A stretch of DNA of 64,000 bases, from positions 62,001 to 126,000 of the forward strand of contig JAPHRO010000027.1 of assembly GCA_026195895.1 (NCBI GenBank), in the 5' to 3' direction. The notes under the pieces were generated by a model, which saw only the letters and a program-made list of their open reading frames with translations, was not told where the DNA came from and ran no database searches. Source of the DNA: Gammaproteobacteria bacterium (lineage in GTDB: Bacteria; Pseudomonadota; Gammaproteobacteria; SZUA-229). Each line of letters begins with the position of its first letter. Positions within the stretch are counted from its first letter, which is position 1. The position numbers and the translations under genes were made by a program. Of the stretch, positions 1-64,000 are shown one piece after another.

Positions 1-1006
1 ATTTCGCAACAACAAGAACAATGAAGCTTTCCTCGATCGTATTTATATAGTTAAAGTTCCTTATTGCCTGCGCGTATCGGAAGAACTCAAAATCTACGAC
101 AAACTGCTGGCAAACAGTTCACTGCATAGCGCACCCTGCGCACCCGGCACACTCAAAATGATGGCACAGTTCGCGATATTATCGCGCCTCAAGGAACCCG
201 AAAATTCAAACATATTTTCCAAGATGCGTATTTATAATGGCGAAAATTTGAAAGATACCGATCCACATGCAAAATCCTATCAGGAATACCGGGATTACGC
301 CGGAGTCGATGAAGGCATGACGGGCTTATCTACCCGCTTTGCTTTCAAAATCATTTCAAAAGTATTTAATTTTGATAATACTGAAGTGGCCGCCAATCCA
401 GTACATCTGCTATATGTAATCGAGCAGCAGATAGCACGTGAACAATTTCCAGCAGAGATAGAAGAAAAATATCTATCTTATCTTAAAGGTTATTTGACCC
501 AGAAATATATCGAATTTATTGGTAAAGAAATTCAGACGGCGTATTTGCAGTCTTATTCCGAATATGGTCAAAATATTTTTGATCGTTACGTGACCTATGC
601 CGATTACTGGATTCAGGATACTGACTATCGCGACCCGGAAACGGGAGAAATGTTTGACCGAAGTTCACTAAATGACGAACTGGAAAAAATTGAAAAACCG
701 GCAGGCATTAGTAATCCCAAAGATTTTCGTAATGAAATTGTTAATTTTGTACTGCGTGCACGCGCTAGTAATGAAGGTAAAAACCCTGCCTGGACCAGTT
801 ACGAAAAACTACGTACTGTCATCGAAAAGAAAATGTTCTCCAACACTGAGGATTTATTACCGGTGATTTCGTTTAATGCCAAAGCCTCACCTGATGACCA
901 GAAAAAACACGAAGACTTTGTTGATCGCATGGTGGAAAAAGGCTATACCGAAAAACAGGTCAGGCTACTCAGCGAATGGTATCTCAGAGTACGTAAATCG
1001 TCTTAA
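1..1006 (+). CDS. prkA: PrkA/YeaG serine protein kinase, C-terminal part (5' end outside window)
   Basis: The reading frame is open from base 2, so the gene enters the window already in progress; 334 codons remain of a family that is about 640 residues long. The visible part runs from FRNNKNNEAFLDRIYIVKVP, typical of the end of the AAA-like ATPase region, through the C-terminal kinase-like region to the conserved ending WYLRVRKSS. Family knowledge: PrkA/YeaG is a cytoplasmic Ser/Thr protein kinase with an AAA+ module, induced by starvation and stationary phase. It lies 15 bp upstream of the DUF444 gene and, with the SpoVR gene after that, forms the conserved yeaG-yeaH-ycgB stress operon. Its promoter lies outside the window. 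Confidence 0.95.
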   Translation, partial: FRNNKNNEAFLDRIYIVKVPYCLRVSEELKIYDKLLANSSLHSAPCAPGTLKMMAQFAILSRLKEPENSNIFSKMRIYNGENLKDTDPHAKSYQEYRDYAGVDEGMTGLSTRFAFKIISKVFNFDNTEVAANPVHLLYVIEQQIAREQFPAEIEEKYLSYLKGYLTQKYIEFIGKEIQTAYLQSYSEYGQNIFDRYVTYADYWIQDTDYRDPETGEMFDRSSLNDELEKIEKPAGISNPKDFRNEIVNFVLRARASNEGKNPAWTSYEKLRTVIEKKMFSNTEDLLPVISFNAKASPDDQKKHEDFVDRMVEKGYTEKQVRLLSEWYLRVRKSS

Positions 1007-1021
1007 CGTGGAGGTATTTAC

Positions 1022-2290
1022 GTGGCTCAAATTGTCGACAGACGCCTGAACGGAAAGAATAAAAGCGCCGTAAATCGGCAAAAATTTATTCGTCGTTTTC
1101 GCCAGCAAATCAAGAAGGCCGTTGCCGATGCCATAGCAGAACGCAGCGTAACGGATCTCGATAAAGGCGAAAAGATTTCTATTCCCAACAAAGACACCTC
1201 CGAGCCTTTTTTTCATCATGGACAGGGGGGGCATCGGGAGCGAATACATCCCGGTAATAAAGAATTTCACAAAGGAGATAAAATTCCTCGCCCCGATGGC
1301 GGTGCCGGCCAGGGCCAGGGCAATGAAGCTTCCGACAGCGGCGAAGGACTGGACGAGTTCATGTTCGAACTCACTCGAGAAGAATTTTTGCAGTTCTTTT
1401 TTGAAGACCTGGAACTGCCCAATCTTGTTAAAACCAAATTAGCCGCCATCAACGAAACCAGCAAAGTTCGTGCTGGCCATACCAGCGATGGCATCCCAAC
1501 CAATATCAATGTCATTCGTTCTCTGCGCGGCGCCATGGGCAGACGAATTGCTCTGCGTGCACCCTATAAAAACCGCATCAGGGAACTGGAAGCAGAACTG
1601 GAAGACTTACTTAAACGCCATAATGAGTCTGACGCAGTCATCATGGCGCTGCGAGAACAAATTGCACAACTGAATAAAAAAATTGAACGCATTCCTTTTA
1701 TCGATACTTTTGATTTACGCTATGACAATAAAATTGACCGGCCTAAGCCCACCACACAGGCGGTCATGTTCTGCATCATGGATGTGTCCGGCTCCATGGG
1801 GCGCGATGAAAAAGATATGGCGAAACGCTTTTTTATGCTGCTATATATGTTCCTTACCCGTACTTACGAAAAAATACAGGTCGTGTTTATTTCCCACCAC
1901 ACTTTAGCAACTGAAGTTGATGAAGAAACTTTTTTCTATTCTCGTGAAACCGGCGGCACGGTTGTTTCCAGCGCATTAAAACTAACTGCTGAAATCATCC
2001 AGGAACGATATCCTTCTTCCGAATGGAATATTTACGCCGCTCAGGCGTCCGATGGTGATAACTGGCACAATGATTCCAAAATATGTCGAAAAATCATGAC
2101 CGAGCAGATAATGCCTTATGTGCAATATTATGCCTATATAGAAATTACTGAGGATCGCCACCAGAACCTCTGGCAGGAATATCTGCATATTAAGGACAAC
2201 TGGGCCAATTTTGCCATGCGCCGAATTGAACGCATTGCTGATATCTATCCGGTGTTTCGTAAATTGTTTCAGAAGCAGGAAAAACAATAA
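1022..2290 (+). CDS. yeaH: YeaH/YhbH family (DUF444) protein
   Basis: A 422-residue protein, close to the roughly 427 of E. coli YeaH. It starts with GTG at 1022, preceded by GGAGG near 1010. The N-terminal third is basic and Gly/His-rich (GQGGHRERIHPG), followed by a helical region and then a von Willebrand A-like domain whose metal-site motif DVSGSMG sits near residue 253. Family knowledge: DUF444 proteins accompany PrkA kinases, and their biochemical role is unsettled. The gene sits in an operon between prkA and spoVR (15 bp and 2 bp gaps). Inference: a partner or effector of the kinase in the same stress response. Confidence 0.93.
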   Translation: MAQIVDRRLNGKNKSAVNRQKFIRRFRQQIKKAVADAIAERSVTDLDKGEKISIPNKDTSEPFFHHGQGGHRERIHPGNKEFHKGDKIPRPDGGAGQGQGNEASDSGEGLDEFMFELTREEFLQFFFEDLELPNLVKTKLAAINETSKVRAGHTSDGIPTNINVIRSLRGAMGRRIALRAPYKNRIRELEAELEDLLKRHNESDAVIMALREQIAQLNKKIERIPFIDTFDLRYDNKIDRPKPTTQAVMFCIMDVSGSMGRDEKDMAKRFFMLLYMFLTRTYEKIQVVFISHHTLATEVDEETFFYSRETGGTVVSSALKLTAEIIQERYPSSEWNIYAAQASDGDNWHNDSKICRKIMTEQIMPYVQYYAYIEITEDRHQNLWQEYLHIKDNWANFAMRRIERIADIYPVFRKLFQKQEKQ

Positions 2291-2292
2291 CC

Positions 2293-3789
2293 ATGAGTAA
2301 GCAGTCACCGATATCAGAATCTTCCGAATGGACATTTGAGCTGATTGAACAATACCATCGTGAAATCGAGCGCATTGCCAAAAACTTCGGACTGGAAACC
2401 TATCCGGTACAACTGGAAATTATCACTGCTGAACAGATGATGGATGCTTATGCCTCAGTCGGCATGCCCATTGGCTATACCCACTGGTCTTTTGGCAAAG
2501 AGTTTGTTAACAATGAAAAGCGTTATAAACGCGGCATGATGGGCCTGGCCTACGAAATTGTAATAAACTCGAACCCCTGCATTGCCTATTTAATGGAAGA
2601 AAACAGTATGACCATGCAGGCACTGGTTATTGCACATGCCGCTTATGGACATAATTCATTTTTCAAAAATAATTATCTATTCACCACCTGGACCAGCGCT
2701 GATTCTATTATTGATTATTTATTATTTGCAAAAAACTATATTGCACAATGCGAAGAACGTTATGGCGAATCCAGAGTAGAAGCATTTCTTGACTCCTGCC
2801 ACGCACTTAAAAATTATGGCGTTGATCGCTATAAACGACCGCCCACGATTTCGATGCAGGAAGAACAAACCAGACAAAACGAACGTGAAGCCTATCTGCA
2901 GTCACAGATTAACGAGTTATGGAAAACCATTCCAACTAAAATAGATACCGAACTCGACCAGAAAAAATGCTGTTTTCCCACAGAGCCACAGGAAAACATA
3001 CTTTATTTTATCGAAAAAAACGCCCCCCTGCTGGAACCCTGGCAACGGGAAATTGTGCGCATTGTACGTAAAATAGCCCAGTATTTTTATCCTCAGCGAC
3101 AGACTCAGGTAATGAATGAAGGCTGGGCAACATTCTGGCATTACACCATTCTCAATCAGCTTTACGATGAAGGTTTTGTAAGCGATGGTTTCATGGTCGA
3201 ATTTTTACAGTCGCATACCAATGTTATTTATCAGCCCGCTTTCGATAGCAAATATTATTCAGGCATCAATCCCTATGCGCTGGGTTTTGCCATGATGACC
3301 GATATTCGAAGAATTTGTGAAAACCCGACCGCCGAAGATCGTCAATGGTTCCCGGATATTGCCGGCAGCGACTGGCAACAGACACTGGATTTCGCCATGC
3401 GTAATTTTAAGGATGAAAGTTTTATCAGCCAGTATCTATCACCCAAACTGATTCGGGATTTCAAATTATTTTCTATTCTTGATGATGACAGGAAGAAAGA
3501 AATAGAAGTGACTGCCATTCACGATGAACTGGGCTACCAGTATCTCCGCCAGGCCCTGGCCGAACAATATAACCTGGGTAGTCTGGAGCCGAATATTCAG
3601 GTTTACAATGTCGACGTAAAAGGCGACCGGTCGCTGACGCTACGCCATTACCAGCACCAGCGCGTGCCGCTGGATCAAACTGCCAATGAAGTTATCAAGC
3701 ACCTGGCCAGTCTATGGGGTTTTAATGTTCGTCTTGAAACTATCGACAGTGATGAATCTGTGGTGCACACTTTTGAGTGCGAAAAATAA
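2293..3789 (+). CDS. spoVR: SpoVR family protein (YcgB-like)
   Basis: A 498-residue protein matching the usual SpoVR/YcgB length. Recognisable family stretches include GMPIGYTHWSFGKEF near the N-terminus, AHAAYGHNSFFKNN, and MNEGWATFWHYTI near the middle. The last two carry conserved His/Glu residues resembling a metal site. Family knowledge: it is named for a Bacillus cortex-formation gene, but is widespread in non-sporulating proteobacteria as the third gene of the prkA-yeaH-spoVR stress operon. It starts 2 bp after the yeaH stop codon, implying co-translation. A long palindrome lies just after the stop codon, between this gene and the converging helicase. Confidence 0.94.
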   Translation: MSKQSPISESSEWTFELIEQYHREIERIAKNFGLETYPVQLEIITAEQMMDAYASVGMPIGYTHWSFGKEFVNNEKRYKRGMMGLAYEIVINSNPCIAYLMEENSMTMQALVIAHAAYGHNSFFKNNYLFTTWTSADSIIDYLLFAKNYIAQCEERYGESRVEAFLDSCHALKNYGVDRYKRPPTISMQEEQTRQNEREAYLQSQINELWKTIPTKIDTELDQKKCCFPTEPQENILYFIEKNAPLLEPWQREIVRIVRKIAQYFYPQRQTQVMNEGWATFWHYTILNQLYDEGFVSDGFMVEFLQSHTNVIYQPAFDSKYYSGINPYALGFAMMTDIRRICENPTAEDRQWFPDIAGSDWQQTLDFAMRNFKDESFISQYLSPKLIRDFKLFSILDDDRKKEIEVTAIHDELGYQYLRQALAEQYNLGSLEPNIQVYNVDVKGDRSLTLRHYQHQRVPLDQTANEVIKHLASLWGFNVRLETIDSDESVVHTFECEK

Positions 3790-3792
3790 TAC

Positions 3793-3856
3793 CTGCAGGA
3801 GCGAGCTTTAGCTCGAGATAATGTACTTGATCGCGAGCTAAAGCTCGCTGCTGCAG
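3793..3856. repeat. REP-like long palindrome between convergent genes
   Basis: Two 23-base arms, 3793-3815 and 3834-3856, are reverse complements at 22 of 23 positions and are separated by 18 bases. The core is GCGAGCTTTAGCTCG. No T-run follows, so it is not a classical terminator. The core resembles repetitive extragenic palindromes of pseudomonads (GGAGCGAGCTT...GCTCGC). It sits where two gene tails meet, the usual REP position, and could stabilise the 3' ends of both transcripts. Only one copy was noticed in this window. Confidence 0.65.
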
Positions 3857-3863
3857 GGATAAA

Positions 3864-5144
3864 CTAGGCCGCTTCAGTGCGCCGACGGCCCTGCTTATCT
3901 TTCGGTCGACCAGAACCGTAGGCGCGTTTTTTAAACCGAATATTGGGTTTACGTTTATTCGACGCTGCTTTGCTGTGCGACATCCTCGGCCTGGGTTGCT
4001 TTGGCTCCAGCCCTGCAACTTCAGTAATATTTAATTTGGCTTCCAGCAATTTTTCAATACGCGACAATAGCATCCAGTCCTGTGGACCAATTAATGAAAT
4101 GGCAGTACCGGTAGCACCACCGCGACCGGTACGACCAATACGATGCACATAATCTTCAGCCTGCATAGGCAAGTCAAAATTGATGACGTGGGATATGCCT
4201 TTAATATCCAGGCCGCGTGCAGCCACATCTGTGGCAACCAGAACCTGCAATTTATTCTTCGCCATACGCTCGATGGTGCGACGGCGCATTCCCTGACGCA
4301 TATCACCATGCAGGGCGGCAACTTCATGGCCATCCTGTTTAAGTTTTTCAGCCAGTGCCTCGGCGCCTTTTTTCGTCGCGGTAAAAATAATTGCCTGGCT
4401 TAGCTCACCTTTTTTCAACACATGGGTTAATAATGCGCGCTTATGGCGATAGTCATCGGCCTGGTGCAAATGCTGAGCAATCGATTCATGCTGAAACTTA
4501 ACCCCTGCCACCTGCACCCGAGCGGGATCTTTTAACAGGCTGCGGGCTATTTTTGCAATCTCGCCTTCCAGCGTTGCCGAAAATAATAATGTCTGACGAT
4601 TCTCCGGTGTTAATGCCGCAATACGTTTAACTTCATCGATGAATCCCATGTCTAACATACGATCGGCTTCATCCAGCACTAACACTTCCAGGCGGGAAAA
4701 ATCTACGCGACCGGCTTCAATATGATCAATCAACCGGCCGGGGGTTGCGACTAACAAATCCAGTGGCTGCTTCAGGAAGCGCATCTGTGGTGGATAAGGC
4801 ATACCGCCCACAATGGAACAGGAACGCTGGCGCAGGTATTTGGTGAAAGTATAGATATTATCCGCAACCTGTTTGGCCAGTTCACGCGTCGGCGTTAATA
4901 CCAGCACGCGGGGGCCAATGCCTTTTTTCGGTTTGTTCATCGCCAGACGTTGTAATGCGGGCAACACGAATGCCGCCGTTTTTCCAGTGCCGGTAGGTGC
5001 CGAGGCCATCAAATCGGAACCTTGCAACGCATGTGGTATCGCCTGCCGTTGAATATCAGATGGCTCAGTGAATCCTGCATCGGCTATGGCTTTTAATAAA
5101 CGATCATCGAGATCAAGATCCTGGAAAGATATACTGGAAGACAA
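3864..5144 (-). CDS. srmB: DEAD-box ATP-dependent RNA helicase, SrmB-like
   Basis: A 426-residue two-domain helicase with all core motifs: Walker A APTGTGKT (49-56), PTREL (85-89), DEAD (158-161), SAT (189-191) and HRIGRTGR (334-341). The LLFSATLEG block and early LDLDDRLLKAI resemble E. coli SrmB more than RhlE. The C-terminal tail is basic (RFKKRAYGSGRPK...), as expected for RNA binding. Family knowledge: SrmB assists early assembly of the large ribosomal subunit. The best start is a TTG at 5144 that gives the family length; no strong ribosome-binding site is seen. RhlE or a generic DEAD-box paralogue is the alternative. Confidence 0.85.
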   Translation of the reverse strand: MSSSISFQDLDLDDRLLKAIADAGFTEPSDIQRQAIPHALQGSDLMASAPTGTGKTAAFVLPALQRLAMNKPKKGIGPRVLVLTPTRELAKQVADNIYTFTKYLRQRSCSIVGGMPYPPQMRFLKQPLDLLVATPGRLIDHIEAGRVDFSRLEVLVLDEADRMLDMGFIDEVKRIAALTPENRQTLLFSATLEGEIAKIARSLLKDPARVQVAGVKFQHESIAQHLHQADDYRHKRALLTHVLKKGELSQAIIFTATKKGAEALAEKLKQDGHEVAALHGDMRQGMRRRTIERMAKNKLQVLVATDVAARGLDIKGISHVINFDLPMQAEDYVHRIGRTGRGGATGTAISLIGPQDWMLLSRIEKLLEAKLNITEVAGLEPKQPRPRMSHSKAASNKRKPNIRFKKRAYGSGRPKDKQGRRRTEAA

Positions 5145-5919
5145 ACTGAAACCCCATAAACCGACAGCATCTGCTGCAAGGCTTTAACAAATTCAAATGA
5201 ATGACGTTGCTAACCTTGATTAGTTTAACCGGGAAAGAAACGCTGCATGGATCAGAGAACATCGTGTTCCTGACAGGCGCCACACTATACGGGAAATCGC
5301 CCGACAAAGCCACAGAATATTAGAATATACGCATAAATGAAATAATAAATTGTGACGTATTTTCAATAACTTAGCCTTAAATACCAGGCAGACGCCCAAT
5401 GGCTCAGCTATCCGGACTATTCACTGCATGGGCCAGCAGGTTGCCAGACAGAAGCTCTGTTATCGGGCCGCGCCCTTCTGTTAGCCCGTAGGAATTCTGC
5501 CATGCCAGATAGCCGTAATATGCGCCAATAAATTCCCCGGGAGATCACCACAAAAACAAAAATCGGCTCACGATCAGAACTCCGCTCATTAGCGGTAGTT
5601 ATAAATAATAAGCAAAGCAGAACAGATAAAATTCACCGAAAAAAATCCTTAACAAAGAATTTATCGCCAGCACGGTTAATCTAAAACCCAGCAACGGATA
5701 CATAAATAACATCACTGGGCAAACCGCCAGACAGATCAGACCTAAGCTGTATTTTTTATAGAGCGTTTATTAATGGCACTATTACCTGCAGCAAACCTCT
5801 CCGGATGGAAGTGCCTGGCATTTTTCGACCAACACCCGCTGTTTATCCGGCTCTGCTATTGTCTTTTGAAAGGCAGCTAGCTATATTAGAGTTCCCCAAT
5901 AATCCTGGTCCCGATAATT
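5145..5919. other. 775-bp region without intact gene; possible decayed gene on minus strand
   Basis: No ORF with a credible start and ribosome site covers this stretch. On the minus strand two protein-like pieces in different frames are visible. About 5765 to 5589 encodes a strongly hydrophobic segment (LAVCPVMLFMYPLLGF... ending IIYNYR, stop at 5589). Bases 5544 to 5404 encode IGAYYGYLAWQNSYGLTEG... ending HAVNSPDS with a stop at 5404. The mixture of stops and a frame change is what an eroded membrane-protein gene would look like, but the original family is not recognised. The end near 5145 should also contain the helicase promoter; no strong consensus pair was found. Confidence 0.35.
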
Positions 5920-6312
5920 ATGAATGAAATTCTAATCCCTATTTCGCCAGGCGAACTGCTCGATAAAATAACCATTCTTGAAATTAAATTCGAACGGATC
6001 GAAGCTGAAGAAAAACGCGTCAATGTTAAACGCGAGCTGGACATGCTGAACAAAGTCTGGACCGATAGCGTCGATGAAGATGACACCATCGCCGGACTTA
6101 GAAAAAAGCTGAAATCCATCAATGAAGAGTTATGGGATATTGAAGACGATATTCGCGATGAGGAACGCAACAGGCGTTTTGAGCAACGCTTTATCGAACT
6201 TGCCCGCGCTGTTTATGTGACCAATGACAAACGCGCAGAAGCCAAAAAAGATATCAATATCCATCTTAAATCAGAAATCGTCGAAGAAAAATCCTATCAG
6301 GATTACACCTAG
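5920..6312 (+). CDS. DUF6165 family protein
   Basis: A 130-residue acidic, highly helical protein. The opening IPISPGELLDKITILEIKFE is the family hallmark; the rest alternates Glu/Lys/Arg helices (RRFEQRFIELARAVYVTNDKR) typical of this small family. No signal peptide or membrane segment is seen, so it should be cytoplasmic. Family knowledge: DUF6165 has no defined function and is repeatedly found beside lipopolysaccharide or glycan glycosyltransferases. Here it precedes a GT4 glycosyltransferase by 17 bp on the same strand, fitting that pattern. Function remains unknown. Confidence 0.8.
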   Translation: MNEILIPISPGELLDKITILEIKFERIEAEEKRVNVKRELDMLNKVWTDSVDEDDTIAGLRKKLKSINEELWDIEDDIRDEERNRRFEQRFIELARAVYVTNDKRAEAKKDINIHLKSEIVEEKSYQDYT

Positions 6313-6329
6313 GTCATCACCCGCCACTT

Positions 6330-7412
6330 ATGAATATCCTGATACTAAGCTCGGCGGACAGCTCATTTAATAGCCTGCGTCCGGAACTGGAAATTTATAT
6401 TGGCCTGGCCAGACGGGGTCATCAGATAACCATCATCACCCATGGCAACTCGGAATACGCACAACGCTTTCGCGATGCCGGAATCGAAGTAATCGATGGC
6501 CACCCACGAAAAAAAATCAGTTTCAAAACGATCAACCGGGTACGCGATTTATTAAAAAATCGAAATTACGACATACTCTATGCCACTGATTCCAAAACCA
6601 TCCCCAATGCCGCATTTGCCGCGATCGGCACAACGGTAAAATTTGTTGCCTATAGAGGCACCACCTCCGGACTCTATCGGCATGATCCCAGCTCTTATAT
6701 GACATTGCTGCATCCCCGCGTGGACGGCATCATTTGCGTATCCGAATCGGTGCGCGAATATGTGGCACAACAATTGTGGACAAATAAAGGCAAGGCCATC
6801 ACCATTCACAAAGGCCATGATCTGGCCTGGTATGATAAACAGCCGGGTGATTTATCCGAGTTTGGCATTACGAAAAACGACTTTACCGTGATTTGCGCCG
6901 TGAATGCCCGACCCAGCAAAGGCCTGACCGTCATGCTGGAAGCCACCCATCAACTGGCAGATATTGAAAATCTGCATTTACTGTTGGTGGGTAAGAACAT
7001 TGATGTCGAACCCTACACCAGCTTAATCAACAATAGCCCGATGAAAGAACGGATTCACCTTGCCGGCTATCGCCATGACGCGCCGGAACTGATTGCCGCC
7101 AGTAATGTGCTGGTACAACCTTCCATCAGCGGTGAAGGTTTACCCCGCGCCGTGATGGAAGCACTGGGTTATGGTATCCCGCCGGTAATTACCACCACGG
7201 GCGGCGGCAAAGAAGTCGTCGAAGATGGCAAAAGCGGATTTGTTGTTCCGGTGAAAGATGCGCCGGCCATTGCAGACAGGGTAAGACGATTACATGACTC
7301 TGCGGAGTTGCATGACAAAATGTCGCAAGCCTGTCAGCAAGCATTGCGCACCACTTATTCATCACAACTCACGATAGAAAATTATGAAAAATATTTTCAG
7401 TCACTGTTGTGA
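6330..7412 (+). CDS. Glycosyltransferase family 4 (GT-B), likely LPS/surface glycan
   Basis: A 360-residue GT-B enzyme. The N-terminal Rossmann half begins MNILILSSADSSFNSLRPE. The C-terminal donor-binding half carries VCAVNARPSKGL-type and SISGEGLPRAVMEALGYGIP motifs, the latter with the E-x7-E signature of GT4 near residue 267. Family knowledge: GT4 retaining transferases move sugars from nucleotide-sugar donors onto lipid-linked or core oligosaccharide acceptors at the cytoplasmic face of the inner membrane. It follows DUF6165 in an apparent two-gene unit and converges on a GT9/FkbM/GT2 operon, so a role in the same surface glycan is likely. Donor and acceptor cannot be assigned. Confidence 0.88.
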   Translation: MNILILSSADSSFNSLRPELEIYIGLARRGHQITIITHGNSEYAQRFRDAGIEVIDGHPRKKISFKTINRVRDLLKNRNYDILYATDSKTIPNAAFAAIGTTVKFVAYRGTTSGLYRHDPSSYMTLLHPRVDGIICVSESVREYVAQQLWTNKGKAITIHKGHDLAWYDKQPGDLSEFGITKNDFTVICAVNARPSKGLTVMLEATHQLADIENLHLLLVGKNIDVEPYTSLINNSPMKERIHLAGYRHDAPELIAASNVLVQPSISGEGLPRAVMEALGYGIPPVITTTGGGKEVVEDGKSGFVVPVKDAPAIADRVRRLHDSAELHDKMSQACQQALRTTYSSQLTIENYEKYFQSLL

Positions 7413-7434
7413 TAAAGCCAGGGCCAGACCAGCC

Positions 7435-8493
7435 TTAGGCATTTTTAATTACCGCCGTTAACCGGGCGATAACGTCCTCGGGCCGGATTAAGTCCATAAC
7501 ACCCGGTTGCTCAATTTTTGTTCCCCAGCGCAATTCCTGCGCCGTTTTTTCAGTGTATATTTTTGCCGCCGTCTCAAACTTATCGACACATATATCCAGT
7601 GAATTGTATGGGCCACTACGTCTTGACCAGGTGCAGGCATGTAAGCCGATAACCGGCGTACCCATTGCATTGGCCATGTGGGCCGGTCCTGAATCAGGCG
7701 AGATAACTACATCCACTTTTTTCAGCATCGCCATTAATTGCTGCAGGGTATCTTTGCCAACCAGATTAATCGCCGGATGTTGCATCGCGCCTTCAATAGC
7801 CTCGGCCATTTCCAGCTCCGCGCTGCTCGGCCCACCACTGAGTACCACCTGCATGCCCAGTTGCTCGATCGCATAGTCGGCCACTCTGGCATAACCCTCA
7901 ATATTCCAGTTCCTCAAACTGTGACTGGAACAGGGAGAAATCAGCAGGGTTTTTCCGCTACCAGGTATATGCTGGTCAGCAAATGCCATGGCGTCGGCTG
8001 ACAGGGGAAAATCCCATACCGGTTGCGAGACTTTGAGCCCCAGCGTGGTTGCAAAAGAAAGAAAACCTTCAAGCTGATGCTGAAATTTAACCGCAGGCAC
8101 CTGCTGATTAATAAACAGATGATGAAAATCTCGGGAACGGTTTTTGTCCCAACCGAGTCGAACCCGGGATTTTATAAACAGACTGGCAATATTGGCACGC
8201 GCCGCCACCTGCATGTGCAGCAACACATCGAATACTTCGTGGCGCAGGGCTTTTTTCAAATCCAGATACGCCCGCCACCCCTGTTTTTTATCAAACACAA
8301 TGAAGCGAACACCCGATATTTCTGTTAACAGTTTTTTTTCCAGCACCCCACACACCCAGGTAATTTCTGTGTCAGGCCACTGCTGCTGTATTGCCCTGAC
8401 CACCGGCACAACATGGGTTACGTCACCCAGCGCAGAGAGACGCAAGATACAGATTTTCCCAGGTGACTGCTTGAGGGGTAGCTTACTGGTCAT
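7435..8493 (-). CDS. Glycosyltransferase family 9 (heptosyltransferase-like)
   Basis: A 352-residue GT9 protein. Near the N-terminus is ILRLSALGDVTHVVPVVRAI (about 15-35), the family acceptor-side motif with the conserved Asp. Near the C-terminus is SPDSGPAHMANAMGTPVIGLH, the ADP-heptose-binding type motif. Family knowledge: GT9 members such as WaaC, WaaF and WaaQ transfer heptose to the LPS inner core in the cytoplasm. The LRLSALGDVTHVVP form resembles heptosyltransferase I more than II, but sequence inspection alone does not fix the linkage. It is the last gene of a tight minus-strand operon (13 bp after the FkbM gene). Confidence 0.86.
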   Translation of the reverse strand: MTSKLPLKQSPGKICILRLSALGDVTHVVPVVRAIQQQWPDTEITWVCGVLEKKLLTEISGVRFIVFDKKQGWRAYLDLKKALRHEVFDVLLHMQVAARANIASLFIKSRVRLGWDKNRSRDFHHLFINQQVPAVKFQHQLEGFLSFATTLGLKVSQPVWDFPLSADAMAFADQHIPGSGKTLLISPCSSHSLRNWNIEGYARVADYAIEQLGMQVVLSGGPSSAELEMAEAIEGAMQHPAINLVGKDTLQQLMAMLKKVDVVISPDSGPAHMANAMGTPVIGLHACTWSRRSGPYNSLDICVDKFETAAKIYTEKTAQELRWGTKIEQPGVMDLIRPEDVIARLTAVIKNA

Positions 8494-8506
8494 TAGACAG
8501 GCACAA

Positions 8507-9385
8507 TCATTGAGTAATTTTTTTCAAATTTTGCAACAGAGCGTCAGCGTCTTCTGCATGAACCAGCATATAATCACGGCGATGCTTATCCCCGAATTCT
8601 TCGGGATTTTCAAGCTTACTAACAGACGATGCATCGGCTTTATCGACACCTAAAATACTATAGTTCAGCCCACCTAGAAGATCGCAAATCGCTTTCAGCC
8701 GTTTATATTTTTCATCATACGTGGGATGGGATGCTTCAGGTAATTGCCATATCTCGCAAAATAAATAAGGTCGATATTTTGTTATAGTTGCCTGCAGACC
8801 ACGCAACACTTCCAGCTCAGCGCCTTCGACGTCAATTTTAAAGGCACAAATAGCCTCCGGATCTAACATTTCAAAAAATTCATCGCCGGGAAATGTAAAT
8901 AAATCGAAGGTGAATTTACCCTTTTGTCCAAATCGCGCATATTCATGCAAGGAACCCATCTTGTCGCCCTTGCGTACGGTATAAAAAGTTCGCAGCTCTT
9001 TTTTATCTGATAAGGCAAACGGCAAAATGCGCACATTTTCAAAATCATTTGCTCTAATCAGTTCCTGGGTATAAAAATTACATACTGCATTGGGCTCAAA
9101 ACCCAGATATTCTCGTTGTCTGTCCAGCGCCTTTAACTTCACTAAATACAACCCAATATTTACACCTATATCAACCACCATGCCCTGCTTGTTTTTCAGG
9201 AAAACGGACAGACAGTTCGACATCCATTCATCTCCCGGCACCAGAAATCCGGCGCCATGACCATGAATAATTGGTATCTGTAATTTCATGCCAAAATAAT
9301 TAACGCTGGCCTGTTTAATACAAAACCTGGATAAGGGCTTATACAGTTCACGTCGAAATTTGTTAAAAAACCTAACTAGACTCAT
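8507..9385 (-). CDS. FkbM family SAM-dependent methyltransferase
   Basis: A 292-residue protein. Motif I is VVDIGVNIGLYLVKL (about 70-84), a variant of the SAM-binding glycine loop. The FkbM-diagnostic IKIDVEGAE-type motif appears as FKIDVEGAELEVLRGL, followed by RPYLFCEIW. Family knowledge: FkbM enzymes O-methylate hydroxyls of polyketides or of sugars in surface glycans. The location between a GT2 and a GT9 gene (16 bp and 13 bp gaps, one operon) points to methylation of an LPS sugar, possibly a chain-capping modification. Substrate unknown. Confidence 0.86.
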   Translation of the reverse strand: MSLVRFFNKFRRELYKPLSRFCIKQASVNYFGMKLQIPIIHGHGAGFLVPGDEWMSNCLSVFLKNKQGMVVDIGVNIGLYLVKLKALDRQREYLGFEPNAVCNFYTQELIRANDFENVRILPFALSDKKELRTFYTVRKGDKMGSLHEYARFGQKGKFTFDLFTFPGDEFFEMLDPEAICAFKIDVEGAELEVLRGLQATITKYRPYLFCEIWQLPEASHPTYDEKYKRLKAICDLLGGLNYSILGVDKADASSVSKLENPEEFGDKHRRDYMLVHAEDADALLQNLKKITQ

Positions 9386-9401
9386 TTAATTTATCCTGCA
9401 A

Positions 9402-10166
9402 TCAATCATTTTTTTTATTATCTTTAAACATTAAAAAATTATATTTATTAAACGTATACTGCATTTGAATTACCGAAATCAAAAACCCATGATAGCCATC
9501 CAGTACACCTAAACGTATTATGTAATGCCTGATAAATGCGAAAAATGTTCGCGCCAGCATTTCAGCAACATTTGTCTTGCGACCTTTTTTAAACTGGCTT
9601 TCCGCCCAGGCTTTTGCATAAGCATTGCGCTTATCCATATACTCTTCAAGCGACTGAAAAGTGTAATGCAATAGCTTGCCTTTTAAATCAATTTTTTTTG
9701 CATTCTTGCAAGCAACCGACTCATGCACAAACTTGTCATTATAGTGATAATGTTTTTTGTTATATAAGCGAACGATCCGGTCAGGATGCCAGCCGCTGTG
9801 TTTAATAAATTTATTACAAAAACTGGTTAGCCGATTAACTCTATAGACCACTTTTTCATCAGCATCTTCAATTATAGAAATAATTTCTTCACGCAATTCG
9901 TCACTAACGACTTCATCCGAGTCTAATGCCAGTATCCAGTTATTGCTTGCCTTGCTCTCCGCCAGTTGCTTCTGCGGACCAAATCCCTGCCAGTCTTCGT
10001 TAATAAAAATACAATCCGTATATTCTTTTACTATTTCCAGTGTTTTATCTGTACTTCCCGAATCAACGACAACGATTTCATCCACCCAGCTTACCGAATC
10101 AAGACAACGTCGGATTCTTTGCTCTTCATTTTTGCAAATAATAATAACTGATATCTTATTTTTCAT
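9402..10166 (-). CDS. Glycosyltransferase family 2, WaaE/KdtX-like
   Basis: A 254-residue GT-A enzyme. SVIIICKNEEQRIRRCLDSV opens the protein; DSGSTDKT lies at 36-43 and the metal/donor motif LALDSDEVVSDEL at about 79-91. The arrangement, including NEDWQGFGPQKQLA and HPDRIVRLY, is that of the WaaE/KdtX family. These enzymes add a beta-1,4-linked glucose or similar sugar to inner-core heptose of LPS. It is the first gene of the minus-strand glycan operon. The base composition is more AT-rich than neighbours, a mild hint of separate ancestry for this LPS block. Confidence 0.85.
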   Translation of the reverse strand: MKNKISVIIICKNEEQRIRRCLDSVSWVDEIVVVDSGSTDKTLEIVKEYTDCIFINEDWQGFGPQKQLAESKASNNWILALDSDEVVSDELREEIISIIEDADEKVVYRVNRLTSFCNKFIKHSGWHPDRIVRLYNKKHYHYNDKFVHESVACKNAKKIDLKGKLLHYTFQSLEEYMDKRNAYAKAWAESQFKKGRKTNVAEMLARTFFAFIRHYIIRLGVLDGYHGFLISVIQMQYTFNKYNFLMFKDNKKND

Positions 10167-10272
10167 AGTTTATTTTTGCCGGGCTGAACGAGAGTTTTTT
10201 AACTCCATATTCATCATCTGACGAACCAAAATCCTGTACAACAATTATAGAATCAGTATTATACTGAACCCC

Positions 10273-11325
10273 ATGAAACATTACCTGCTTTTTGCCAACC
10301 AGCTCTATAGCTACCCGATTCTACGGCCACTACAAAAAGCCATAAAAAGCCGCGGTGACGATGCCGCCTGGTTTATTCATGACATTCCAGACTTGCTAAC
10401 AGAAGATGACTGCCGGGCATTGAACAGCATCAAAGCCGTACAGCAATATAATCCCGCAGCGGTGTTTGTACCGACCAACTGGGTGCCGGATTTTTTCCCC
10501 GGGGTTAAAGTTGAAGTTTTTCATGGTTTCAATGTTGGCAAACGGGCCAACACCAACCAGGATCATTTTCGAATTCGTGGCCATTTTGATCTTTATTGCA
10601 CCCAGGGGCCTGATACAACCGAGCCGTTCCAGCAGCTTGCGGAGAAACATGGTTATTTTAAAATAGCAGAAACCGGCTGGTCAAAACTCGACCCAATGTT
10701 TAACTACCCAACACCGGATAAGCTCAGATCACAAATAGGCACCGACAAACCCATTATATTATTTGCCTCCACGTTCAGCCCCAAACTGACGTCTGCACCC
10801 GCACTGGCCGACACCATACGCAAATTATCCGCCACTGGCCGCTGGCACTGGATTGTGACCCTGCATCCTAAAATGGATCCGGCCATTGTCGATATTTATC
10901 GAAATATGGCGGGCGAACATCTGAGCTTTTTTGAGAGCGATCAGGAAATAATTCCGCTGTTACATGCTGCCGACGCCATGCTATGTGACACCTCGTCAAT
11001 ATTTCTGGAATACCTGTTATTAAATAAACCCGTGGTAACCTTCAACACCGCCGTGCCCGGCCCCCATGTCATCAATATACATAATACTGATGAGGTAGCA
11101 GCATCGTTGCAAACGGCACTGGAACGCCCGGCGGATTTAATGCAGGCTATCGAACAGTATGGTGACCACATTCATCCCTGTCGCGATGGTAAATCCTCCG
11201 AAAGAATTTTGCAGGCTACCGATGATTTTATTGCCCGTGATTATGCCAGCTTAAAATCCAAACCACTTAATCTGGGCCGAAAATTACAGATGCGAAAAAA
11301 GCTGGGCTACTATAAATTCAAATAA
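10273..11325 (+). CDS. CDP-glycerol glycerophosphotransferase-like protein
   Basis: A 350-residue GT-B-fold protein. The conserved motif EVFHGFNVGKR lies at about 81-91, with the histidine expected for glycerophosphate transferases. A middle ILFASTFSPKLTS block follows, then TLHPKMDP and LCDTSSIFLEYLLLNKPVV, which match the TagB/TagF nucleotide-binding end. Family knowledge: this family transfers glycerol-phosphate, ribitol-phosphate or related polyol-phosphate units from CDP donors; Gram-negative members decorate LPS or capsule. It is divergent from the WaaE-like operon with a 106-bp gap. The exact substrate is unknown, and a TarS-like or capsule transferase is possible. Confidence 0.72.
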   Translation: MKHYLLFANQLYSYPILRPLQKAIKSRGDDAAWFIHDIPDLLTEDDCRALNSIKAVQQYNPAAVFVPTNWVPDFFPGVKVEVFHGFNVGKRANTNQDHFRIRGHFDLYCTQGPDTTEPFQQLAEKHGYFKIAETGWSKLDPMFNYPTPDKLRSQIGTDKPIILFASTFSPKLTSAPALADTIRKLSATGRWHWIVTLHPKMDPAIVDIYRNMAGEHLSFFESDQEIIPLLHAADAMLCDTSSIFLEYLLLNKPVVTFNTAVPGPHVINIHNTDEVAASLQTALERPADLMQAIEQYGDHIHPCRDGKSSERILQATDDFIARDYASLKSKPLNLGRKLQMRKKLGYYKFK

Positions 11326-11354
11326 CCCAGATATTGAACTGACTGGTTTTAACA

Positions 11355-11564
11355 CTAGCCGATTAAAGTGTATTCGCAACCACAGTAAGGGCACTTGCCC
11401 TTACCGTTTTTATCGAAAGCAATAAATACCTTAGGATGCGAATCCCATAAACTACTGCCCGGCATTGGGCAATGTACCGGCAAATCATCCTGACTCACTT
11501 CGTATTGATTTTTATTATTCGGTACTTTTAAACCTGTTTGTTCCGCTGTTTGAGGATTTGGCAT
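11355..11564 (-). CDS. Zinc-finger domain protein (zf-CHCC, NDUFS6-like)
   Basis: A 69-residue protein with one CHCC zinc site: Cys32, His43, Cys58 and Cys61 (HCPMPG, SHPKVF, CPYCGCEY). Length and spacing match the zf-CHCC family, related to the mitochondrial complex I accessory subunit NDUFS6. Bacterial function is not established. It lies 9 bp downstream of ilvE and is the last gene of a glnE-ilvE-zf-CHCC operon. This order, followed by LPS core genes, recurs in gammaproteobacteria. Confidence 0.88.
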   Translation of the reverse strand: MPNPQTAEQTGLKVPNNKNQYEVSQDDLPVHCPMPGSSLWDSHPKVFIAFDKNGKGKCPYCGCEYTLIG

Positions 11565-11573
11565 AGCACACCT

Positions 11574-12503
11574 TTAGTCGTTAACCAGGGTCAACCATTC
11601 CGGATGCACATGATGACGACCATGTACAACATCGAAATATAATTTCTGTAACTTCTCGGTAATCGGTCCGCGCGAGCCACCACCAATTGAGCGATTATCA
11701 ACTTCACGGATCGGCGTTACTTCGGCAGCAGTACCGGTAAAAAAGGCTTCATCCGCAATATAAACTTCATCACGGGTTATGCGCTTTTCTTTTATCTCGA
11801 TGCCCAGCTCTTTACAAAAAGTGAAAATAGTATTGCGTGTTATACCATTAAGCGCCGAGGTTAAATCGGGCGTATATATAACACCGTCTTTTACAACAAA
11901 AATATTTTCGCCACTGCCTTCTGCCACATAACCTTCGTTATCCAGTAGCATGGCTTCATCATAACCATCGGTCAACGCTTCCTGTAAAGCCAGCATCGAG
12001 TTGATGTAATGACCATTTGCCTTGGCTTTACACATGCTGATATTGACATGATGGCGGGTGTAGGACGAGGTACGAATACGAATACCTTTCTCAAGATTAT
12101 CCGCGCCCAGATAGGCGCCCCATTCCCAGGCTGCGACCATGACATGGGTCTTCAAGTTATCGGCACGCAAGCCCATACCTTCAGCGCCATAAAAGGCCAT
12201 CGGCCGGAGATAGGCAGACTCAAGATTATTGTCACGGACGACAGTGCGCTGGGCTTCATTAATCGTTGCTTTATCAAATGGCATATCCATATTCATAATG
12301 TGCGCAGAATCAAACAGGCGATCCGTATGCGCCTGTAAACGAAAAATTGCCGTACCCTGTTCTGCTTTGTATGCACGTACGCCTTCGAACACACCCATGC
12401 CATAATGCAATGTGTGGGTTAATACATGAACTTTGGCATCTCTCCAGGGCACCAGCTCCCCATCAAACCAAATTACACCATCGCGATCAGCCATGGTTGC
12501 CAT
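11574..12503 (-). CDS. ilvE: Branched-chain amino acid aminotransferase
   Basis: A 309-residue fold-type IV PLP enzyme. It catalyses the last step of Ile, Leu and Val synthesis by transferring an amino group from glutamate to the 2-oxo acids, in the cytoplasm. Seen: the early GVIWFDGELVPWRDAKVHVLTHTLHYG block; the region CKAKANGHYINSMLA, containing the candidate PLP lysine (about 160-175); EGSGENIFVVKDG; and the C-terminal phosphate-binding FFTGTAAEVTPI. It starts 16 bp after glnE stops, so the pair is probably co-transcribed, joining amino-acid and nitrogen control. Confidence 0.95.
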   Translation of the reverse strand: MATMADRDGVIWFDGELVPWRDAKVHVLTHTLHYGMGVFEGVRAYKAEQGTAIFRLQAHTDRLFDSAHIMNMDMPFDKATINEAQRTVVRDNNLESAYLRPMAFYGAEGMGLRADNLKTHVMVAAWEWGAYLGADNLEKGIRIRTSSYTRHHVNISMCKAKANGHYINSMLALQEALTDGYDEAMLLDNEGYVAEGSGENIFVVKDGVIYTPDLTSALNGITRNTIFTFCKELGIEIKEKRITRDEVYIADEAFFTGTAAEVTPIREVDNRSIGGGSRGPITEKLQKLYFDVVHGRHHVHPEWLTLVND

Positions 12504-12519
12504 ACTTCTTTCTCCTAAA

Positions 12520-15447
12520 CTAACTGCCGGGATTTTCCAGCAGATTGTGCCAAATCTGTTTTACATATTCACGTTGCGGCTGAAATTCGCTGCCATCCAG
12601 TGACGATGACTGTTCCTGCAATGCCCGTTGATGCAAACGCGCACGATACATTTGATAGGCTTCACTCAAATGCCTGAGCTGTGCTGCCTCTATTTCACCC
12701 GACTCATACAAGGCCTGTAATAATTGTCGTGTGGCGGTTTCATCCAGCAATTCTGGATGCCGTGACGCCGCCGCCAATACCTTAAACTGGGTGATAAATT
12801 CGATATCAACAATGCCACCGGCATCCTGCTTCAAATGGAACACCTCGGCTGTTTTGCTGCCCAGAGATTCCCGCATCTTCTGGCGCATTTCAATCACGTC
12901 ATTTTGCAGTGTGGGCAAATCTCTGTCACGGCATAATACCGAACGCCGAATTCTATCAAATTCCTCAGCAAGATGCGTGTTTCCGTACACCACACGCGCC
13001 CGAATTAATGCCTGATGCTCCCAGGTCCAGGCTTTTTCCTGCTGATATTTCTCGAAAGCCGCCAGGCTGCTGACCAGCATGCCAGATGCACCATCGGGAC
13101 GCAGCCGCATATCGACTTCATACAGTCGACCATTGGCGGTCTGGGTGCCCAGAATATGAATTACCCGTTGAGCAACCCGGGCAAAAAACACCGGGTTATC
13201 GAGGCTGCGCTGGCCATCGGTCAGCTGATTTTCGCCTCGGCTATCGTGTAAAAACACAATATCGAGATCAGAGCTGTAACCCAGTTCGTGACCACCCATT
13301 TTCCCATAGGCAACAATGGCCATGCTCGGTTCATACTCCTCGCCATCAATGATACATTGCGGTTTACCATGGCGCTGACTCATATGCTGCCACGCCAGCT
13401 CCATCGCTTTTTGCACCAGCACTTCGCCGATCTGAGTCAAATGATCGCTGACGTCAAACACCTGCATACCGGCCGCCACATCCATAGTGGCAACTTTTAA
13501 CACCTGCGCCTGTTTGAATTTACGCAATATTTCCATTTGCAATTCTTCATCATCCACCGCCTGCTCCATCTGGGCATCCAGTTCACGCTTAAGCTCCCCG
13601 CTATTGGGGATTTCATACATGGCACGTGGATCCAGCAATTCATCCAGCAAAATCGGATAGCGGGTCACCAGATGTGCAATCCAGGGACTGGCGGCGCACA
13701 GGGTCACTAATTGTGTCAGGGCAATGGGATATTCGATTAATAGCGCCAGATAAACGCTTCGCCGCACCACCGCCAGCAACAGATTCAACAGTCGCTGGAT
13801 AACGATACCGGCATGCTCCTGCCCCACCAGCTCAGCCAGTAATAACGGCATCAACTTATCCAGTCGCTGACGTGAGGCACCTTGCAGTGCTTTAATTTGT
13901 GCGGCCTGTTTAAAGCTGATCAACTGGCGATAAACTTCTTCCGCATCCGAAATATTTTCCTGTTCGATTATTTCCAGCGCATGCCCCTCATCGAGAGGAT
14001 CACGCCATACCGAAGCCAGCGCGTTGCCGGTGGCATTCTCATCCTCGCTGAACTGGGGAACCGCAAACACCTGAATAAAATGATTATGCACCCGTTGCCG
14101 GTGCGCCGCCGTTGCTGCCAGTAAGGCGGGCCAGCTTTCCGCATCCATGGCCAGTACCATACTTTGCTGGATCAGTTCATCATCCGGTAGATTATGGGTC
14201 TGGCCATCGGCATACATCTGCAGGCGATTTTCCAGTCGCCGCAAAAAATCATAACTGTCGGCCAGCTCCGCACTGGCCTGCTCCGACATGTAGCCCTTGT
14301 TTGCCAGCAGGGCCAGCACCTGCAAAATACTGCGCACCTGCAACTCGGCATCACCACCACCGCGGATCAACTGGAAGGTCTGGCCAATAAATTCAATTTC
14401 ACGAATGCCCCCGGCACCCAGTTTTATATTGTTCTCATTGCCTTTGCGTTTTATTTCTGCGGCAATCATCGCTTTCATATCGCGAATCGCCTCAAAGGCA
14501 CCAAAATCAAGATAGCGTCGATAGACAAAAGGTTTAAGCATGGCCATCAGCTCAGCACCCGCCTTGCGATCACCGCCGATAACCCGCGCCTTGATCATGG
14601 CATAACGCTCCCAGTCACGGCCCTGGGTCTGGTAATAATGCTCCATACCGGCAAAGCTCATCACCAGCGGGCCACTGTCGCCATAGGGCCGCAACCGCAT
14701 ATCGACACGGAACACAAAACCGTCGGCGGTTACGTCATTCAATGCTTTTATAAATCGCTGGCCGAGCTGGGTAAAAAACTGGCTATTGGCCATGGCTCTA
14801 CGGGTCGAAGATTCGCTGCGCGTCTCACCTTCTTCTTCAAAGGCAAAAATCAGATCAATATCGGATGAAAAATTCAGTTCATGGCCACCCAGCTTACCCA
14901 TACCCAGCACAATCAGTCGTAGCTCATCACCATTGGCATTACTGGGGGTGCCCCGGTGCTGACACAAATCCTGATACAGACATTCCAGTGTCTGATCGAC
15001 ACATGACTCGGCAAGATCGGTCAGATTGCGCAGCGTTTCAGTGGTAGCCGCCAGACCCGCAAGATCACGCCAGGCAATACGCATCATCTGTTGCTGCCGA
15101 AACAGGCGCAGGCTTTTCATCAGGGCATGATCGTAAATGGCTGAATCCGTGGTGGTGGCCACAGCAGCCAGCTTCGTCGCCAGTGCCGACTGGTAATCGT
15201 CAAATGCCATGGAACGGTTTAAGCCATCGTCCTGAATCAGTTCAAACCATAAGTCTGGATTGCGGCAACAACTGGTGGCGATAAAATCACTGCAGGCCCA
15301 GATTTTTCCTAACAGGGATAAATCAACGCCGGGGTCTGAAGACAGGTTCTGTTTTTCACATGCCTGCAACCAGTTTTCCCAATGGGTAGAGAGTTTTTCG
15401 TGTAATGATTTTGGGATACCGTTTTTAGATAATACTGAGTTGGGCAA
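12520..15447 (-). CDS. glnE: Bifunctional glutamine synthetase adenylyltransferase/adenylyl-removing enzyme
   Basis: A 975-residue protein (E. coli GlnE is 946). Two nucleotidyltransferase domains are visible, each with a G-x-S/D-x-D metal motif: GKLGGHELNFSSDIDLIFAF near residue 177 (adenylyl-removing) and GKMGGHELGYSSDLDIVFLH near residue 690 (adenylyl-transferring). Each is followed by a helical PII-UTase-like domain. Role: it reversibly adenylylates glutamine synthetase in response to PII proteins and glutamine. It is the first gene of the glnE-ilvE-zf operon; the 228 bp upstream hold the promoter and the terminator of the preceding gene. Confidence 0.97.
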   Translation of the reverse strand: MPNSVLSKNGIPKSLHEKLSTHWENWLQACEKQNLSSDPGVDLSLLGKIWACSDFIATSCCRNPDLWFELIQDDGLNRSMAFDDYQSALATKLAAVATTTDSAIYDHALMKSLRLFRQQQMMRIAWRDLAGLAATTETLRNLTDLAESCVDQTLECLYQDLCQHRGTPSNANGDELRLIVLGMGKLGGHELNFSSDIDLIFAFEEEGETRSESSTRRAMANSQFFTQLGQRFIKALNDVTADGFVFRVDMRLRPYGDSGPLVMSFAGMEHYYQTQGRDWERYAMIKARVIGGDRKAGAELMAMLKPFVYRRYLDFGAFEAIRDMKAMIAAEIKRKGNENNIKLGAGGIREIEFIGQTFQLIRGGGDAELQVRSILQVLALLANKGYMSEQASAELADSYDFLRRLENRLQMYADGQTHNLPDDELIQQSMVLAMDAESWPALLAATAAHRQRVHNHFIQVFAVPQFSEDENATGNALASVWRDPLDEGHALEIIEQENISDAEEVYRQLISFKQAAQIKALQGASRQRLDKLMPLLLAELVGQEHAGIVIQRLLNLLLAVVRRSVYLALLIEYPIALTQLVTLCAASPWIAHLVTRYPILLDELLDPRAMYEIPNSGELKRELDAQMEQAVDDEELQMEILRKFKQAQVLKVATMDVAAGMQVFDVSDHLTQIGEVLVQKAMELAWQHMSQRHGKPQCIIDGEEYEPSMAIVAYGKMGGHELGYSSDLDIVFLHDSRGENQLTDGQRSLDNPVFFARVAQRVIHILGTQTANGRLYEVDMRLRPDGASGMLVSSLAAFEKYQQEKAWTWEHQALIRARVVYGNTHLAEEFDRIRRSVLCRDRDLPTLQNDVIEMRQKMRESLGSKTAEVFHLKQDAGGIVDIEFITQFKVLAAASRHPELLDETATRQLLQALYESGEIEAAQLRHLSEAYQMYRARLHQRALQEQSSSLDGSEFQPQREYVKQIWHNLLENPGS

Positions 15448-15579
15448 CTTGCCACCTGACTTTGAATAACTAATACACTGAAGAAATATATACCATATAC
15501 CTGTTTAGACAAAGGCAATTTGATCAATATAAATAATTCCTCATTGCTCCCACGACATTTTCTGATCACATAACATAAA

Positions 15580-15616
15580 ATTAAAAAAGACCAGGGAATC
15601 CCGGTCTTTTTTATAC
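15580..15616 (-). terminator. Rho-independent terminator after the 15676-16533 gene
   Basis: An inverted repeat, AAAAGACC-A-GGGA / TCCCGGTCTTTT, with one bulged base and a tight loop is flanked by A- and T-runs on both sides. It should therefore stop transcription from either strand. The minus-strand gene ending at 15676 lies just upstream and is the natural user. It insulates glnE from that gene. Confidence 0.8.
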
Positions 15617-15675
15617 ATTGAGAAAATTTGATTTACTGATCACCAAATTTGGTTCATCACAAAAAATTCATAGCG

Positions 15676-16533
15676 TTAAAAAAAACCAAAACCAGAGTTG
15701 TTGGGCTCAACCGCAGTTTTATCACCCCCGTATATAATGGGGCCATCAGGTCTCGCAGGCGGCTCACTTTCCTGTACCGTTTGCACAGTATAGGTAGTAC
15801 TGGCCAGAACAGTAAGCCCCTGGTTAATATTATATAAACTAACCTGATAGTCACCTTCCACCCAACCACCTTTGGGCCTCATTGATACATATTTTTGCAA
15901 TTCCTCTGGCACAAAAGCCATTTTCTTGAATAACATAATTTTACCTGTCGATAAATTCGTCCACTTCACTAATGTTTTTTCAAGCTTATCTGAGGTAGAT
16001 AAATGTGCATAGAGTGTGTCATATTGCTTAATATTCAAAAATTCACTCGCGTAGTCAACATGCTCTGGAATCGTGGTAACGGCCACTGTACCCGTTACCA
16101 TTGATGTATCTATCTCCTCGTCACCTAAGGCTATTTCTGTTAAGCGCAACGCCATTTGCTTTTTATTTTCGATACCAGCCAGATCATCTTCCTTGAACAT
16201 CAACAATAATTTTTCTAATAATTCTTCATCACTCATTGAATTGATTTTCTCATGCAAACTGGGCTTTGCTAGCAAGGCAGCAATTTCATTTTTCTTGCCC
16301 GACAACAACGAACTCAGTGACTCGTTCATTTCCTGCAAATATTTTATGGTTGAATCAGATTCTGCCAAGCGCTGCATGAACCGTCGGATTTCATGTTCAT
16401 GCTCCACATCACCATTAACTATCGATTCGGGAAGATCATTCAACTCGGATAAAACTATGTTTTCTGGTGCCAGATAATAACCGGACAAAACACCCAGTAA
16501 AAATACAATAATATACATCGCAAAATTTTTCAT
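15676..16533 (-). CDS. Membrane-anchored protein of unknown function
   Basis: A 285-residue protein I do not recognise. An N-terminal hydrophobic segment (about 5-24, MYIIVFLLGVLSGYYLAP) looks like an uncleaved signal anchor, putting the rest in the periplasm. Residues about 45-100 are a charged, probably coiled-coil stretch (RRFMQRLAESDSTIKYLQEM). The C-terminal half is likely beta-rich (GGWVEGDYQVSLYNINQGLTV), reminiscent of domains binding extracellular ligands. The last residues are Pro/Gly/Asn-rich (EPNNSGFGFF). It is monocistronic: a terminator follows it and another (16615-16652) precedes it. Confidence 0.7.
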   Translation of the reverse strand: MKNFAMYIIVFLLGVLSGYYLAPENIVLSELNDLPESIVNGDVEHEHEIRRFMQRLAESDSTIKYLQEMNESLSSLLSGKKNEIAALLAKPSLHEKINSMSDEELLEKLLLMFKEDDLAGIENKKQMALRLTEIALGDEEIDTSMVTGTVAVTTIPEHVDYASEFLNIKQYDTLYAHLSTSDKLEKTLVKWTNLSTGKIMLFKKMAFVPEELQKYVSMRPKGGWVEGDYQVSLYNINQGLTVLASTTYTVQTVQESEPPARPDGPIIYGGDKTAVEPNNSGFGFF

Positions 16534-16614
16534 AATAAAACAGACTAATACGAGATAAGTACACAGATCACCTGGTCAAATAGAATAATGACCTGTTTTA
16601 TATTTATTTCAAAT

Positions 16615-16652
16615 AAAAAAAATGCGGATATCTAGATATCCGCATTTTTTAT
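16615..16652. terminator. Perfect bidirectional terminator
   Basis: A perfect palindrome AATGCGGATATCT/AGATATCCGCATT, centred between 16633 and 16634, is preceded by A-run and followed by T-run. It can fold as a 9-bp stem with a CTAG loop in either direction. It ends the small lipoprotein transcript (minus strand) before the next minus-strand gene. Confidence 0.88.
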
Positions 16653-16697
16653 CTTCATATATAAATCATAAAAAATATTTCATGATTTAAATACAGC

Positions 16698-16903
16698 TTA
16701 GTTACAGTTAGCCGAAGCCTGGCATTCAGCTATGGTATTCCAACAGAAATTAGGCTCATTGTCACAAGAATAACTACCTGAATTACAAGTCCAGGTAGTC
16801 GCTGAACTTTCATGTATACATGCACTACCGTCATCACTATCACTACAACCATACATCAACATCATAGGCAAAACCAAAGCCAGCAATTTAATTATTTTCA
16901 CAC
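16698..16903 (-). CDS. Small cysteine-rich lipoprotein, unknown function
   Basis: A 67-residue product from a GTG start at 16903, chosen because AGGAG sits 7 bases upstream; a TTG two codons earlier is too close to it. A lysine-containing hydrophobic leader ends in LMYGC, a weak lipobox with Cys near residue 19. The mature part of about 49 residues has eight cysteines including the lipidated one (CIHES, WTCNSG, YSCDNEPNFCW, AECQASANC), suggesting a compact disulfide-bonded fold. No family is recognised. It is monocistronic with a strong terminator after it. Confidence 0.65.
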
Positions 16904-17061
16904 TCAAACTCCTATTTTTTTGTCGCTGGCATCACACCAGCTTTTAATTTGGTCACATTGAATAATAGCTTCATGCGGGAACATGTCAATTATTTAATGG
17001 CTAAAATGAACTTTCAGAAACAGGCATTGTCATCCGACGCCATTTTGGTACAACTGATGAA

Positions 17062-17096
17062 ACAAAAAAACCACCCGAACGGGTGGCTTTTTTTAT
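17062..17096. terminator. Bidirectional terminator downstream of the TerB/DnaJ gene
   Basis: The stem CCACCC (17071-17076) and GGGTGG (17081-17086) with a GAAC loop is flanked by seven A on one side and seven T on the other. It lies 36 bp beyond the stop codon of the minus-strand co-chaperone gene and can act in both directions. Confidence 0.88.
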
Positions 17097-17131
17097 TAAC
17101 ACGATGTCATTTTGCAAATAGCAAACAGTGA

Positions 17132-17923
17132 TCAAATAATCTTCTTCGCCTTACACAGAATCTCATAAGCCTGCTTGATTTCCTGCACCATTTCAGTGGC
17201 CGCATCCACATCCGCCTGCGGCGCGCCATTGGCGAGCATTTTATCCGGGTGATGCTGACTCATTTTGCGTCGATAGGCCTGCTTGATATCCTGCCTGCTG
17301 GTCCAGCGCGTGACATTAAGCAATTCACAGGCATCTGCCAGGCTCATTGGCTGCTGCCGACGCGTTGCCGGCTGGTAGTTCTGACCCAGTTTATCGGTAC
17401 GTACCCGACGTTCGATGCGACCATAAATCGAGTGGGAAACATCCAGCCGTTTGCACATGCGCGATAACAGCGTTTCTTCTTTTTCCGTCAGGGCGCCATC
17501 GGCAAAAGCCGCCTGTAACTGAATTTCGATAAATATCTGTAACACGCTGACACGGTGACGGCATAATCTGAAAAACCGGTTAAGCACGGTATCCAGATTG
17601 AAATCTGATTGTTTGCCCTCGTTGAACAGGCGAATCGCCAGTCGTTTCTGGCCGGGATCTAATTTCAGATGATCCATCACCGAATTGGCCAGGGCGATTT
17701 CTTTCTCATGGATTCGACCATCGACTTTGGCCAGTCGCCCCATGGCGGCAAAGGTGGTGATAAAGAATGCGGTTTGAACCTGCCCGGTGTAGTCAGATTT
17801 TTCCAGGGTAGTGACATATTCCTGCCACCAGTCGTCGAGGGAGTCGCCAAATAATCGCTCGGAGAGCGCTTCAGGCGTAAATGAACGGAATGTCTGGGTT
17901 ACAACTTCTGCAAATCGAGCCAA
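17132..17923 (-). CDS. TerB-DnaJ domain co-chaperone (DjlA-like, no membrane anchor)
   Basis: A 263-residue protein. The middle is a TerB-like helical domain (about 50-165: MGRLAKVDGRIHEKEIALANSVM, FADGALTEKEETLLSRMCKRL). The end is a J-domain with its HPD triad in SQHHPDKML (near residue 230), needed to stimulate DnaK. This is the architecture of DjlA, but the N-terminal transmembrane segment of E. coli DjlA is absent: MARFAEVVTQTFRSF is not hydrophobic enough. The protein may thus be soluble, or the family differs here. It stands alone, with a terminator after it. Confidence 0.8.
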   Translation of the reverse strand: MARFAEVVTQTFRSFTPEALSERLFGDSLDDWWQEYVTTLEKSDYTGQVQTAFFITTFAAMGRLAKVDGRIHEKEIALANSVMDHLKLDPGQKRLAIRLFNEGKQSDFNLDTVLNRFFRLCRHRVSVLQIFIEIQLQAAFADGALTEKEETLLSRMCKRLDVSHSIYGRIERRVRTDKLGQNYQPATRRQQPMSLADACELLNVTRWTSRQDIKQAYRRKMSQHHPDKMLANGAPQADVDAATEMVQEIKQAYEILCKAKKII

Positions 17924-18445
17924 GGTTGTGTCCTGCTTTTATCATTTATGTTAGCCAGACAATAGTGGAATATTGCGCAAAGGTAAAGAACTTTTTTATA
18001 AAAAACTCAATAAAAATATGCAATTACACTATTATCTTAATAAAGCACAACAGCTTTGCCTGCTAAAATGGCTATTTATCCTCTTCCGGCGACTGGCTGC
18101 CGACGACATGATCCAGCCGCTGCACCCGTTTGTCATAAAACTAAAACGCCATGGTCGCCTGCTGCATTCTATCTACCACTATATCGCAATGACGCCGTAC
18201 AAAGCCCTGCCGTTCGTCTTCAATATTATGTTTTTCCCACGATTCGCCTGAGCTCAGCTCAATGGCCCTGATGCAGCCAGCTTGAGCATTAATACCGTTG
18301 CTCTGACCTGGCTCCAGTCCAGGTCGGGCTGGGCCGATTGGATTCTGGAATGTGCGTGAAATTATCTGACATTTATTTTGCTGCCCTGAACATGATTGTT
18401 ATTAATGTTTTGATGTCGAGTGCAGCAAAGATCAGCCATGCATGG
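17924..18445. other. Gene-poor stretch upstream of the co-chaperone
   Basis: About 520 bp without an intact gene. It contains the degraded minus-strand coding remnant described separately (18072-18345) and the upstream region of the TerB/DnaJ gene. A short plus-strand ORF (18018-18251) lacks a ribosome-binding site and overlaps the better-supported remnant, so it is not called. Confidence 0.5.
18072..18345 (-). pseudogene. Relic of a helical protein gene, interrupted by in-frame TAG
   Basis: On the minus strand the frame reads protein-like from about 18345 to 18072: SSGESWEKHNIEDERQGF, VRRHCDIVVDRMQQATMAF, then TAG at 18143-18141, then FYDKRVQRLDHVVGSQ, and a stop at 18072. The residue at the stop would naturally be Gln (CAG to TAG), because helices of the form MQQA-AFQFYDKL-QRLDHV recur in signalling-associated helical proteins. 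Upstream, DLDWSQVRATVLMLKLAASG reads well in another frame, suggesting a frameshift too. No start codon or ribosome site is seen. I infer an eroded gene; the family is not firmly identified. Confidence 0.45.
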
Positions 18446-18454
18446 CTAATCTTT
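18427..18454. terminator. Hairpin overlapping the purT stop codon
   Basis: The arms AAAGATCAGCCAT and ATGGCTAATCTTT pair at 12 of 13 positions around a tight CG-containing centre; the purT stop codon lies inside. There is no long T-run on the exit side, so this is a weak or non-classical terminator, or an RNA-stabilising hairpin. Confidence 0.4.
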
Positions 18455-19645
18455 AACCGGCTTAACTCTGGAAGCTGCCAGTCTTGCTCGGCCCCGGGCT
18501 TCGTCAATATTTGCACCGGTCGCGACAGCCACCCCCATGCGCCTGCTCACATAGGATTCGGGCTTGCCAAACAGCCGAATTTCAGTGCCCGGTACCGCCA
18601 GCGCCTGATCCATCCCTTCAAAGCTGATACCGGCTTCGTTCATGCCGCCATAAATGACTGCACTGGCACCGGCATCGCGCAAGGTGGTATCAACCGGCAG
18701 GCCCAGTATTGCACGGGCATGCAGGGCAAATTCGCTCTGCCACTGGGTAATTAAAGTCACCAGACCGGTGTCATGGGGTCGTGGGCTGACTTCACTGAAA
18801 ATAACCTGATCACCTTTGACAAACAGCTCAACACCAAAAATACCGCGACCACCCAGTGCGGCGGTCACTTTTTCGGCAATCCGACGTGCCTCTTCCAGTG
18901 CTATTTCCGACATCGGTTGCGGCTGCCAGGATTCCACATAATCGCCATTCTTTTGAATATGGCCGATCGGGGCACAGAAGTGGGTTTCTATTTCACCTTT
19001 CGCATCCAGCGCACGCACGGTGAGCTGGGTGATTTCGTAGTCAAAATCCACCACGCCTTCGATAATTACCTTACCCTGATTGACCCGGCCCGCGGTCATC
19101 GCATATTCCCAGGCACTGGCAACATCCGCCGCCGCCTCGATACGTGACTGCCCCTTACCTGAGGACGACATCACCGGTTTGATAATACAGGGATAACCAA
19201 TGCCAGCATCAATGGCCTGCTGCAATTCGTCCAGGCTATCGGCAAAGGCGTAACTGGATGTCGGAATACTCAGCTCTTCGGCTGCCAGCCGCCTGATACC
19301 TTCACGATTCATGGTGAGCTGGGTGGCGTGCGCCGTGGGGATCACGACCGCCAGTTGCTCGGCTTCGATTTCGGCCAGCATGTCCGTGGCAATGGCCTCT
19401 ATTTCCGGCACAATTAAATGCGGTTTTTCCTGCTGCACCAGGGCTTTTAATGCCGGGCCATTGGTCATGTCGATGACGTGGGACCGATGGGCCACCTGAT
19501 GACCCGGCGCATTGGCATAGCGATCCACCGCAATCACTTCGACGCCCAGTCGCTGCAGGGCGATAATAACTTCTTTACCCAGCTCCCCGGCACCCAGCAA
19601 CATGACGCGGGTGGCTGATTCGGATAATGGCGTGCCTAGTTTCAT
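18446..19645 (-). CDS. purT: Formate-dependent phosphoribosylglycinamide formyltransferase 2
   Basis: A 399-residue ATP-grasp enzyme (E. coli PurT is 392). It makes formyl-GAR from GAR, formate and ATP in purine synthesis. Seen: the N-terminal PreATP-grasp domain [30 protein letters not shown] (in part); the ATP-grasp region [17 protein letters not shown] near 150-170; [19 protein letters not shown]; and the metal/substrate end [18 protein letters not shown]. It starts 21 bp after ilvD stops, so the two are probably co-transcribed. Confidence 0.96.
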
Positions 19646-19666
19646 CTGTATTTTCTCGGGTAGCTA

Positions 19667-21514
19667 TTATTTTTTCAACTGGCTCACATCACGCACCGCA
19701 CCGCGCGCAGCACTGGTGGTCATCGCGGCATAGGCCTGCAAAGCCTGGCTGACGCTACGCTGTCGATCCACTGGCCGCCAGGCTTTATCGCCCCTGGCAT
19801 CCATCGCTGCGCGACGCTGCTTTAACTGCTCTACGGAAACCGCCAGATTGATGGTTCGGTTAGGGATATCGATTTCGATCCTGTCCCCTTCTTCCACCAG
19901 TCCAATGGCACCGCCTTCAGCCGCTTCGGGTGAAGCATGGCCAATGGACAAGCCCGAAGTGCCGCCGGAGAAACGCCCATCGGTGAGTAAGGCGCAGACC
20001 TTGCCCAGACCTTTGGATTTCAGATACGACGTGGGGTAGAGCATTTCCTGCATACCGGGGCCTCCTTTTGGGCCCTCGTAGCGGATAATAACCACGTCAC
20101 CGGCCTGAATCTGATCATTCAGAATGCCTGCAACTGCTGCATCCTGAGATTCAAATATCCTCGCCGTGCCATTGAATTTCAAAATACTGTCATCGACACC
20201 GGCGGTTTTGACAATACAGCCCAGCTCGGCAATATTGCCAAACAACACGGCCAGTCCGCCGTCCTGAGAATAGGCATGTTCCCTGTTGCGAATACAGCCA
20301 TGGTCGCGATCCGTATCCAGTGACCAGCGTTTCTCCTGTGAAAAAGCCACCTGCGTCGGCACATTACCCGGCGCCGCTGAAAAGCGTTTTTTCACCTGCT
20401 CATCATCGCTAACCGCTATATCCCAGCGCGCCAGTGCAGCAGCCATGGATGGACTATGCACTGTCGGCAACTCGGTGTGCAGCAAACCGGCGCGATCCAG
20501 CTCACCCAGGATACCCATCACGCCGCCGGCACGATGCACATCTTCCATATGATATTTCTGCGTGGAAGGTGCCACCTTACAAAGATTCGGCACCTTGCGA
20601 GACAACCGATCAATATCATCCATGGTGAAATTTACCTCGCCTTCCTGAGCTGCGGCCAGCAGATGCAATACCGTGTTGGTCGAGCCGCCCATGGCGATAT
20701 CCAGGCTCATGGCATTCTCAAAGGCCTTGAAGCTGGCGACAGAACGGGGCAGCACCGAAGCGTCATCCTGCTCGTAATAGCGGCGAGTGATATCCACAAT
20801 CAGCCGCCCCGCTTCCAGAAACAGCTCTTCGCGATCCGCATGGGTGGCCAGCAGCGAACCGTTACCGGGCAATGACAGGCCCAGCGCCTCGGTCAGGCAG
20901 TTCATCGAATTGGCGGTAAACATACCCGAACAGGAACCACAGGTCGGACAGGCGGAACGCTCGACTCGCGCTACGTCTTCATCGGACTCATCGGGGCTGG
21001 CCGCCATCACCATGGCATCCACCAGATCAAGATGAACTTCTTCGCCGTGCACTATTGCCTTGCCTGATTCCATTGGCCCACCCGAGACAAATACCACCGG
21101 GATATTCAGCCGCATGGCCGCCAGCAACATGCCGGGGGTGATTTTGTCGCAATTGGAAATACAGACGATGGCATCGGCGCAGTGCGCATTCACCATATAC
21201 TCCACCGAGTCGGCGATAATCTCCCGCGACGGCAGGGAATACAGCATGCCGCTGTGGCCCATGGCGATGCCGTCATCCACAGCAATAGTATTGAACTCTT
21301 TGGCGATACCACCGGCTTTTTCAACCTCGCGCGCCACCAACTGTCCCATGTCTTTTAAATGCACATGGCCGGGCACAAACTGGGTAAACGAATTGGCAAT
21401 GGCGATGATGGGCTTGTCAAAATCATCATCCTGCATACCAGTGGCGCGCCACAAAGCACGGGCACCGGCCATGTTACGGCCGTGAGTGGAAGTACGGGAA
21501 CGGTATTCGGGCAT
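19667..21514 (-). CDS. ilvD: Dihydroxy-acid dehydratase
   Basis: A 615-residue Fe-S dehydratase (E. coli IlvD is 616). It converts 2,3-dihydroxy-isovalerate and its homologue to the 2-oxo acids of Val/Leu/Ile synthesis. Cluster cysteines are seen in [12 protein letters not shown] (near 120) and [19 protein letters not shown] (near 190-205). The C-terminal substrate/metal motif is [15 protein letters not shown]-type. It lies upstream of purT on the minus strand. The 145 bp upstream contain no recognisable attenuator. Confidence 0.97.
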
Positions 21515-21659
21515 GATCGACCTCAGATATTTTTGCTAATCGTTTGAGGTCGATATTGTAATGGAAGTGATAAGGATAAAGTAGCTTAGCCGAAATGAAA
21601 TAAACAGGTGAAATCAATATAGACAGGATGCGCAACCCAGCCTGTTTAAAATAGTCGGA

Positions 21660-22922
21660 CTACACTTTCAATCCAGAAATGACATGCTTGAGTTCTTCCG
21701 CCAGATTACGCAATTCTTCAGCAGCAGCAGCGGTTTTAGCCACCGAGTCGGCGGTGGTTTCCGACACCTGAGAAATATTCACCACATTCTGGTTAACTTC
21801 TTCGGCTACGGCATTCTGTTCTTCGGCAGCACTGGCAATCAGGGTATTCATGTCGTTAATATTGGTGACCGACTGGGTAATGCTATTCAGCACCTGGCCG
21901 GCTCGGGCTGCGGTATCGCGAGTGACATCGGCCTGGGAACGGCTCTGATTCATCGCTTCCACTGCTTCCTGCGCACCGGATTGCAGCTTTTCGATCATCG
22001 CCTGGATTTCTTCGGTCGATGTTTGAGTGCGTTGCGCCAGCACCCGGACTTCATCGGCAACCACCGCAAAACCACGACCCTGCTCACCGGCTCGGGCCGC
22101 TTCAATCGCCGCATTTAAGGCCAGCAAGTTGGTCTGTTCTGCGATGCTACGAATAACATCCAGCACCGAACCAATTTCCACCGAATTATTTTCCAGCTCA
22201 TGGATCACATCACCCGCCTGCTCTACCTGTTGCACCAGCTTGCTAATCGCGCTGATGGATTCATTCACCACCGACTGCCCGGTATTGACTTCATCATTGG
22301 CCTGATTCGCCGAATCCGATGCCACCTGCGCATTCTGCGATACCTCATGCACCGTAGCGGTCATTTCATTCATCGCGGTGGCGACCTGATCGGTCTCCTG
22401 ACTCTGGCGCAACATGGCCTGATTCGCCTGTGAAGTCACATGAGAAACTTCCTCGGCGGAAGTGGACAACTGAAATATGGACTGATTAATTTGCTGTACG
22501 ATATGGCCCACATCCTGCTGTAGAATTTTGGCGCTTCCCGCCACCTGGCCAATTTCATCGCCGGAAGAAACCGAGATTTCACCGGTAAAATCGCCACTGG
22601 CCATGCGGGCAAAATCATTCATTAAATTTCTGGCCGGTCGGAGAATGGTGTTGCTGATCATAAAATGAAAAGCAATCATAGCAGCAACGACGGCACCTAC
22701 AATTGCAAGCAGGGTCATTTTAATTACTTCAATGAGATTATCCTGAATCCCCTCGACAAGCATTTCCATACCATTGTCTTCCAGCGTACTAATGATAGTT
22801 AATGCTTCGTTATAAATACTATAAAGCCCCCAGAGAACAGCAATTAAAAGCAACGAGGTACCGCCACCGGTAATCAGCAATAACTTGTTACGTATACTGC
22901 TACATATAAATTTTTTAACCAA
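21660..22922 (-). CDS. Methyl-accepting chemotaxis protein with minimal periplasmic loop
   Basis: A 420-residue chemoreceptor. TM1 is about 13-33 and TM2 about 66-90, leaving only some 30 periplasmic residues, too few for a standard ligand-binding domain. A HAMP domain follows (about 90-142, [24 protein letters not shown]). The long signalling coiled coil then carries the conserved hairpin tip around [20 protein letters not shown] and [13 protein letters not shown] (about 265-305). The start is TTG at 22922 with GAGGG about 7 bases upstream. No C-terminal CheR/CheB pentapeptide is present. It is likely to sense membrane or cytoplasmic state (redox, energy) rather than an external solute. Confidence 0.9.
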
Positions 22923-23109
22923 AGCAACACCCTCTTTTATGCGTTCTTTTCTGCTTATATAGCAAACATTTCATTTCTTTGTATCGGATAAACAGTATAT
23001 GGCTTTAATGATCAGACTAAATTTTGCAAATTTTATTTAACGCCGATTTGAGACATTTAGTAAATTTTTTCATAGAATCAGTTTAATTGATTTTATTTAT
23101 CATATCGCC

Positions 23110-24045
23110 ATGACTCTTACTGAACTCAAATACATTGTTGCAGTTGCTCAATATGGCCATTTTGGCAATGCTGCCAAAGCCTGCCATGTAACTCAGCCCA
23201 CGCTCAGCCTGGGCATAAAGAAGCTGGAAGAAGAATTAGGTATTGAGCTGTTCGAAAGGAGCGCACGCAATGAAATTCGCATCACTGCTCTCGGTGAGCA
23301 GATTGTCGAACAGGCACAAAAGGTACTGGAACAGGCAGACCGGGTCAAACAGTTAGCCGACATCCACCAGAACCCACTGGCCGGGCCGCTGCGTCTGGGC
23401 GCTATCTACACTATCGCGCCTTACCTGCTACCCAAACTGATTCCTCGAATTCACCAGCGGGCACCACAGATGCCGTTGTTGATTGAAGAAAATTTTACTG
23501 CCAGCCTGGCCGAGCAGTTAAAACAGGGCAAGGTCGATGTCATCGTTATTGCATTACCGTTCAGTGAACCCGGTATTGTCACCCAGGCTATTTATGATGA
23601 AAACTTTGTCGCCGCCGTTCCCCGAAAGCACCACTGGAGCCAGCGCAAATCGGTGAAGACCAGTGAACTGGCCGATGAGAGTCTACTGCTGCTCGGCCCG
23701 GGCCATTGTTTTCGAGATCAGATTCTACAGGCCTGTCCCGACTGCCAGACATCAGGCAACCTGCAACAAAGCCTGGCCGGTGGCTCACTGGAAACGATTC
23801 GCCTGATGGTGGCCACCGGTGCCGGTATTACCGTGCTGCCTTCCAGCTCTGAGCGCAAATCAACTCAATCGGATCTGTTAGCCATGGTGCCGTTTGAACC
23901 ACCGTCACCATCAAGACGCGTCGCCCTGGCCTGGCGCAAAAGCTTCACCCGACCGGAAGCCATCGAAGTCCTGCGCCAGTCAATCTTGCAATGCAAGTTA
24001 CCCGGCGTGACCATGCTGCGTGATGAAAATATTCAGGGCTTATGA
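23110..24045 (+). CDS. oxyR: OxyR, LysR-type peroxide-sensing regulator
   Basis: A 311-residue LysR regulator. The N-terminal helix-turn-helix is MTLTELKYIVAVAQYGHFGNAAKACHVTQPTLS (read in part). The redox pair is Cys200 and Cys209 in GHCFRDQILQAC, with the same nine-residue spacing as E. coli Cys199/Cys208. Peroxide oxidises the pair to a disulfide and switches activation of catalase, alkyl hydroperoxide reductase and related genes. An extra Cys212 follows. The stop codon overlaps the argE start by 4 bases, an uncommon partner. A weak -35-like TTGAGA occurs at 23048. Confidence 0.93.
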   Translation: MTLTELKYIVAVAQYGHFGNAAKACHVTQPTLSLGIKKLEEELGIELFERSARNEIRITALGEQIVEQAQKVLEQADRVKQLADIHQNPLAGPLRLGAIYTIAPYLLPKLIPRIHQRAPQMPLLIEENFTASLAEQLKQGKVDVIVIALPFSEPGIVTQAIYDENFVAAVPRKHHWSQRKSVKTSELADESLLLLGPGHCFRDQILQACPDCQTSGNLQQSLAGGSLETIRLMVATGAGITVLPSSSERKSTQSDLLAMVPFEPPSPSRRVALAWRKSFTRPEAIEVLRQSILQCKLPGVTMLRDENIQGL

Positions 24046-25187
24046 CTCGCCAGCCCACACTAATCGAAATGATGCAGCAACTGATCGCCATGCCGTCGGT
24101 TAGCTGCGTCAATCCGGCGCTGGATCAGAGCAATCTACCGGTGATTCATTTGCTGGCCAACTGGCTGGATGGACTGGGATTCAATACCGAAATCATGCCG
24201 GTCAGTACCGGCAAAGCCAACCTGATTGCCACGCGCGGCCAGGGCGCTGGTGGCCTGGTGCTGGCGGGCCATACCGATACCGTACCCTATGATGACAATC
24301 GCTGGCACCATGATCCGTTTAAACTGACAGAAGCCAACAACCGTTTTTATGGTCTGGGCACATCCGACATGAAAGCGTTTCTGGCCATGGCTATCGAAGC
24401 CTCGCTGGCATTCAAACCGGAAGACTATAAAAAGCCGCTGATTATTCTCGCCACCGCCGACGAAGAAACCACCATGGATGGCGCCAAAACCCTGGTGAAA
24501 CTGTCCCGCCCCAAAGCACGGTTTGCCATCATCGGCGAACCCACTGGCATGAAACCGATTCGCATGCACAAGGGCATTTTGATGGAATCGATTCGCATCA
24601 CCGGACTCGCCGGCCATTCCAGCGATCCGACGCTAGGCCACAATGCACTGGAAGCTATGCATAAAGTTATCGGCGAACTGCTGCTGTGGCGTGATCAGTT
24701 ACAACAACAGAATAATAATCCGCTGTTTGAAGTGCCGGTACCCACGATCAACCTTGGCCATATCCACGGTGGCGATAACCCGAACCGGATTTGCGGTGCC
24801 TGTGAACTGCACATCGATATTCGTCCCCTGCCGGGCATGGCGCTTGACGATTTACGCCATGAACTGAAACAACGCCTACAAAAAGTGTTACCAGAAACAG
24901 GCTTTAAACTGGAAACCTTGCCGCTATTTTCCGGTATTCCCGCAGTGGAAACAGCGGCGGATTCCGAACTGGTAAAAACCGCCGAACAATTAACCGGACA
25001 CCGCGCAGGTAGCGTCGCCTTTGGCACCGAAGCGCCCTATCTAAATCAGATGGGGATGGATACACTGGTACTCGGCCCGGGCAATATTGATCAGGCCCAC
25101 CAGCCGGATGAATACATAGATGCCGATCGAATTAAACCAACAGTTGAATTGTTGCGCAAATTCATATATCAATTCTGCATCGCTTAA
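24042..25187 (+). CDS. argE: Acetylornithine deacetylase
   Basis: A 381-residue M20-family zinc hydrolase (E. coli ArgE is 383). It removes acetate from N2-acetylornithine to give ornithine in arginine synthesis. Metal and catalytic residues are seen in LAGHTDTVPYDD, YGLGTSDMKAFLAM and ATADEETTMDGAK, plus FGTEAPYLNQMG near the C-terminus. It overlaps oxyR by ATGA and is followed 43 bp later by argA, so the linear acetyl-cycle enzymes flank each other. Confidence 0.94.
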   Translation: MTRQPTLIEMMQQLIAMPSVSCVNPALDQSNLPVIHLLANWLDGLGFNTEIMPVSTGKANLIATRGQGAGGLVLAGHTDTVPYDDNRWHHDPFKLTEANNRFYGLGTSDMKAFLAMAIEASLAFKPEDYKKPLIILATADEETTMDGAKTLVKLSRPKARFAIIGEPTGMKPIRMHKGILMESIRITGLAGHSSDPTLGHNALEAMHKVIGELLLWRDQLQQQNNNPLFEVPVPTINLGHIHGGDNPNRICGACELHIDIRPLPGMALDDLRHELKQRLQKVLPETGFKLETLPLFSGIPAVETAADSELVKTAEQLTGHRAGSVAFGTEAPYLNQMGMDTLVLGPGNIDQAHQPDEYIDADRIKPTVELLRKFIYQFCIA

Positions 25188-25230
25188 TAAAAAGTTTATT
25201 AATTAAAAAACAAACAGTGCAGGAAAAAAC

Positions 25231-26541
25231 TTGAACGCAGCCCAACAACAATACGTAAACTGGTTTCGCAATTCATCGCCGTACATACATCAGCATCGGG
25301 GCCGCACTTTTGTTATTTCACTCGGCGGCGAAGCTGTTGAGCATCCGGGCTTTGCTAATCTAATTCATGATATCGCCCTGTTAAACAGTCTCGGGGTACG
25401 CCTGGTGCTGGTGCATGGCGCACGACCTCAGATTGAAACCCAGCTTAATGCACTGGGATTAAAATCCGAGTTTAGCCAGGGCATGCGAATTACCAATGAC
25501 ACTATTTTAGCGGGCGTCGAGCAGGCCGTCGGCCAGGTACGATTAAATATTGAAACCAAGCTATCCATGGGGTTGATCAACACGCCCATGGCGGGGGCAG
25601 CATTACGGGTTGTATCGGGCAATTTCGTAACCGCCCGCCCCTATGGCATTCGCAACGGCATCGACTTTGGTCATACCGGCGATGTGCGCCGCATCGATTG
25701 CGAAGCCATTCAACAGCAACTGCAGTTAAACAACATCGTCCTGTTATCCCCCATTGGTTATTCACCGACCGGTGAAGCGTTTAATTGTCGCGCCGAAGAT
25801 GTTGCCACGATTACTGCCAGCGAATTGAAAGCCGATAAACTGATTTTCATAATGGATGCCGATGGCGTCAAAGATGCCAACAATGAAATCATTCATCAAC
25901 TGGATCTATTGCAGGCTGAAAAACTGTTAACTGAAAAGCATAATGATGAAATAACCCTGCTGCATTTATCCAGTGCAGTTACCGCCTGTAAAAACGGCGT
26001 CAGCCGCAGCCATCTGATTTCTCACAATACCGATGGTGCCCTGTTACTGGAACTTTATACCCGCGATGGCAGCGGCACATTAATCACGATAGAAACCTAT
26101 GAAGGTTTACGCAAAGCCAGTATTGATGATGTCGGCGGCATACTCGAACTCATCCAGCCGCTGGAAATAGAAGGCATACTCGCACACCGTTCGCGTGAAC
26201 AACTGGAACTTGAAATTGAACAGTTCACCGTCATCGAACGTGACGGCATGATCATCGCCTGCGCCGCTTTTTATCCCTATGGCGAACACTGCGCCGAACT
26301 GGCCTGCGTTGCCGTACATTCCGATTATCGGAATCAGGGACGCGCCAGAGAACTGCTCAATCATATTGAACAGCAGTGTAAAAAACTGGGCATTAATAAG
26401 CTGTTTATATTAACCACCCACACCACCCACTGGTTCATAGAAAAAGGTTATCAGCAGGAAAATATCGAAAACCTGCCAGTTGAGCGCAGAGAGCTTTACA
26501 ACTATCAACGCAACTCGAAAGCATTCTGTAAAACACTTTAA
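25231..26541 (+). CDS. argA: N-acetylglutamate synthase
   Basis: A 436-residue protein (E. coli ArgA is 443) with an N-terminal amino-acid-kinase-like regulatory domain (LGVRLVLVHGARPQIE, about 50-66) and a C-terminal GNAT acetyltransferase domain. The latter has the acetyl-CoA motif ACVAVHSDYRNQGRARELL. It makes N-acetylglutamate from glutamate and acetyl-CoA, the first arginine step, usually with feedback by arginine. The start is TTG at 25231, with AGGA about 8 bases upstream; no better in-frame ATG exists. It follows argE. Confidence 0.93.
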   Translation: MNAAQQQYVNWFRNSSPYIHQHRGRTFVISLGGEAVEHPGFANLIHDIALLNSLGVRLVLVHGARPQIETQLNALGLKSEFSQGMRITNDTILAGVEQAVGQVRLNIETKLSMGLINTPMAGAALRVVSGNFVTARPYGIRNGIDFGHTGDVRRIDCEAIQQQLQLNNIVLLSPIGYSPTGEAFNCRAEDVATITASELKADKLIFIMDADGVKDANNEIIHQLDLLQAEKLLTEKHNDEITLLHLSSAVTACKNGVSRSHLISHNTDGALLLELYTRDGSGTLITIETYEGLRKASIDDVGGILELIQPLEIEGILAHRSREQLELEIEQFTVIERDGMIIACAAFYPYGEHCAELACVAVHSDYRNQGRARELLNHIEQQCKKLGINKLFILTTHTTHWFIEKGYQQENIENLPVERRELYNYQRNSKAFCKTL

Positions 26542-26579
26542 AAACCGTGAGTGAATTAAAAATATTTTCCTGACTAAAG

Positions 26580-28253
26580 CTAGTTAGCCGGCTGTTTCGA
26601 GGTAGCGATTTCAACCATGCCTCTGGACAACATGCGACACAGCGCCTGGAATTTTTTATAGTCATCCGCGGTTAATTTTCCTTTTATTTTATCCGCGTAC
26701 ATCAGGCCGACACAATGATCGTTACTGAACACCGACATAGCAAAAAAATTATCCGTATTTAGCAGCAGCTTGGTTTTTGCAGAGATCAAATTCCAGAATT
26801 TTTCCCGGTTACCATCACTGAGCCAGATATGTTGCGATTTTTCCAGCAGACGATTGAACAGATGGGGTTTATCCAGCAGGATCTGGAAATTTTCCAGCAG
26901 CGGAACATTATCATCCTGCGCATAAAACCGGCCCAGCAATAATTTATGCTGTGGCACACGAACAGAAAACACCACGCGCTGCAAACCAGCAGTATTGATA
27001 GTATCAACCACTTGCTGGATCAAATCTTTGGCATGCACTTTTGCTTTCACCATTTGCTGGATTTTTTTCACCTGACTATTCAAGTCTTCATTACTATTTA
27101 CTGGCGATTTTTTAGCCTGTTTTATAGCTGCTGTTGAGGCCGGCTGTTTATCAGACCCTATTACCACTTTTGTTTCTTCAGTTACAGTTTTGTTAACGGC
27201 AGCAGATCCAGATGATTTTGCCGCCACGGATGTTCTGTCTTTACTAACAGGAGTGACTTTTTCAGCTTCGGTACTGGTGCGAGATTTAACCGCGGCGTTA
27301 ACGGTTTGCCTGGCTGGCGTTAGCGGTTGAGTTTGCGGCTCGTCTTTTGCTGTTAATATATCGTAGGCGGGATCAATATAGTTCTCATCAACCAGCATGG
27401 GCAACAATCGCGCAGGCGAGGCATAAGCTAACTCGACAAAAATATCAGAACTGGCTACCGCATTTAAATGTACTATTCGCTCGATTTCACCCTCAGCTTT
27501 GCCGGTGTATCTGGCAATAGCCTGTATACACTCCTGGGCAGATTTATCATACCAACTGCTGGCACTCAATCTGGCCAGACGCGCCGACAAGGCAACGCCG
27601 GTTCCCAGAGTGAAATCCTGATAAGTCGAATTCAATCCCTGGGCAACCAGTTCAGGTAAATTCCATGCCTCGGCCAGTGCCGCTGACAGCGCACGCGTAG
27701 TACAGCCCAGAACTTTATTTGCCGCTTTATCATAATCCAGTTTTTTCACCTGCGCCTGGTATTCAATCTGCTCCATCACTTTGCCGCCATAACACCACAG
27801 TGCCAGTTCGGCGATATTCTGCAACAACGCACCCAGTTGCATTTCTTCTGGCTCATGAGTCTGTCTGGTCATCGCCCAGTCTCTGGCCTGCAGTGAACCA
27901 TGGCAAGCCTGTGCCACATAACGCAGATAACCCTGGCGGTTATTATCAGCAAGCGACATGCTGTCGAACAATGTCGCCTGTGCTAATTGCTGCTGCAATT
28001 GTCCCTGACCAAGATGAGACAGAACGTTGCCCAGCGTGGTTAACGGGCCGCGCCCGGCAGACTTTCGATCGGTATTTGATTTTTTAAGTAGCTGCAGGCT
28101 AAAACCGGGATCATACAAAATGGGTTTACGATACTCAGTAACAGATAACTGCGACTGTTCCATCAGGGCCCTGAGTTTCGCCTGCGTATTCGGCAATAAA
28201 GGCAATGACTGGGTGACCAGCATATCCAGCCAGCGGTTAAGAGCTGAAGACAT
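26580..28253 (-). CDS. HDOD domain signalling protein
   Basis: A 557-residue protein. The N-terminal half resembles an HDOD domain (degenerate HD phosphohydrolase): ALLQNIAELALWCYGG, the following helices, and LARLSASSWYDKSAQECI. A linker of about 320-400 is low-complexity, rich in Thr/Ser/Lys/Val (KTVTEETKVVIGS). The C-terminal about 150 residues look like a GAF-type sensory module (DNFFAMSVFSNDHCVGLMYADK). Family knowledge: HDOD proteins act in motility, biofilm and c-di-GMP-linked regulation, often without catalysis. It is transcribed alone, convergent with argA. Confidence 0.75.
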   Translation of the reverse strand: MSSALNRWLDMLVTQSLPLLPNTQAKLRALMEQSQLSVTEYRKPILYDPGFSLQLLKKSNTDRKSAGRGPLTTLGNVLSHLGQGQLQQQLAQATLFDSMSLADNNRQGYLRYVAQACHGSLQARDWAMTRQTHEPEEMQLGALLQNIAELALWCYGGKVMEQIEYQAQVKKLDYDKAANKVLGCTTRALSAALAEAWNLPELVAQGLNSTYQDFTLGTGVALSARLARLSASSWYDKSAQECIQAIARYTGKAEGEIERIVHLNAVASSDIFVELAYASPARLLPMLVDENYIDPAYDILTAKDEPQTQPLTPARQTVNAAVKSRTSTEAEKVTPVSKDRTSVAAKSSGSAAVNKTVTEETKVVIGSDKQPASTAAIKQAKKSPVNSNEDLNSQVKKIQQMVKAKVHAKDLIQQVVDTINTAGLQRVVFSVRVPQHKLLLGRFYAQDDNVPLLENFQILLDKPHLFNRLLEKSQHIWLSDGNREKFWNLISAKTKLLLNTDNFFAMSVFSNDHCVGLMYADKIKGKLTADDYKKFQALCRMLSRGMVEIATSKQPAN

Positions 28254-28310
28254 AAAATATGACTACTCCAAGAATTTGCATCGGCCAGACCTGCTCTGAC
28301 CAAACTATTG

Positions 28311-29297
28311 TCAGAGTCGCCCCAGCACCAGAGAAAAATAAGCGTTTTCAGCTTCTATATGTTTAAGTATATGCAATCCTGAATCAGTTAGCAGATCTTC
28401 CACTCCCTGTTTTGAATATTTATGACTTATCTCAGTCAGTATTTTTTCTTCTTCTAAAAAATGAATCTGCTCATCCATTGATTTTAAATGCACCGTATGG
28501 CATTCCTCGGAAACCAGATACATTTCTATGCGTTGATCGACTGAATTATAACTGGCCTCATGACGAAATTTTCTCTGATCAAAATTAGCCTGCAGTTTTT
28601 CATTGAGCACTTGCAGCATATTCAGATTAAACTCCTGAGTTATGCCCGCTGCATCGTTATAAGCCGCGTGCAGCACATCATGATCTTTTATTCTATCGAC
28701 ACCGAGCAACAAAGAATCACCCGGTTTCATACAGCGCCGAATTTCCTTAATAAAAGCCCTGGCCTCTGCCACACTAAAATTGCCAATACTGCTGCCCAGA
28801 AAAACATACATACAGGTTCCCGAGGGCTGATGCAAATAATCGAGTCCCGCGGTGTAATCTCCGATCAGCAGCTTCACGTCCAGCCAGCTATAATCCTGAT
28901 TAAATTCCTGACTCACCTGTAACAGCATTTCTTCGCAAACATCGAAGGGTAAATATTCACATGCAACACCCAGTCGTTCGCAGGCACTGAGCAAATGCCG
29001 CGTTTTACGGCTACTACCACTGCCGAATTCCAGAATATGCTGTGGCGATGATGCATCAATCAACTCCGCAGAAAATTGTCTGAGCAGCGCCGCTTCAGTG
29101 CGTGTTGGATAATATTCTTCCGTATCACAAATCTGATCAAACAGGCGTGAACCGGTTTCATCATAAAAATATTTGGGCGGCAAACAACGTGGTCGGGCTA
29201 ACAATCCACATCGCACATCTTTTTCAAGATTATTCACCGGCCTTGACTGGGCTACATAAATACAGGAGTCCTGCACATTTTTATCACTTGAAAACAT
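28311..29297 (-). CDS. egtD: L-histidine N-alpha-methyltransferase (ergothioneine synthesis)
   Basis: A 328-residue SAM-dependent methyltransferase of the EgtD family (DUF2260-type), which trimethylates histidine to hercynine. Seen: PPKYFYDETGSRLFDQICD near the N-terminus; HILEFGSGSSRKTRHLL (SAM loop, about 90-105); MYVFLGSSIGNF; and the late NAYFSLVLGRL-type ending. It is divergent from egtC-egtB with only 66 bp between start codons, so a shared control region is likely. Confidence 0.93.
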   Translation of the reverse strand: MFSSDKNVQDSCIYVAQSRPVNNLEKDVRCGLLARPRCLPPKYFYDETGSRLFDQICDTEEYYPTRTEAALLRQFSAELIDASSPQHILEFGSGSSRKTRHLLSACERLGVACEYLPFDVCEEMLLQVSQEFNQDYSWLDVKLLIGDYTAGLDYLHQPSGTCMYVFLGSSIGNFSVAEARAFIKEIRRCMKPGDSLLLGVDRIKDHDVLHAAYNDAAGITQEFNLNMLQVLNEKLQANFDQRKFRHEASYNSVDQRIEMYLVSEECHTVHLKSMDEQIHFLEEEKILTEISHKYSKQGVEDLLTDSGLHILKHIEAENAYFSLVLGRL

Positions 29298-29363
29298 CCG
29301 TATAACTCTCTTGTGATTTTTGTTATGGTTAGACCAACTTCGTTAACAAAGCTACTATAAAAC

Positions 29364-30137
29364 ATGTGTCGGTTACTTGCATACACAGGACCCAATATCA
29401 GTCTGTATGATTTAATCCTTAAGCCAGAACATAGTCTGGAAAAACAGGCATGGCAACCCAGAGAGCTGCGTGAAGTCAAACTCAATGCCGATGGCTATGG
29501 TTTTGGCTGGTATGAACAGGGTCAGGCGCGTCGCTATCGGCAGCCCATTGCTATCTGGAACGATGAAAACCTGCAGGATGTTAGCCGCAGTATGAAATAC
29601 CCCCTGTGGCTGGCAATGGTGCGCAGTGCCACGCCTGGACTTGGCACGCATGCCGACAATACTCAGCCCTTTCGTTACCAGCAATGGCTGTTTCAACATA
29701 ACGGTTATATTCTGGATTTTCCCAGTTCCGCGCGACCACAAATTCGCCACCTGCTGGATCATGAGTTTGAAGCCAATATTCATGGCAACACTGATTCGGA
29801 ATACATTTTTGCATTAATTCTGCATTATCTAAAACAGCACAATAATCCTCGCCATGCCATACAGAAAACCTTCCAGACTATCGCAGATATTATTGGCCCC
29901 GCACGCGCTTTACTTAACATTATGCTATCCGATAGCAAACAAATTATTGCTACCAGCCATGCCATCAACGGCCTTTGCCCGAGTCTTTATTACGGTCAAT
30001 CCATAAAAGATTTTCCAGCACAAAGCCAACTACTCGCGTCTGAAGCATTCGACAAGGATCCCAACTGGCAACCGGTTGACGAGCATTCAATTATTGTCAT
30101 GCAGGACAATAAAGCACTGCAGCAATTTCCATTATGA
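29364..30137 (+). CDS. egtC: Ergothioneine biosynthesis amidase (class II glutamine amidotransferase)
   Basis: A 257-residue Ntn-hydrolase. Met1-Cys2 (MCRLLAYTG) supplies the N-terminal nucleophile after Met removal. DGYGFGWYEQG and the HNGYI and HGNTDSEYIFAL motifs are typical of the glutamine-amidotransferase fold. In the EgtABCDE route EgtC removes the gamma-glutamyl group from the hercynyl-gamma-glutamylcysteine sulfoxide. It is translated with egtB (4-bp overlap, ATGA). Confidence 0.9.
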   Translation: MCRLLAYTGPNISLYDLILKPEHSLEKQAWQPRELREVKLNADGYGFGWYEQGQARRYRQPIAIWNDENLQDVSRSMKYPLWLAMVRSATPGLGTHADNTQPFRYQQWLFQHNGYILDFPSSARPQIRHLLDHEFEANIHGNTDSEYIFALILHYLKQHNNPRHAIQKTFQTIADIIGPARALLNIMLSDSKQIIATSHAINGLCPSLYYGQSIKDFPAQSQLLASEAFDKDPNWQPVDEHSIIVMQDNKALQQFPL

Positions 30138-31294
30138 GTACATCACTGGCCACCATGATTCGTCTGCGCGCGGTGCAGAATAAAATACGCAATTTATTTG
30201 AAGACCTCGATGACAACAGCTATCGCTTGCAGTTTCACCCCGACCTGAGTCCTGCTGGCTGGCATCTGGGTCATTGCATGTTTATAGAAAACTACTGGTT
30301 GCATGAAGTTATTCAGAAAAACAATAAATTCACCCGCGATTTAGCCAGGCTTTATCTGCCTGAAAATTGTCCGAAACCGGAACGCGGCCCCAAACTGCCA
30401 CGCTTAAAAAAATTGCTAGCAGACATTCATCAGCAACAGGATGAAAATGATCTGATGCTAATTGAAATGATTCCGCCACTCAGTAATCATCCGTTATTTA
30501 AAGATGAATATATTGAAAATTTTATAATTCAGCATTATGCACAGCATTACGAAACGGTGCAGATGGTATTCAATCAGATGGCTATAAAAAGAGATAAAAG
30601 AAAGCATCAGCCCAGACAAAAACTCCAGTCCGCCCCCCTCTGTCGGAATGCCGAAAAAATACCTGCCGATGAATATAGCATCGGCGGCGAAAGCAACATG
30701 TCTTATGACAATGAACTGCCCCAGCATAAAGTGCAACTGAACAGCTTTCATATATCACAACGTCCCGTAAGCAATGCAGAATATTTACACTTCATGGAAC
30801 ACAAGGGTTACTCAACTGAAAATTTCTGGAGCAAAGAAGGCTGGCAGTGGCGTGAACAAAACAGCATTAATCAGCCTGAACACTGGCAGCAAAATGAACA
30901 GGGCGACTGGTATGGCATTAACTACCAGGGGGCGTATGATTTAGCGGCCGATGAAGCGGTGTACGGCATCAGCTACTACGAGGCCTGTGCCTATGCTAAC
31001 TGGGCGGCAGCTCGACTACCCCATGAACATGAATGGGAAACGGCGGTAAGAAATAATTTATTGCATAACACCGGTCAGGTCTGGGAATGGTGCAGCAATA
31101 CTTTTTATCCCTATCCAGAATTTAAAGCTTTTCCCTACGATGAATATTCCAAACCCTGGTTTGATGACCAGCATTATGTATTGCGCGGCGCGAGCCAGTA
31201 TACTCGACCGGAAATTCGTCGCGCTTCGTTCCGAAATTTTTTTAACGCCGACAAACGCCACATTTTCGCCGGCCTGCGACTTGTATTTGAATAG
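30134..31294 (+). CDS. egtB: Ergothioneine sulfoxide synthase EgtB
   Basis: A 386-residue nonheme iron enzyme with an N-terminal DinB-like helical domain and a C-terminal formylglycine-generating-enzyme-like domain (ALPHEHEWETAVR-type, VWEWCSNTFYPYPEF, HYVLRGASQYTRPEIRR). The likely iron triad is one of His44/His47 (GWHLGHCMF) plus His134 and His138 (QHYAQHYE). It couples hercynine with a thiol (gamma-glutamylcysteine in the mycobacterial-type route) and O2. It is shorter than mycobacterial EgtB (about 430). The presence of egtC beside it supports the gamma-glutamylcysteine route. Confidence 0.9.
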   Translation: MSTSLATMIRLRAVQNKIRNLFEDLDDNSYRLQFHPDLSPAGWHLGHCMFIENYWLHEVIQKNNKFTRDLARLYLPENCPKPERGPKLPRLKKLLADIHQQQDENDLMLIEMIPPLSNHPLFKDEYIENFIIQHYAQHYETVQMVFNQMAIKRDKRKHQPRQKLQSAPLCRNAEKIPADEYSIGGESNMSYDNELPQHKVQLNSFHISQRPVSNAEYLHFMEHKGYSTENFWSKEGWQWREQNSINQPEHWQQNEQGDWYGINYQGAYDLAADEAVYGISYYEACAYANWAAARLPHEHEWETAVRNNLLHNTGQVWEWCSNTFYPYPEFKAFPYDEYSKPWFDDQHYVLRGASQYTRPEIRRASFRNFFNADKRHIFAGLRLVFE

Positions 31295-31338
31295 ATACAG
31301 GGTAAGCTTATCGCGTCCAACAATATCCCACTAAAAAC

Positions 31339-32172
31339 ATGCATGTACCCCATAGTTATATAGAAGAAAGCGTTCACATCGCATTGACCGAAGACATTGG
31401 CCATGAAGATGTAACGGCCAAATTAATTCCCGAAGATGCCTTCAGTCTGGCAACCGTTATTGCACGGGAGCCTGCCATTATCTGTGGCATTGACTGGTTT
31501 GATGAAGTGTTTGCGCAGCTTGATCCACAAATTTTTATCGAATGGGATGTCAATGACGGTGACGCTGTCGAAACTGATCAGCAAATATGCAGCCTCAGTG
31601 GTTCCACCCGCGCCCTGTTAAGTGGCGAACGCACCGCGTTAAATTTTTTACAGACATTGTCAGGTACTGCAAGCATCGCACGACAATACGCCAACGCTAT
31701 TGTCGGCACCCAGGCCAAAGTGCTGGATACCCGCAAAACAATTCCCGGTTTACGCATGGCGCAGAAATATGCGGTTTCCTGCGGCGGCTGTGAAAATCAT
31801 CGCATGGGCTTATATGACGCCATCCTAATTAAAGAAAATCATATTCTGGGCGCCGGCGGCATCAAGCAGGCAGTAGCTGCCGCGCGGTTTAATAGCCCGG
31901 AATTATCGGTGGAAGTGGAAGTAGAAAACCTGGACGAACTGCAACAGGCACTGGATGCAAAAGTCGAACGGGTGTTACTGGATAACTTTGACCTGGACCT
32001 GCTAAAACAGGCGGTCAAACTAACCAGCAAACAGGCAGAGCTGGAAGCATCGGGCAATGTCACACTGGACACTATTCGCGCCATTGCAGAAACCGGCGTG
32101 GATTTTATTTCCACTGGCGCCATTACCAAGAATTTGAAAGCACTGGATTTATCAATGCGATTTTCTGGTTGA
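31339..32172 (+). CDS. nadC: Nicotinate-nucleotide pyrophosphorylase (carboxylating)
   Basis: A 277-residue quinolinate phosphoribosyltransferase. It converts quinolinate and PRPP to nicotinate mononucleotide in NAD synthesis. Seen: AKVLDTRKTIPGLRMAQKYAV, CGGCENHRMGLYDAILIKENH and VEVEVENLDELQQAL, which hold the substrate-binding Arg/Lys/Glu/Asp residues, then VDFISTGAITKN. Length is normal. It lies 44 bp after egtB on the same strand but has no pathway link to it. Confidence 0.96.
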   Translation: MHVPHSYIEESVHIALTEDIGHEDVTAKLIPEDAFSLATVIAREPAIICGIDWFDEVFAQLDPQIFIEWDVNDGDAVETDQQICSLSGSTRALLSGERTALNFLQTLSGTASIARQYANAIVGTQAKVLDTRKTIPGLRMAQKYAVSCGGCENHRMGLYDAILIKENHILGAGGIKQAVAAARFNSPELSVEVEVENLDELQQALDAKVERVLLDNFDLDLLKQAVKLTSKQAELEASGNVTLDTIRAIAETGVDFISTGAITKNLKALDLSMRFSG

Positions 32173-32199
32173 TCTACACCAGGGCAACTCTGATTAACC

Positions 32200-32970
32200 A
32201 TGAAACACCATTTTAAACCGATCAGAATTAACTGGCGTTTTATGCTGCTGATGACGCATATATTTAGCGGCTTGCTGCTGGCCATCTTTTTCCTGCGCAA
32301 TTCGAACCATCCCGATACCATGGCCGCTAAACTTACTCTCTGGTGGCATCGCAGAATATGCCGCATATTTTCGGTACGCGTAAAAACCTTCGGTGAAATA
32401 AGCTCGACACCCTGTTTGTTTGTTATCAATCATATTTCATGGTTTGATATCCCTGCCCTGGGTTCTGCAGTGCCGGTGCATTTCCTGTCTAAAGATGAAG
32501 TCAATAGCTGGCCCATTATTGGCTGGCTTGCCAACAGGGCCGGTACGCTGTTTATTAAACGTGGCAGTCGAGGGGCTGCTGAGCAGTCTGTTGGAGATAT
32601 CTGCCAGGCATTGAAAGCTGGCGGCCATGTCATGATATTCCCGGAAGGCACCACCACTGATGGTACATCGGTGAAACGTTTTCACAGTCGTCTGCTGCAG
32701 GCTGCGATCGACGCACAGGTACCGATACAGCCCGTGGCTTTGCTCTACCCCCATGATGAAGGCGTCCATCCCAAAGCGCCGTTTATTGGCGATACGCAGC
32801 TTCTGCGGTCGACGCTGGATATGATGTCAGAATCCCACATCGATACCGAACTGCATTTTCTACCCTGTCTGGACACAGACCACTACAGTCGCGACCAACT
32901 GGCCAGTTTAAGCCATGACCAGATATTACAAATAGTAAAAAACTTCCATACTCGCGCAGCACAGGTTTGA
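32200..32970 (+). CDS. plsC: 1-acyl-sn-glycerol-3-phosphate acyltransferase (PlsC-like)
   Basis: A 256-residue acyltransferase. The catalytic H-x4-D motif is NHISWFD (His78, Asp83). The phosphate-binding motif FPEGTTTDG follows about 70 residues later. A hydrophobic N-terminal helix (about 13-33) anchors it at the inner membrane. It makes phosphatidic acid from lysophosphatidic acid, or acylates another lysolipid such as an ornithine lipid. It follows nadC by 27 bp. Confidence 0.85.
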   Translation: MKHHFKPIRINWRFMLLMTHIFSGLLLAIFFLRNSNHPDTMAAKLTLWWHRRICRIFSVRVKTFGEISSTPCLFVINHISWFDIPALGSAVPVHFLSKDEVNSWPIIGWLANRAGTLFIKRGSRGAAEQSVGDICQALKAGGHVMIFPEGTTTDGTSVKRFHSRLLQAAIDAQVPIQPVALLYPHDEGVHPKAPFIGDTQLLRSTLDMMSESHIDTELHFLPCLDTDHYSRDQLASLSHDQILQIVKNFHTRAAQV

Positions 32971-33013
32971 TCCTCACGCAAAACACTGGACGAATAGTGA
33001 CCCGTGATATGAC

Positions 33014-33808
33014 TTAACTGAACCGGGCCGCTTTTAAGCGGGAAGCAAAAAATAACAGCACCGATGCGACCACAATAGATGGGCCTGTTGGGCTATCCCA
33101 GTGAATCGACGCGGCCATGCCCAATATTACCGATAACACACCAAAGCCAATCGCCACTGCAGCCATGGATTCAGGCGACTGGGCAAATCGACGGGCCGCG
33201 GCTGCCGGCACAATTAATAACGCCGTAATTAACAATATACCAACCACTTTCATGGCAATGGCCACTACCAGTGCCATCAACAACATGAACCCCAGACGAA
33301 TCCAGTCGACCGCGATACCTTCACTGCGGGCCAGCTCTTCGTGTATGGCAATGGATAGCATTGAACGCCATAGCAGTCGGAGACAAAACGCCACCAGTAA
33401 AATACCTGCCAGCATCCAGGATAGATCGCTCCAGCTAACCGCCAGAATATCACCAAACAGGTAGCCCAGTAGATCCACCCGCATACCCTGATTCTGCATC
33501 AATGCCAGCAGCACCAGGCCCATCGCAAGCGCACCATGGGCCATAATACCGAGCAGGGTATCGGTAGAAAGATCCGGTTTGCGCTGGAACAGTACCAGCA
33601 ACACACTGATCAGAATTCCCAGCACCAGCACACCGATCATCGGATCCAGCTCAAACAACAAGCCCATCGCCGTACCTAGCAGCGCCGAGTGCGCCAGGGT
33701 GTCACCAAAATAGGCCATGCGCCGCCAGATGACGACACAGCCCAGCGGCCCGGACACCAGTACCACCAGCAACCCGGCGAGCAGCGCCCGAAGAATAAAA
33801 TCATCCAT
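33014..33808 (-). CDS. znuB: Zinc ABC transporter permease
   Basis: A 264-residue integral membrane protein with about seven to eight hydrophobic helices ([19 protein letters not shown] at the N-terminus, [20 protein letters not shown] later). The [20 protein letters not shown] block is the ABC-3 family signature. It forms the inner-membrane channel of the ZnuABC zinc importer. Its start overlaps the znuC end by 8 bp, showing coupled translation. Confidence 0.93.
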
Positions 33809-34556
33809 GCTGACATCCCTTATCGTCTACCACATCGCCATGTAAATCATGGGTGTGATCATGGTGATGGGTGTAGACCGCAATACCTTCCAGCGATGCG
33901 CCAAATAACTTTAAATATTCAGGATGCTTGCTGACCGCTTCGGGGTGACCCGTACAGCAGATATGCGTATTCAGACACAGCACATGATCGGTCGCCTCCA
34001 TCACCAGATGCAGATCATGGGACACCATTAACACGCCACAGCCATATTCATCCCGAATCTCGGCAATCAACTGATACAGTTGTTGCTGCCCGTTAATATC
34101 AACACCCTGGGCCGGTTCATCCAGCACTAACAAATCGGGTTTACGCAATAATGACCGGGCCAGCAAAACGCGCTGGAACTCGCCGCCCGATATGCGTTGC
34201 ACGGGTTTCTTCAGTAAATCGACTGCACCCACACGTTGCGCAACGCTACGCAGTTCATACTCATCACCATTGCTGGCCAACTGTAAAAATCGCTGCACCG
34301 TCAATGGCAGTACTTCATCAATATGCAGTTTTTGTGGCATGTAGCCAATTCGCAAACCCGGTTTGCGACGTAATGTTCCGGCATCCGGTTTTAACAAACC
34401 CAGCAACAGACGCACCAGCGATGTTTTACCTGAGCCATTGGGGCCAACCAGGGTCACAATTTCACCGGGTTTAACATGTAAATCGATATTATCAAGCACC
34501 TGACGATCGGCTATTTGCAAGCTGATAGCTTCAGCATTGATGAGAAATTCACTCAT
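33801..34556 (-). CDS. znuC: Zinc ABC transporter ATP-binding protein
   Basis: A 251-residue ABC ATPase: Walker [10 protein letters not shown] (about 38-46), signature ISGGEFQR, Walker [12 protein letters not shown] histidine-rich C-terminal tail ([14 protein letters not shown]) fits a metal-handling role. It energises ZnuB-mediated zinc import. It is divergent from znuA with 74 bp between starts; no convincing Zur box was seen there. Confidence 0.93.
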
Positions 34557-34630
34557 GAGTTTTTGTATCTACCTGCGATGAACTGTAAACTTGGCGACTC
34601 TAAAATCACGCAATAAGATAACACAGTCAA

Positions 34631-35536
34631 ATGCACAGCAGTTATATTCGACATCTATTTTTAACTGGCCTGCTACTAAGTTTTGTATCCCCTGGCAGTG
34701 TAATCGCAAAAACACCGAAAATCCTGGTGACTATCAAGCCAGTCCATTCGCTGGTAAGTGCATTAACACAGAATATCACCCAGCCTGAACTGCTGATCGA
34801 TGGCTTTCAATCCCCCCATGATTTCAGCCTGAAACCATCGCAACGAAGAACCATGGCCGAGATGGATTTTATAATTTACACCAGCCCTGCTATTGAAAGC
34901 TTTATCTCAGGCATCTATACCGCAACGGATCAACAAAGACTTATCAAGCTGGCAGATACACCACAATTAACAACGCTCGAAGCACGTTCATTACATAGCC
35001 ACGGACATCACCATGATAAAGATGGTCACATCTGGTTATCGACTGAAAATGCAAAACGCATAGCCGAATACCTGGCGCAGCAATTTATTGCTTTTGATCC
35101 CGAGCATAAATTACAGTATCAACAGAACAGGCAACGCCTGCTTAATCGCCTGGATACACTGCAACAAAACATCAAGCAGCAACTAAAAAATGTTCGAACC
35201 AGACCCTTTATCATTTTTCATGATGCCTATCAGTATTTTGAAAATGAATTTGGCCTGGTCTCAGCTCAGTTTGTCACCACCAGCCCGGAACACCAGCCCG
35301 GCATTCAACAAATTCGACATTTGAGACAGCAAATTAAAACGCAAAAAATTCAATGTGTTTTTTATGAGCCGCCGCAAATACCCAAAGTAATCAACACCAT
35401 TACCGAAGGCTCAGCCGTACAACTCATACCACTGGAACCACTGGGCGTAGAATTTGAGAGTGGCGCGAATTTGTATTTTCAACTATTAGAAACTACAGCC
35501 AGCAGACTTCAACATTGTCTGCAAACCCAACCCTGA
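34631..35536 (+). CDS. znuA: Zinc ABC transporter periplasmic binding protein
   Basis: A 301-residue exported cluster A-I metal-binding protein with an N-terminal signal peptide (about 1-27, FLTGLLLSFVSPGSVIA). Metal-ligand regions are seen in KPVHSLVSALT, SPHDFSLKPSQ, the His-rich loop SHGHHHDKDGHIW (about 120-132) and FHDAYQYFENEFG. It captures Zn2+ in the periplasm for ZnuBC. A PilZ-type gene follows within 20 bp. Confidence 0.93.
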   Translation: MHSSYIRHLFLTGLLLSFVSPGSVIAKTPKILVTIKPVHSLVSALTQNITQPELLIDGFQSPHDFSLKPSQRRTMAEMDFIIYTSPAIESFISGIYTATDQQRLIKLADTPQLTTLEARSLHSHGHHHDKDGHIWLSTENAKRIAEYLAQQFIAFDPEHKLQYQQNRQRLLNRLDTLQQNIKQQLKNVRTRPFIIFHDAYQYFENEFGLVSAQFVTTSPEHQPGIQQIRHLRQQIKTQKIQCVFYEPPQIPKVINTITEGSAVQLIPLEPLGVEFESGANLYFQLLETTASRLQHCLQTQP

Positions 35537-35553
35537 CAATCGAAGATGGACAC

Positions 35554-35865
35554 ATGATTAGACGAGAATCCAGACACCCTACCAGTAATGCCCAACTCAT
35601 TCTGTATCGCGAATCATCTGATATGGATAAGCATCGTCACGAATACCCCATTCAAAATATCAGCCGCGGCGGTTTACGTTTTTCCAGTAGCGATAGCTAT
35701 GAAATTGATGAGCGCATAAAAATTTCAGTTTATCTGGAGAATAAAGAAATGCATCAGGCCCATGCGCGTATATGCTACTGCCTCAATGGCAATGAACATG
35801 ATGGCAATTATTTTTACGGCGTGAGTTTTCTGGATAAATTCGTTGATATGAGTCTGGTTAATTAA
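35554..35865 (+). CDS. PilZ-like domain protein
   Basis: A protein of about 103 residues if started at the ATG at 35554; an earlier in-frame ATG at 35515 overlaps znuA and adds no conserved sequence. It carries a PilZ-like pair of c-di-GMP motifs: RRESRHP (R-x3-R type) close to the N-terminus and NISRGGLRF (D/N-x-S-x2-G). Later beta strands (IKISVYLEN, YFYGVSFLDKF) fit the PilZ barrel. Family knowledge: such single-domain proteins bind c-di-GMP and regulate motility or exopolysaccharide. Asn in place of Asp in the second motif is a mild departure. Confidence 0.7.
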   Translation: MIRRESRHPTSNAQLILYRESSDMDKHRHEYPIQNISRGGLRFSSSDSYEIDERIKISVYLENKEMHQAHARICYCLNGNEHDGNYFYGVSFLDKFVDMSLVN

Positions 35866-35923
35866 ATAACCTGAAGAAACACAAAACACGCTATTTAATC
35901 CGAAGATATGTGTTTGAAAAACT

Positions 35924-35962
35924 ACCACCAATCTCTGTTCCCTGGCATCAGCGTGGTGTTCT
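35924..35962 (+). repeat. Array unit 1 (degenerate)
   Basis: It has the loop-1-like CAATCTCT (35929-35936), GTTCC (35937-35941) and the exact loop-2 TCAGCGTGGT (35948-35957). The partner arms no longer pair. Between this unit and unit 2 lies a partial echo, TCAGCGTG at 36033, and a 7-bp stem TTGCGTG (35962-35968)/CACGCAA (36025-36031). Confidence 0.5.
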
Positions 35963-36081
35963 TGCGTGTGAACGACTGCAGGGATGCAGAAGGTAGAGTA
36001 ACGCAGGAGCAGTTACCGAGACGACACGCAAATCAGCGTGCGAAGCACACATATTCAAGTTTAGGGAAATCAAAAAAGGTC

Positions 36082-36118
36082 GGAACTAATCCCTGTTCCT
36101 AGCATCAGCGTGGTTGCT
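36082..36118 (+). repeat. Array unit 2
   Basis: Hairpin 1: GGAAC (36082-36086), loop TAATCCCT, GTTCC (36095-36099). Hairpin 2: AGCA (36101-36104), loop TCAGCGTGGT, TGCT (36115-36118). The tail is TATATAAAA. Confidence 0.65.
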
Positions 36119-36183
36119 TATATAAAAACTACAAACTCTGTCGGCCCCAAGACGAACATCTCAAAGCCTGGAATAAAAATAGC

Positions 36184-36222
36184 GGAGCTAATCCCTGCTC
36201 CTATGCATCAGCGTGGTTGCAT
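36184..36222 (+). repeat. Array unit 3
   Basis: Hairpin 1: GGAGC (36184-36188), loop TAATCCCT, GCTCC (36197-36201). Hairpin 2: ATGCA (36203-36207), loop TCAGCGTGGT, TGCAT (36218-36222). The following spacer itself folds (GCCGGAGAGA / TCTCTGGC around 36238-36260). Confidence 0.65.
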
Positions 36223-36275
36223 TATATAAAACTGTGCGCCGGAGAGACCTTTCTCTGGCCGGGTATAAAAAGAGC

Positions 36276-36314
36276 GATGCTAATCCATGCATCTAAGCAT
36301 CAGCGTGGTTGCTT
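36276..36314 (+). repeat. Array unit 4
   Basis: Hairpin 1: GATGC (36276-36280), loop TAATCCAT, GCATC (36289-36293). Hairpin 2: AAGCA (36295-36299), loop TCAGCGTGGT, TGCTT (36310-36314). Both stems differ from units 2 and 3 at paired positions, with pairing kept. Confidence 0.65.
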
Positions 36315-36459
36315 TCTAAAAAAGTTAATTCACTTAATCCTGGTGCAGCTCTGCAAACTTTATATGCCAGTAATAGTTGCAGGCTACATGCCAACTTTTC
36401 ACTCTTATATAAATCAATAACTTACAGATGCTCGAAATAAAATCATGGGATATGGAGTT

Positions 36460-36555
36460 GCAAATTGCACTTTTATCAAAACCTGCATTGTGCATAGTGC
36501 AATTTGCCACACCTGGTTGCCTGGCTTGCTTCGATAAACTTACTGTGCAGCCAGG
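36460..36555. other. Two long-range stems downstream of the array
   Basis: GCAAATTGCAC (36460-36470) pairs perfectly with GTGCAATTTGC (36497-36507), enclosing 26 bases that contain a TGCA...TGCA mini-stem. CCTGGCT (36520-36526) pairs with AGCCAGG (36549-36555). With the terminator at 36607-36630 they form a run of three stems. Confidence 0.5.
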
Positions 36556-36599
36556 ATTATCAAGACCTGTCTCTCTGGCAAAACATACAGGATTGCCCA

Positions 36600-36636
36600 C
36601 AAAAAAAGCCCCGGCCATCTGGCCGGGGCTTTTTTA
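36600..36636. terminator. Strong bidirectional terminator after groEL
   Basis: The perfect 10-bp stem AGCCCCGGCC (36607-36616) / GGCCGGGGCT (36621-36630) with loop ATCT has A-run before and T-run after. It lies 22 bp past the groEL stop (minus strand) and would also end any plus-strand transcript from the repeat array. Confidence 0.93.
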
Positions 36637-36658
36637 GCTGTTGAGAAGCTGGGTCGAA

Positions 36659-38305
<1,647 letters not shown>

Positions 38306-38334
38306 TTATATCCTCTTCAAATTCTTTAATTAGC

Positions 38335-38625
38335 TTAAGCTTCAACCACGGCCAGAATATCTTCTTCGCGCATGATCAGTACTTCTTCACCATCAACTTT
38401 GATTTCAGTACCGGCATATTTGCCAAACAAGACGGTATCACCTGCTTTCACGTCTAAAGGACGTACATTGCCACTATCACTCACCTTGCCATTGCCAACA
38501 GCCAGAACTTCACCACGGGATGGTTTTTCGGTTGCTGAATCAGGAATTACGATGCCACCAGCACTGGTGCGTTCTTCTTCCATACGTTTTACGACCACAC
38601 GGTCCTGTAAGGGGCGAATATTCAT
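38335..38625 (-). CDS. groES: Co-chaperonin GroES
   Basis: A 96-residue co-chaperonin of normal length that caps the GroEL ring. It begins [18 protein letters not shown], has the mobile loop [17 protein letters not shown] (about 21-37) and ends [14 protein letters not shown]. It is the first gene of groES-groEL. Its 5' leader holds a purine-rich ribosome site (AGAGGAT) and a CIRCE operator. Confidence 0.99.
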
Positions 38626-38650
38626 CTTATTTAAGATCCTCTGTTAATTG

Positions 38651-38677
38651 TTAGCACTCTCGCTTAATGAGTGCTAA
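38651..38677 (-). promoter_or_regulatory. CIRCE operator (HrcA-binding site)
   Basis: The perfect inverted repeat TTAGCACTC - 9 bases - GAGTGCTAA is the exact CIRCE consensus. It lies immediately downstream of, and touching, the -10 box of the groES promoter, so a bound HrcA repressor would block initiation. The stem also sits in the 5' leader RNA. Confidence 0.95.
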
Positions 38678-38704
38678 TGATAGTCACGAAGCGTGCCGAG
38701 TCAA
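38677..38704 (-). promoter_or_regulatory. Sigma-70-type promoter of groES-groEL
   Basis: Read on the minus strand: TTGACT (38704-38699), a 16-base spacer, TATCAT (38682-38677). Both boxes are close to consensus. The transcription start would fall within the CIRCE repeat. No sigma-32 consensus pair was recognised as clearly. Confidence 0.75.
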
Positions 38705-38743
38705 GGACTGCTGCTTTATGAAGCTCACAAATAGCAAATCCCA

Positions 38744-39181
38744 CTAGTCTTCCCGGTGAAACTCACCTTCGATAGTTTTCGACTCGTCACGTCGATAGTT
38801 TTCTCTGTGCACGCTATATGTGGACTGGAATGTAGAATTCAAGAGCAATCGATTGATAATTCCACGACGAGTTGCAGGTATCAGGCAGATAAACCCCAGG
38901 GCATCGGTGAAAAAGCCCGGCGTAATCAGCAAGGCCCCACCAACTGCCAGAAATATCCCTTCCATCATCTCGATAGCGGGAATCTGCCCCTGTGACATCG
39001 CCTTATTGGCCCGTGTCAGGGTACTAATGCCCTGCTGACGCAATAGATTAACACCGATGATGGCTGTTAACACCACCAGCAGTATGGTCCAGCCAGCGCC
39101 AATAACCGAGCCTACCTGAATGAGAAAATACACCTCGATCAGAGGTACTATAAAAAATAACAACGGCCAAAATCTAAACAT
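38744..39181 (-). CDS. fxsA: FxsA family membrane protein
   Basis: A 145-residue inner-membrane protein: TM1 about 5-22 (LLFFIVPLIEVYFLIQVG), TM2 about 28-45, TM3 about 75-100 (GIFLAVGGALLITPGFFTD). The charged C-terminal tail (HRENYRRDESKTIEGEF) is expected to face the cytoplasm. Family knowledge: FxsA overproduction relieves F-plasmid exclusion of phage T7 in E. coli; the normal role is unclear. Its position just upstream of groES is conserved in gammaproteobacteria. Confidence 0.9.
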   Translation of the reverse strand: MFRFWPLLFFIVPLIEVYFLIQVGSVIGAGWTILLVVLTAIIGVNLLRQQGISTLTRANKAMSQGQIPAIEMMEGIFLAVGGALLITPGFFTDALGFICLIPATRRGIINRLLLNSTFQSTYSVHRENYRRDESKTIEGEFHRED

Positions 39182-39379
39182 CTACACTTCCTTAAGCAAT
39201 TAATAAGTATTTCAGGCAAAACTGGGGCCGTTTAAAATAATAAATCAGCCGGTACTTGCCATGACACCACCAAAAGCATTATGTTCACTATCTGATTACA
39301 AGAGGCACTAAAAAAGAACTTAGCCCGTAACACCCGCTCTAAAAAGAGCGTTAATACTATTTAACCCAATACCCCGAGC

Positions 39380-41254
39380 ATGCTGACTATGACCAAAATT
39401 CTCCCTGCCCACTGGATAAAACCCTTATTCCTGCTGTTCACCTTGCTGAACAGTACGCTGGCTTTTGCCGCTGATCCTTTCCAGGCACTGGGCGACCTGA
39501 GCGATGGCATGGGCGGTGGCGCCGATGAAATCCTCGAGCCTGACCAGGCTTTCCAGCTCAGTACCCGTTCAGAAAACGGTCAATTTATTGCTACCTGGAA
39601 AATCGCCGATGGCCATTATCTATATCGAGATAAAACTAAAATCACGCCCACCGACGGCAGCAACTTTAAAACCGGGGCCGTCAATAAAGATCAGGGCGAG
39701 CTAAAGCATGATGAATTTTTCGGTGAAATCTACGTTTACCACCATCAGGCACAGGCATCGCTACCGATTACCAGTGCTAAAGATGGGGTTAAAAATGCCA
39801 GTTTCAAGGTGAAATACCAGGGCTGCTCAGAAATTTCGGGCATCTGCTATCCACCCATTACCAAAACTGTGACGCTTGATATCAGCCCCTTCGGCTCTGC
39901 TGTTGCAGCCACAACCGGCAACCAGACGATGACAAATGAGCCGGTTTCTGAACAGGACCAGATTGCCGCATCCCTCAGTTCAGGCAGCGCTATTCTGACT
40001 ATCCTGAGCTTCTTTGGTTTCGGCCTGTTGCTGGCATTTACCCCCTGCATTTTTCCGATGATCCCGATTCTGTCCAGCATCATTGTTGGCCAGGGCAAAG
40101 AGATTACCACCGGCAAGGCTTTTACGCTGTCACTGGTTTACGTACTGGCCATGGCGGTTACTTATACAGCCGCCGGTGTATTTGCCGGACTGTTTGGTGA
40201 AAATATCCAGGCGGCCTTCCAGAACCCCTGGATTCTGGGCAGCTTCGCCGGCGTGTTTGTATTGCTCTCGCTGTCCATGTTTGGTTTCTACGATTTGCAG
40301 ATGCCAAATTTCATCCAGAGCCGTCTTACCGAGGTCAGCAACAAGCAACAGGGCGGCAGCCTGACCGGCGTAGCCATTATGGGCTTTTTATCGGCACTGA
40401 TTGTTGGCCCCTGTGTGGCAGCGCCACTGGCCGGTGCGCTGATTTATATCGGGCAAACCGGCGACGCGGTACTCGGCGGTACGGCCCTGTTCGCCCTGAG
40501 TATGGGTATGGGCGCTCCGCTGGTGGCCATCGGCACTTCGGCCGGTAAACTGCTCCCCAGAGCGGGTGCCTGGATGGATGCTGTCAAAGCCGTGTTTGGG
40601 GTGATGATGCTGGGTGTCGCTATCTGGATGCTGGAACGTATTCTACCTGAGTCCATTACCCTGATGCTGTGGGCTATTCTGCTGATTGCCTCTTCCATTT
40701 ACATGGGCGCACTGGAAGGACTGAAAGCCGAAAGCACGGGCTGGACCAAGTTCTGGAAAGGCATGGGCCTGGTGCTGTTTATCTACGGCATTTTATTGAT
40801 GATCGGCTCTGCTGCAGGCAGCAAGGACATGATGCAACCCCTGAAAGGCCTGGCAGCAACATCGAGTCATGGCACAGCTCAGGCGGAACATCTGAACTTT
40901 AAAAATATTAAAGGTATTGCCGGGCTAAATAAGGCGCTTGATGCGGCAAAGGCCGAGAATAAAACCGTGATGCTGGATTTTTATGCCGACTGGTGTGTCT
41001 CCTGTAAGGAAATGGAAAAATTCACTTTTTCTGACCCTGGTGTACAGGACGCCCTGAAAAACACGGTGCTACTGCAGGCCGATGTCACGCCCAACGATGA
41101 GCTGGACAAGGAACTCTACAAGCATTTTGGTATCATCGGCCCACCGGCGATCATTTTTTATGACACCGATGGTAACGAGAAACGCAACTATCGCGTCGTA
41201 GGTTACGTGCCGGCTGAAAAATTTAGCGTCCATGTAAAACAGGCACTCAAATAG
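39380..41254 (+). CDS. dsbD: Thiol:disulfide interchange protein DsbD
   Basis: A 624-residue three-domain protein that carries electrons from cytoplasmic thioredoxin to periplasmic thiols. A signal peptide (about 1-32) is followed by the periplasmic alpha domain (about 50-175), with its Cys pair in YQGCSEISGICYPP. A membrane domain (about 195-480) has the Cys pair in FTPCIFPMIP and VGPCVAAPLAG. The C-terminal thioredoxin-fold domain carries DWCVSCKEME near residue 538. An ATG three codons later (39389) is an alternative start. It is followed by a TlpA-like gene and the cytochrome locus, consistent with a role in cytochrome c maturation. Confidence 0.94.
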   Translation: MLTMTKILPAHWIKPLFLLFTLLNSTLAFAADPFQALGDLSDGMGGGADEILEPDQAFQLSTRSENGQFIATWKIADGHYLYRDKTKITPTDGSNFKTGAVNKDQGELKHDEFFGEIYVYHHQAQASLPITSAKDGVKNASFKVKYQGCSEISGICYPPITKTVTLDISPFGSAVAATTGNQTMTNEPVSEQDQIAASLSSGSAILTILSFFGFGLLLAFTPCIFPMIPILSSIIVGQGKEITTGKAFTLSLVYVLAMAVTYTAAGVFAGLFGENIQAAFQNPWILGSFAGVFVLLSLSMFGFYDLQMPNFIQSRLTEVSNKQQGGSLTGVAIMGFLSALIVGPCVAAPLAGALIYIGQTGDAVLGGTALFALSMGMGAPLVAIGTSAGKLLPRAGAWMDAVKAVFGVMMLGVAIWMLERILPESITLMLWAILLIASSIYMGALEGLKAESTGWTKFWKGMGLVLFIYGILLMIGSAAGSKDMMQPLKGLAATSSHGTAQAEHLNFKNIKGIAGLNKALDAAKAENKTVMLDFYADWCVSCKEMEKFTFSDPGVQDALKNTVLLQADVTPNDELDKELYKHFGIIGPPAIIFYDTDGNEKRNYRVVGYVPAEKFSVHVKQALK

Positions 41255-41289
41255 CAACTATGTCTACTCAATATTTTGAGATTTAAACC

Positions 41290-41841
41290 ATGAAAAAACC
41301 ACTCGTCTTCATCGCGGTGCTAGCTATCGCCGGTGTCTCCGGCTTTACTTTGCAACGAGCATTCATTGACCATGAAAATCAAAATCTGACAGCTGTAATA
41401 CCCCAGGCAAAAACGGACGTTATTGGTCAGATTCGCCCTGAATTTGCTCTCAAAGATCTGGACGGAGAGCTGCGCAATATTACTGAATGGGATGGCAAGG
41501 TACTGCTGGTTAATTTCTGGGCCACCTGGTGTCCACCCTGCAAGAAAGAAATACCGGCATTTATGAACCTGCAGCAACAATATGGCAAAGACGGTTTTCA
41601 GGTAATCGGCATCGCAATCGACGACGAACAATCTGTTGCTGACTATAGTGACACCATTGGCATCAATTATCCCATAATGCCCGGTGAAATAGCCGCTGCC
41701 GAAATCGCGCGACGCTATGGTAACCGTATCAACGCGCTACCATTTACTGCATTCGTGGGTCGAGATGGCAAAATAGCCGTGACCAAACCGGGGGAAATTT
41801 CTCAGGCTGCCGCTGAAAAAATCATCCTGTCGTTGCTCTAG
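41290..41841 (+). CDS. TlpA/ResA-like periplasmic thioredoxin
   Basis: A 183-residue thioredoxin-fold protein held by an N-terminal hydrophobic segment (about 5-22, VFIAVLAIAGVSGFTLQ). The active site is FWATWCPPCKKE near residue 80 (CPPC), with the cis-Pro region NALPFTAFVGRDG. CPPC is typical of the reducing TlpA/ResA/CcmG group. It sits 35 bp after dsbD, its likely reductant, and upstream of a multi-heme cytochrome locus. Keeping haem-attachment cysteines reduced is the likely job. Confidence 0.87.
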   Translation: MKKPLVFIAVLAIAGVSGFTLQRAFIDHENQNLTAVIPQAKTDVIGQIRPEFALKDLDGELRNITEWDGKVLLVNFWATWCPPCKKEIPAFMNLQQQYGKDGFQVIGIAIDDEQSVADYSDTIGINYPIMPGEIAAAEIARRYGNRINALPFTAFVGRDGKIAVTKPGEISQAAAEKIILSLL

Positions 41842-41923
41842 CGGTCAACTATCCAGCCAATTTGTTGAAAATTTTAGAACCGGTCAAAAGATTTAATCCG
41901 CTACGGGATCTATAGTTATCCCT

Positions 41924-43237
41924 ATGTCTGAATCGAATGATTATTTAAGCTGGGTCTACTACCTGGTTCCGCTCCTGTTTGTCATCAGCTATGCTGTTTT
42001 AAGCTCCCGCCGCCAGGCACATAATCTCCATACCCTGGAAGCTGCTCAGCGGGACGGCCTCGGTGAACCCGCATCTCTGCACCCGGTATTCAATGAAGTG
42101 AAATGCCTGGGCTGCAAAGCCTGCGTCAGTGCCTGCCCGGAAAAAAATGTCATTGGCATCATTAAAAACAAGGCTCAACTCATAAACCCCAGCCACTGTA
42201 TTGGTCATGGCGCCTGCAAAAAAGCCTGCCCGTTTGACGCCATATCACTGGTGTTCGGCACGTCGACCCGCGGGGTCGATATCCCCATGGTCAGTGAAAA
42301 CTTTGAAACCAATATCCCGGGCATCTTTATCGCCGGCGAACTGGGTGGTATGGGGCTAATCGGTAATGCGATTGAACAGGGCAAACAGGCGTTAAAAGCC
42401 ATTAGCACTAAAATAACCAAAGCCGCCATACCTGATCTATACGATATTGTCATCGTCGGTGCGGGGCCTGCCGGTTTATCCGCCACCCTCGGTGCGCATG
42501 AACAAAAGCTAAATTATTTAACGCTGGAACAGGACAGTCTGGGTGGCACCGTGTTTAATTTTCCGCGCGGCAAAGTGGTTATGACCCGTCCGGTTAATCT
42601 GCCCATTATCGGCAAGTTAAAAATCCGCGAAACTTCCAAAGAAGCGCTGCTAAAAACCTGGCAAAAAATAGAAAAACAAACCGGCATTCAGATTAATTAC
42701 AAAGAAAAAGTTGAAACAATCAATAAAAATGAAAATGGCTTTCTGATTAAAACCAATAAAACAGAATATCAATCGCAAACAGTTTTGCTGAGCATCGGTC
42801 GCCGTGGCACCCCGAGGAAATTAGGCGTACCAGGGGAAGAATTACCTAAAGTGGTTTACAACCTGATAGATCCCGAGCAGTACATTGATCAAAAAGTACT
42901 GATTGTGGGTGGTGGTGATAGCGCGCTGGAAGCAGCACTTAGCATTGCCGAGCAACCAGGCACCGAGGTTACCGTCTCTTACCGTAGCGGCTCTTTTTCC
43001 AGAGCAAAAGAAAAAAACAGAAGCAAAATACAGCAGGCCAGTGATTGCGGCCAGATAAAGGTTTTGTTTAATTCAAATGTCAGCTCAATCCAGAAAGACG
43101 ACGTCACTATCAAGCTTGAAGACAGTGAAATCACTTTTGCGAATCAGGCTGTAGTTGTTAGTGCCGGCGGCATATTGCCTACTGGATTTCTTAAAGAAAC
43201 GGGCATTCAGGTAGATACCAAATTTGGAACGGAATAA
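41924..43237 (+). CDS. Membrane-anchored 4Fe-4S / FAD / NAD(P) oxidoreductase
   Basis: A 437-residue protein. The N-terminal transmembrane helix (about 8-26, WVYYLVPLLFVISYAVLSS) is followed by a ferredoxin-like region. Cluster 1 ligands are C61-x2-C64-x2-C67-x3-C71-P. The second motif is C92-x2-His95-x2-C98-x3-C102-P, with His where Cys is expected. A thioredoxin-reductase-like flavoprotein domain follows: FAD motif IVGAGPAGLSAT near 177 and NAD(P) motif LIVGGGDSALEAA near 326. No CxxC redox disulfide is seen in that domain. Inference: it moves electrons between NAD(P)H and a membrane or periplasmic partner, with the cytochromes nearby as candidates. Confidence 0.82.
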   Translation: MSESNDYLSWVYYLVPLLFVISYAVLSSRRQAHNLHTLEAAQRDGLGEPASLHPVFNEVKCLGCKACVSACPEKNVIGIIKNKAQLINPSHCIGHGACKKACPFDAISLVFGTSTRGVDIPMVSENFETNIPGIFIAGELGGMGLIGNAIEQGKQALKAISTKITKAAIPDLYDIVIVGAGPAGLSATLGAHEQKLNYLTLEQDSLGGTVFNFPRGKVVMTRPVNLPIIGKLKIRETSKEALLKTWQKIEKQTGIQINYKEKVETINKNENGFLIKTNKTEYQSQTVLLSIGRRGTPRKLGVPGEELPKVVYNLIDPEQYIDQKVLIVGGGDSALEAALSIAEQPGTEVTVSYRSGSFSRAKEKNRSKIQQASDCGQIKVLFNSNVSSIQKDDVTIKLEDSEITFANQAVVVSAGGILPTGFLKETGIQVDTKFGTE

Positions 43238-43256
43238 CAAAGAAACTCCGACACGT

Positions 43257-45254
43257 ATGAAGACATTATTTTCAACACAACGAAAAATACTATTAAGCAT
43301 CCTGGTAAGCTTGTTGCTTGTTTTTCCCGCCGAGACTACATTAGCAAAAACTATTGATGATGCCAGACAACAAATTCGAATAAAAAATTTCTCGGCGGCC
43401 CATAAAATACTTAAGCAACTGGCTAACAAAGGCGATGTAGAAGCCCAGTACTCACTCGCCGTACTCTATAGAAATGGTCACGGTGTTAACAAAAATCTGG
43501 AGCAGGCCTACCACTGGTTTAAAATAGCCGCACAAAAAAAACATATCAAAGCACAGTACGAACTGGGTTTGTTATACAAGTCTGGTCTTGGCACGAAAAA
43601 AAACACAGGAAAAGCACGCTACTGGCTACAACTGGCCGCGAAAAATAATCACCGAAAAGCCAGCAAACAACTAGCCTCTCTAAACAGCATTGCAAGCATG
43701 GAAGCAAAAAATAGTACGCAGATATTTAAAGCGGCACGGCATGCTGTTGTAAAAAACCATACAGAAAAACTCCGACAATTACTTGAAAAAAACCCTATTA
43801 CTGACGTAGATAGTGAGCAAAACAGCTTGCTCCATATAGCGGCCAGCAACAATAACCTATCAGCCACTCGACTGCTGTTAAAACATAACATTAAAACTCA
43901 TATAAAAAACACAGACGGCGCAACAGCGTTAATGATTGCCGCCACCCTTGGGCACCATAAAATCGTCAATGAACTGCTACCCAGAAGCAACATCAACAGC
44001 GTTGACAAACAGGGCAAAACAAGTCTGATACTAGCCGCCAAAAGCGGCCATCAGCAGGTCGTGCAAATTTTACTTAACAACAAACCAGCCATAAACACCA
44101 GAGACAAATACAAATTAAACGCTCTGGATTACGCCTATAAGCGAAATCACAAAGAAATAATAACCACACTATTAGCACATGGCGCGACACCACCAAAGAG
44201 AAAAATTAAAAATATCGCACCTTTACTCGCTAAAAACAAAACTGATTTTTATAAAGGATGGACTAACCTGATGATTGCCTCCTGGAAAGGCAATATAAAA
44301 CAGGTGCAACAACTGCTTGATACAAAACACGCTATTAATACACAGGACCCGCAGGGTCACACCGCATTAATGCGCGCAGCGATGAAAAATCATAGCGACG
44401 TTGTCCAGCTACTGATCAATAACAAAGCCAATATTAATACCAAAAATACCAATGGTGAGACAGCATTACTACTTGCATCGGCGGCAGGCCAGAACAAATC
44501 AGTACTGGTTTTATTAAATAATAAAGCCAAAGTAGACACGCAAAAAAGCAATGACGAAACAGCACTGATCGCCGCCGCAAAATCCGGTCATTTGAAAACT
44601 GTTGAACTATTAATTAATAATGGCGCCACTATGAACATGCAAATGAACAATGGCATGACCGCCTTACATTGGTCGTTAAATAATTCTCACGATAAAATAT
44701 CCAGCTTACTGCTAAGCAAAAAAGCCAATGCTGAAATCAAGGACAAACAGGGGCGAACGGCATTGCTAATGGCCGCAGAACTGAATAAGGAAAAATTGTT
44801 AACCACTATGATTTATAATGGCGCTAATATTAATTCAATCGACAAGGAAGGCTATACCTTACTGGCGTACACAGCGGAGCATGGCTCGGCCGAAGCTATA
44901 AACACATTGCTTAAGCATGGTGCCGATCCAAATATATCCAGTCACTCGGGCAATACACCACTGATGCTTACAGCAGATAAAGGATTGCTGCATAACGCCC
45001 GTTTTTTAGTTAAAAAAACCAACGACATTAATAAGAGAAACAGGCATGGCAATACCGCACTGATGTTAGCCAGCAAGAATGGACATGCCGACATTGTAGA
45101 ATTACTACTCTCTAATCAGGCAAAATTAAATATTCGAAACAAAAACAAAAAAAATGCAGTCACCCTGGCAAAACAAAATGCCGATCAGAAAACACTGGCT
45201 ATTTTAAATCGTTACCGTGAGCAAAACGAAAGTATCTGGGATATTCTAAAATAA
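43257..45254 (+). CDS. Exported Sel1-repeat and ankyrin-repeat protein
   Basis: 665 residues from the ATG at 43257, chosen because it opens with a good signal peptide (KILLSILVSLLLVFPAETTLA); an upstream in-frame ATG overlaps the previous gene. Two to three Sel1-like repeats follow (AQYSLAVLYRNGHGVNKNLEQAY, AQYELGLLYKSGLGTKKN). Then come about a dozen ankyrin repeats (TALMIAATLGHHKIVNELL, TALMRAAMKNHSDVVQLLI and so on) to near the C-terminus. This is a protein-binding scaffold, probably periplasmic. It is unusually rich in Lys and Asn. Its position beside the cytochrome group suggests a scaffold role, not shown. Confidence 0.82.
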   Translation: MKTLFSTQRKILLSILVSLLLVFPAETTLAKTIDDARQQIRIKNFSAAHKILKQLANKGDVEAQYSLAVLYRNGHGVNKNLEQAYHWFKIAAQKKHIKAQYELGLLYKSGLGTKKNTGKARYWLQLAAKNNHRKASKQLASLNSIASMEAKNSTQIFKAARHAVVKNHTEKLRQLLEKNPITDVDSEQNSLLHIAASNNNLSATRLLLKHNIKTHIKNTDGATALMIAATLGHHKIVNELLPRSNINSVDKQGKTSLILAAKSGHQQVVQILLNNKPAINTRDKYKLNALDYAYKRNHKEIITTLLAHGATPPKRKIKNIAPLLAKNKTDFYKGWTNLMIASWKGNIKQVQQLLDTKHAINTQDPQGHTALMRAAMKNHSDVVQLLINNKANINTKNTNGETALLLASAAGQNKSVLVLLNNKAKVDTQKSNDETALIAAAKSGHLKTVELLINNGATMNMQMNNGMTALHWSLNNSHDKISSLLLSKKANAEIKDKQGRTALLMAAELNKEKLLTTMIYNGANINSIDKEGYTLLAYTAEHGSAEAINTLLKHGADPNISSHSGNTPLMLTADKGLLHNARFLVKKTNDINKRNRHGNTALMLASKNGHADIVELLLSNQAKLNIRNKNKKNAVTLAKQNADQKTLAILNRYREQNESIWDILK

Positions 45255-45278
45255 CAGTGATATACAACAACGTCGAAT

Positions 45279-45404
45279 TTAATAAGGGCAATTATCAAAC
45301 AACCAGATAGCAGCAGGTACTGGAATCGGGAAAAACTCAACTTCAGTCCGCCACTGACTATCGTATGCGCCTAAACCATTAAATTCATATTTATTAAGAT
45401 GTGA
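45279..45404 (-). pseudogene. PEP-CTERM-like C-terminal gene fragment
   Basis: Directly after, and in frame with, the TAG stop of the beta-barrel gene the minus strand reads about 41 codons without a stop: NGLGAYDSQWRTEVEFFPIP, then VPAAIWLF (45320-45297), then DNCPY and TAA at 45281-45279. VPxPAAxWLF is the start of the VPxPA-type PEP-CTERM sorting signal seen in exosortase-dependent proteins, but the usual transmembrane stretch and Arg/Lys tail are missing. No start codon or ribosome site precedes it. I infer a leftover 3' fragment of a PEP-CTERM gene; readthrough fusion to the barrel is a less likely option. Confidence 0.5.
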
Positions 45405-47417
45405 CTAGAAATTAAAAATATAACCAAGGTGCAGTCGATAACTGGATTCGTTTTCTACAGGTTCCCCCGGTGTACTGGTCTCTTTATCTTCGTAGCTCAG
45501 CTCCATTTCATAATGCCAACGGCGACTAGCCCGGTATTTAGCTTTTATCGACGGCTTCAATTTATCAATATTACGCCCATCTTCATAGGATCGCTGCTCA
45601 ATACTCAACCGCGGATTAACTCGCCACGCTCGATTCAATCGATATCTGGAACTTAAACTCAGCACCATTACATCCGAGTTAAATAAATTACTCAATCTAA
45701 AATTAGCAATATTGACGTCATTAGCAGTAAGAATTTTATTCGCGACAACGCCGACCGATGCACTGTATTCATTGCCGGTACCTTCAATAGATTCCACCCC
45801 AGCCGATGCCTGAGTATCAGACAAACTAGATACATTAAAATCCGTATTCAATTCGACATTTTGCAGCAGCGGGCGAGAATACAGCACTGACATCGACTTG
45901 AACAATGAAGTTCGATCCTGCGCCAATTGTTCTATTTCCTGTTCAGTATTGGTATCCAGCATATCGCCCAGAGTCGACACTCCAGTCTGACCGATCAGGG
46001 CACTGGTGGTGGTAAGAAACGGACTCTTTCTATAATCCGCAATAACATCAAGCGTCGATCGGTCTTTAAACCGCCTGTTGTAGACAGTCATAAAATAATT
46101 AATTTCGTCAAATTCAATTGAATAATCGAATAAAGCAAATAACGATGTATCGCGAGTTCGATAACGCGCCTCAGCACCTACTTCTTTCCGATCAACAATA
46201 CCATCTGCCGTTTGTTCAAGATAAAAGAAGCTGGCATCCCAGTATTTATTTATTGGACCAATCTCAAGACCGGCAGCATAAAATCGCTTGTCTTTACTGC
46301 TGTCGACAGTTTTATATTTTTCCACTGGTATGCCGGTTATAAATTTTAATTTATAAAATGGCGTCAACTGGTAACCAAGATCAACACCGTCAAATCGACC
46401 TACAACACCGGAAGAGCGACCTTTCTGTCGGCCAAATCGTGCATCGAAATGACGCCGCAGATCCTGATAATCAAAATACATCGATGTGATACGCTCATCA
46501 TCAGTTTCTGAATCCTGCAAATCATATACATGGGTTGCTGCAAAATCCGTTGCCATTTTGTATTCCGCTGCTTTAAATCGCCCGGCATAATTTACATTTG
46601 TTGACACCAGTGAGTTAGCCACGATATCGCCCAATAAGGCGGTATCAACAACATCACGATCATAAAATTGCAGCAGAGAACCGAAAAAACGCCATTCATC
46701 AGGCTTTTTCTTTTGCTCAAAAACAGGCAGGTCTTTTTTGGGTTTATTATATGCCGTTACCAAAGCATTTAGCCGCTGTATAACGCGTTGCGCATTTTCA
46801 CCTTCCGGGTATTTTTCAAGATACAATCGATATTCCGCTTTGGCGTGCGCAAGCTGGCCATTACGTTCCCGTGCCACACCCAGATATTCCTGCGCTTCCT
46901 GCTGATATTGATTGCTCTGCGAATCCAGCACCCGGGTATAAATACGAATCGCACTTTTATATTTTTTGCCAATCATGGCAACCCGCGCCGACTCCATTAA
47001 GCGGGTAAGCTCATCATCATTAAGTTTTTTTAATTTTTTTGAGACACTTTGCTTGCGTACCAGCCATTTTTTCAGAGCTATTTGATCTTCATCTCGAACC
47101 TGGTCCAGCCAGGCACCCTTAAAATCCACTGCCAGTTCATTCAATACCTTTTGGGCCTGTTTACGGGATGTAAAAAAACCAAGTCGATAACGATATTTGA
47201 ATTTAGTGTCTCCAGAAAAAACCACGCGATAGGCATTGTAAGAACGTCTTATATTACGGTTTTTTATCGACTGTACTTTCAGCGGTTTTTTCGATGAACT
47301 CAGATTGATTACATATTTATAATTTTTCTGGTCCAGCGTTTTTCCATACGCGCCATTATTGATAGCCGTTATTAATATAAACAACGGGATAAAAACCCAA
47401 AACTTCAGTAGCTGCAT
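45405..47417 (-). CDS. Outer-membrane beta-barrel protein with SPOR/TPR-like periplasmic part
   Basis: A 670-residue protein. The signal peptide is about 1-25 (FIPLFILITAINNGAYG). Residues about 30-110 resemble a SPOR-type domain (RLGFFTSRKQAQKVLNELA). Residues about 140-225 form TPR-like helices (AIRIYTRVLDSQSNQYQQEA, AKAEYRLYLEKYPEGENA). From about 245 to the end come alternating amphipathic strands, ending LHLGYIFNF with the C-terminal Phe used for BAM insertion. No named porin family is recognised. Convergent context with two multi-heme cytochromes recalls MtrB/PioB-like sheaths; this is inference by position and topology only. It lies 17 bp downstream of the 14-heme gene. Confidence 0.75.
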   Translation of the reverse strand: MQLLKFWVFIPLFILITAINNGAYGKTLDQKNYKYVINLSSSKKPLKVQSIKNRNIRRSYNAYRVVFSGDTKFKYRYRLGFFTSRKQAQKVLNELAVDFKGAWLDQVRDEDQIALKKWLVRKQSVSKKLKKLNDDELTRLMESARVAMIGKKYKSAIRIYTRVLDSQSNQYQQEAQEYLGVARERNGQLAHAKAEYRLYLEKYPEGENAQRVIQRLNALVTAYNKPKKDLPVFEQKKKPDEWRFFGSLLQFYDRDVVDTALLGDIVANSLVSTNVNYAGRFKAAEYKMATDFAATHVYDLQDSETDDERITSMYFDYQDLRRHFDARFGRQKGRSSGVVGRFDGVDLGYQLTPFYKLKFITGIPVEKYKTVDSSKDKRFYAAGLEIGPINKYWDASFFYLEQTADGIVDRKEVGAEARYRTRDTSLFALFDYSIEFDEINYFMTVYNRRFKDRSTLDVIADYRKSPFLTTTSALIGQTGVSTLGDMLDTNTEQEIEQLAQDRTSLFKSMSVLYSRPLLQNVELNTDFNVSSLSDTQASAGVESIEGTGNEYSASVGVVANKILTANDVNIANFRLSNLFNSDVMVLSLSSRYRLNRAWRVNPRLSIEQRSYEDGRNIDKLKPSIKAKYRASRRWHYEMELSYEDKETSTPGEPVENESSYRLHLGYIFNF

Positions 47418-47434
47418 TATGTATTCCCTACTGA

Positions 47435-48592
47435 CTAGTCCCAGGTACTTTGATTAACATTATGTCGCGGTATATCTTCATGACAGCTACTGCTGGCACA
47501 ATCGATTAAACCACTAATCGGTGCGTTGTCATGTTCACCCTGATCATAGTCATCAGCATGGCAGGCAGCACACTCTGGCGCATAGGTAGCAAAACGCCAG
47601 CTTATGGTTTGTGAATTACTGGTATGACAATCATTACAATCAGGATTGCTGCCAGTATGATCACCCGGATAATTTGCACTCTGGTGATCAAACTCCAGTG
47701 CAGGCTCCCAGAAGTTAGTGCTATGGCAGGTGTCACATTGTAATGAAGTTACAAAATGTCCCTGGCCTTTACCGGTAGCAATGACGCCATTGTGGCAAGT
47801 ATTACAGCCAGACGTAATATTGTCATGATCAAAATTAGCGGGGCTCCAGGCACTGGTTGAATGACAGTCATCACAGGCTTCACCGCTGGGAATATGAGAC
47901 GGCGTTTTACCGGTAGCCGTAGTTCCGTTATGACAGGTAATGCAGGACACCGTTATATTTGAGTGATCAAATCTTGCCGGGGTCCAGGCGTTGGTTGAAT
48001 GGCAGTCATCACAGGCATTGCCACTAAGTATATGAGCAGGATTTTTACCCGTAGCCGTGGTTCCATTGTGACAGGTAATACAGGACAGGGTTATATCAGA
48101 ATGATCAAATCGCGCCGGCACCCAGGCAATCGATAAATGACAGTCATCACATTCATTACTCGACTGAATATGATTAAGCGGCTTGCCGGTAGCTCTTACG
48201 CCATTGTGGCAACTATAGCAGCTACCGGTCAGCTCACTATGATCCATTCTGACCAGTGTCCAGGAACTATCGGTATGACAATCATCACAACTGGCACTGG
48301 TTTGTACGTGAGTGATCGGTTTTATACTGGCCGCTATCTGACTCACCTGCTCATGACAACCTTCACAGGTTTTTGGTATACCGCGAAAAATTCCCCGTAT
48401 ATGGCATGAATCGCAGGACAACACACTATGCTGACCGGTTAACATAAAACCGGTCAGGCTATGATCGAATTCATCATCCTCGTCATTATTAGCTGCCTGC
48501 GCCAACGTCATCCATATTAATGACATAAACAGAGTTAAAAACATCAGACGCTTAACTGTTCGCTGATTACCTGTTAAATGATTCACAACCAC
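47435..48592 (-). CDS. 14-heme c-type cytochrome (cytochrome c3-like family)
   Basis: A 385-residue exported protein. A signal peptide (about 14-34, LMFLTLFMSLIWMTLAQA) is followed by 13 CxxCH heme motifs and one CX4CH (CASSSCH) near the C-terminus. The middle is a repeat of about 41 residues, WxPARFDHSxITxSCITCHNG followed by TGKxPxHIxSGxACDDCH, present about five times, so the protein grew by internal duplication. Extra histidines (FDH, GHF) could serve as distal haem ligands. It is expected to be periplasmic or surface-associated and to move electrons. It sits between the 21-heme gene and the beta-barrel gene. Confidence 0.9.
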   Translation of the reverse strand: MVVNHLTGNQRTVKRLMFLTLFMSLIWMTLAQAANNDEDDEFDHSLTGFMLTGQHSVLSCDSCHIRGIFRGIPKTCEGCHEQVSQIAASIKPITHVQTSASCDDCHTDSSWTLVRMDHSELTGSCYSCHNGVRATGKPLNHIQSSNECDDCHLSIAWVPARFDHSDITLSCITCHNGTTATGKNPAHILSGNACDDCHSTNAWTPARFDHSNITVSCITCHNGTTATGKTPSHIPSGEACDDCHSTSAWSPANFDHDNITSGCNTCHNGVIATGKGQGHFVTSLQCDTCHSTNFWEPALEFDHQSANYPGDHTGSNPDCNDCHTSNSQTISWRFATYAPECAACHADDYDQGEHDNAPISGLIDCASSSCHEDIPRHNVNQSTWD

Positions 48593-48618
48593 ACTCCTGT
48601 AATACCTTTACTCGACCA

Positions 48619-50190
48619 TTAATTATCAAGCATATTTATTTTTTTAAATGATTTTGTAGAATGACACTGCTCACAAAACTGGCCAAACTGATTATTATGT
48701 GGATCGTCGCTTGCATGACAAAATCCGCAGGATTGGCCCAATGCTATGCCATGTTCTGCACCCTGCTGATGACATTGATAACAATGCAACTCTTTATGCG
48801 CGCCATCCAGTGTAAAGTCAGTATCTCTGGCATGATCAAACACCCATAAATTCCAGCCATTTGGCGTATGACAGTTTTCACAGGCCGGACCAAATCGTCC
48901 TTTATGTTCATCTTCATCCTGATGACATTTGTTGCATTGGATAGAAGTTGCTTTATACATTTTTGACAAATGGCAATCATCACACGCGGTAATGGCATGC
49001 AAGCCATTTAGTGGAAATCGACTTAAATCATGATCAAACATAACTTTACTTGCCCAGTCTTTAGCATCATGACAAAGCTCGCATTTTTGATCCGATTTAC
49101 CTTTGTGCACATCATCCAGTTGATGACAGGAAACACATTTAACCGGTGTTTTCTGTTTATAAATAAAACCTTTGTGGCACGCTGAACAGCTAGCCTGTTT
49201 ATGTTTTCCGGTTAATTTAAATTTTGTACTTTTATCATGATTAAAATGTAGCTTCTTCCATTTATCAAAACCATGACAGGTTTGGCATTTATCTCCATAC
49301 CGGGCATTATGCCGATCATCAGCCTGATGACATGAAATACAGGTTTGTTTAACTTTTACCCTGTACGGATCTTTCGGATGGCATGATCGACAGTCAACCG
49401 ACTTATGCCGGCCAAGCAATTTGAATTTGGTGTCCTTATCATGATCAAACTGCAGTTTTTTCCAGCCCGCAACATTGTGACACTTGCTGCATTTATTCCC
49501 ATTCTTTCCGCCATGCACATCATCCACACTATGACAGCTAAAACAGTCTTTAGGAGTATCTTTATATTTATTATTTAAATGACAACTATTACAGGCCAGT
49601 TTGGTATGTTTTCCCTTAAGTGAAAACTTCGTCTTATCATGATCGAAATCAATAGCAGTCCATTGCGACTGATTGTGACATTGACTACATTTTTTACCCA
49701 GACGTTCTTTGTGTGGATTGTCTTCATGACATTGATAACACAAGGAAGAGGTTTCTCTGTGTTTTTTATCCGGCTTATGACATTGACTACACTCAATGCG
49801 CTTGTGTGCGCCTTTTAATGGAAAGTCAGTGAATTGATGCTGAAATATTCGCTTGTCCAGCTTTACAATGTCCGCATCACGACCTTTATGTTCAATATGG
49901 CATGACTTACAGGGCTTGCCTCCCGCCGACTTAAATAGACCATGAAAGCCTTTGCTACTTTCAATGTCTTTGTTTACATCTTTATGACAATCCAGACACA
50001 GGCTATTCTGACTATCTTTATTTAATATTTCATGACATTTATTACAGTCATTTTCATACTTTGCGTGCCCCTGAATAACTTTTCCGGGCATGATAAGTTT
50101 TTCAAGGGAATCCGCCAGCGCAATGTTTTGAAACAGCAGCAGAAATATAGCAGTAAGATATTGAAATATTTGTCGCTGCGATAAAAACAT
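48619..50190 (-). CDS. 21-heme c-type cytochrome
   Basis: 523 residues from the ATG at 50190, preferred because it opens with a clean signal peptide (FQYLTAIFLLLFQNIALA) and avoids overlap with the upstream gene. I count 21 CxxCH motifs. A module of 40-70 residues, WxxxxFDHDxxTKFxLxGKHxxxxCxxCH, recurs about six times (for example DHDKTKFSLKGKH, DHDKDTKFKLLGRH, NHDKSTKFKLTGKH). The protein is Lys/His-rich and lacks membrane segments beyond the signal. It likely forms a periplasmic electron wire. It follows the b-type membrane gene by 11 bp on the same strand and precedes the 14-heme gene. Confidence 0.9.
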   Translation of the reverse strand: MFLSQRQIFQYLTAIFLLLFQNIALADSLEKLIMPGKVIQGHAKYENDCNKCHEILNKDSQNSLCLDCHKDVNKDIESSKGFHGLFKSAGGKPCKSCHIEHKGRDADIVKLDKRIFQHQFTDFPLKGAHKRIECSQCHKPDKKHRETSSLCYQCHEDNPHKERLGKKCSQCHNQSQWTAIDFDHDKTKFSLKGKHTKLACNSCHLNNKYKDTPKDCFSCHSVDDVHGGKNGNKCSKCHNVAGWKKLQFDHDKDTKFKLLGRHKSVDCRSCHPKDPYRVKVKQTCISCHQADDRHNARYGDKCQTCHGFDKWKKLHFNHDKSTKFKLTGKHKQASCSACHKGFIYKQKTPVKCVSCHQLDDVHKGKSDQKCELCHDAKDWASKVMFDHDLSRFPLNGLHAITACDDCHLSKMYKATSIQCNKCHQDEDEHKGRFGPACENCHTPNGWNLWVFDHARDTDFTLDGAHKELHCYQCHQQGAEHGIALGQSCGFCHASDDPHNNQFGQFCEQCHSTKSFKKINMLDN

Positions 50191-50201
50191 AAAAATACTC
50201 T

Positions 50202-51005
50202 TTAATAAACATGCACAGCAAACACATGCACAATGCCTGAAATAATCATCATGATGAATAACGGGATATGCAAAACATGCCACAATGAAAAGAGTCGCTC
50301 ATACACCGAGAAATCTGCAACTTTAATAATCAGCCGAAAATATCGATGGATATTTTTATCCATCTCCAGCAGAGCTTTTTGTGAAATCGATTGCCGCTTC
50401 ATATTAGCTAATAGCTGGCGACGAATAATATTTGCATACAAACGCGACAAAGGCATGAAAACAACGGCTGAAATTAATGAGCGACCATGCAATGCCCTTT
50501 TTTCAAAAGAACTGATTAATTCGGTAACTGCGCTAGCGCCACTCATTTCCGATTTAATCTCCTGCAAACTTTTTTGCAACTCAGCCAGTTCAATTTTTCT
50601 ACCATATAGACCATCATGAATTTTACTGTAGAAGAGCCGCCCGAACAGTCCGCTTCCCGCCACCACCAGCATCGAGAATAAGGCGATATTGCTATTCGTC
50701 GATCCCAGACCGAAATTCGAGTGGTACAGTATCAACACCGGCCCGGCTACACCCAGCAACATGTGGAACCTGAACCAGTAGCGTACTGCCCCAAAGTGCT
50801 GTAGCAACTTCACATGCTTTCTCAGCGGATACAGCAACAGCAGCAGCATCATCGATGCGCCAACAATACCCAGCATATAGCCAAGTCCGGATTCAGCCGT
50901 GAGGAAACTATCTTCACGCCGAATTATCCCTTTTGTTATCAGGTAAAATGCAAAAATAAAAAATAGAATATCGAACTGTAAAAGGGTTCGCAGCCTGGCA
51001 AACAT
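50202..51005 (-). CDS. Membrane b-type cytochrome-like protein
   Basis: A 267-residue integral membrane protein with hydrophobic helices at about 10-28, 44-62, 78-98, 108-126 and 237-264. Histidines sit inside or at the ends of helices (RFHMLLGVAG, LILYHSNFG, LWHVLHIPLFIMM, GIVHVFAVH), as expected for haem-b ligation in cytochrome b561/ferric reductase-like proteins. A soluble helical loop (about 130-220) separates the last helix. It is first of the minus-strand b/c/c/barrel gene set and is a candidate quinol-to-cytochrome entry point. Family assignment is by topology, not by a sharp motif. Confidence 0.7.
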   Translation of the reverse strand: MFARLRTLLQFDILFFIFAFYLITKGIIRREDSFLTAESGLGYMLGIVGASMMLLLLLYPLRKHVKLLQHFGAVRYWFRFHMLLGVAGPVLILYHSNFGLGSTNSNIALFSMLVVAGSGLFGRLFYSKIHDGLYGRKIELAELQKSLQEIKSEMSGASAVTELISSFEKRALHGRSLISAVVFMPLSRLYANIIRRQLLANMKRQSISQKALLEMDKNIHRYFRLIIKVADFSVYERLFSLWHVLHIPLFIMMIISGIVHVFAVHVY

Positions 51006-51358
51006 AGAATCACATTGAGATTGCTGAAAAATCGCATTATTACTCTTTTTTCCTTAAGAAATAGTTAAACAGCACAAATTCCTCGAAATTATTATTTTTA
51101 TCTTTTTATTTTAAGGGGGTAGCGTCGACCAGTGGAAATGGCTCCATCTATTTAAATTTTTCCTGAAAACTGGCTCTGTAAGTGGTTGATAAATGATCTC
51201 ACAGGTAATTTTCAAATGTGATATCACTCAAAAATATATACAAATTTGCGTCGATCTCCAGCGATTTAGGGCTGAATTCCCTAAATCCTGTAGACTTCCG
51301 ATAAAAACCCATGCAAAATTGCAGCTAATTAATATTTATAGAATATAAGAATTTCGTC
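51006..51358. other. Divergent control region between cytochrome genes and aroQ
   Basis: 353 bp, AT-rich, no gene. It holds two symmetrical sites: the palindrome GTGATATCAC (51218-51227) inside AAATGTGATATCACTCA, and a perfect 9-bp inverted repeat GATTTAGGG (51263-51271) / CCCTAAATC (51279-51287) with a 7-base loop. Either could be an operator. TTGATAAATGATCTC near 51186 faintly recalls an FNR half-site but has wrong spacing. No T-run follows the inverted repeat, so it is not a terminator. Confidence 0.5.
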
Positions 51359-51796
51359 ATGGCAAAAATCCTTGTCTTAAATGGGCCAAACCTGAACCTT
51401 CTGGGCACTCGGGAACCGGCGCATTATGGCCATCAGACACTGGACAAGATCATGAACGCCCTGGGAAAGCTGGCCAAAGATATGAACCATGAGCTTTGCC
51501 ATCTACAGAGCAATGTAGAACACGAGCTGGTGGAACGCATCCATCAGGCCCGCGATGACCAGACCGCATTTATTATTATCAATCCCGCTGCATTTACCCA
51601 CACCAGCGTTGCCATACGCGATGCACTCAGCGGCGTAAACATCCCCTTCATAGAATTGCACCTGTCAAACGTGCATGCCCGTGAAGAATTTCGTAAGCAC
51701 TCTTATTTTTCTGATATTGCCCAGGGTGTGATATCAGGCCTCGGGCCGAAGGGCTATGAACTTGCTCTCCGGGCCGCAATTGAACACATCGAATAA
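51359..51796 (+). CDS. aroQ: Type II 3-dehydroquinate dehydratase
   Basis: A 145-residue enzyme of the shikimate pathway that dehydrates 3-dehydroquinate to 3-dehydroshikimate and normally assembles as a dodecamer. Seen: [18 protein letters not shown] at the N-terminus (active-site loop Arg/Tyr), [18 protein letters not shown], and [16 protein letters not shown]. It heads the conserved aroQ-accB-accC-prmA gene order. Confidence 0.97.
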
Positions 51797-51820
51797 CGCA
51801 CTACAAAGGTATGAAACCGA

Positions 51821-52270
51821 ATGGACATACGTAAGATAAAAAAACTCATTGAGCTACTGGACGAATCCGGTGTAGCTGAAATTGAAATTAAAGAAGGTGA
51901 GGAATCCGTCCGTATTTCTCGCCAGATGACAGCGGCACCGGTAGCAGCGCCCGCACCGCTTATGCCAGCGCCTGCAGCAGCACCTGTTGCGGCCGCACCG
52001 ATAGCTGAAGCAGCGCCCGCCGAAGAAGAAGTATCAGGTCATAAAATAACTTCGCCCATGGTAGGCACTTTTTATCGTTCACCATCACCCGGCGCAGCTT
52101 CATTTACTGATGTTGGTAAGCAGGTCAGCGAAGGTGATACTTTATGCATCATCGAAGCGATGAAAATCCTTAATCAGATCGAAGCCGATAAATCCGGTAC
52201 GGTTAAAGCGATTCTGGTAGAAAACGGTCAGCCGGTCGAATTTGGCCAGCCCATGTTCATTATTGAATAA
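51821..52270 (+). CDS. accB: Biotin carboxyl carrier protein of acetyl-CoA carboxylase
   Basis: A 149-residue protein: N-terminal helix-rich domain, an Ala/Pro-rich linker (about 45-75) and a C-terminal biotinyl domain with the biotinylated lysine in [10 protein letters not shown] (near 115). It carries the carboxybiotin between AccC and the carboxyltransferase in fatty-acid synthesis. The start at 51821 is the only in-frame choice; the ATG at 51811 hits a stop. It is followed by accC after 17 bp. Confidence 0.98.
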
Positions 52271-52287
52271 CCTAGATAAAACAGATC

Positions 52288-53631
52288 ATGTTAGAAAAAG
52301 TAGTTATTGCCAACCGGGGTGAAATAGCCCTGCGTATATTACGCGCCTGTCGCGAACTGGGTATTAAAACCGTTGCCATTCACTCGGAAGCCGATCGTGA
52401 TTTAAAACACGTGCGACTTGCAAATGAATCAGTTTGCATAGGCCCTGCTCCTTCATTACAAAGTTATTTAAACATACCGGCCATTATTAGCGCAGCCGAA
52501 GTTACCGATGCCATAGGCATACATCCAGGCTACGGATTTTTGTCTGAAAATGCCGACTTTGCTGAGCGCGTTGAAGATAGCGGTTTTGTCTTTATCGGTC
52601 CGAAGGCAGAATCCATACGCATAATGGGTGACAAAGTTGCCGCTATCGAAGCCATGCAAAAAGCCGGTGTTCCCTGTGTTCCGGGTTCCGATGGCGAACT
52701 GGGCGAAGATGGAGATACCAATATAAAAATCGCTCGTAAAATTGGCTACCCGATCATTATCAAAGCAGCCGGTGGCGGTGGTGGCCGTGGCATGCGTGTT
52801 GTGCATTCTGAAGCCGCGCTACTGAATGCGATTTCGCTGACTAAAGCAGAAGCCGGTGCCGCCTTTAACAATGACACGGTATATATGGAAAAATATCTGG
52901 AACATCCTCGCCACGTGGAAATCCAGGTACTATCTGATGGCCAGGGTAACGCCATCCATTTAGGTGAACGTGATTGCTCCATGCAACGCCGTAATCAGAA
53001 AGTAGTTGAAGAAGCACCTGCGCCGGGTATCACCGAAGAACAACGCGCTAAAATCGGCAGCGTCTGCGTCGAAGCCTGCAAGCTGATCAATTATCGCGGT
53101 GCCGGCACTTTTGAATTTTTGTATGAAAATGGCGAGTTCTATTTCATTGAAATGAATACCCGCGTACAGGTTGAGCACCCGGTGACTGAAATGGTTACCG
53201 GTGTCGATATCGTCAAGGAACAGCTTTATATTGCCTCGGGCCATCCGTTACGATTAACCCAGGAAGACATCGTCATTCGTGGTCATGCCGTTGAGTGCCG
53301 TATTAATGCCGAGCATTCTGAAACCTTTATGCCATCGCCCGGTAAAGTCACGGCTTATCATGCACCCGGTGGCCCCGGCATCAGGATGGAAACACATCTC
53401 TATAGTGGCTATAGCGTACCGCCACATTACGATTCCATGATTGGTAAAGTGATTGCCCACGGTGATAATCGCAATACCGCAATAGCACGCATGCAAGGCG
53501 CCTTATCGGAAATAGTCATTGAAGGCATAGATACCAATATTGCTTTGCAGATGGATATAATGAAAGATGCCGCTTTCCAGGCGGGTGGTGCAGACATTCA
53601 TTATTTAGAAAAGAAACTGGGGCTTGCATAA
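52288..53631 (+). CDS. accC: Biotin carboxylase subunit of acetyl-CoA carboxylase
   Basis: A 447-residue ATP-grasp enzyme (E. coli 449) that carboxylates biotin on AccB with ATP and bicarbonate. Seen: [20 protein letters not shown], the glycine loop [35 protein letters not shown] (read in part), and [14 protein letters not shown]. It forms an operon with accB. Confidence 0.98.
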
Positions 53632-53738
53632 GCCTGTTTAACGCAGCGGCGCGGAGATACAGAGATTGTTTTTAAATTTATTGAAACAATTTTTTTTAAA
53701 ATTTTTCTTTGTATCTCCAATATTCTGTATCGAATAAT

Positions 53739-54611
53739 ATGCCCTGGATCCAACTCACACTCAACACCGATAAAAGCAATAATGAGAAAGCAGAACAGGC
53801 TTTGCTTGATGCCGGCGCCCTGTCGGTCACTTTAAAAGATGCCGAAGACAATCCTGTTTTAGAACCGGCACCCGGCGCAACACCATTATGGGAATCGGTG
53901 ATTCTGACTGGCCTGTTTGAAGCCGACATCAATACCGAAAATTTACAGCGGCAGATGCATCAGCAACTCGGCGAACTTATCGAGCTGCGTATTGAAGCAC
54001 TGGAAGACAAGGACTGGGTGCGCGCCTGGATGGATGATTATAAACCCATGCAGTTTGGCAGACGTTTATGGGTATGTCCCAAACATCTGCCGCCGCCAGA
54101 TCCTGATGCCGTGAATCTTATGCTTGATCCTGGCCTGGCATTTGGTACCGGCACCCACCCAACCACAGCCCTGTGCCTGCAATGGCTGGATCAAAACAAG
54201 CTGCTGGATAAAGATATCCTCGATTACGGCTGCGGCTCCGGTGTGCTTGCTATTGCCGCGTTAATGCTGGGAGCAAATCACTGCGATGCCACCGATATAG
54301 ATCCACAGGCACTTGAGGCGACACTCGATAATGCCAGGGCAAATAATGTTGCCGATAAACTCGCCGCCATGAAACCCGATGCATTGCCACAAAAAAAATA
54401 TGATATCGTACTGGCAAATATACTGGCCGGCCCTCTGGTAGAGCTTGCCCCTGCACTGGCTGAATTGACTACTGTGAATGGCCAGATAGTGCTTTCCGGC
54501 ATACTGAAAACACAGGCCCACGATATTCTTTCCTGTTACGCCCAGTGGTTTGAATTAGACACGCCGGTAGCGCAGGATGAATGGATCCGAATTTCCGGAA
54601 TTAAAAAATAG
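53739..54611 (+). CDS. prmA: Ribosomal protein L11 methyltransferase
   Basis: 290 residues from the ATG at 53739 (MPWIQL), which matches the usual PrmA N-terminus; the frame extends upstream without conserved sequence. The SAM motif is DYGCGSGVLAIAALMLGA, preceded by MLDPGLAFGTGTHPTTALCL and followed by VLANILAGPLVELAP. It trimethylates L11. It lies 107 bp after accC, in the common gammaproteobacterial order. Confidence 0.95.
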   Translation: MPWIQLTLNTDKSNNEKAEQALLDAGALSVTLKDAEDNPVLEPAPGATPLWESVILTGLFEADINTENLQRQMHQQLGELIELRIEALEDKDWVRAWMDDYKPMQFGRRLWVCPKHLPPPDPDAVNLMLDPGLAFGTGTHPTTALCLQWLDQNKLLDKDILDYGCGSGVLAIAALMLGANHCDATDIDPQALEATLDNARANNVADKLAAMKPDALPQKKYDIVLANILAGPLVELAPALAELTTVNGQIVLSGILKTQAHDILSCYAQWFELDTPVAQDEWIRISGIKK

Positions 54612-54620
54612 TAAGAATAT

Positions 54621-55379
54621 ATGCACACTGAATGCCCGCATTGTCACACTGTTTTCAGAGTTTCAGAACAACAACTTGCTCAGGCTGAGGGCCAGGTCCG
54701 TTGCGGTCATTGCCTGGCTATTTTTACTGCTGACAACCCCTACAGCAATCATCAGGAAACACGCTTGCAAGCAGAGATTGCAGACTCAAAAACATCAATC
54801 CCGGATGAAATTTCCAGTCTGGATCCAGCAACAGACATTGAAATATTACCCGATGTCATCCCCCCCGGATTACGTGCTGAATCACGTTCACCAAAAAATC
54901 ATTCTGGTTTTTTTGGCAGCCTGCTATTGAGCCTGAGCATTATCGCAATGATAGTTATCGGCGTCGCCCAATATGCTTTTTATAATCGCATAACCCTGGT
55001 ACAGCATAACGAGCTAAGACCATGGCTGGGTCTGCTATGTAAATATGCTCAATGCGATTTACCCGACCCAAGAAACACAAAACTCATCGAACTGAGCAGT
55101 AAAAATATTTTCAGTCACCCAAATATTCCGCAGGCATTAATGGTCAGTGCAACCATTGTTAACCTGGCATCATTCGAACAGAAGTATCCGTTACTGGAAC
55201 TACGCTTTGAAAATATTCGCGGTGAAACCATCGCCGCCAGACGTTTTTTACCCGAAGAATATCTAGGTATTCCAGAAAACCAGATAACACAAATGGAACC
55301 GAATAACCCCATATCATTTAATATTGAAATTATCGATCCAGGAAAAGACATGGTCAGTTATGAGTTTAATTTTTTGTAG
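54621..55379 (+). CDS. Zinc-ribbon DUF3426 membrane protein
   Basis: A 252-residue protein: N-terminal MJ0042-type zinc ribbon with CPHC (Cys5, Cys8) and CGHC (near 29-32), a disordered middle, a single transmembrane helix (about 96-117, LLLSLSIIAMIVIGVAQYAF) and a C-terminal DUF3426 domain presumably in the periplasm. Function is unknown. It is commonly found just after prmA, as here (9 bp gap). Confidence 0.88.
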   Translation: MHTECPHCHTVFRVSEQQLAQAEGQVRCGHCLAIFTADNPYSNHQETRLQAEIADSKTSIPDEISSLDPATDIEILPDVIPPGLRAESRSPKNHSGFFGSLLLSLSIIAMIVIGVAQYAFYNRITLVQHNELRPWLGLLCKYAQCDLPDPRNTKLIELSSKNIFSHPNIPQALMVSATIVNLASFEQKYPLLELRFENIRGETIAARRFLPEEYLGIPENQITQMEPNNPISFNIEIIDPGKDMVSYEFNFL

Positions 55380-55476
55380 CACCAAACAGACCAGATGGAT
55401 CCAGAGATTTCAATATTAATGGAAAAAATTACTGACTTTAAAAATCATTTTTTATAATCGAGCTCGCGGACAAAAC

Positions 55477-57480
55477 TCAGGCCAGCATATCTCGCATGGC
55501 AGCCAGATGATCTCTGGCTCTGGCTTTGCTGGTTTCTTCATCAAGCTGGCGGCCACCGCCTTCCCATTCAATGTCATCTTCCGGCAATTCCGCCAGAAAA
55601 CGACTCGGCTCACACTCAACATCCTCACCATAACGGCGCCGGTTTTTAGCATGGGTAATGATCAGTTGTCGTTGCGCTCGGGTAATCCCGACATAGGCAA
55701 GTCGCCGTTCTTCTTCCAGATTATCTTCCATAATACTGGTGCGATGCGGCAATGATTCTTCTTCGACACCAACCATAAAAACGTAGGGATATTCCAGGCC
55801 TTTCGCCGCATGCAAGGTCATTAAATTGACCGCGTCAGATTTTTCTTCTTCTTTATTGCGTTCCAGAATATCCATCAGCGACATATGCGCCACCAGCTCG
55901 CCAAGATTCTCGCCTTTTTCATCTTTATACAAGCGCGATAACCAGTCGAGTAATTCATAAACATTTTCCATACGTCGCTCAGCAATTTTCAAGTCGCTGC
56001 ACTGATCTTTGAGCCAGTCTTCATAACCGATTTCATCAACCATATCGCGCGCCACTTTAACCGGATCACCCCGTTCCGCATTGTCGCTCAGTAAAGTTAT
56101 CCAGTTGCTGAAATTCTGCAATTTATTAATTGCACGCTCATTCAATACTTCGGTTAAACCCAGCTCAAAACTGGCGGCAAATAAACTCTGTTCGCGACGC
56201 GTTGCATATTCACCCAGCTTTTCCAGCGTACTGGCACCAATTTCGCGGCGCGGTGTATTTACGATTCGCAGGAATGCCGTATCGTCATCGGGATTAGCCA
56301 GCAAGCGTAAATAGGCCATGATGTCTTTTACTTCACCGCGCTCAAAAAAAGACTGGCCGCCACTCACCACATAAGGGATTTGCAATTCCCGTAAATAACT
56401 TTCAAAAATTCGCGACTGGAAATTGCCGCGATACAATATCGCGTAGTCACTGTATTTTGTTCGCTTCTGAAATTTATGTGAATGCAATTCACTAACCACG
56501 CGCTCGGCTTCGGCTTCAGCACTCAGGCATTCGATGACCCGGATCGATTCGCCAATGCCAAGATCTGACCACAACTGTTTTTCAAAAGCATGGGGATTGT
56601 TACTGATCAACTGATTAGCACACTTGAGAATGCGTGACGTAGATCGATAGTTTTGTTCCAGCTTGATCAGTTTCAGGCTGGGGTAATCTTCTTTCAATAG
56701 CGCCAGATTTTCTGGCCGGGCACCACGCCAGGCATAGACCGACTGATCATCATCACCCACGGCTGTTAACCGCGCGCGCAGACCCAATAACAATTTAACT
56801 AACTGGTACTGACTGGCATTGGTGTCCTGATACTCATCCACCAGCAAATAATGCATGCGTTTCTGCCAGTGCTCCAGCGCATCAGGGTGTTGCTGAAACA
56901 AAATGACTGGCTGTAAAATCAGGTCATCAAAATCAAATGCATTATAGGCTTTGAGCTGTCGTTGATAGCGCTCATAAATCAGCGCATAACGCATGTCGAG
57001 ATCATTTTCTGCATGACTCAATGCCTGTTGCGGCGAAACAAAATCATTCTTCCAGCGCGATATACGCCAGCGCGCATCCTCTGCATCATCAACATTGCTG
57101 ACCGAATCCTGCTGGTACAGGCCTTTAATCAGGGTCAGCGTGTCCGATGAATCAAAAATACTAAAGCCGGCCTTATAACCCAGCTTCTTATAATGCTTCC
57201 CCAGTATGCGCAGCCCAAGATTATGAAACGTGGATACAATCAGGCCGCGGGTTTCTGCCGCCCCCAGTATGTCACTGACCCGTCCTTTCATTTCTCGGGC
57301 CGCCTTATTGGTAAAGGTCACTGCGGTGATATGACTGGCCCTGATCTGGCATTCACGGATGAGATAGGCGATTTTCTGGGTGATGACCCGGGTCTTGCCA
57401 CTGCCGGCACCGGCGAGTACCAGTAAGGGGCCATCGATATACTCGACGGCGGCTTGTTGTTGGGGGTTTAAATCAGGCAA
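55477..57480 (-). CDS. rep: ATP-dependent DNA helicase Rep
   Basis: A 667-residue UvrD/Rep superfamily 1 helicase (E. coli Rep 673). Walker A VLAGAGSGKTRVIT (about 20-33), VTFTNKAAREMKGRV, VDEYQDTN, VGDDDQSVYAWRGARPEN, LEQNYRSTSRIL and MTLHAAKGLEYPYVFMVG are present. It unwinds DNA 3' to 5' and helps replication past bound proteins. The start is TTG at 57480; the nearby ATG is out of frame. Confidence 0.95.
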   Translation of the reverse strand: MPDLNPQQQAAVEYIDGPLLVLAGAGSGKTRVITQKIAYLIRECQIRASHITAVTFTNKAAREMKGRVSDILGAAETRGLIVSTFHNLGLRILGKHYKKLGYKAGFSIFDSSDTLTLIKGLYQQDSVSNVDDAEDARWRISRWKNDFVSPQQALSHAENDLDMRYALIYERYQRQLKAYNAFDFDDLILQPVILFQQHPDALEHWQKRMHYLLVDEYQDTNASQYQLVKLLLGLRARLTAVGDDDQSVYAWRGARPENLALLKEDYPSLKLIKLEQNYRSTSRILKCANQLISNNPHAFEKQLWSDLGIGESIRVIECLSAEAEAERVVSELHSHKFQKRTKYSDYAILYRGNFQSRIFESYLRELQIPYVVSGGQSFFERGEVKDIMAYLRLLANPDDDTAFLRIVNTPRREIGASTLEKLGEYATRREQSLFAASFELGLTEVLNERAINKLQNFSNWITLLSDNAERGDPVKVARDMVDEIGYEDWLKDQCSDLKIAERRMENVYELLDWLSRLYKDEKGENLGELVAHMSLMDILERNKEEEKSDAVNLMTLHAAKGLEYPYVFMVGVEEESLPHRTSIMEDNLEEERRLAYVGITRAQRQLIITHAKNRRRYGEDVECEPSRFLAELPEDDIEWEGGGRQLDEETSKARARDHLAAMRDMLA

Positions 57481-57623
57481 TGCATACTACTCAAACTTTC
57501 GAGCGAGTATTCTACCGGTTAAGCGGATAATGACCTATATCTCGATTAAAATATTTTCTTTTTTGCGAACTCCAGGCGGCTGCCAAGGTTTTCAATGCCT
57601 ATTACAACTGCTAACCTAAGCCC

Positions 57624-58181
57624 ATGAAAATAAATAAAAAAACCGGGCTACTGGAAGATGCACAACAGACACCTTCCCCCAATATGGATGACCGCCCGGC
57701 AACCATTGGGCCGGAACTGATCGTGGTGCACAATATCAGCCTGCCCCCCGGTGAATTTGGCGGTCCCTATATAGACCAGCTATTTTGCAATCAACTGAAT
57801 CCGACAGAACATCCCTATTTTGCCGAAATTCATCAGTTGCGCGTGTCCTCGCACATTCTGATTCGCCGAACCGGTGACATGATCCAGTACGTGCCTTTTC
57901 ATAAACGTGCCTGGCATGCCGGTGTCTCCAGCTATTGTGGGCGAGAAAAATGCAATGACTTTTCCATCGGTATTGAACTGGAGGGCAGCGATGACATCGC
58001 TTACGAAGCTATTCAATACCAGCAACTCACTGAGTTAATCACACTTTTGCAACAGAACTATCCCACTATTGCCAAAGATGCTATAACCGGGCATTGTGAT
58101 ATCGCACCGGACAGAAAAACCGATCCTGGACCGGCATTTGACTGGGATTATTTACACCAACAACTCGAACAAGAAAGCTAA
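57624..58181 (+). CDS. ampD: 1,6-anhydro-N-acetylmuramyl-L-alanine amidase AmpD
   Basis: A 185-residue cytoplasmic zinc amidase (E. coli 183). Zinc ligands are seen in ELIVVHNISLPPGEFG (His) and ITGHCDIAPDRKTDPGPAFDW (His, Asp). It cleaves the peptide from anhydro-muropeptides during cell-wall recycling; loss derepresses AmpC in species with AmpR. ampE follows 3 bp later. amgK and murU, 2.3 kb downstream, continue the same recycling theme. Confidence 0.95.
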   Translation: MKINKKTGLLEDAQQTPSPNMDDRPATIGPELIVVHNISLPPGEFGGPYIDQLFCNQLNPTEHPYFAEIHQLRVSSHILIRRTGDMIQYVPFHKRAWHAGVSSYCGREKCNDFSIGIELEGSDDIAYEAIQYQQLTELITLLQQNYPTIAKDAITGHCDIAPDRKTDPGPAFDWDYLHQQLEQES

Positions 58182-58184
58182 ATT

Positions 58185-59033
58185 ATGGCCTTAATCTGCA
58201 TTATTATCGGACTCATCATGGAACGCGCACTGGACACAATACAAAGCTGGCGCAAGTTCGACTGGTTTGACCAGTACAGCCAGTGGATGCTGGATCATCT
58301 GCCCGGACTGACTCACCAGGGCACCTCATCAATTGTTATTTTACTGCTGCCGGTTATGCTATTGGCTGGATTCATTCAGCACGCCCTTGCCGATACGTTT
58401 TTTGGGATTTTCAGTTTACTGTTTGGATTAGCAGTATTTATTTACTGCCTGGGGCCTGGCGATTTAAATCATGAAATTGATGGTTTCCTGGAAGCCTGGG
58501 AATCCGGCGATGAAAAAAAGGCCCATAAATGTGCCAGCGCCATCATGGGCAAAGAAGCATCCCATGCGCCAGATCAACAGATTGTTGATGTCATGCACGC
58601 CGTATTGCACCAGCCCAATGACCGGTTTTTTTCGGTAATTTTCTGGTTTGTTATTCTGGGGCCATTCGGCGCACTGTTATTTCGACTCACCTCTTACACC
58701 ATGAAATATGCCCGCAACAAAACTCTGGCCAGAGCAGCAAAACACTTACAGGCGATACTGGCCTGGGCGCCGGCACATCTGATCGCTATGGGCTATGCGC
58801 TGACGGGTAACTACGAAGGCGCCAGCGCAAGTTTCCGTGAAAAGCCCAGGCAGGATGATTTGGCCGAGTGCAATACACAAACCCTGCTAACTGCGGGCCT
58901 GGGCGCCTTAAAGGATTGCACGCCCGGCGAAGAAACCGCCTGCATTCGCGCCACCCGTGGCCTGGTGCTAAGAACACTGGTGGTCTGGCTTGCGGTGATT
59001 GCCATGTTAACGCTAATCGGCTGGATGGCATGA
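58185..59033 (+). CDS. ampE: AmpE inner-membrane protein
   Basis: A 282-residue protein (E. coli 284) with about four hydrophobic segments (LICIIIGLIMERAL; SIVILLLPVMLLAGFIQHA; FFSVIFWFVILGPFGALLF; LVVWLAVIAMLTLIGWMA at the C-terminus). The CLGPGDLNHEIDGFLEAWESGD block is typical. It is a cobalamin-synthesis CobD-like/AmpE family member, co-transcribed with ampD. Its precise role is undefined. Confidence 0.92.
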   Translation: MALICIIIGLIMERALDTIQSWRKFDWFDQYSQWMLDHLPGLTHQGTSSIVILLLPVMLLAGFIQHALADTFFGIFSLLFGLAVFIYCLGPGDLNHEIDGFLEAWESGDEKKAHKCASAIMGKEASHAPDQQIVDVMHAVLHQPNDRFFSVIFWFVILGPFGALLFRLTSYTMKYARNKTLARAAKHLQAILAWAPAHLIAMGYALTGNYEGASASFREKPRQDDLAECNTQTLLTAGLGALKDCTPGEETACIRATRGLVLRTLVVWLAVIAMLTLIGWMA

Positions 59034-59623
59034 GCGAAACACGTATCGATATTATTCGCCACGGCGAACCGGAAGGCGGTCAACGTTATCGCGGTTATGG
59101 TGTCGATGACCCCCTGAGCAAAACTGGCTGGCAGCAAATGTGGTCAGCCGTTCCGGAAAAAGCCAGCTGGGATCATATCGTCACTTCACCTTTATCACGC
59201 TGCTGCCGCTTCGCAGAAGATCTGGCCGACACCCTGGGCGTAGGCTTCAGCATTGAAGATAATCTCAAGGAAATTGGTTTTGGTGTCTGGGAAGGCAGAA
59301 CCCCGGAGGACATTCGCGCCAACGAAGGCGATGCGCTGCAACGTTTTATCAAGGACCCGGTGCATAACCGCCCGGAAGGCGCCGAGCCCCTGGATATTTT
59401 TGCCGCTCGAGTCTGGCAGGTTTATCAGCAGGTCGCCCAGCAACACCATGGCCAGCACGTACTGATGGTAGCCCATGCGGGTGTGATACGCGCCATCACC
59501 AGCAAAATTCTCGGCATGCCACTGGATGACGTGTACAGTAAACTTAAAATTGAATATGCCGCCATTGCCACCACCCGGGTGCCTGACAACAAAGACCCGC
59601 TGATGGTGTTAAGCACCGCCTGA
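59030..59623 (+). CDS. Histidine phosphatase family protein (phosphoglycerate-mutase-like)
   Basis: 198 residues from the ATG at 59030, which overlaps the ampE stop (ATGA). The frame is open further upstream inside ampE, but the conserved phosphatase N-terminus IDIIRHGEP begins here. The second catalytic His is in MVAHAGVIRAI. KEIGFGVWEGRTPEDI is the substrate-side motif. Such proteins are often labelled alpha-ribazole phosphatase (CobC). No other cobalamin gene lies nearby, so the substrate is open; a recycling intermediate is conceivable given neighbours. Confidence 0.85.
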   Translation: MSETRIDIIRHGEPEGGQRYRGYGVDDPLSKTGWQQMWSAVPEKASWDHIVTSPLSRCCRFAEDLADTLGVGFSIEDNLKEIGFGVWEGRTPEDIRANEGDALQRFIKDPVHNRPEGAEPLDIFAARVWQVYQQVAQQHHGQHVLMVAHAGVIRAITSKILGMPLDDVYSKLKIEYAAIATTRVPDNKDPLMVLSTA

Positions 59624-59653
59624 TATCCTTAACAGGGCGAGCTGTTCCAGACC

Positions 59654-60409
59654 TTAGGCAATCGCTTCAATAGCGGGCAGCTGGATCGCATACTGCTTTG
59701 CCAGCTCTAACGCTCTGGCCAGACGCGCCGGCGCACTCCGCCCCATACAACCATGATCCAGATCACCCTCAAAAGCATGCACCATGGCATTGATCAATGC
59801 ATTTTGATCAAAGTTTTTGCCGGTTAGCTGCTCCTGCAAGCTGATCACATCATTGGCTACCGCCGTTGCCGTATCTCGATGCCGGTTCCACAATTCACCG
59901 ACATTACCACCGGTTTTTAATCCCGAAATATTGGTGGTCAATATATAAACATTTTTAACCACCAGCTCAAACAGCAATTCATCCGCAGATGCCAGCACCC
60001 GGGTGGAAATGCCAATGGCATCCAGCGCATTGCTCACTAACTGGCTGTTGGGACCGTAGACTGGCGAGGGAATAATAACCTTGTAATCCTGGCCTTTTTT
60101 CTTTTCAAACCAGACGGATATAACGGTTGGCGCCTGCAGTTGATGTTGCTGCCAATCCGCTGGTAACAACTCATTCTGTAATAGCACCAGACGATCCCGC
60201 CAATTTTGCGGCATAGTTTCAAGAACCGGGTGCAGATCATTTTCTGCCACGGCGACTAATACCAGTTCAGGATCGGCAATTTCTTCGGCTGCCTGCTGTA
60301 TATCCATATCGCGGGTCACCGGAAAGACTGGATATGCAGAACGCAAAAATCCGCGAGCAAAAACTCCTGCCATTTCACCCATGCCAATAATTACGACTGG
60401 TTTCTTCAT
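59654..60409 (-). CDS. NAD(P)-binding dehydrogenase-like protein, unknown substrate
   Basis: 251 residues from the ATG at 60409, with GGAG 8 bases upstream; a GTG four codons earlier is less likely. VVIIGMGEMAGVFARGF is a Rossmann dinucleotide motif at the very N-terminus. LVLVAVAENDLHPVLETM and the later helical region resemble ketopantoate-reductase-like or 6-phosphogluconate-dehydrogenase-like proteins. It is shorter than ApbA/PanE. It lies in reverse orientation between the ampD-ampE group and amgK-murU. Not identified further. Confidence 0.65.
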   Translation of the reverse strand: MKKPVVIIGMGEMAGVFARGFLRSAYPVFPVTRDMDIQQAAEEIADPELVLVAVAENDLHPVLETMPQNWRDRLVLLQNELLPADWQQHQLQAPTVISVWFEKKKGQDYKVIIPSPVYGPNSQLVSNALDAIGISTRVLASADELLFELVVKNVYILTTNISGLKTGGNVGELWNRHRDTATAVANDVISLQEQLTGKNFDQNALINAMVHAFEGDLDHGCMGRSAPARLARALELAKQYAIQLPAIEAIA

Positions 60410-60495
60410 CTTCCGCTCCACTTTGTTCCGAATTTATTTCACTGATACAATCCCGAGACATTCTACTTTTTTTAAATTTTTTATGCAGGGCTTTT

Positions 60496-61491
60496 ATGTC
60501 AGACGACCTTCGACTGAATCAACTCAAACACTGGCTGACAAATGAGCTCCATATTGAAAACTTTGACCTGGCACCGGCATCTGCGGATGCCAGCTTCCGC
60601 CGCTACTTTCGGATAACAACTGCACAGCAAAGCTGGGTCGCCATGGATGCACCGCCGGATAAAGAAGACTGCGAGCCCTTTGTTCATGTTGCCCAGATGA
60701 TTGAGTCTGCTGGCGTGCAGGCCCCACACATATATGAGCGAAATAAAGACGATGGTTTTATGCTGCTCAGCGACCTCGGCTCAAGCCAGTATCTGGCAAC
60801 ACTATCCAGTGACAGTGCAGAAACTCTATACCAGGACGCCATCGATGCATTAATTAAAATGCAACAACTTGAAAATGGTTTGCCCGCTTATGACAGAAAA
60901 CTTTTACAGACTGAAATGCATTTATTCCGGGACTGGTACCTCGGCACTCACCTCAATATTAAACTCTCCCCGCAACAGAACGACATTCTACAATCGGCTT
61001 TTGATTTATTAATACAAAATGCCCTGCAACAACCACAGGTGTTTGTGCACCGTGATTATCACTCCCGCAACCTGATGCTTACTGCAAACGACAATCCTGG
61101 CGTGATAGATTTTCAGGATGCGGTTATCGGCCCGATAAGCTACGATTTAGTTTCCCTGCTAAAAGACTGCTACATCGCCTGGCCGAGAAAAAAAATTACC
61201 TCCTGGATAAAATATTTTCTCGACAACAATCCACTCACCCGTGAAACCAGCGTCGAACAGTTTACCCACTGGTTTGAGCTAATGGGTGTGCAACGTCACT
61301 TAAAAGCAATTGGTATTTTTGCGCGATTAAATCATCGCGATGGCAAACCGGGCTATCTAAATGATATTCCACGAACATTGACTTACGTGATTGATAGCTG
61401 CCGGCGTTACCCTGAATTAACTGCATTTAGTGCATTGCTTGATGAGCTTGGACTGCGCACCGATGACAGCACACTGGATTTAATTCAATGA
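60496..61491 (+). CDS. amgK: Aminoglycoside-phosphotransferase-fold sugar kinase, AmgK-like
   Basis: A 331-residue kinase-like protein with the catalytic loop VFVHRDYHSRNLML (near 182-195) and metal motif GVIDFQDAVIGPISYDL. Family knowledge: AmgK phosphorylates the anomeric position of N-acetylmuramate (or GlcNAc), feeding MurU to make UDP-MurNAc in recycling that bypasses fosfomycin-sensitive MurA. Its stop overlaps the start of the MurU-like gene (ATGA), the same pairing known in Pseudomonas, which supports the assignment. Confidence 0.85.
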   Translation: MSDDLRLNQLKHWLTNELHIENFDLAPASADASFRRYFRITTAQQSWVAMDAPPDKEDCEPFVHVAQMIESAGVQAPHIYERNKDDGFMLLSDLGSSQYLATLSSDSAETLYQDAIDALIKMQQLENGLPAYDRKLLQTEMHLFRDWYLGTHLNIKLSPQQNDILQSAFDLLIQNALQQPQVFVHRDYHSRNLMLTANDNPGVIDFQDAVIGPISYDLVSLLKDCYIAWPRKKITSWIKYFLDNNPLTRETSVEQFTHWFELMGVQRHLKAIGIFARLNHRDGKPGYLNDIPRTLTYVIDSCRRYPELTAFSALLDELGLRTDDSTLDLIQ

Positions 61492-62150
61492 AGGCGATGA
61501 TTCTAGCTGCTGGCCGCGGTGAACGCATGCGCCCACTCACCGACCAGACGCCGAAGCCATTACTGCAGGCCGGTAAACATAAACTGATTGAATATCATTT
61601 ATTAAATTTAGCCGCTGCCGGATTTAAAGACGTAGTGATCAATATTGCCTGGCTGGGCCAGCAAATTATTGATGCACTGGGCAATGGCAGTGATTATGGC
61701 CTGAATATCCAGTACTCTGATGAAGGCGAACATGCGCTGGAAACCGGCGGCGGTATATACAATGCATTACACTTGCTGGGAGAAAAACCCTTCCTGGTTA
61801 TTAACGGCGACATTCATACCGACTATCCGCTGCAACGGCTAAATGAATTGACACCCACTGGCCTGGCGCATCTGGTTTTTGTACCCAATCCTGAACACAA
61901 TAGCGCGGGAGATTTTTATATTCAGGACAATCAGCTTGCGCTGACAGGGAATCAGAAATATACCTTTAGCGGCATTGGTGTTTATAAAAAAGAATTTTTC
62001 CCGCCACAGGAAAATAGCGCCTTTCCTTTAGCTCCATTATTTCGTCAACATGCCGCACAGAAACTGATTAGCGCTGAACTTTACCAGGGCCCATGGCAAG
62101 ATATTGGCACCATAGACCGCTTAGAAAAACTAAAAAACCGCCGATATTAA
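61488..62150 (+). CDS. murU: N-acetylmuramate-1-phosphate uridylyltransferase, MurU-like
   Basis: A 220-residue nucleotidyltransferase. The N-terminal signature MILAAGRGERMRPLTDQTPK (residues 4-23) contains the nucleotide-binding loop and PKPLL lysine. The metal-binding Asp is in FLVINGDIHTDY. The end GPWQDIGTIDRLEKL is typical of MurU/RmlA-like enzymes. With AmgK it turns recycled MurNAc into UDP-MurNAc in the cytoplasm. A terminator follows. Confidence 0.86.
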   Translation: MKAMILAAGRGERMRPLTDQTPKPLLQAGKHKLIEYHLLNLAAAGFKDVVINIAWLGQQIIDALGNGSDYGLNIQYSDEGEHALETGGGIYNALHLLGEKPFLVINGDIHTDYPLQRLNELTPTGLAHLVFVPNPEHNSAGDFYIQDNQLALTGNQKYTFSGIGVYKKEFFPPQENSAFPLAPLFRQHAAQKLISAELYQGPWQDIGTIDRLEKLKNRRY

Positions 62151-62163
62151 TAAATGCCCAGAC

Positions 62164-62197
62164 ATAAAAAAAGACAGACTTAAAGCCTGTCTTTTTC
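62164..62197. terminator. Bidirectional terminator after murU
   Basis: The stem AAAAAGACAG ... CTGTCTTTTT around 62166-62195 is extended by CT/AG pairs with one A-C mismatch. It has an A-run before and a T-run after, and lies 15 bp past the murU stop. It also faces the end of the minus-strand barrel gene. Confidence 0.8.
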
Positions 62198-62231
62198 ATA
62201 TTCATGTTAGCTATTGAGCGACGATCAATAG

Positions 62232-62801
62232 CTAAAACGCATCACCTTCATAGGGTGAACCGCCCCATATATAGCGTAAGGTAAGCATGTGAGTAGTATC
62301 TATATCACTGGAACTGTAAAGGCTGTATTCAACTTCCATGCGTTCATCCAGGCCTCTTCGCCAGCCCATCCCCAGGCCAAAAACCGTACCACTGGTAGTA
62401 AGGGTTTCTGTTGTACCCGTATAGTTAAAATCGATATCCATCTGACCCACCCGATACTTGTAGTACATGGTACCTGTTTCAAGTGTCCGATAAGCCAGTG
62501 ATAGCTGTGTGCTCGACGCGCTATAATCAATAGCCGCATTATCAGTAGCTGACTCCAGACCCCGCGAGCCGCTGTATTCAAAAGCCCAGCCATCTTCTTC
62601 AAATGCCAGAATCAATTCAGCGTTGGCCGATGGATCGAGTTCAGTGACGCCAATACTCGATACCGCATCATCCTGCGGTGCCATCGCAGACAAGCCCAGG
62701 CCATAAAAGAAACTAACACCCTGTCTGCCGGCGTGCGCCATCGAAGTTGCTGTCAGCAGAAAACAAACCGTCAGCATCAAAATATTACGTTTATGATTCA
62801 T
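62232..62801 (-). CDS. Small outer-membrane beta-barrel protein
   Basis: A 189-residue exported protein. The signal peptide is about 1-24 (LMLTVCFLLTATSMAHA). The mature part of about 165 residues alternates hydrophobic strand patterns (AELILAFEEDGWAFEYSGSRG, TQLSLAYRTLE, MYYKYRVGQMDIDFNY, THMLTLRYIWGG), fitting an 8-stranded porin-family barrel. The family is not recognised. The C-terminus does not end in Phe on a final strand in the classical way (it ends YEGDAF). It is monocistronic. Confidence 0.65.
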   Translation of the reverse strand: MNHKRNILMLTVCFLLTATSMAHAGRQGVSFFYGLGLSAMAPQDDAVSSIGVTELDPSANAELILAFEEDGWAFEYSGSRGLESATDNAAIDYSASSTQLSLAYRTLETGTMYYKYRVGQMDIDFNYTGTTETLTTSGTVFGLGMGWRRGLDERMEVEYSLYSSSDIDTTHMLTLRYIWGGSPYEGDAF

Positions 62802-63101
62802 CCATCACATCCTCATACGTGGGAAAAGCGAATACATTGTTCTGTTTAATGCTACTGATAATAGCATGCTTTATAAATATTACCTCATAAAAATCAACAA
62901 TGTACATAATTTTCATCATAAATAACATAAAGACTTTTCATAAGATATTGTTTTTTAAAAACTTTAGCCCGCAATAGACACACCAATACATAAATATATT
63001 CTTAAAAATCATGGGAATAGATCAAGGAAAACCAGACGACCTAAGCTACACTAGATTCAAACAGGCACCGCTAAAACAATCATGCAGGAATCCAGAGATC
63101 G
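62802..63101. other. AT-rich 300-bp intergenic region
   Basis: It lies between the divergent barrel and glutamate-cysteine ligase-family genes. It is A/T-rich with many poly-A/T tracts. No convincing promoter pair, operator or RNA structure was recognised beyond a presumed pair of outward promoters. Confidence 0.5.
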
Positions 63102-64000
63102 ATGGGCCAGGAAATAAAAACCAGTCATTTTTCAGCGCAAGATTTCGATCATTTCCAGCAGCGTCTGGACGAAGAAACTCGCCTGCTGGCTCAATGGTTT
63201 AGTGATAGCCAATTTGCCCAGCACGATCTGGTTGCCGGCTACGAACTGGAAGCCTGGCTTATTGACAGTGACGGCCAACCCAGCCCATCGAACAAGAAAT
63301 TTCTGGATGCCGCCAACTCGCCATTGCTGACACCCGAATTAGCCCAGTTTAATGTTGAACTGAATACCGACCCAGAAACCTTACGCCACACGGTACTGTC
63401 AGATTTTGAAAAATCATTCAACAGCCACTGGCGCTATTGCCAGCAAATCGCCGAACAACTGGATTGCTATTTACTAAGCACTGGCATCTTGCCAACACTG
63501 GAAACCCGTCATCTCACCCTGGCTAACATATCCGAATTAAAACGTTATCGCGCACTTAACGAACAGGTCCTGGACCAACGCAAAGGTAAACCATTCCAGT
63601 TAAAAATTACCGGGCATGAATCATTAACCAGCACACATCAGGATGTCATGCTGGAATCTGCAGCAACATCGCTGCAAATTCACCTGCAGGTTCCACAGGA
63701 TATGGCGGTAAGATATTACAATGCAGCTATTCTACTATCTGCGCCCATGGTTGCTATCAGTGCTAATTCACCGTTTTTATTCGGCAAAGATTTATGGGCA
63801 GAAACCCGGATTCCAGTATTCGAACAATCAGTCAATGTGGGAGGGTTTAGTGGTGCTGCACATGGCCCCATACATCGCGTCAGTTTTGGAACAGCTTATG
63901 CGCGAGAATCCTTAATGGAATGTTTTGAAGAAAATCTGGATCACTTTCCAATATTGTTACCCATGCAATTTGAAGAGCCGGCCACGGCAATGAAACACCT
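63102..64000 (+). CDS. Glutamate-cysteine ligase family (GCS2/YbdK-type) protein, 5' part
   Basis: Open from the ATG at 63102 to the window end (about 299 codons); a stop at 63072 limits upstream extension. GYELEAWLIDSDGQPSPSNK near residue 45 and FNVELNTDPETLRHTVL are glutamate-ATP-site regions. KITGHESLTSTHQDVMLESA and LQIHLQVPQDMAVRYYNAA follow, then SANSPFLFGKDLWAETRIPV and GPIHRVSFGTAYARESLMECF. These match the COG2170-type ligase family, usually about 370-480 residues, which links glutamate to cysteine or another amine. Its product could supply gamma-glutamylcysteine for glutathione or for EgtB in this window; the true substrate is not proven. Confidence 0.8.
   Translation, partial: MGQEIKTSHFSAQDFDHFQQRLDEETRLLAQWFSDSQFAQHDLVAGYELEAWLIDSDGQPSPSNKKFLDAANSPLLTPELAQFNVELNTDPETLRHTVLSDFEKSFNSHWRYCQQIAEQLDCYLLSTGILPTLETRHLTLANISELKRYRALNEQVLDQRKGKPFQLKITGHESLTSTHQDVMLESAATSLQIHLQVPQDMAVRYYNAAILLSAPMVAISANSPFLFGKDLWAETRIPVFEQSVNVGGFSGAAHGPIHRVSFGTAYARESLMECFEENLDHFPILLPMQFEEPATAMKH

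Follow-up and report, generated by a model that had tools for sequence, protein, structure and literature searches.

GlmY and GlmZ are small RNAs under sigma-54 control. GlmY acts as a decoy for RapZ (PMC7073468). At the qrr promoters of Vibrio, the upstream activating sequence of LuxO is TTGCAWWWTGCAA, and SypG uses the same site in V. fischeri (PMC10162802). In V. fluvialis, pairs of LuxO sites are located at -119/-89 and -103/-89 (PMC11443567). The CbrB site is TGTTAC-N12-14-GTAACA (PMC8871633). The core motif of CsrA/RsmE is A(N)GGA, for which a hexaloop is the optimum. In SL1 of RsmZ the loop is 8 nt long, with two nucleotides in addition to ANGGAX, and the binding of RsmE is about 10-fold weaker than that to a hexaloop (PMC4005645). 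The number of GGA motifs in E. coli is 22 for CsrB and 14 for CsrC (PMC11882849).

We analyzed an array of paired hairpins in a stretch of 64,000 nucleotides (the window) from contig JAPHRO010000027.1. Comparison of the locus among related genomes indicated that the array is very probably an undescribed family of minus-strand, sigma-54-dependent small RNAs. A sequence-only reading of the window had described units 2 to 4 as paired hairpins with constant loops, and the letters that it quoted are present. Read on the minus strand, a unit consists of hairpin H2' (loop ACCACGCUGA) and hairpin H1' (loop ANGGANU, with the CsrA/RsmA core), followed typically by the U-run GCTCTTTTTAT. Unit 4 (36267-36314, minus strand) has H2' at plus-strand coordinates 36295-36314, with the loop ACCACGCTGA at 36309-36300, and H1' at 36293-36276 (stem GATGC/GCATC), with the loop ATGGATTA and then GCTCTTTTT. 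Unit 3 (36175-36222, minus strand) has H2' at plus-strand coordinates 36203-36222 and H1' at 36201-36184 (GGAGC/GCTCC), with the loop AGGGATTA and then GCTATTTTT. In unit 2 (36074-36118, minus strand), H2' lies at plus-strand coordinates 36101-36118, and H1' at 36099-36082 (GGAAC/GTTCC) has the same loop, AGGGATTA, and then GACCTTTTTT. Unit 1 (35930-35957, minus strand) is a damaged, degenerate copy in which the H2' loop is kept and the H1' stem is gone; the same reading had noticed the kept loop and the lost pairing. The feature reaches to about 36502 once the promoter region is counted. The window contains four exact copies of GCATCAGCGTGGT (at 35945, 36102, 36205 and 36297), which are also the only four in the whole 3.33-Mb genome. 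When up to two mismatches were allowed, eight matches were found in the window against 1.74 expected, and none of 100 shuffles reached eight.

A REP/MITE-like insertion of 70 nt (35961-36032) with an 8-bp terminal inverted repeat (TTGCGTGT/ACACGCAA) and an internal CTGCAGGGATGCAG adjoins unit 1. Similar sequences adjoin damaged units in three other genomes (G005, G009 and G022), which suggests that the distal units may have been hit repeatedly by such insertions. In two decayed units of relatives (L061 9355-9410 and L059 9685-9740), another hairpin (CAGCATGT..ACATGCTG) stands in place of H2'. In both of them the H1' stem still pairs and the GGA is gone, which suggests that the loops of H2' and H1' form a single module.

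The compensating stem changes noticed in the window were also found across the units of nine genomes. Stem 1 was 100% paired in the 15 intact units of these genomes, with both sides changed in three of its five pairs, namely the three inner ones. Its variants, each with the complement on the other arm, were GGAAC, GGAGC, GATGC, GACGC, GGGGC, GGTGC and GGGAC. The covariation score of stem 1 in the same units was 0.400, which none of 500 shuffles reached, and slid controls, like the shuffled ones, were far below the observed value. In stem 2, the two outer pairs change together. The intact stems are entirely Watson-Crick, and RNAalifold recovered both hairpins unguided from the minus-strand alignment. 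Since the folding energy of a single unit was no better than that of shuffles (z about 0), the evidence for the structure is covariation and not stability. When three damaged copies were included, stem 1 on the minus strand was 100% paired in 20 units, with two U-G pairs, both from damaged units, that would be C-A mismatches on the plus strand. These two pairs appear to favor the minus strand and are supportive only.

The 10-nt H2' loop was invariant across genera, except for one extra base in one unit. The H1' loop followed the pattern A-N-G-G-A-N-U-N, in which A1 and U7 are invariant, and a U-run came after every H1'. Since the loops are constant while the stems drift independently, something would appear to read the loops.

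We then aligned the region from groEL to the array. On the minus strand, TTGCAnnnTGCAA-type boxes, TAAGTTATTGATTT, TGGCA-N7-TGC and the first unit follow in that order, and TAAGTTATTGATTT is IHF-like when read from the opposite strand. The sigma-54 promoter TGGCA-N7-TGC and the TTGCAnnnTGCAA-type boxes were common to all 10 genomes that carry the array, and the IHF-like site was present in most. In the window, the distal enhancer box TTGCACTATGCAC, of the TTGCAnnnTGCAA type, is located at 36490-36502 (minus strand, about -129), with columns conserved in the 10 carriers and departures of one or two bases in some. The proximal box GTGCAATTTGCAA is at 36458-36470 (minus strand, about -97). Between the enhancers and the promoter lies the IHF-like site AATCAATAACTTA (36412-36424, plus strand), which is weaker in some relatives. 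The sigma-54 promoter TGGCATGTAGCCTGCA occupies 36378-36393 on the minus strand, with the -24 GG at 36392-36391 and the -12 GC at 36380-36379. Its position would place the transcription start at about 36367, and the predicted 5' leader (36315-36367, minus strand) contains a GAGCTNCAACCGGA-like stretch that is partly conserved in the promoter alignment. Across the 10 genomes, the sigma-54 site matched the consensus at a mean of 11.7 of 12 positions and the best enhancer box at 9.8 of 10, both far above anything seen in 300 dinucleotide shuffles. The distance from the inferred start to the first H2' loop was 48 to 87 nt. In the genome of the window, five other exact copies of TTGCANNNTGCAA were found, apparently intragenic and with no convincing sigma-54 site adjoining.

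Three minus-strand terminator-like hairpins are present in the array of the window, where no strong final terminator was found. Strong minus-strand terminators follow the array in seven relatives (G002, G003, G004, G009, G014, G015 and G033), from which RNA lengths of roughly 130 to 390 nt were predicted.

Homologous units that keep both loops and pairing stems were recovered with a covariance model in 10 of the 54 genomes of the same family. In a sample of 369 genomes of the class, the model had no hits beyond this family. A pattern scan of one genome per species (84,980 species) returned eight contigs, all from gammaproteobacterial metagenome-assembled genomes; the filters and pattern were strict, and very divergent copies could escape. 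The carrier bacteria are known here only as metagenome-assembled genomes. Where the contigs of carriers reach the neighboring genes, znuA-like and pilZ-domain genes precede the array, and groEL faces it from the other side. The groEL gene is usually beside the array, but other genes are found there in G033 and G009. The array of G015 is separated from groEL by an integrated element (L059 10506-17803, about 8 kb) with a phage-type integrase, replication-like genes and small genes, as named by eye from the translations. The number of intact units per RNA ranged from one to four, and five of the 10 carriers had one. In the groEL tree the carriers clustered, and a single origin of the array followed by losses is not excluded. 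No enhancer boxes were found downstream of groEL in the non-carriers of the family that were examined; the contig of G023 ends at this locus, so that absence there is not established. Taken together, the sequence comparisons make the units, covariation, strand, promoter and synteny well supported.

In the sequence-only reading, an unknown small-RNA family had been one candidate, and the Rfam comparison returned no match at the gathering score. Sub-threshold matches looked like chance matches to terminator hairpins. The locus resembles the Vibrio Qrr system in its sigma-54 promoter, its pair of TTGCAnnnTGCAA boxes about 90 to 130 nt upstream and its predicted intergenic small RNA. However, the Rfam Qrr model gave no match to the window stretch at the gathering score, nor any at E up to 10, the body consists of tandem two-hairpin units, the host is not a member of the Vibrionaceae, and the array lies beside groEL and not luxO. 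Like RsmX/Y/Z and CsrB/C, the array can present ANGGA repeatedly in the apical loops of short stems, and its H1' loop is of the 8-nt version seen in SL1 of RsmZ. In contrast, it has one to four such sites only and a second invariant loop without GGA, the Rfam models of CsrB, CsrC, RsmY and RsmZ gave no match, and its promoter is of the sigma-54 type whereas RsmY/Z are under GacA-type control. CrcZ/CrcY would share with the array sigma-54 and two-component (CbrB) control and the involvement of IHF, and inspection by eye revealed neither the CbrB site in the promoter alignment nor A-rich Crc/Hfq motifs on the minus strand of the array. GlmY/GlmZ are alike as sigma-54 small RNAs, with GlmY as a decoy, but the array is tandem, has TTGCA boxes and has no Rfam match.

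The enhancer boxes of the array promoter fit the LuxO sequence given above, although W3 does not hold for the 3-nt spacer in every case and some boxes depart from the consensus at one or two positions. The genome encodes 11 strong sigma-54 activator domains, and among the nine of these that were scanned, none was a LuxO equivalog at the NCBIfam cut-off. One candidate two-component pair (G000:C2, L162 1910-5199) consists of a histidine kinase (1910-3850) followed by a regulator (3847-5199) that ends in STLWRKLQSW, a LuxO-like recognition helix. The critical residues of the LuxO recognition helix are S, I, Y, R, K and L (PMC11407668). Orthologues of the candidate regulator (at least 74% identity) were found in eight of 10 carriers and three of 44 non-carriers (Fisher p 6e-6, uncorrected for ancestry), a co-occurrence that is confounded by shared ancestry. 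No orthologue was found in G002, which is 100% complete and carries the RNA. The assignment of this pair as the activator of the array promoter is therefore tentative.

From these features we infer that a response-regulator-type enhancer-binding protein would sit on the TTGCAnnnTGCAA boxes, with bending by IHF probably helping activation, and would switch on the sigma-54 promoter to produce a minus-strand small regulatory RNA with one to four units. Each unit would display the invariant H2' loop ACCACGCUGA and the H1' loop ANGGANU with a U-run after it. On balance, we narrowly favor an RNA of this kind, under a two-component activator, whose several hairpins would serve as a decoy, with CsrA the most likely target. 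CsrA, for which the genome contains a single gene, would be the most likely reader of the H1' loop. As a decoy under sigma-54 control, the RNA could then release CsrA targets from regulation, with the tandem copies raising valency. This CsrA step by itself is put forward tentatively and may well be wrong. The H1' loop is an octaloop and not a hexaloop, which is suboptimal for CsrA, and with one ANGGA loop per intact unit, the five carriers with one intact unit have few sites for a CsrA sponge. CsrA also leaves unexplained U7 of H1' and the invariant H2' loop, which has no GGA. It is unlikely, but conceivable, that in such a decoy outside the Vibrionaceae, with its qrr-type promoter, one loop serves CsrA while the invariant second loop serves another partner, and that one signal thereby links the release of Csr to a second regulatory output.

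The same promoter architecture, which matches that of qrr, could instead drive a trans-acting small RNA of the Qrr kind, in which the H2' loop, and perhaps a Shine-Dalgarno-like H1' loop, pairs with mRNAs and the U-runs are putative Hfq sites. The invariance of the H2' loop across genera and the U-run after every H1' are consistent with such pairing, and tandem units would add seed copies. However, the exact complement TCAGCGTGGT occurred 24 times in six carriers against 28 for the reversed control (perfect 10-mers only, with sites preceded by A left out), and no conserved mRNA start was found near these sites. There was also no long pairing with the mRNA starts of neighboring genes or of the candidate operon, and the Qrr model of Rfam, as noted, had no match. 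We consider base-pairing of this kind somewhat unlikely. A minus-strand decoy for another RNA-binding protein, RapZ-like or other, that reads H2' and H1' jointly would account for two loops that are both invariant and are lost together, and for A1 and U7, which exceed the CsrA core. Yet no candidate protein was identified, and we regard this alternative as quite unlikely.

The proposal that the array is an RNA that titrates a protein is plausible in view of its repeated modules and constant loops, but the plus strand on which it had been placed (35.9 to 36.6 kb) does not agree with the results. Stem 1 can also fold when read on the plus strand. Nevertheless, the minus strand is indicated by the sigma-54 promoter and its enhancer boxes, by the U-runs that follow H1' and by the terminators, units have no U-run after them on the plus strand, and neither strand yielded a sigma-70-like promoter. 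In five relatives (G003, G004, G009, G015 and G033), terminator hairpins on the pilZ side precede the array on the plus strand, in the path of such a transcript. We rejected the plus-strand transcript, and a plus-strand titrating RNA is scarcely credible. It is also very improbable that the array is a DNA-level element made of recombination sites, protein-binding dyads or REP-like repeats. The all-Watson-Crick intact stems and the REP-like insertion beside unit 1 would suit such an element, but each genome has one locus, in fixed orientation behind the promoter, and none elsewhere. The earlier suggestion of a recombination substrate is thus unsupported, and a recombination, REP or attC-like array was rejected in view of the single syntenic locus in carriers.

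With the minus-strand sigma-54 RNA as the preferred reading, the array would add a small-RNA family that Rfam lacks, for which the promoter is precise, the repeated module is defined and a two-component pair is the candidate activator. Should the CsrA step be true, the family would be the sigma-54-dependent equivalent of RsmZ/CsrB, whose usual control is of the GacA type. If base-pairing is true instead, it would represent Qrr-like control outside the Vibrionaceae.

Elsewhere in the window, an open reading frame of 385 amino acids (47435-48592, minus strand) has many CxxCH motifs and is multiheme cytochrome-like. Within it, a 138-bp tandem repeat (47825-48193) encodes heme-binding-like repeat units, and the protein looks like one that has grown by repeats.
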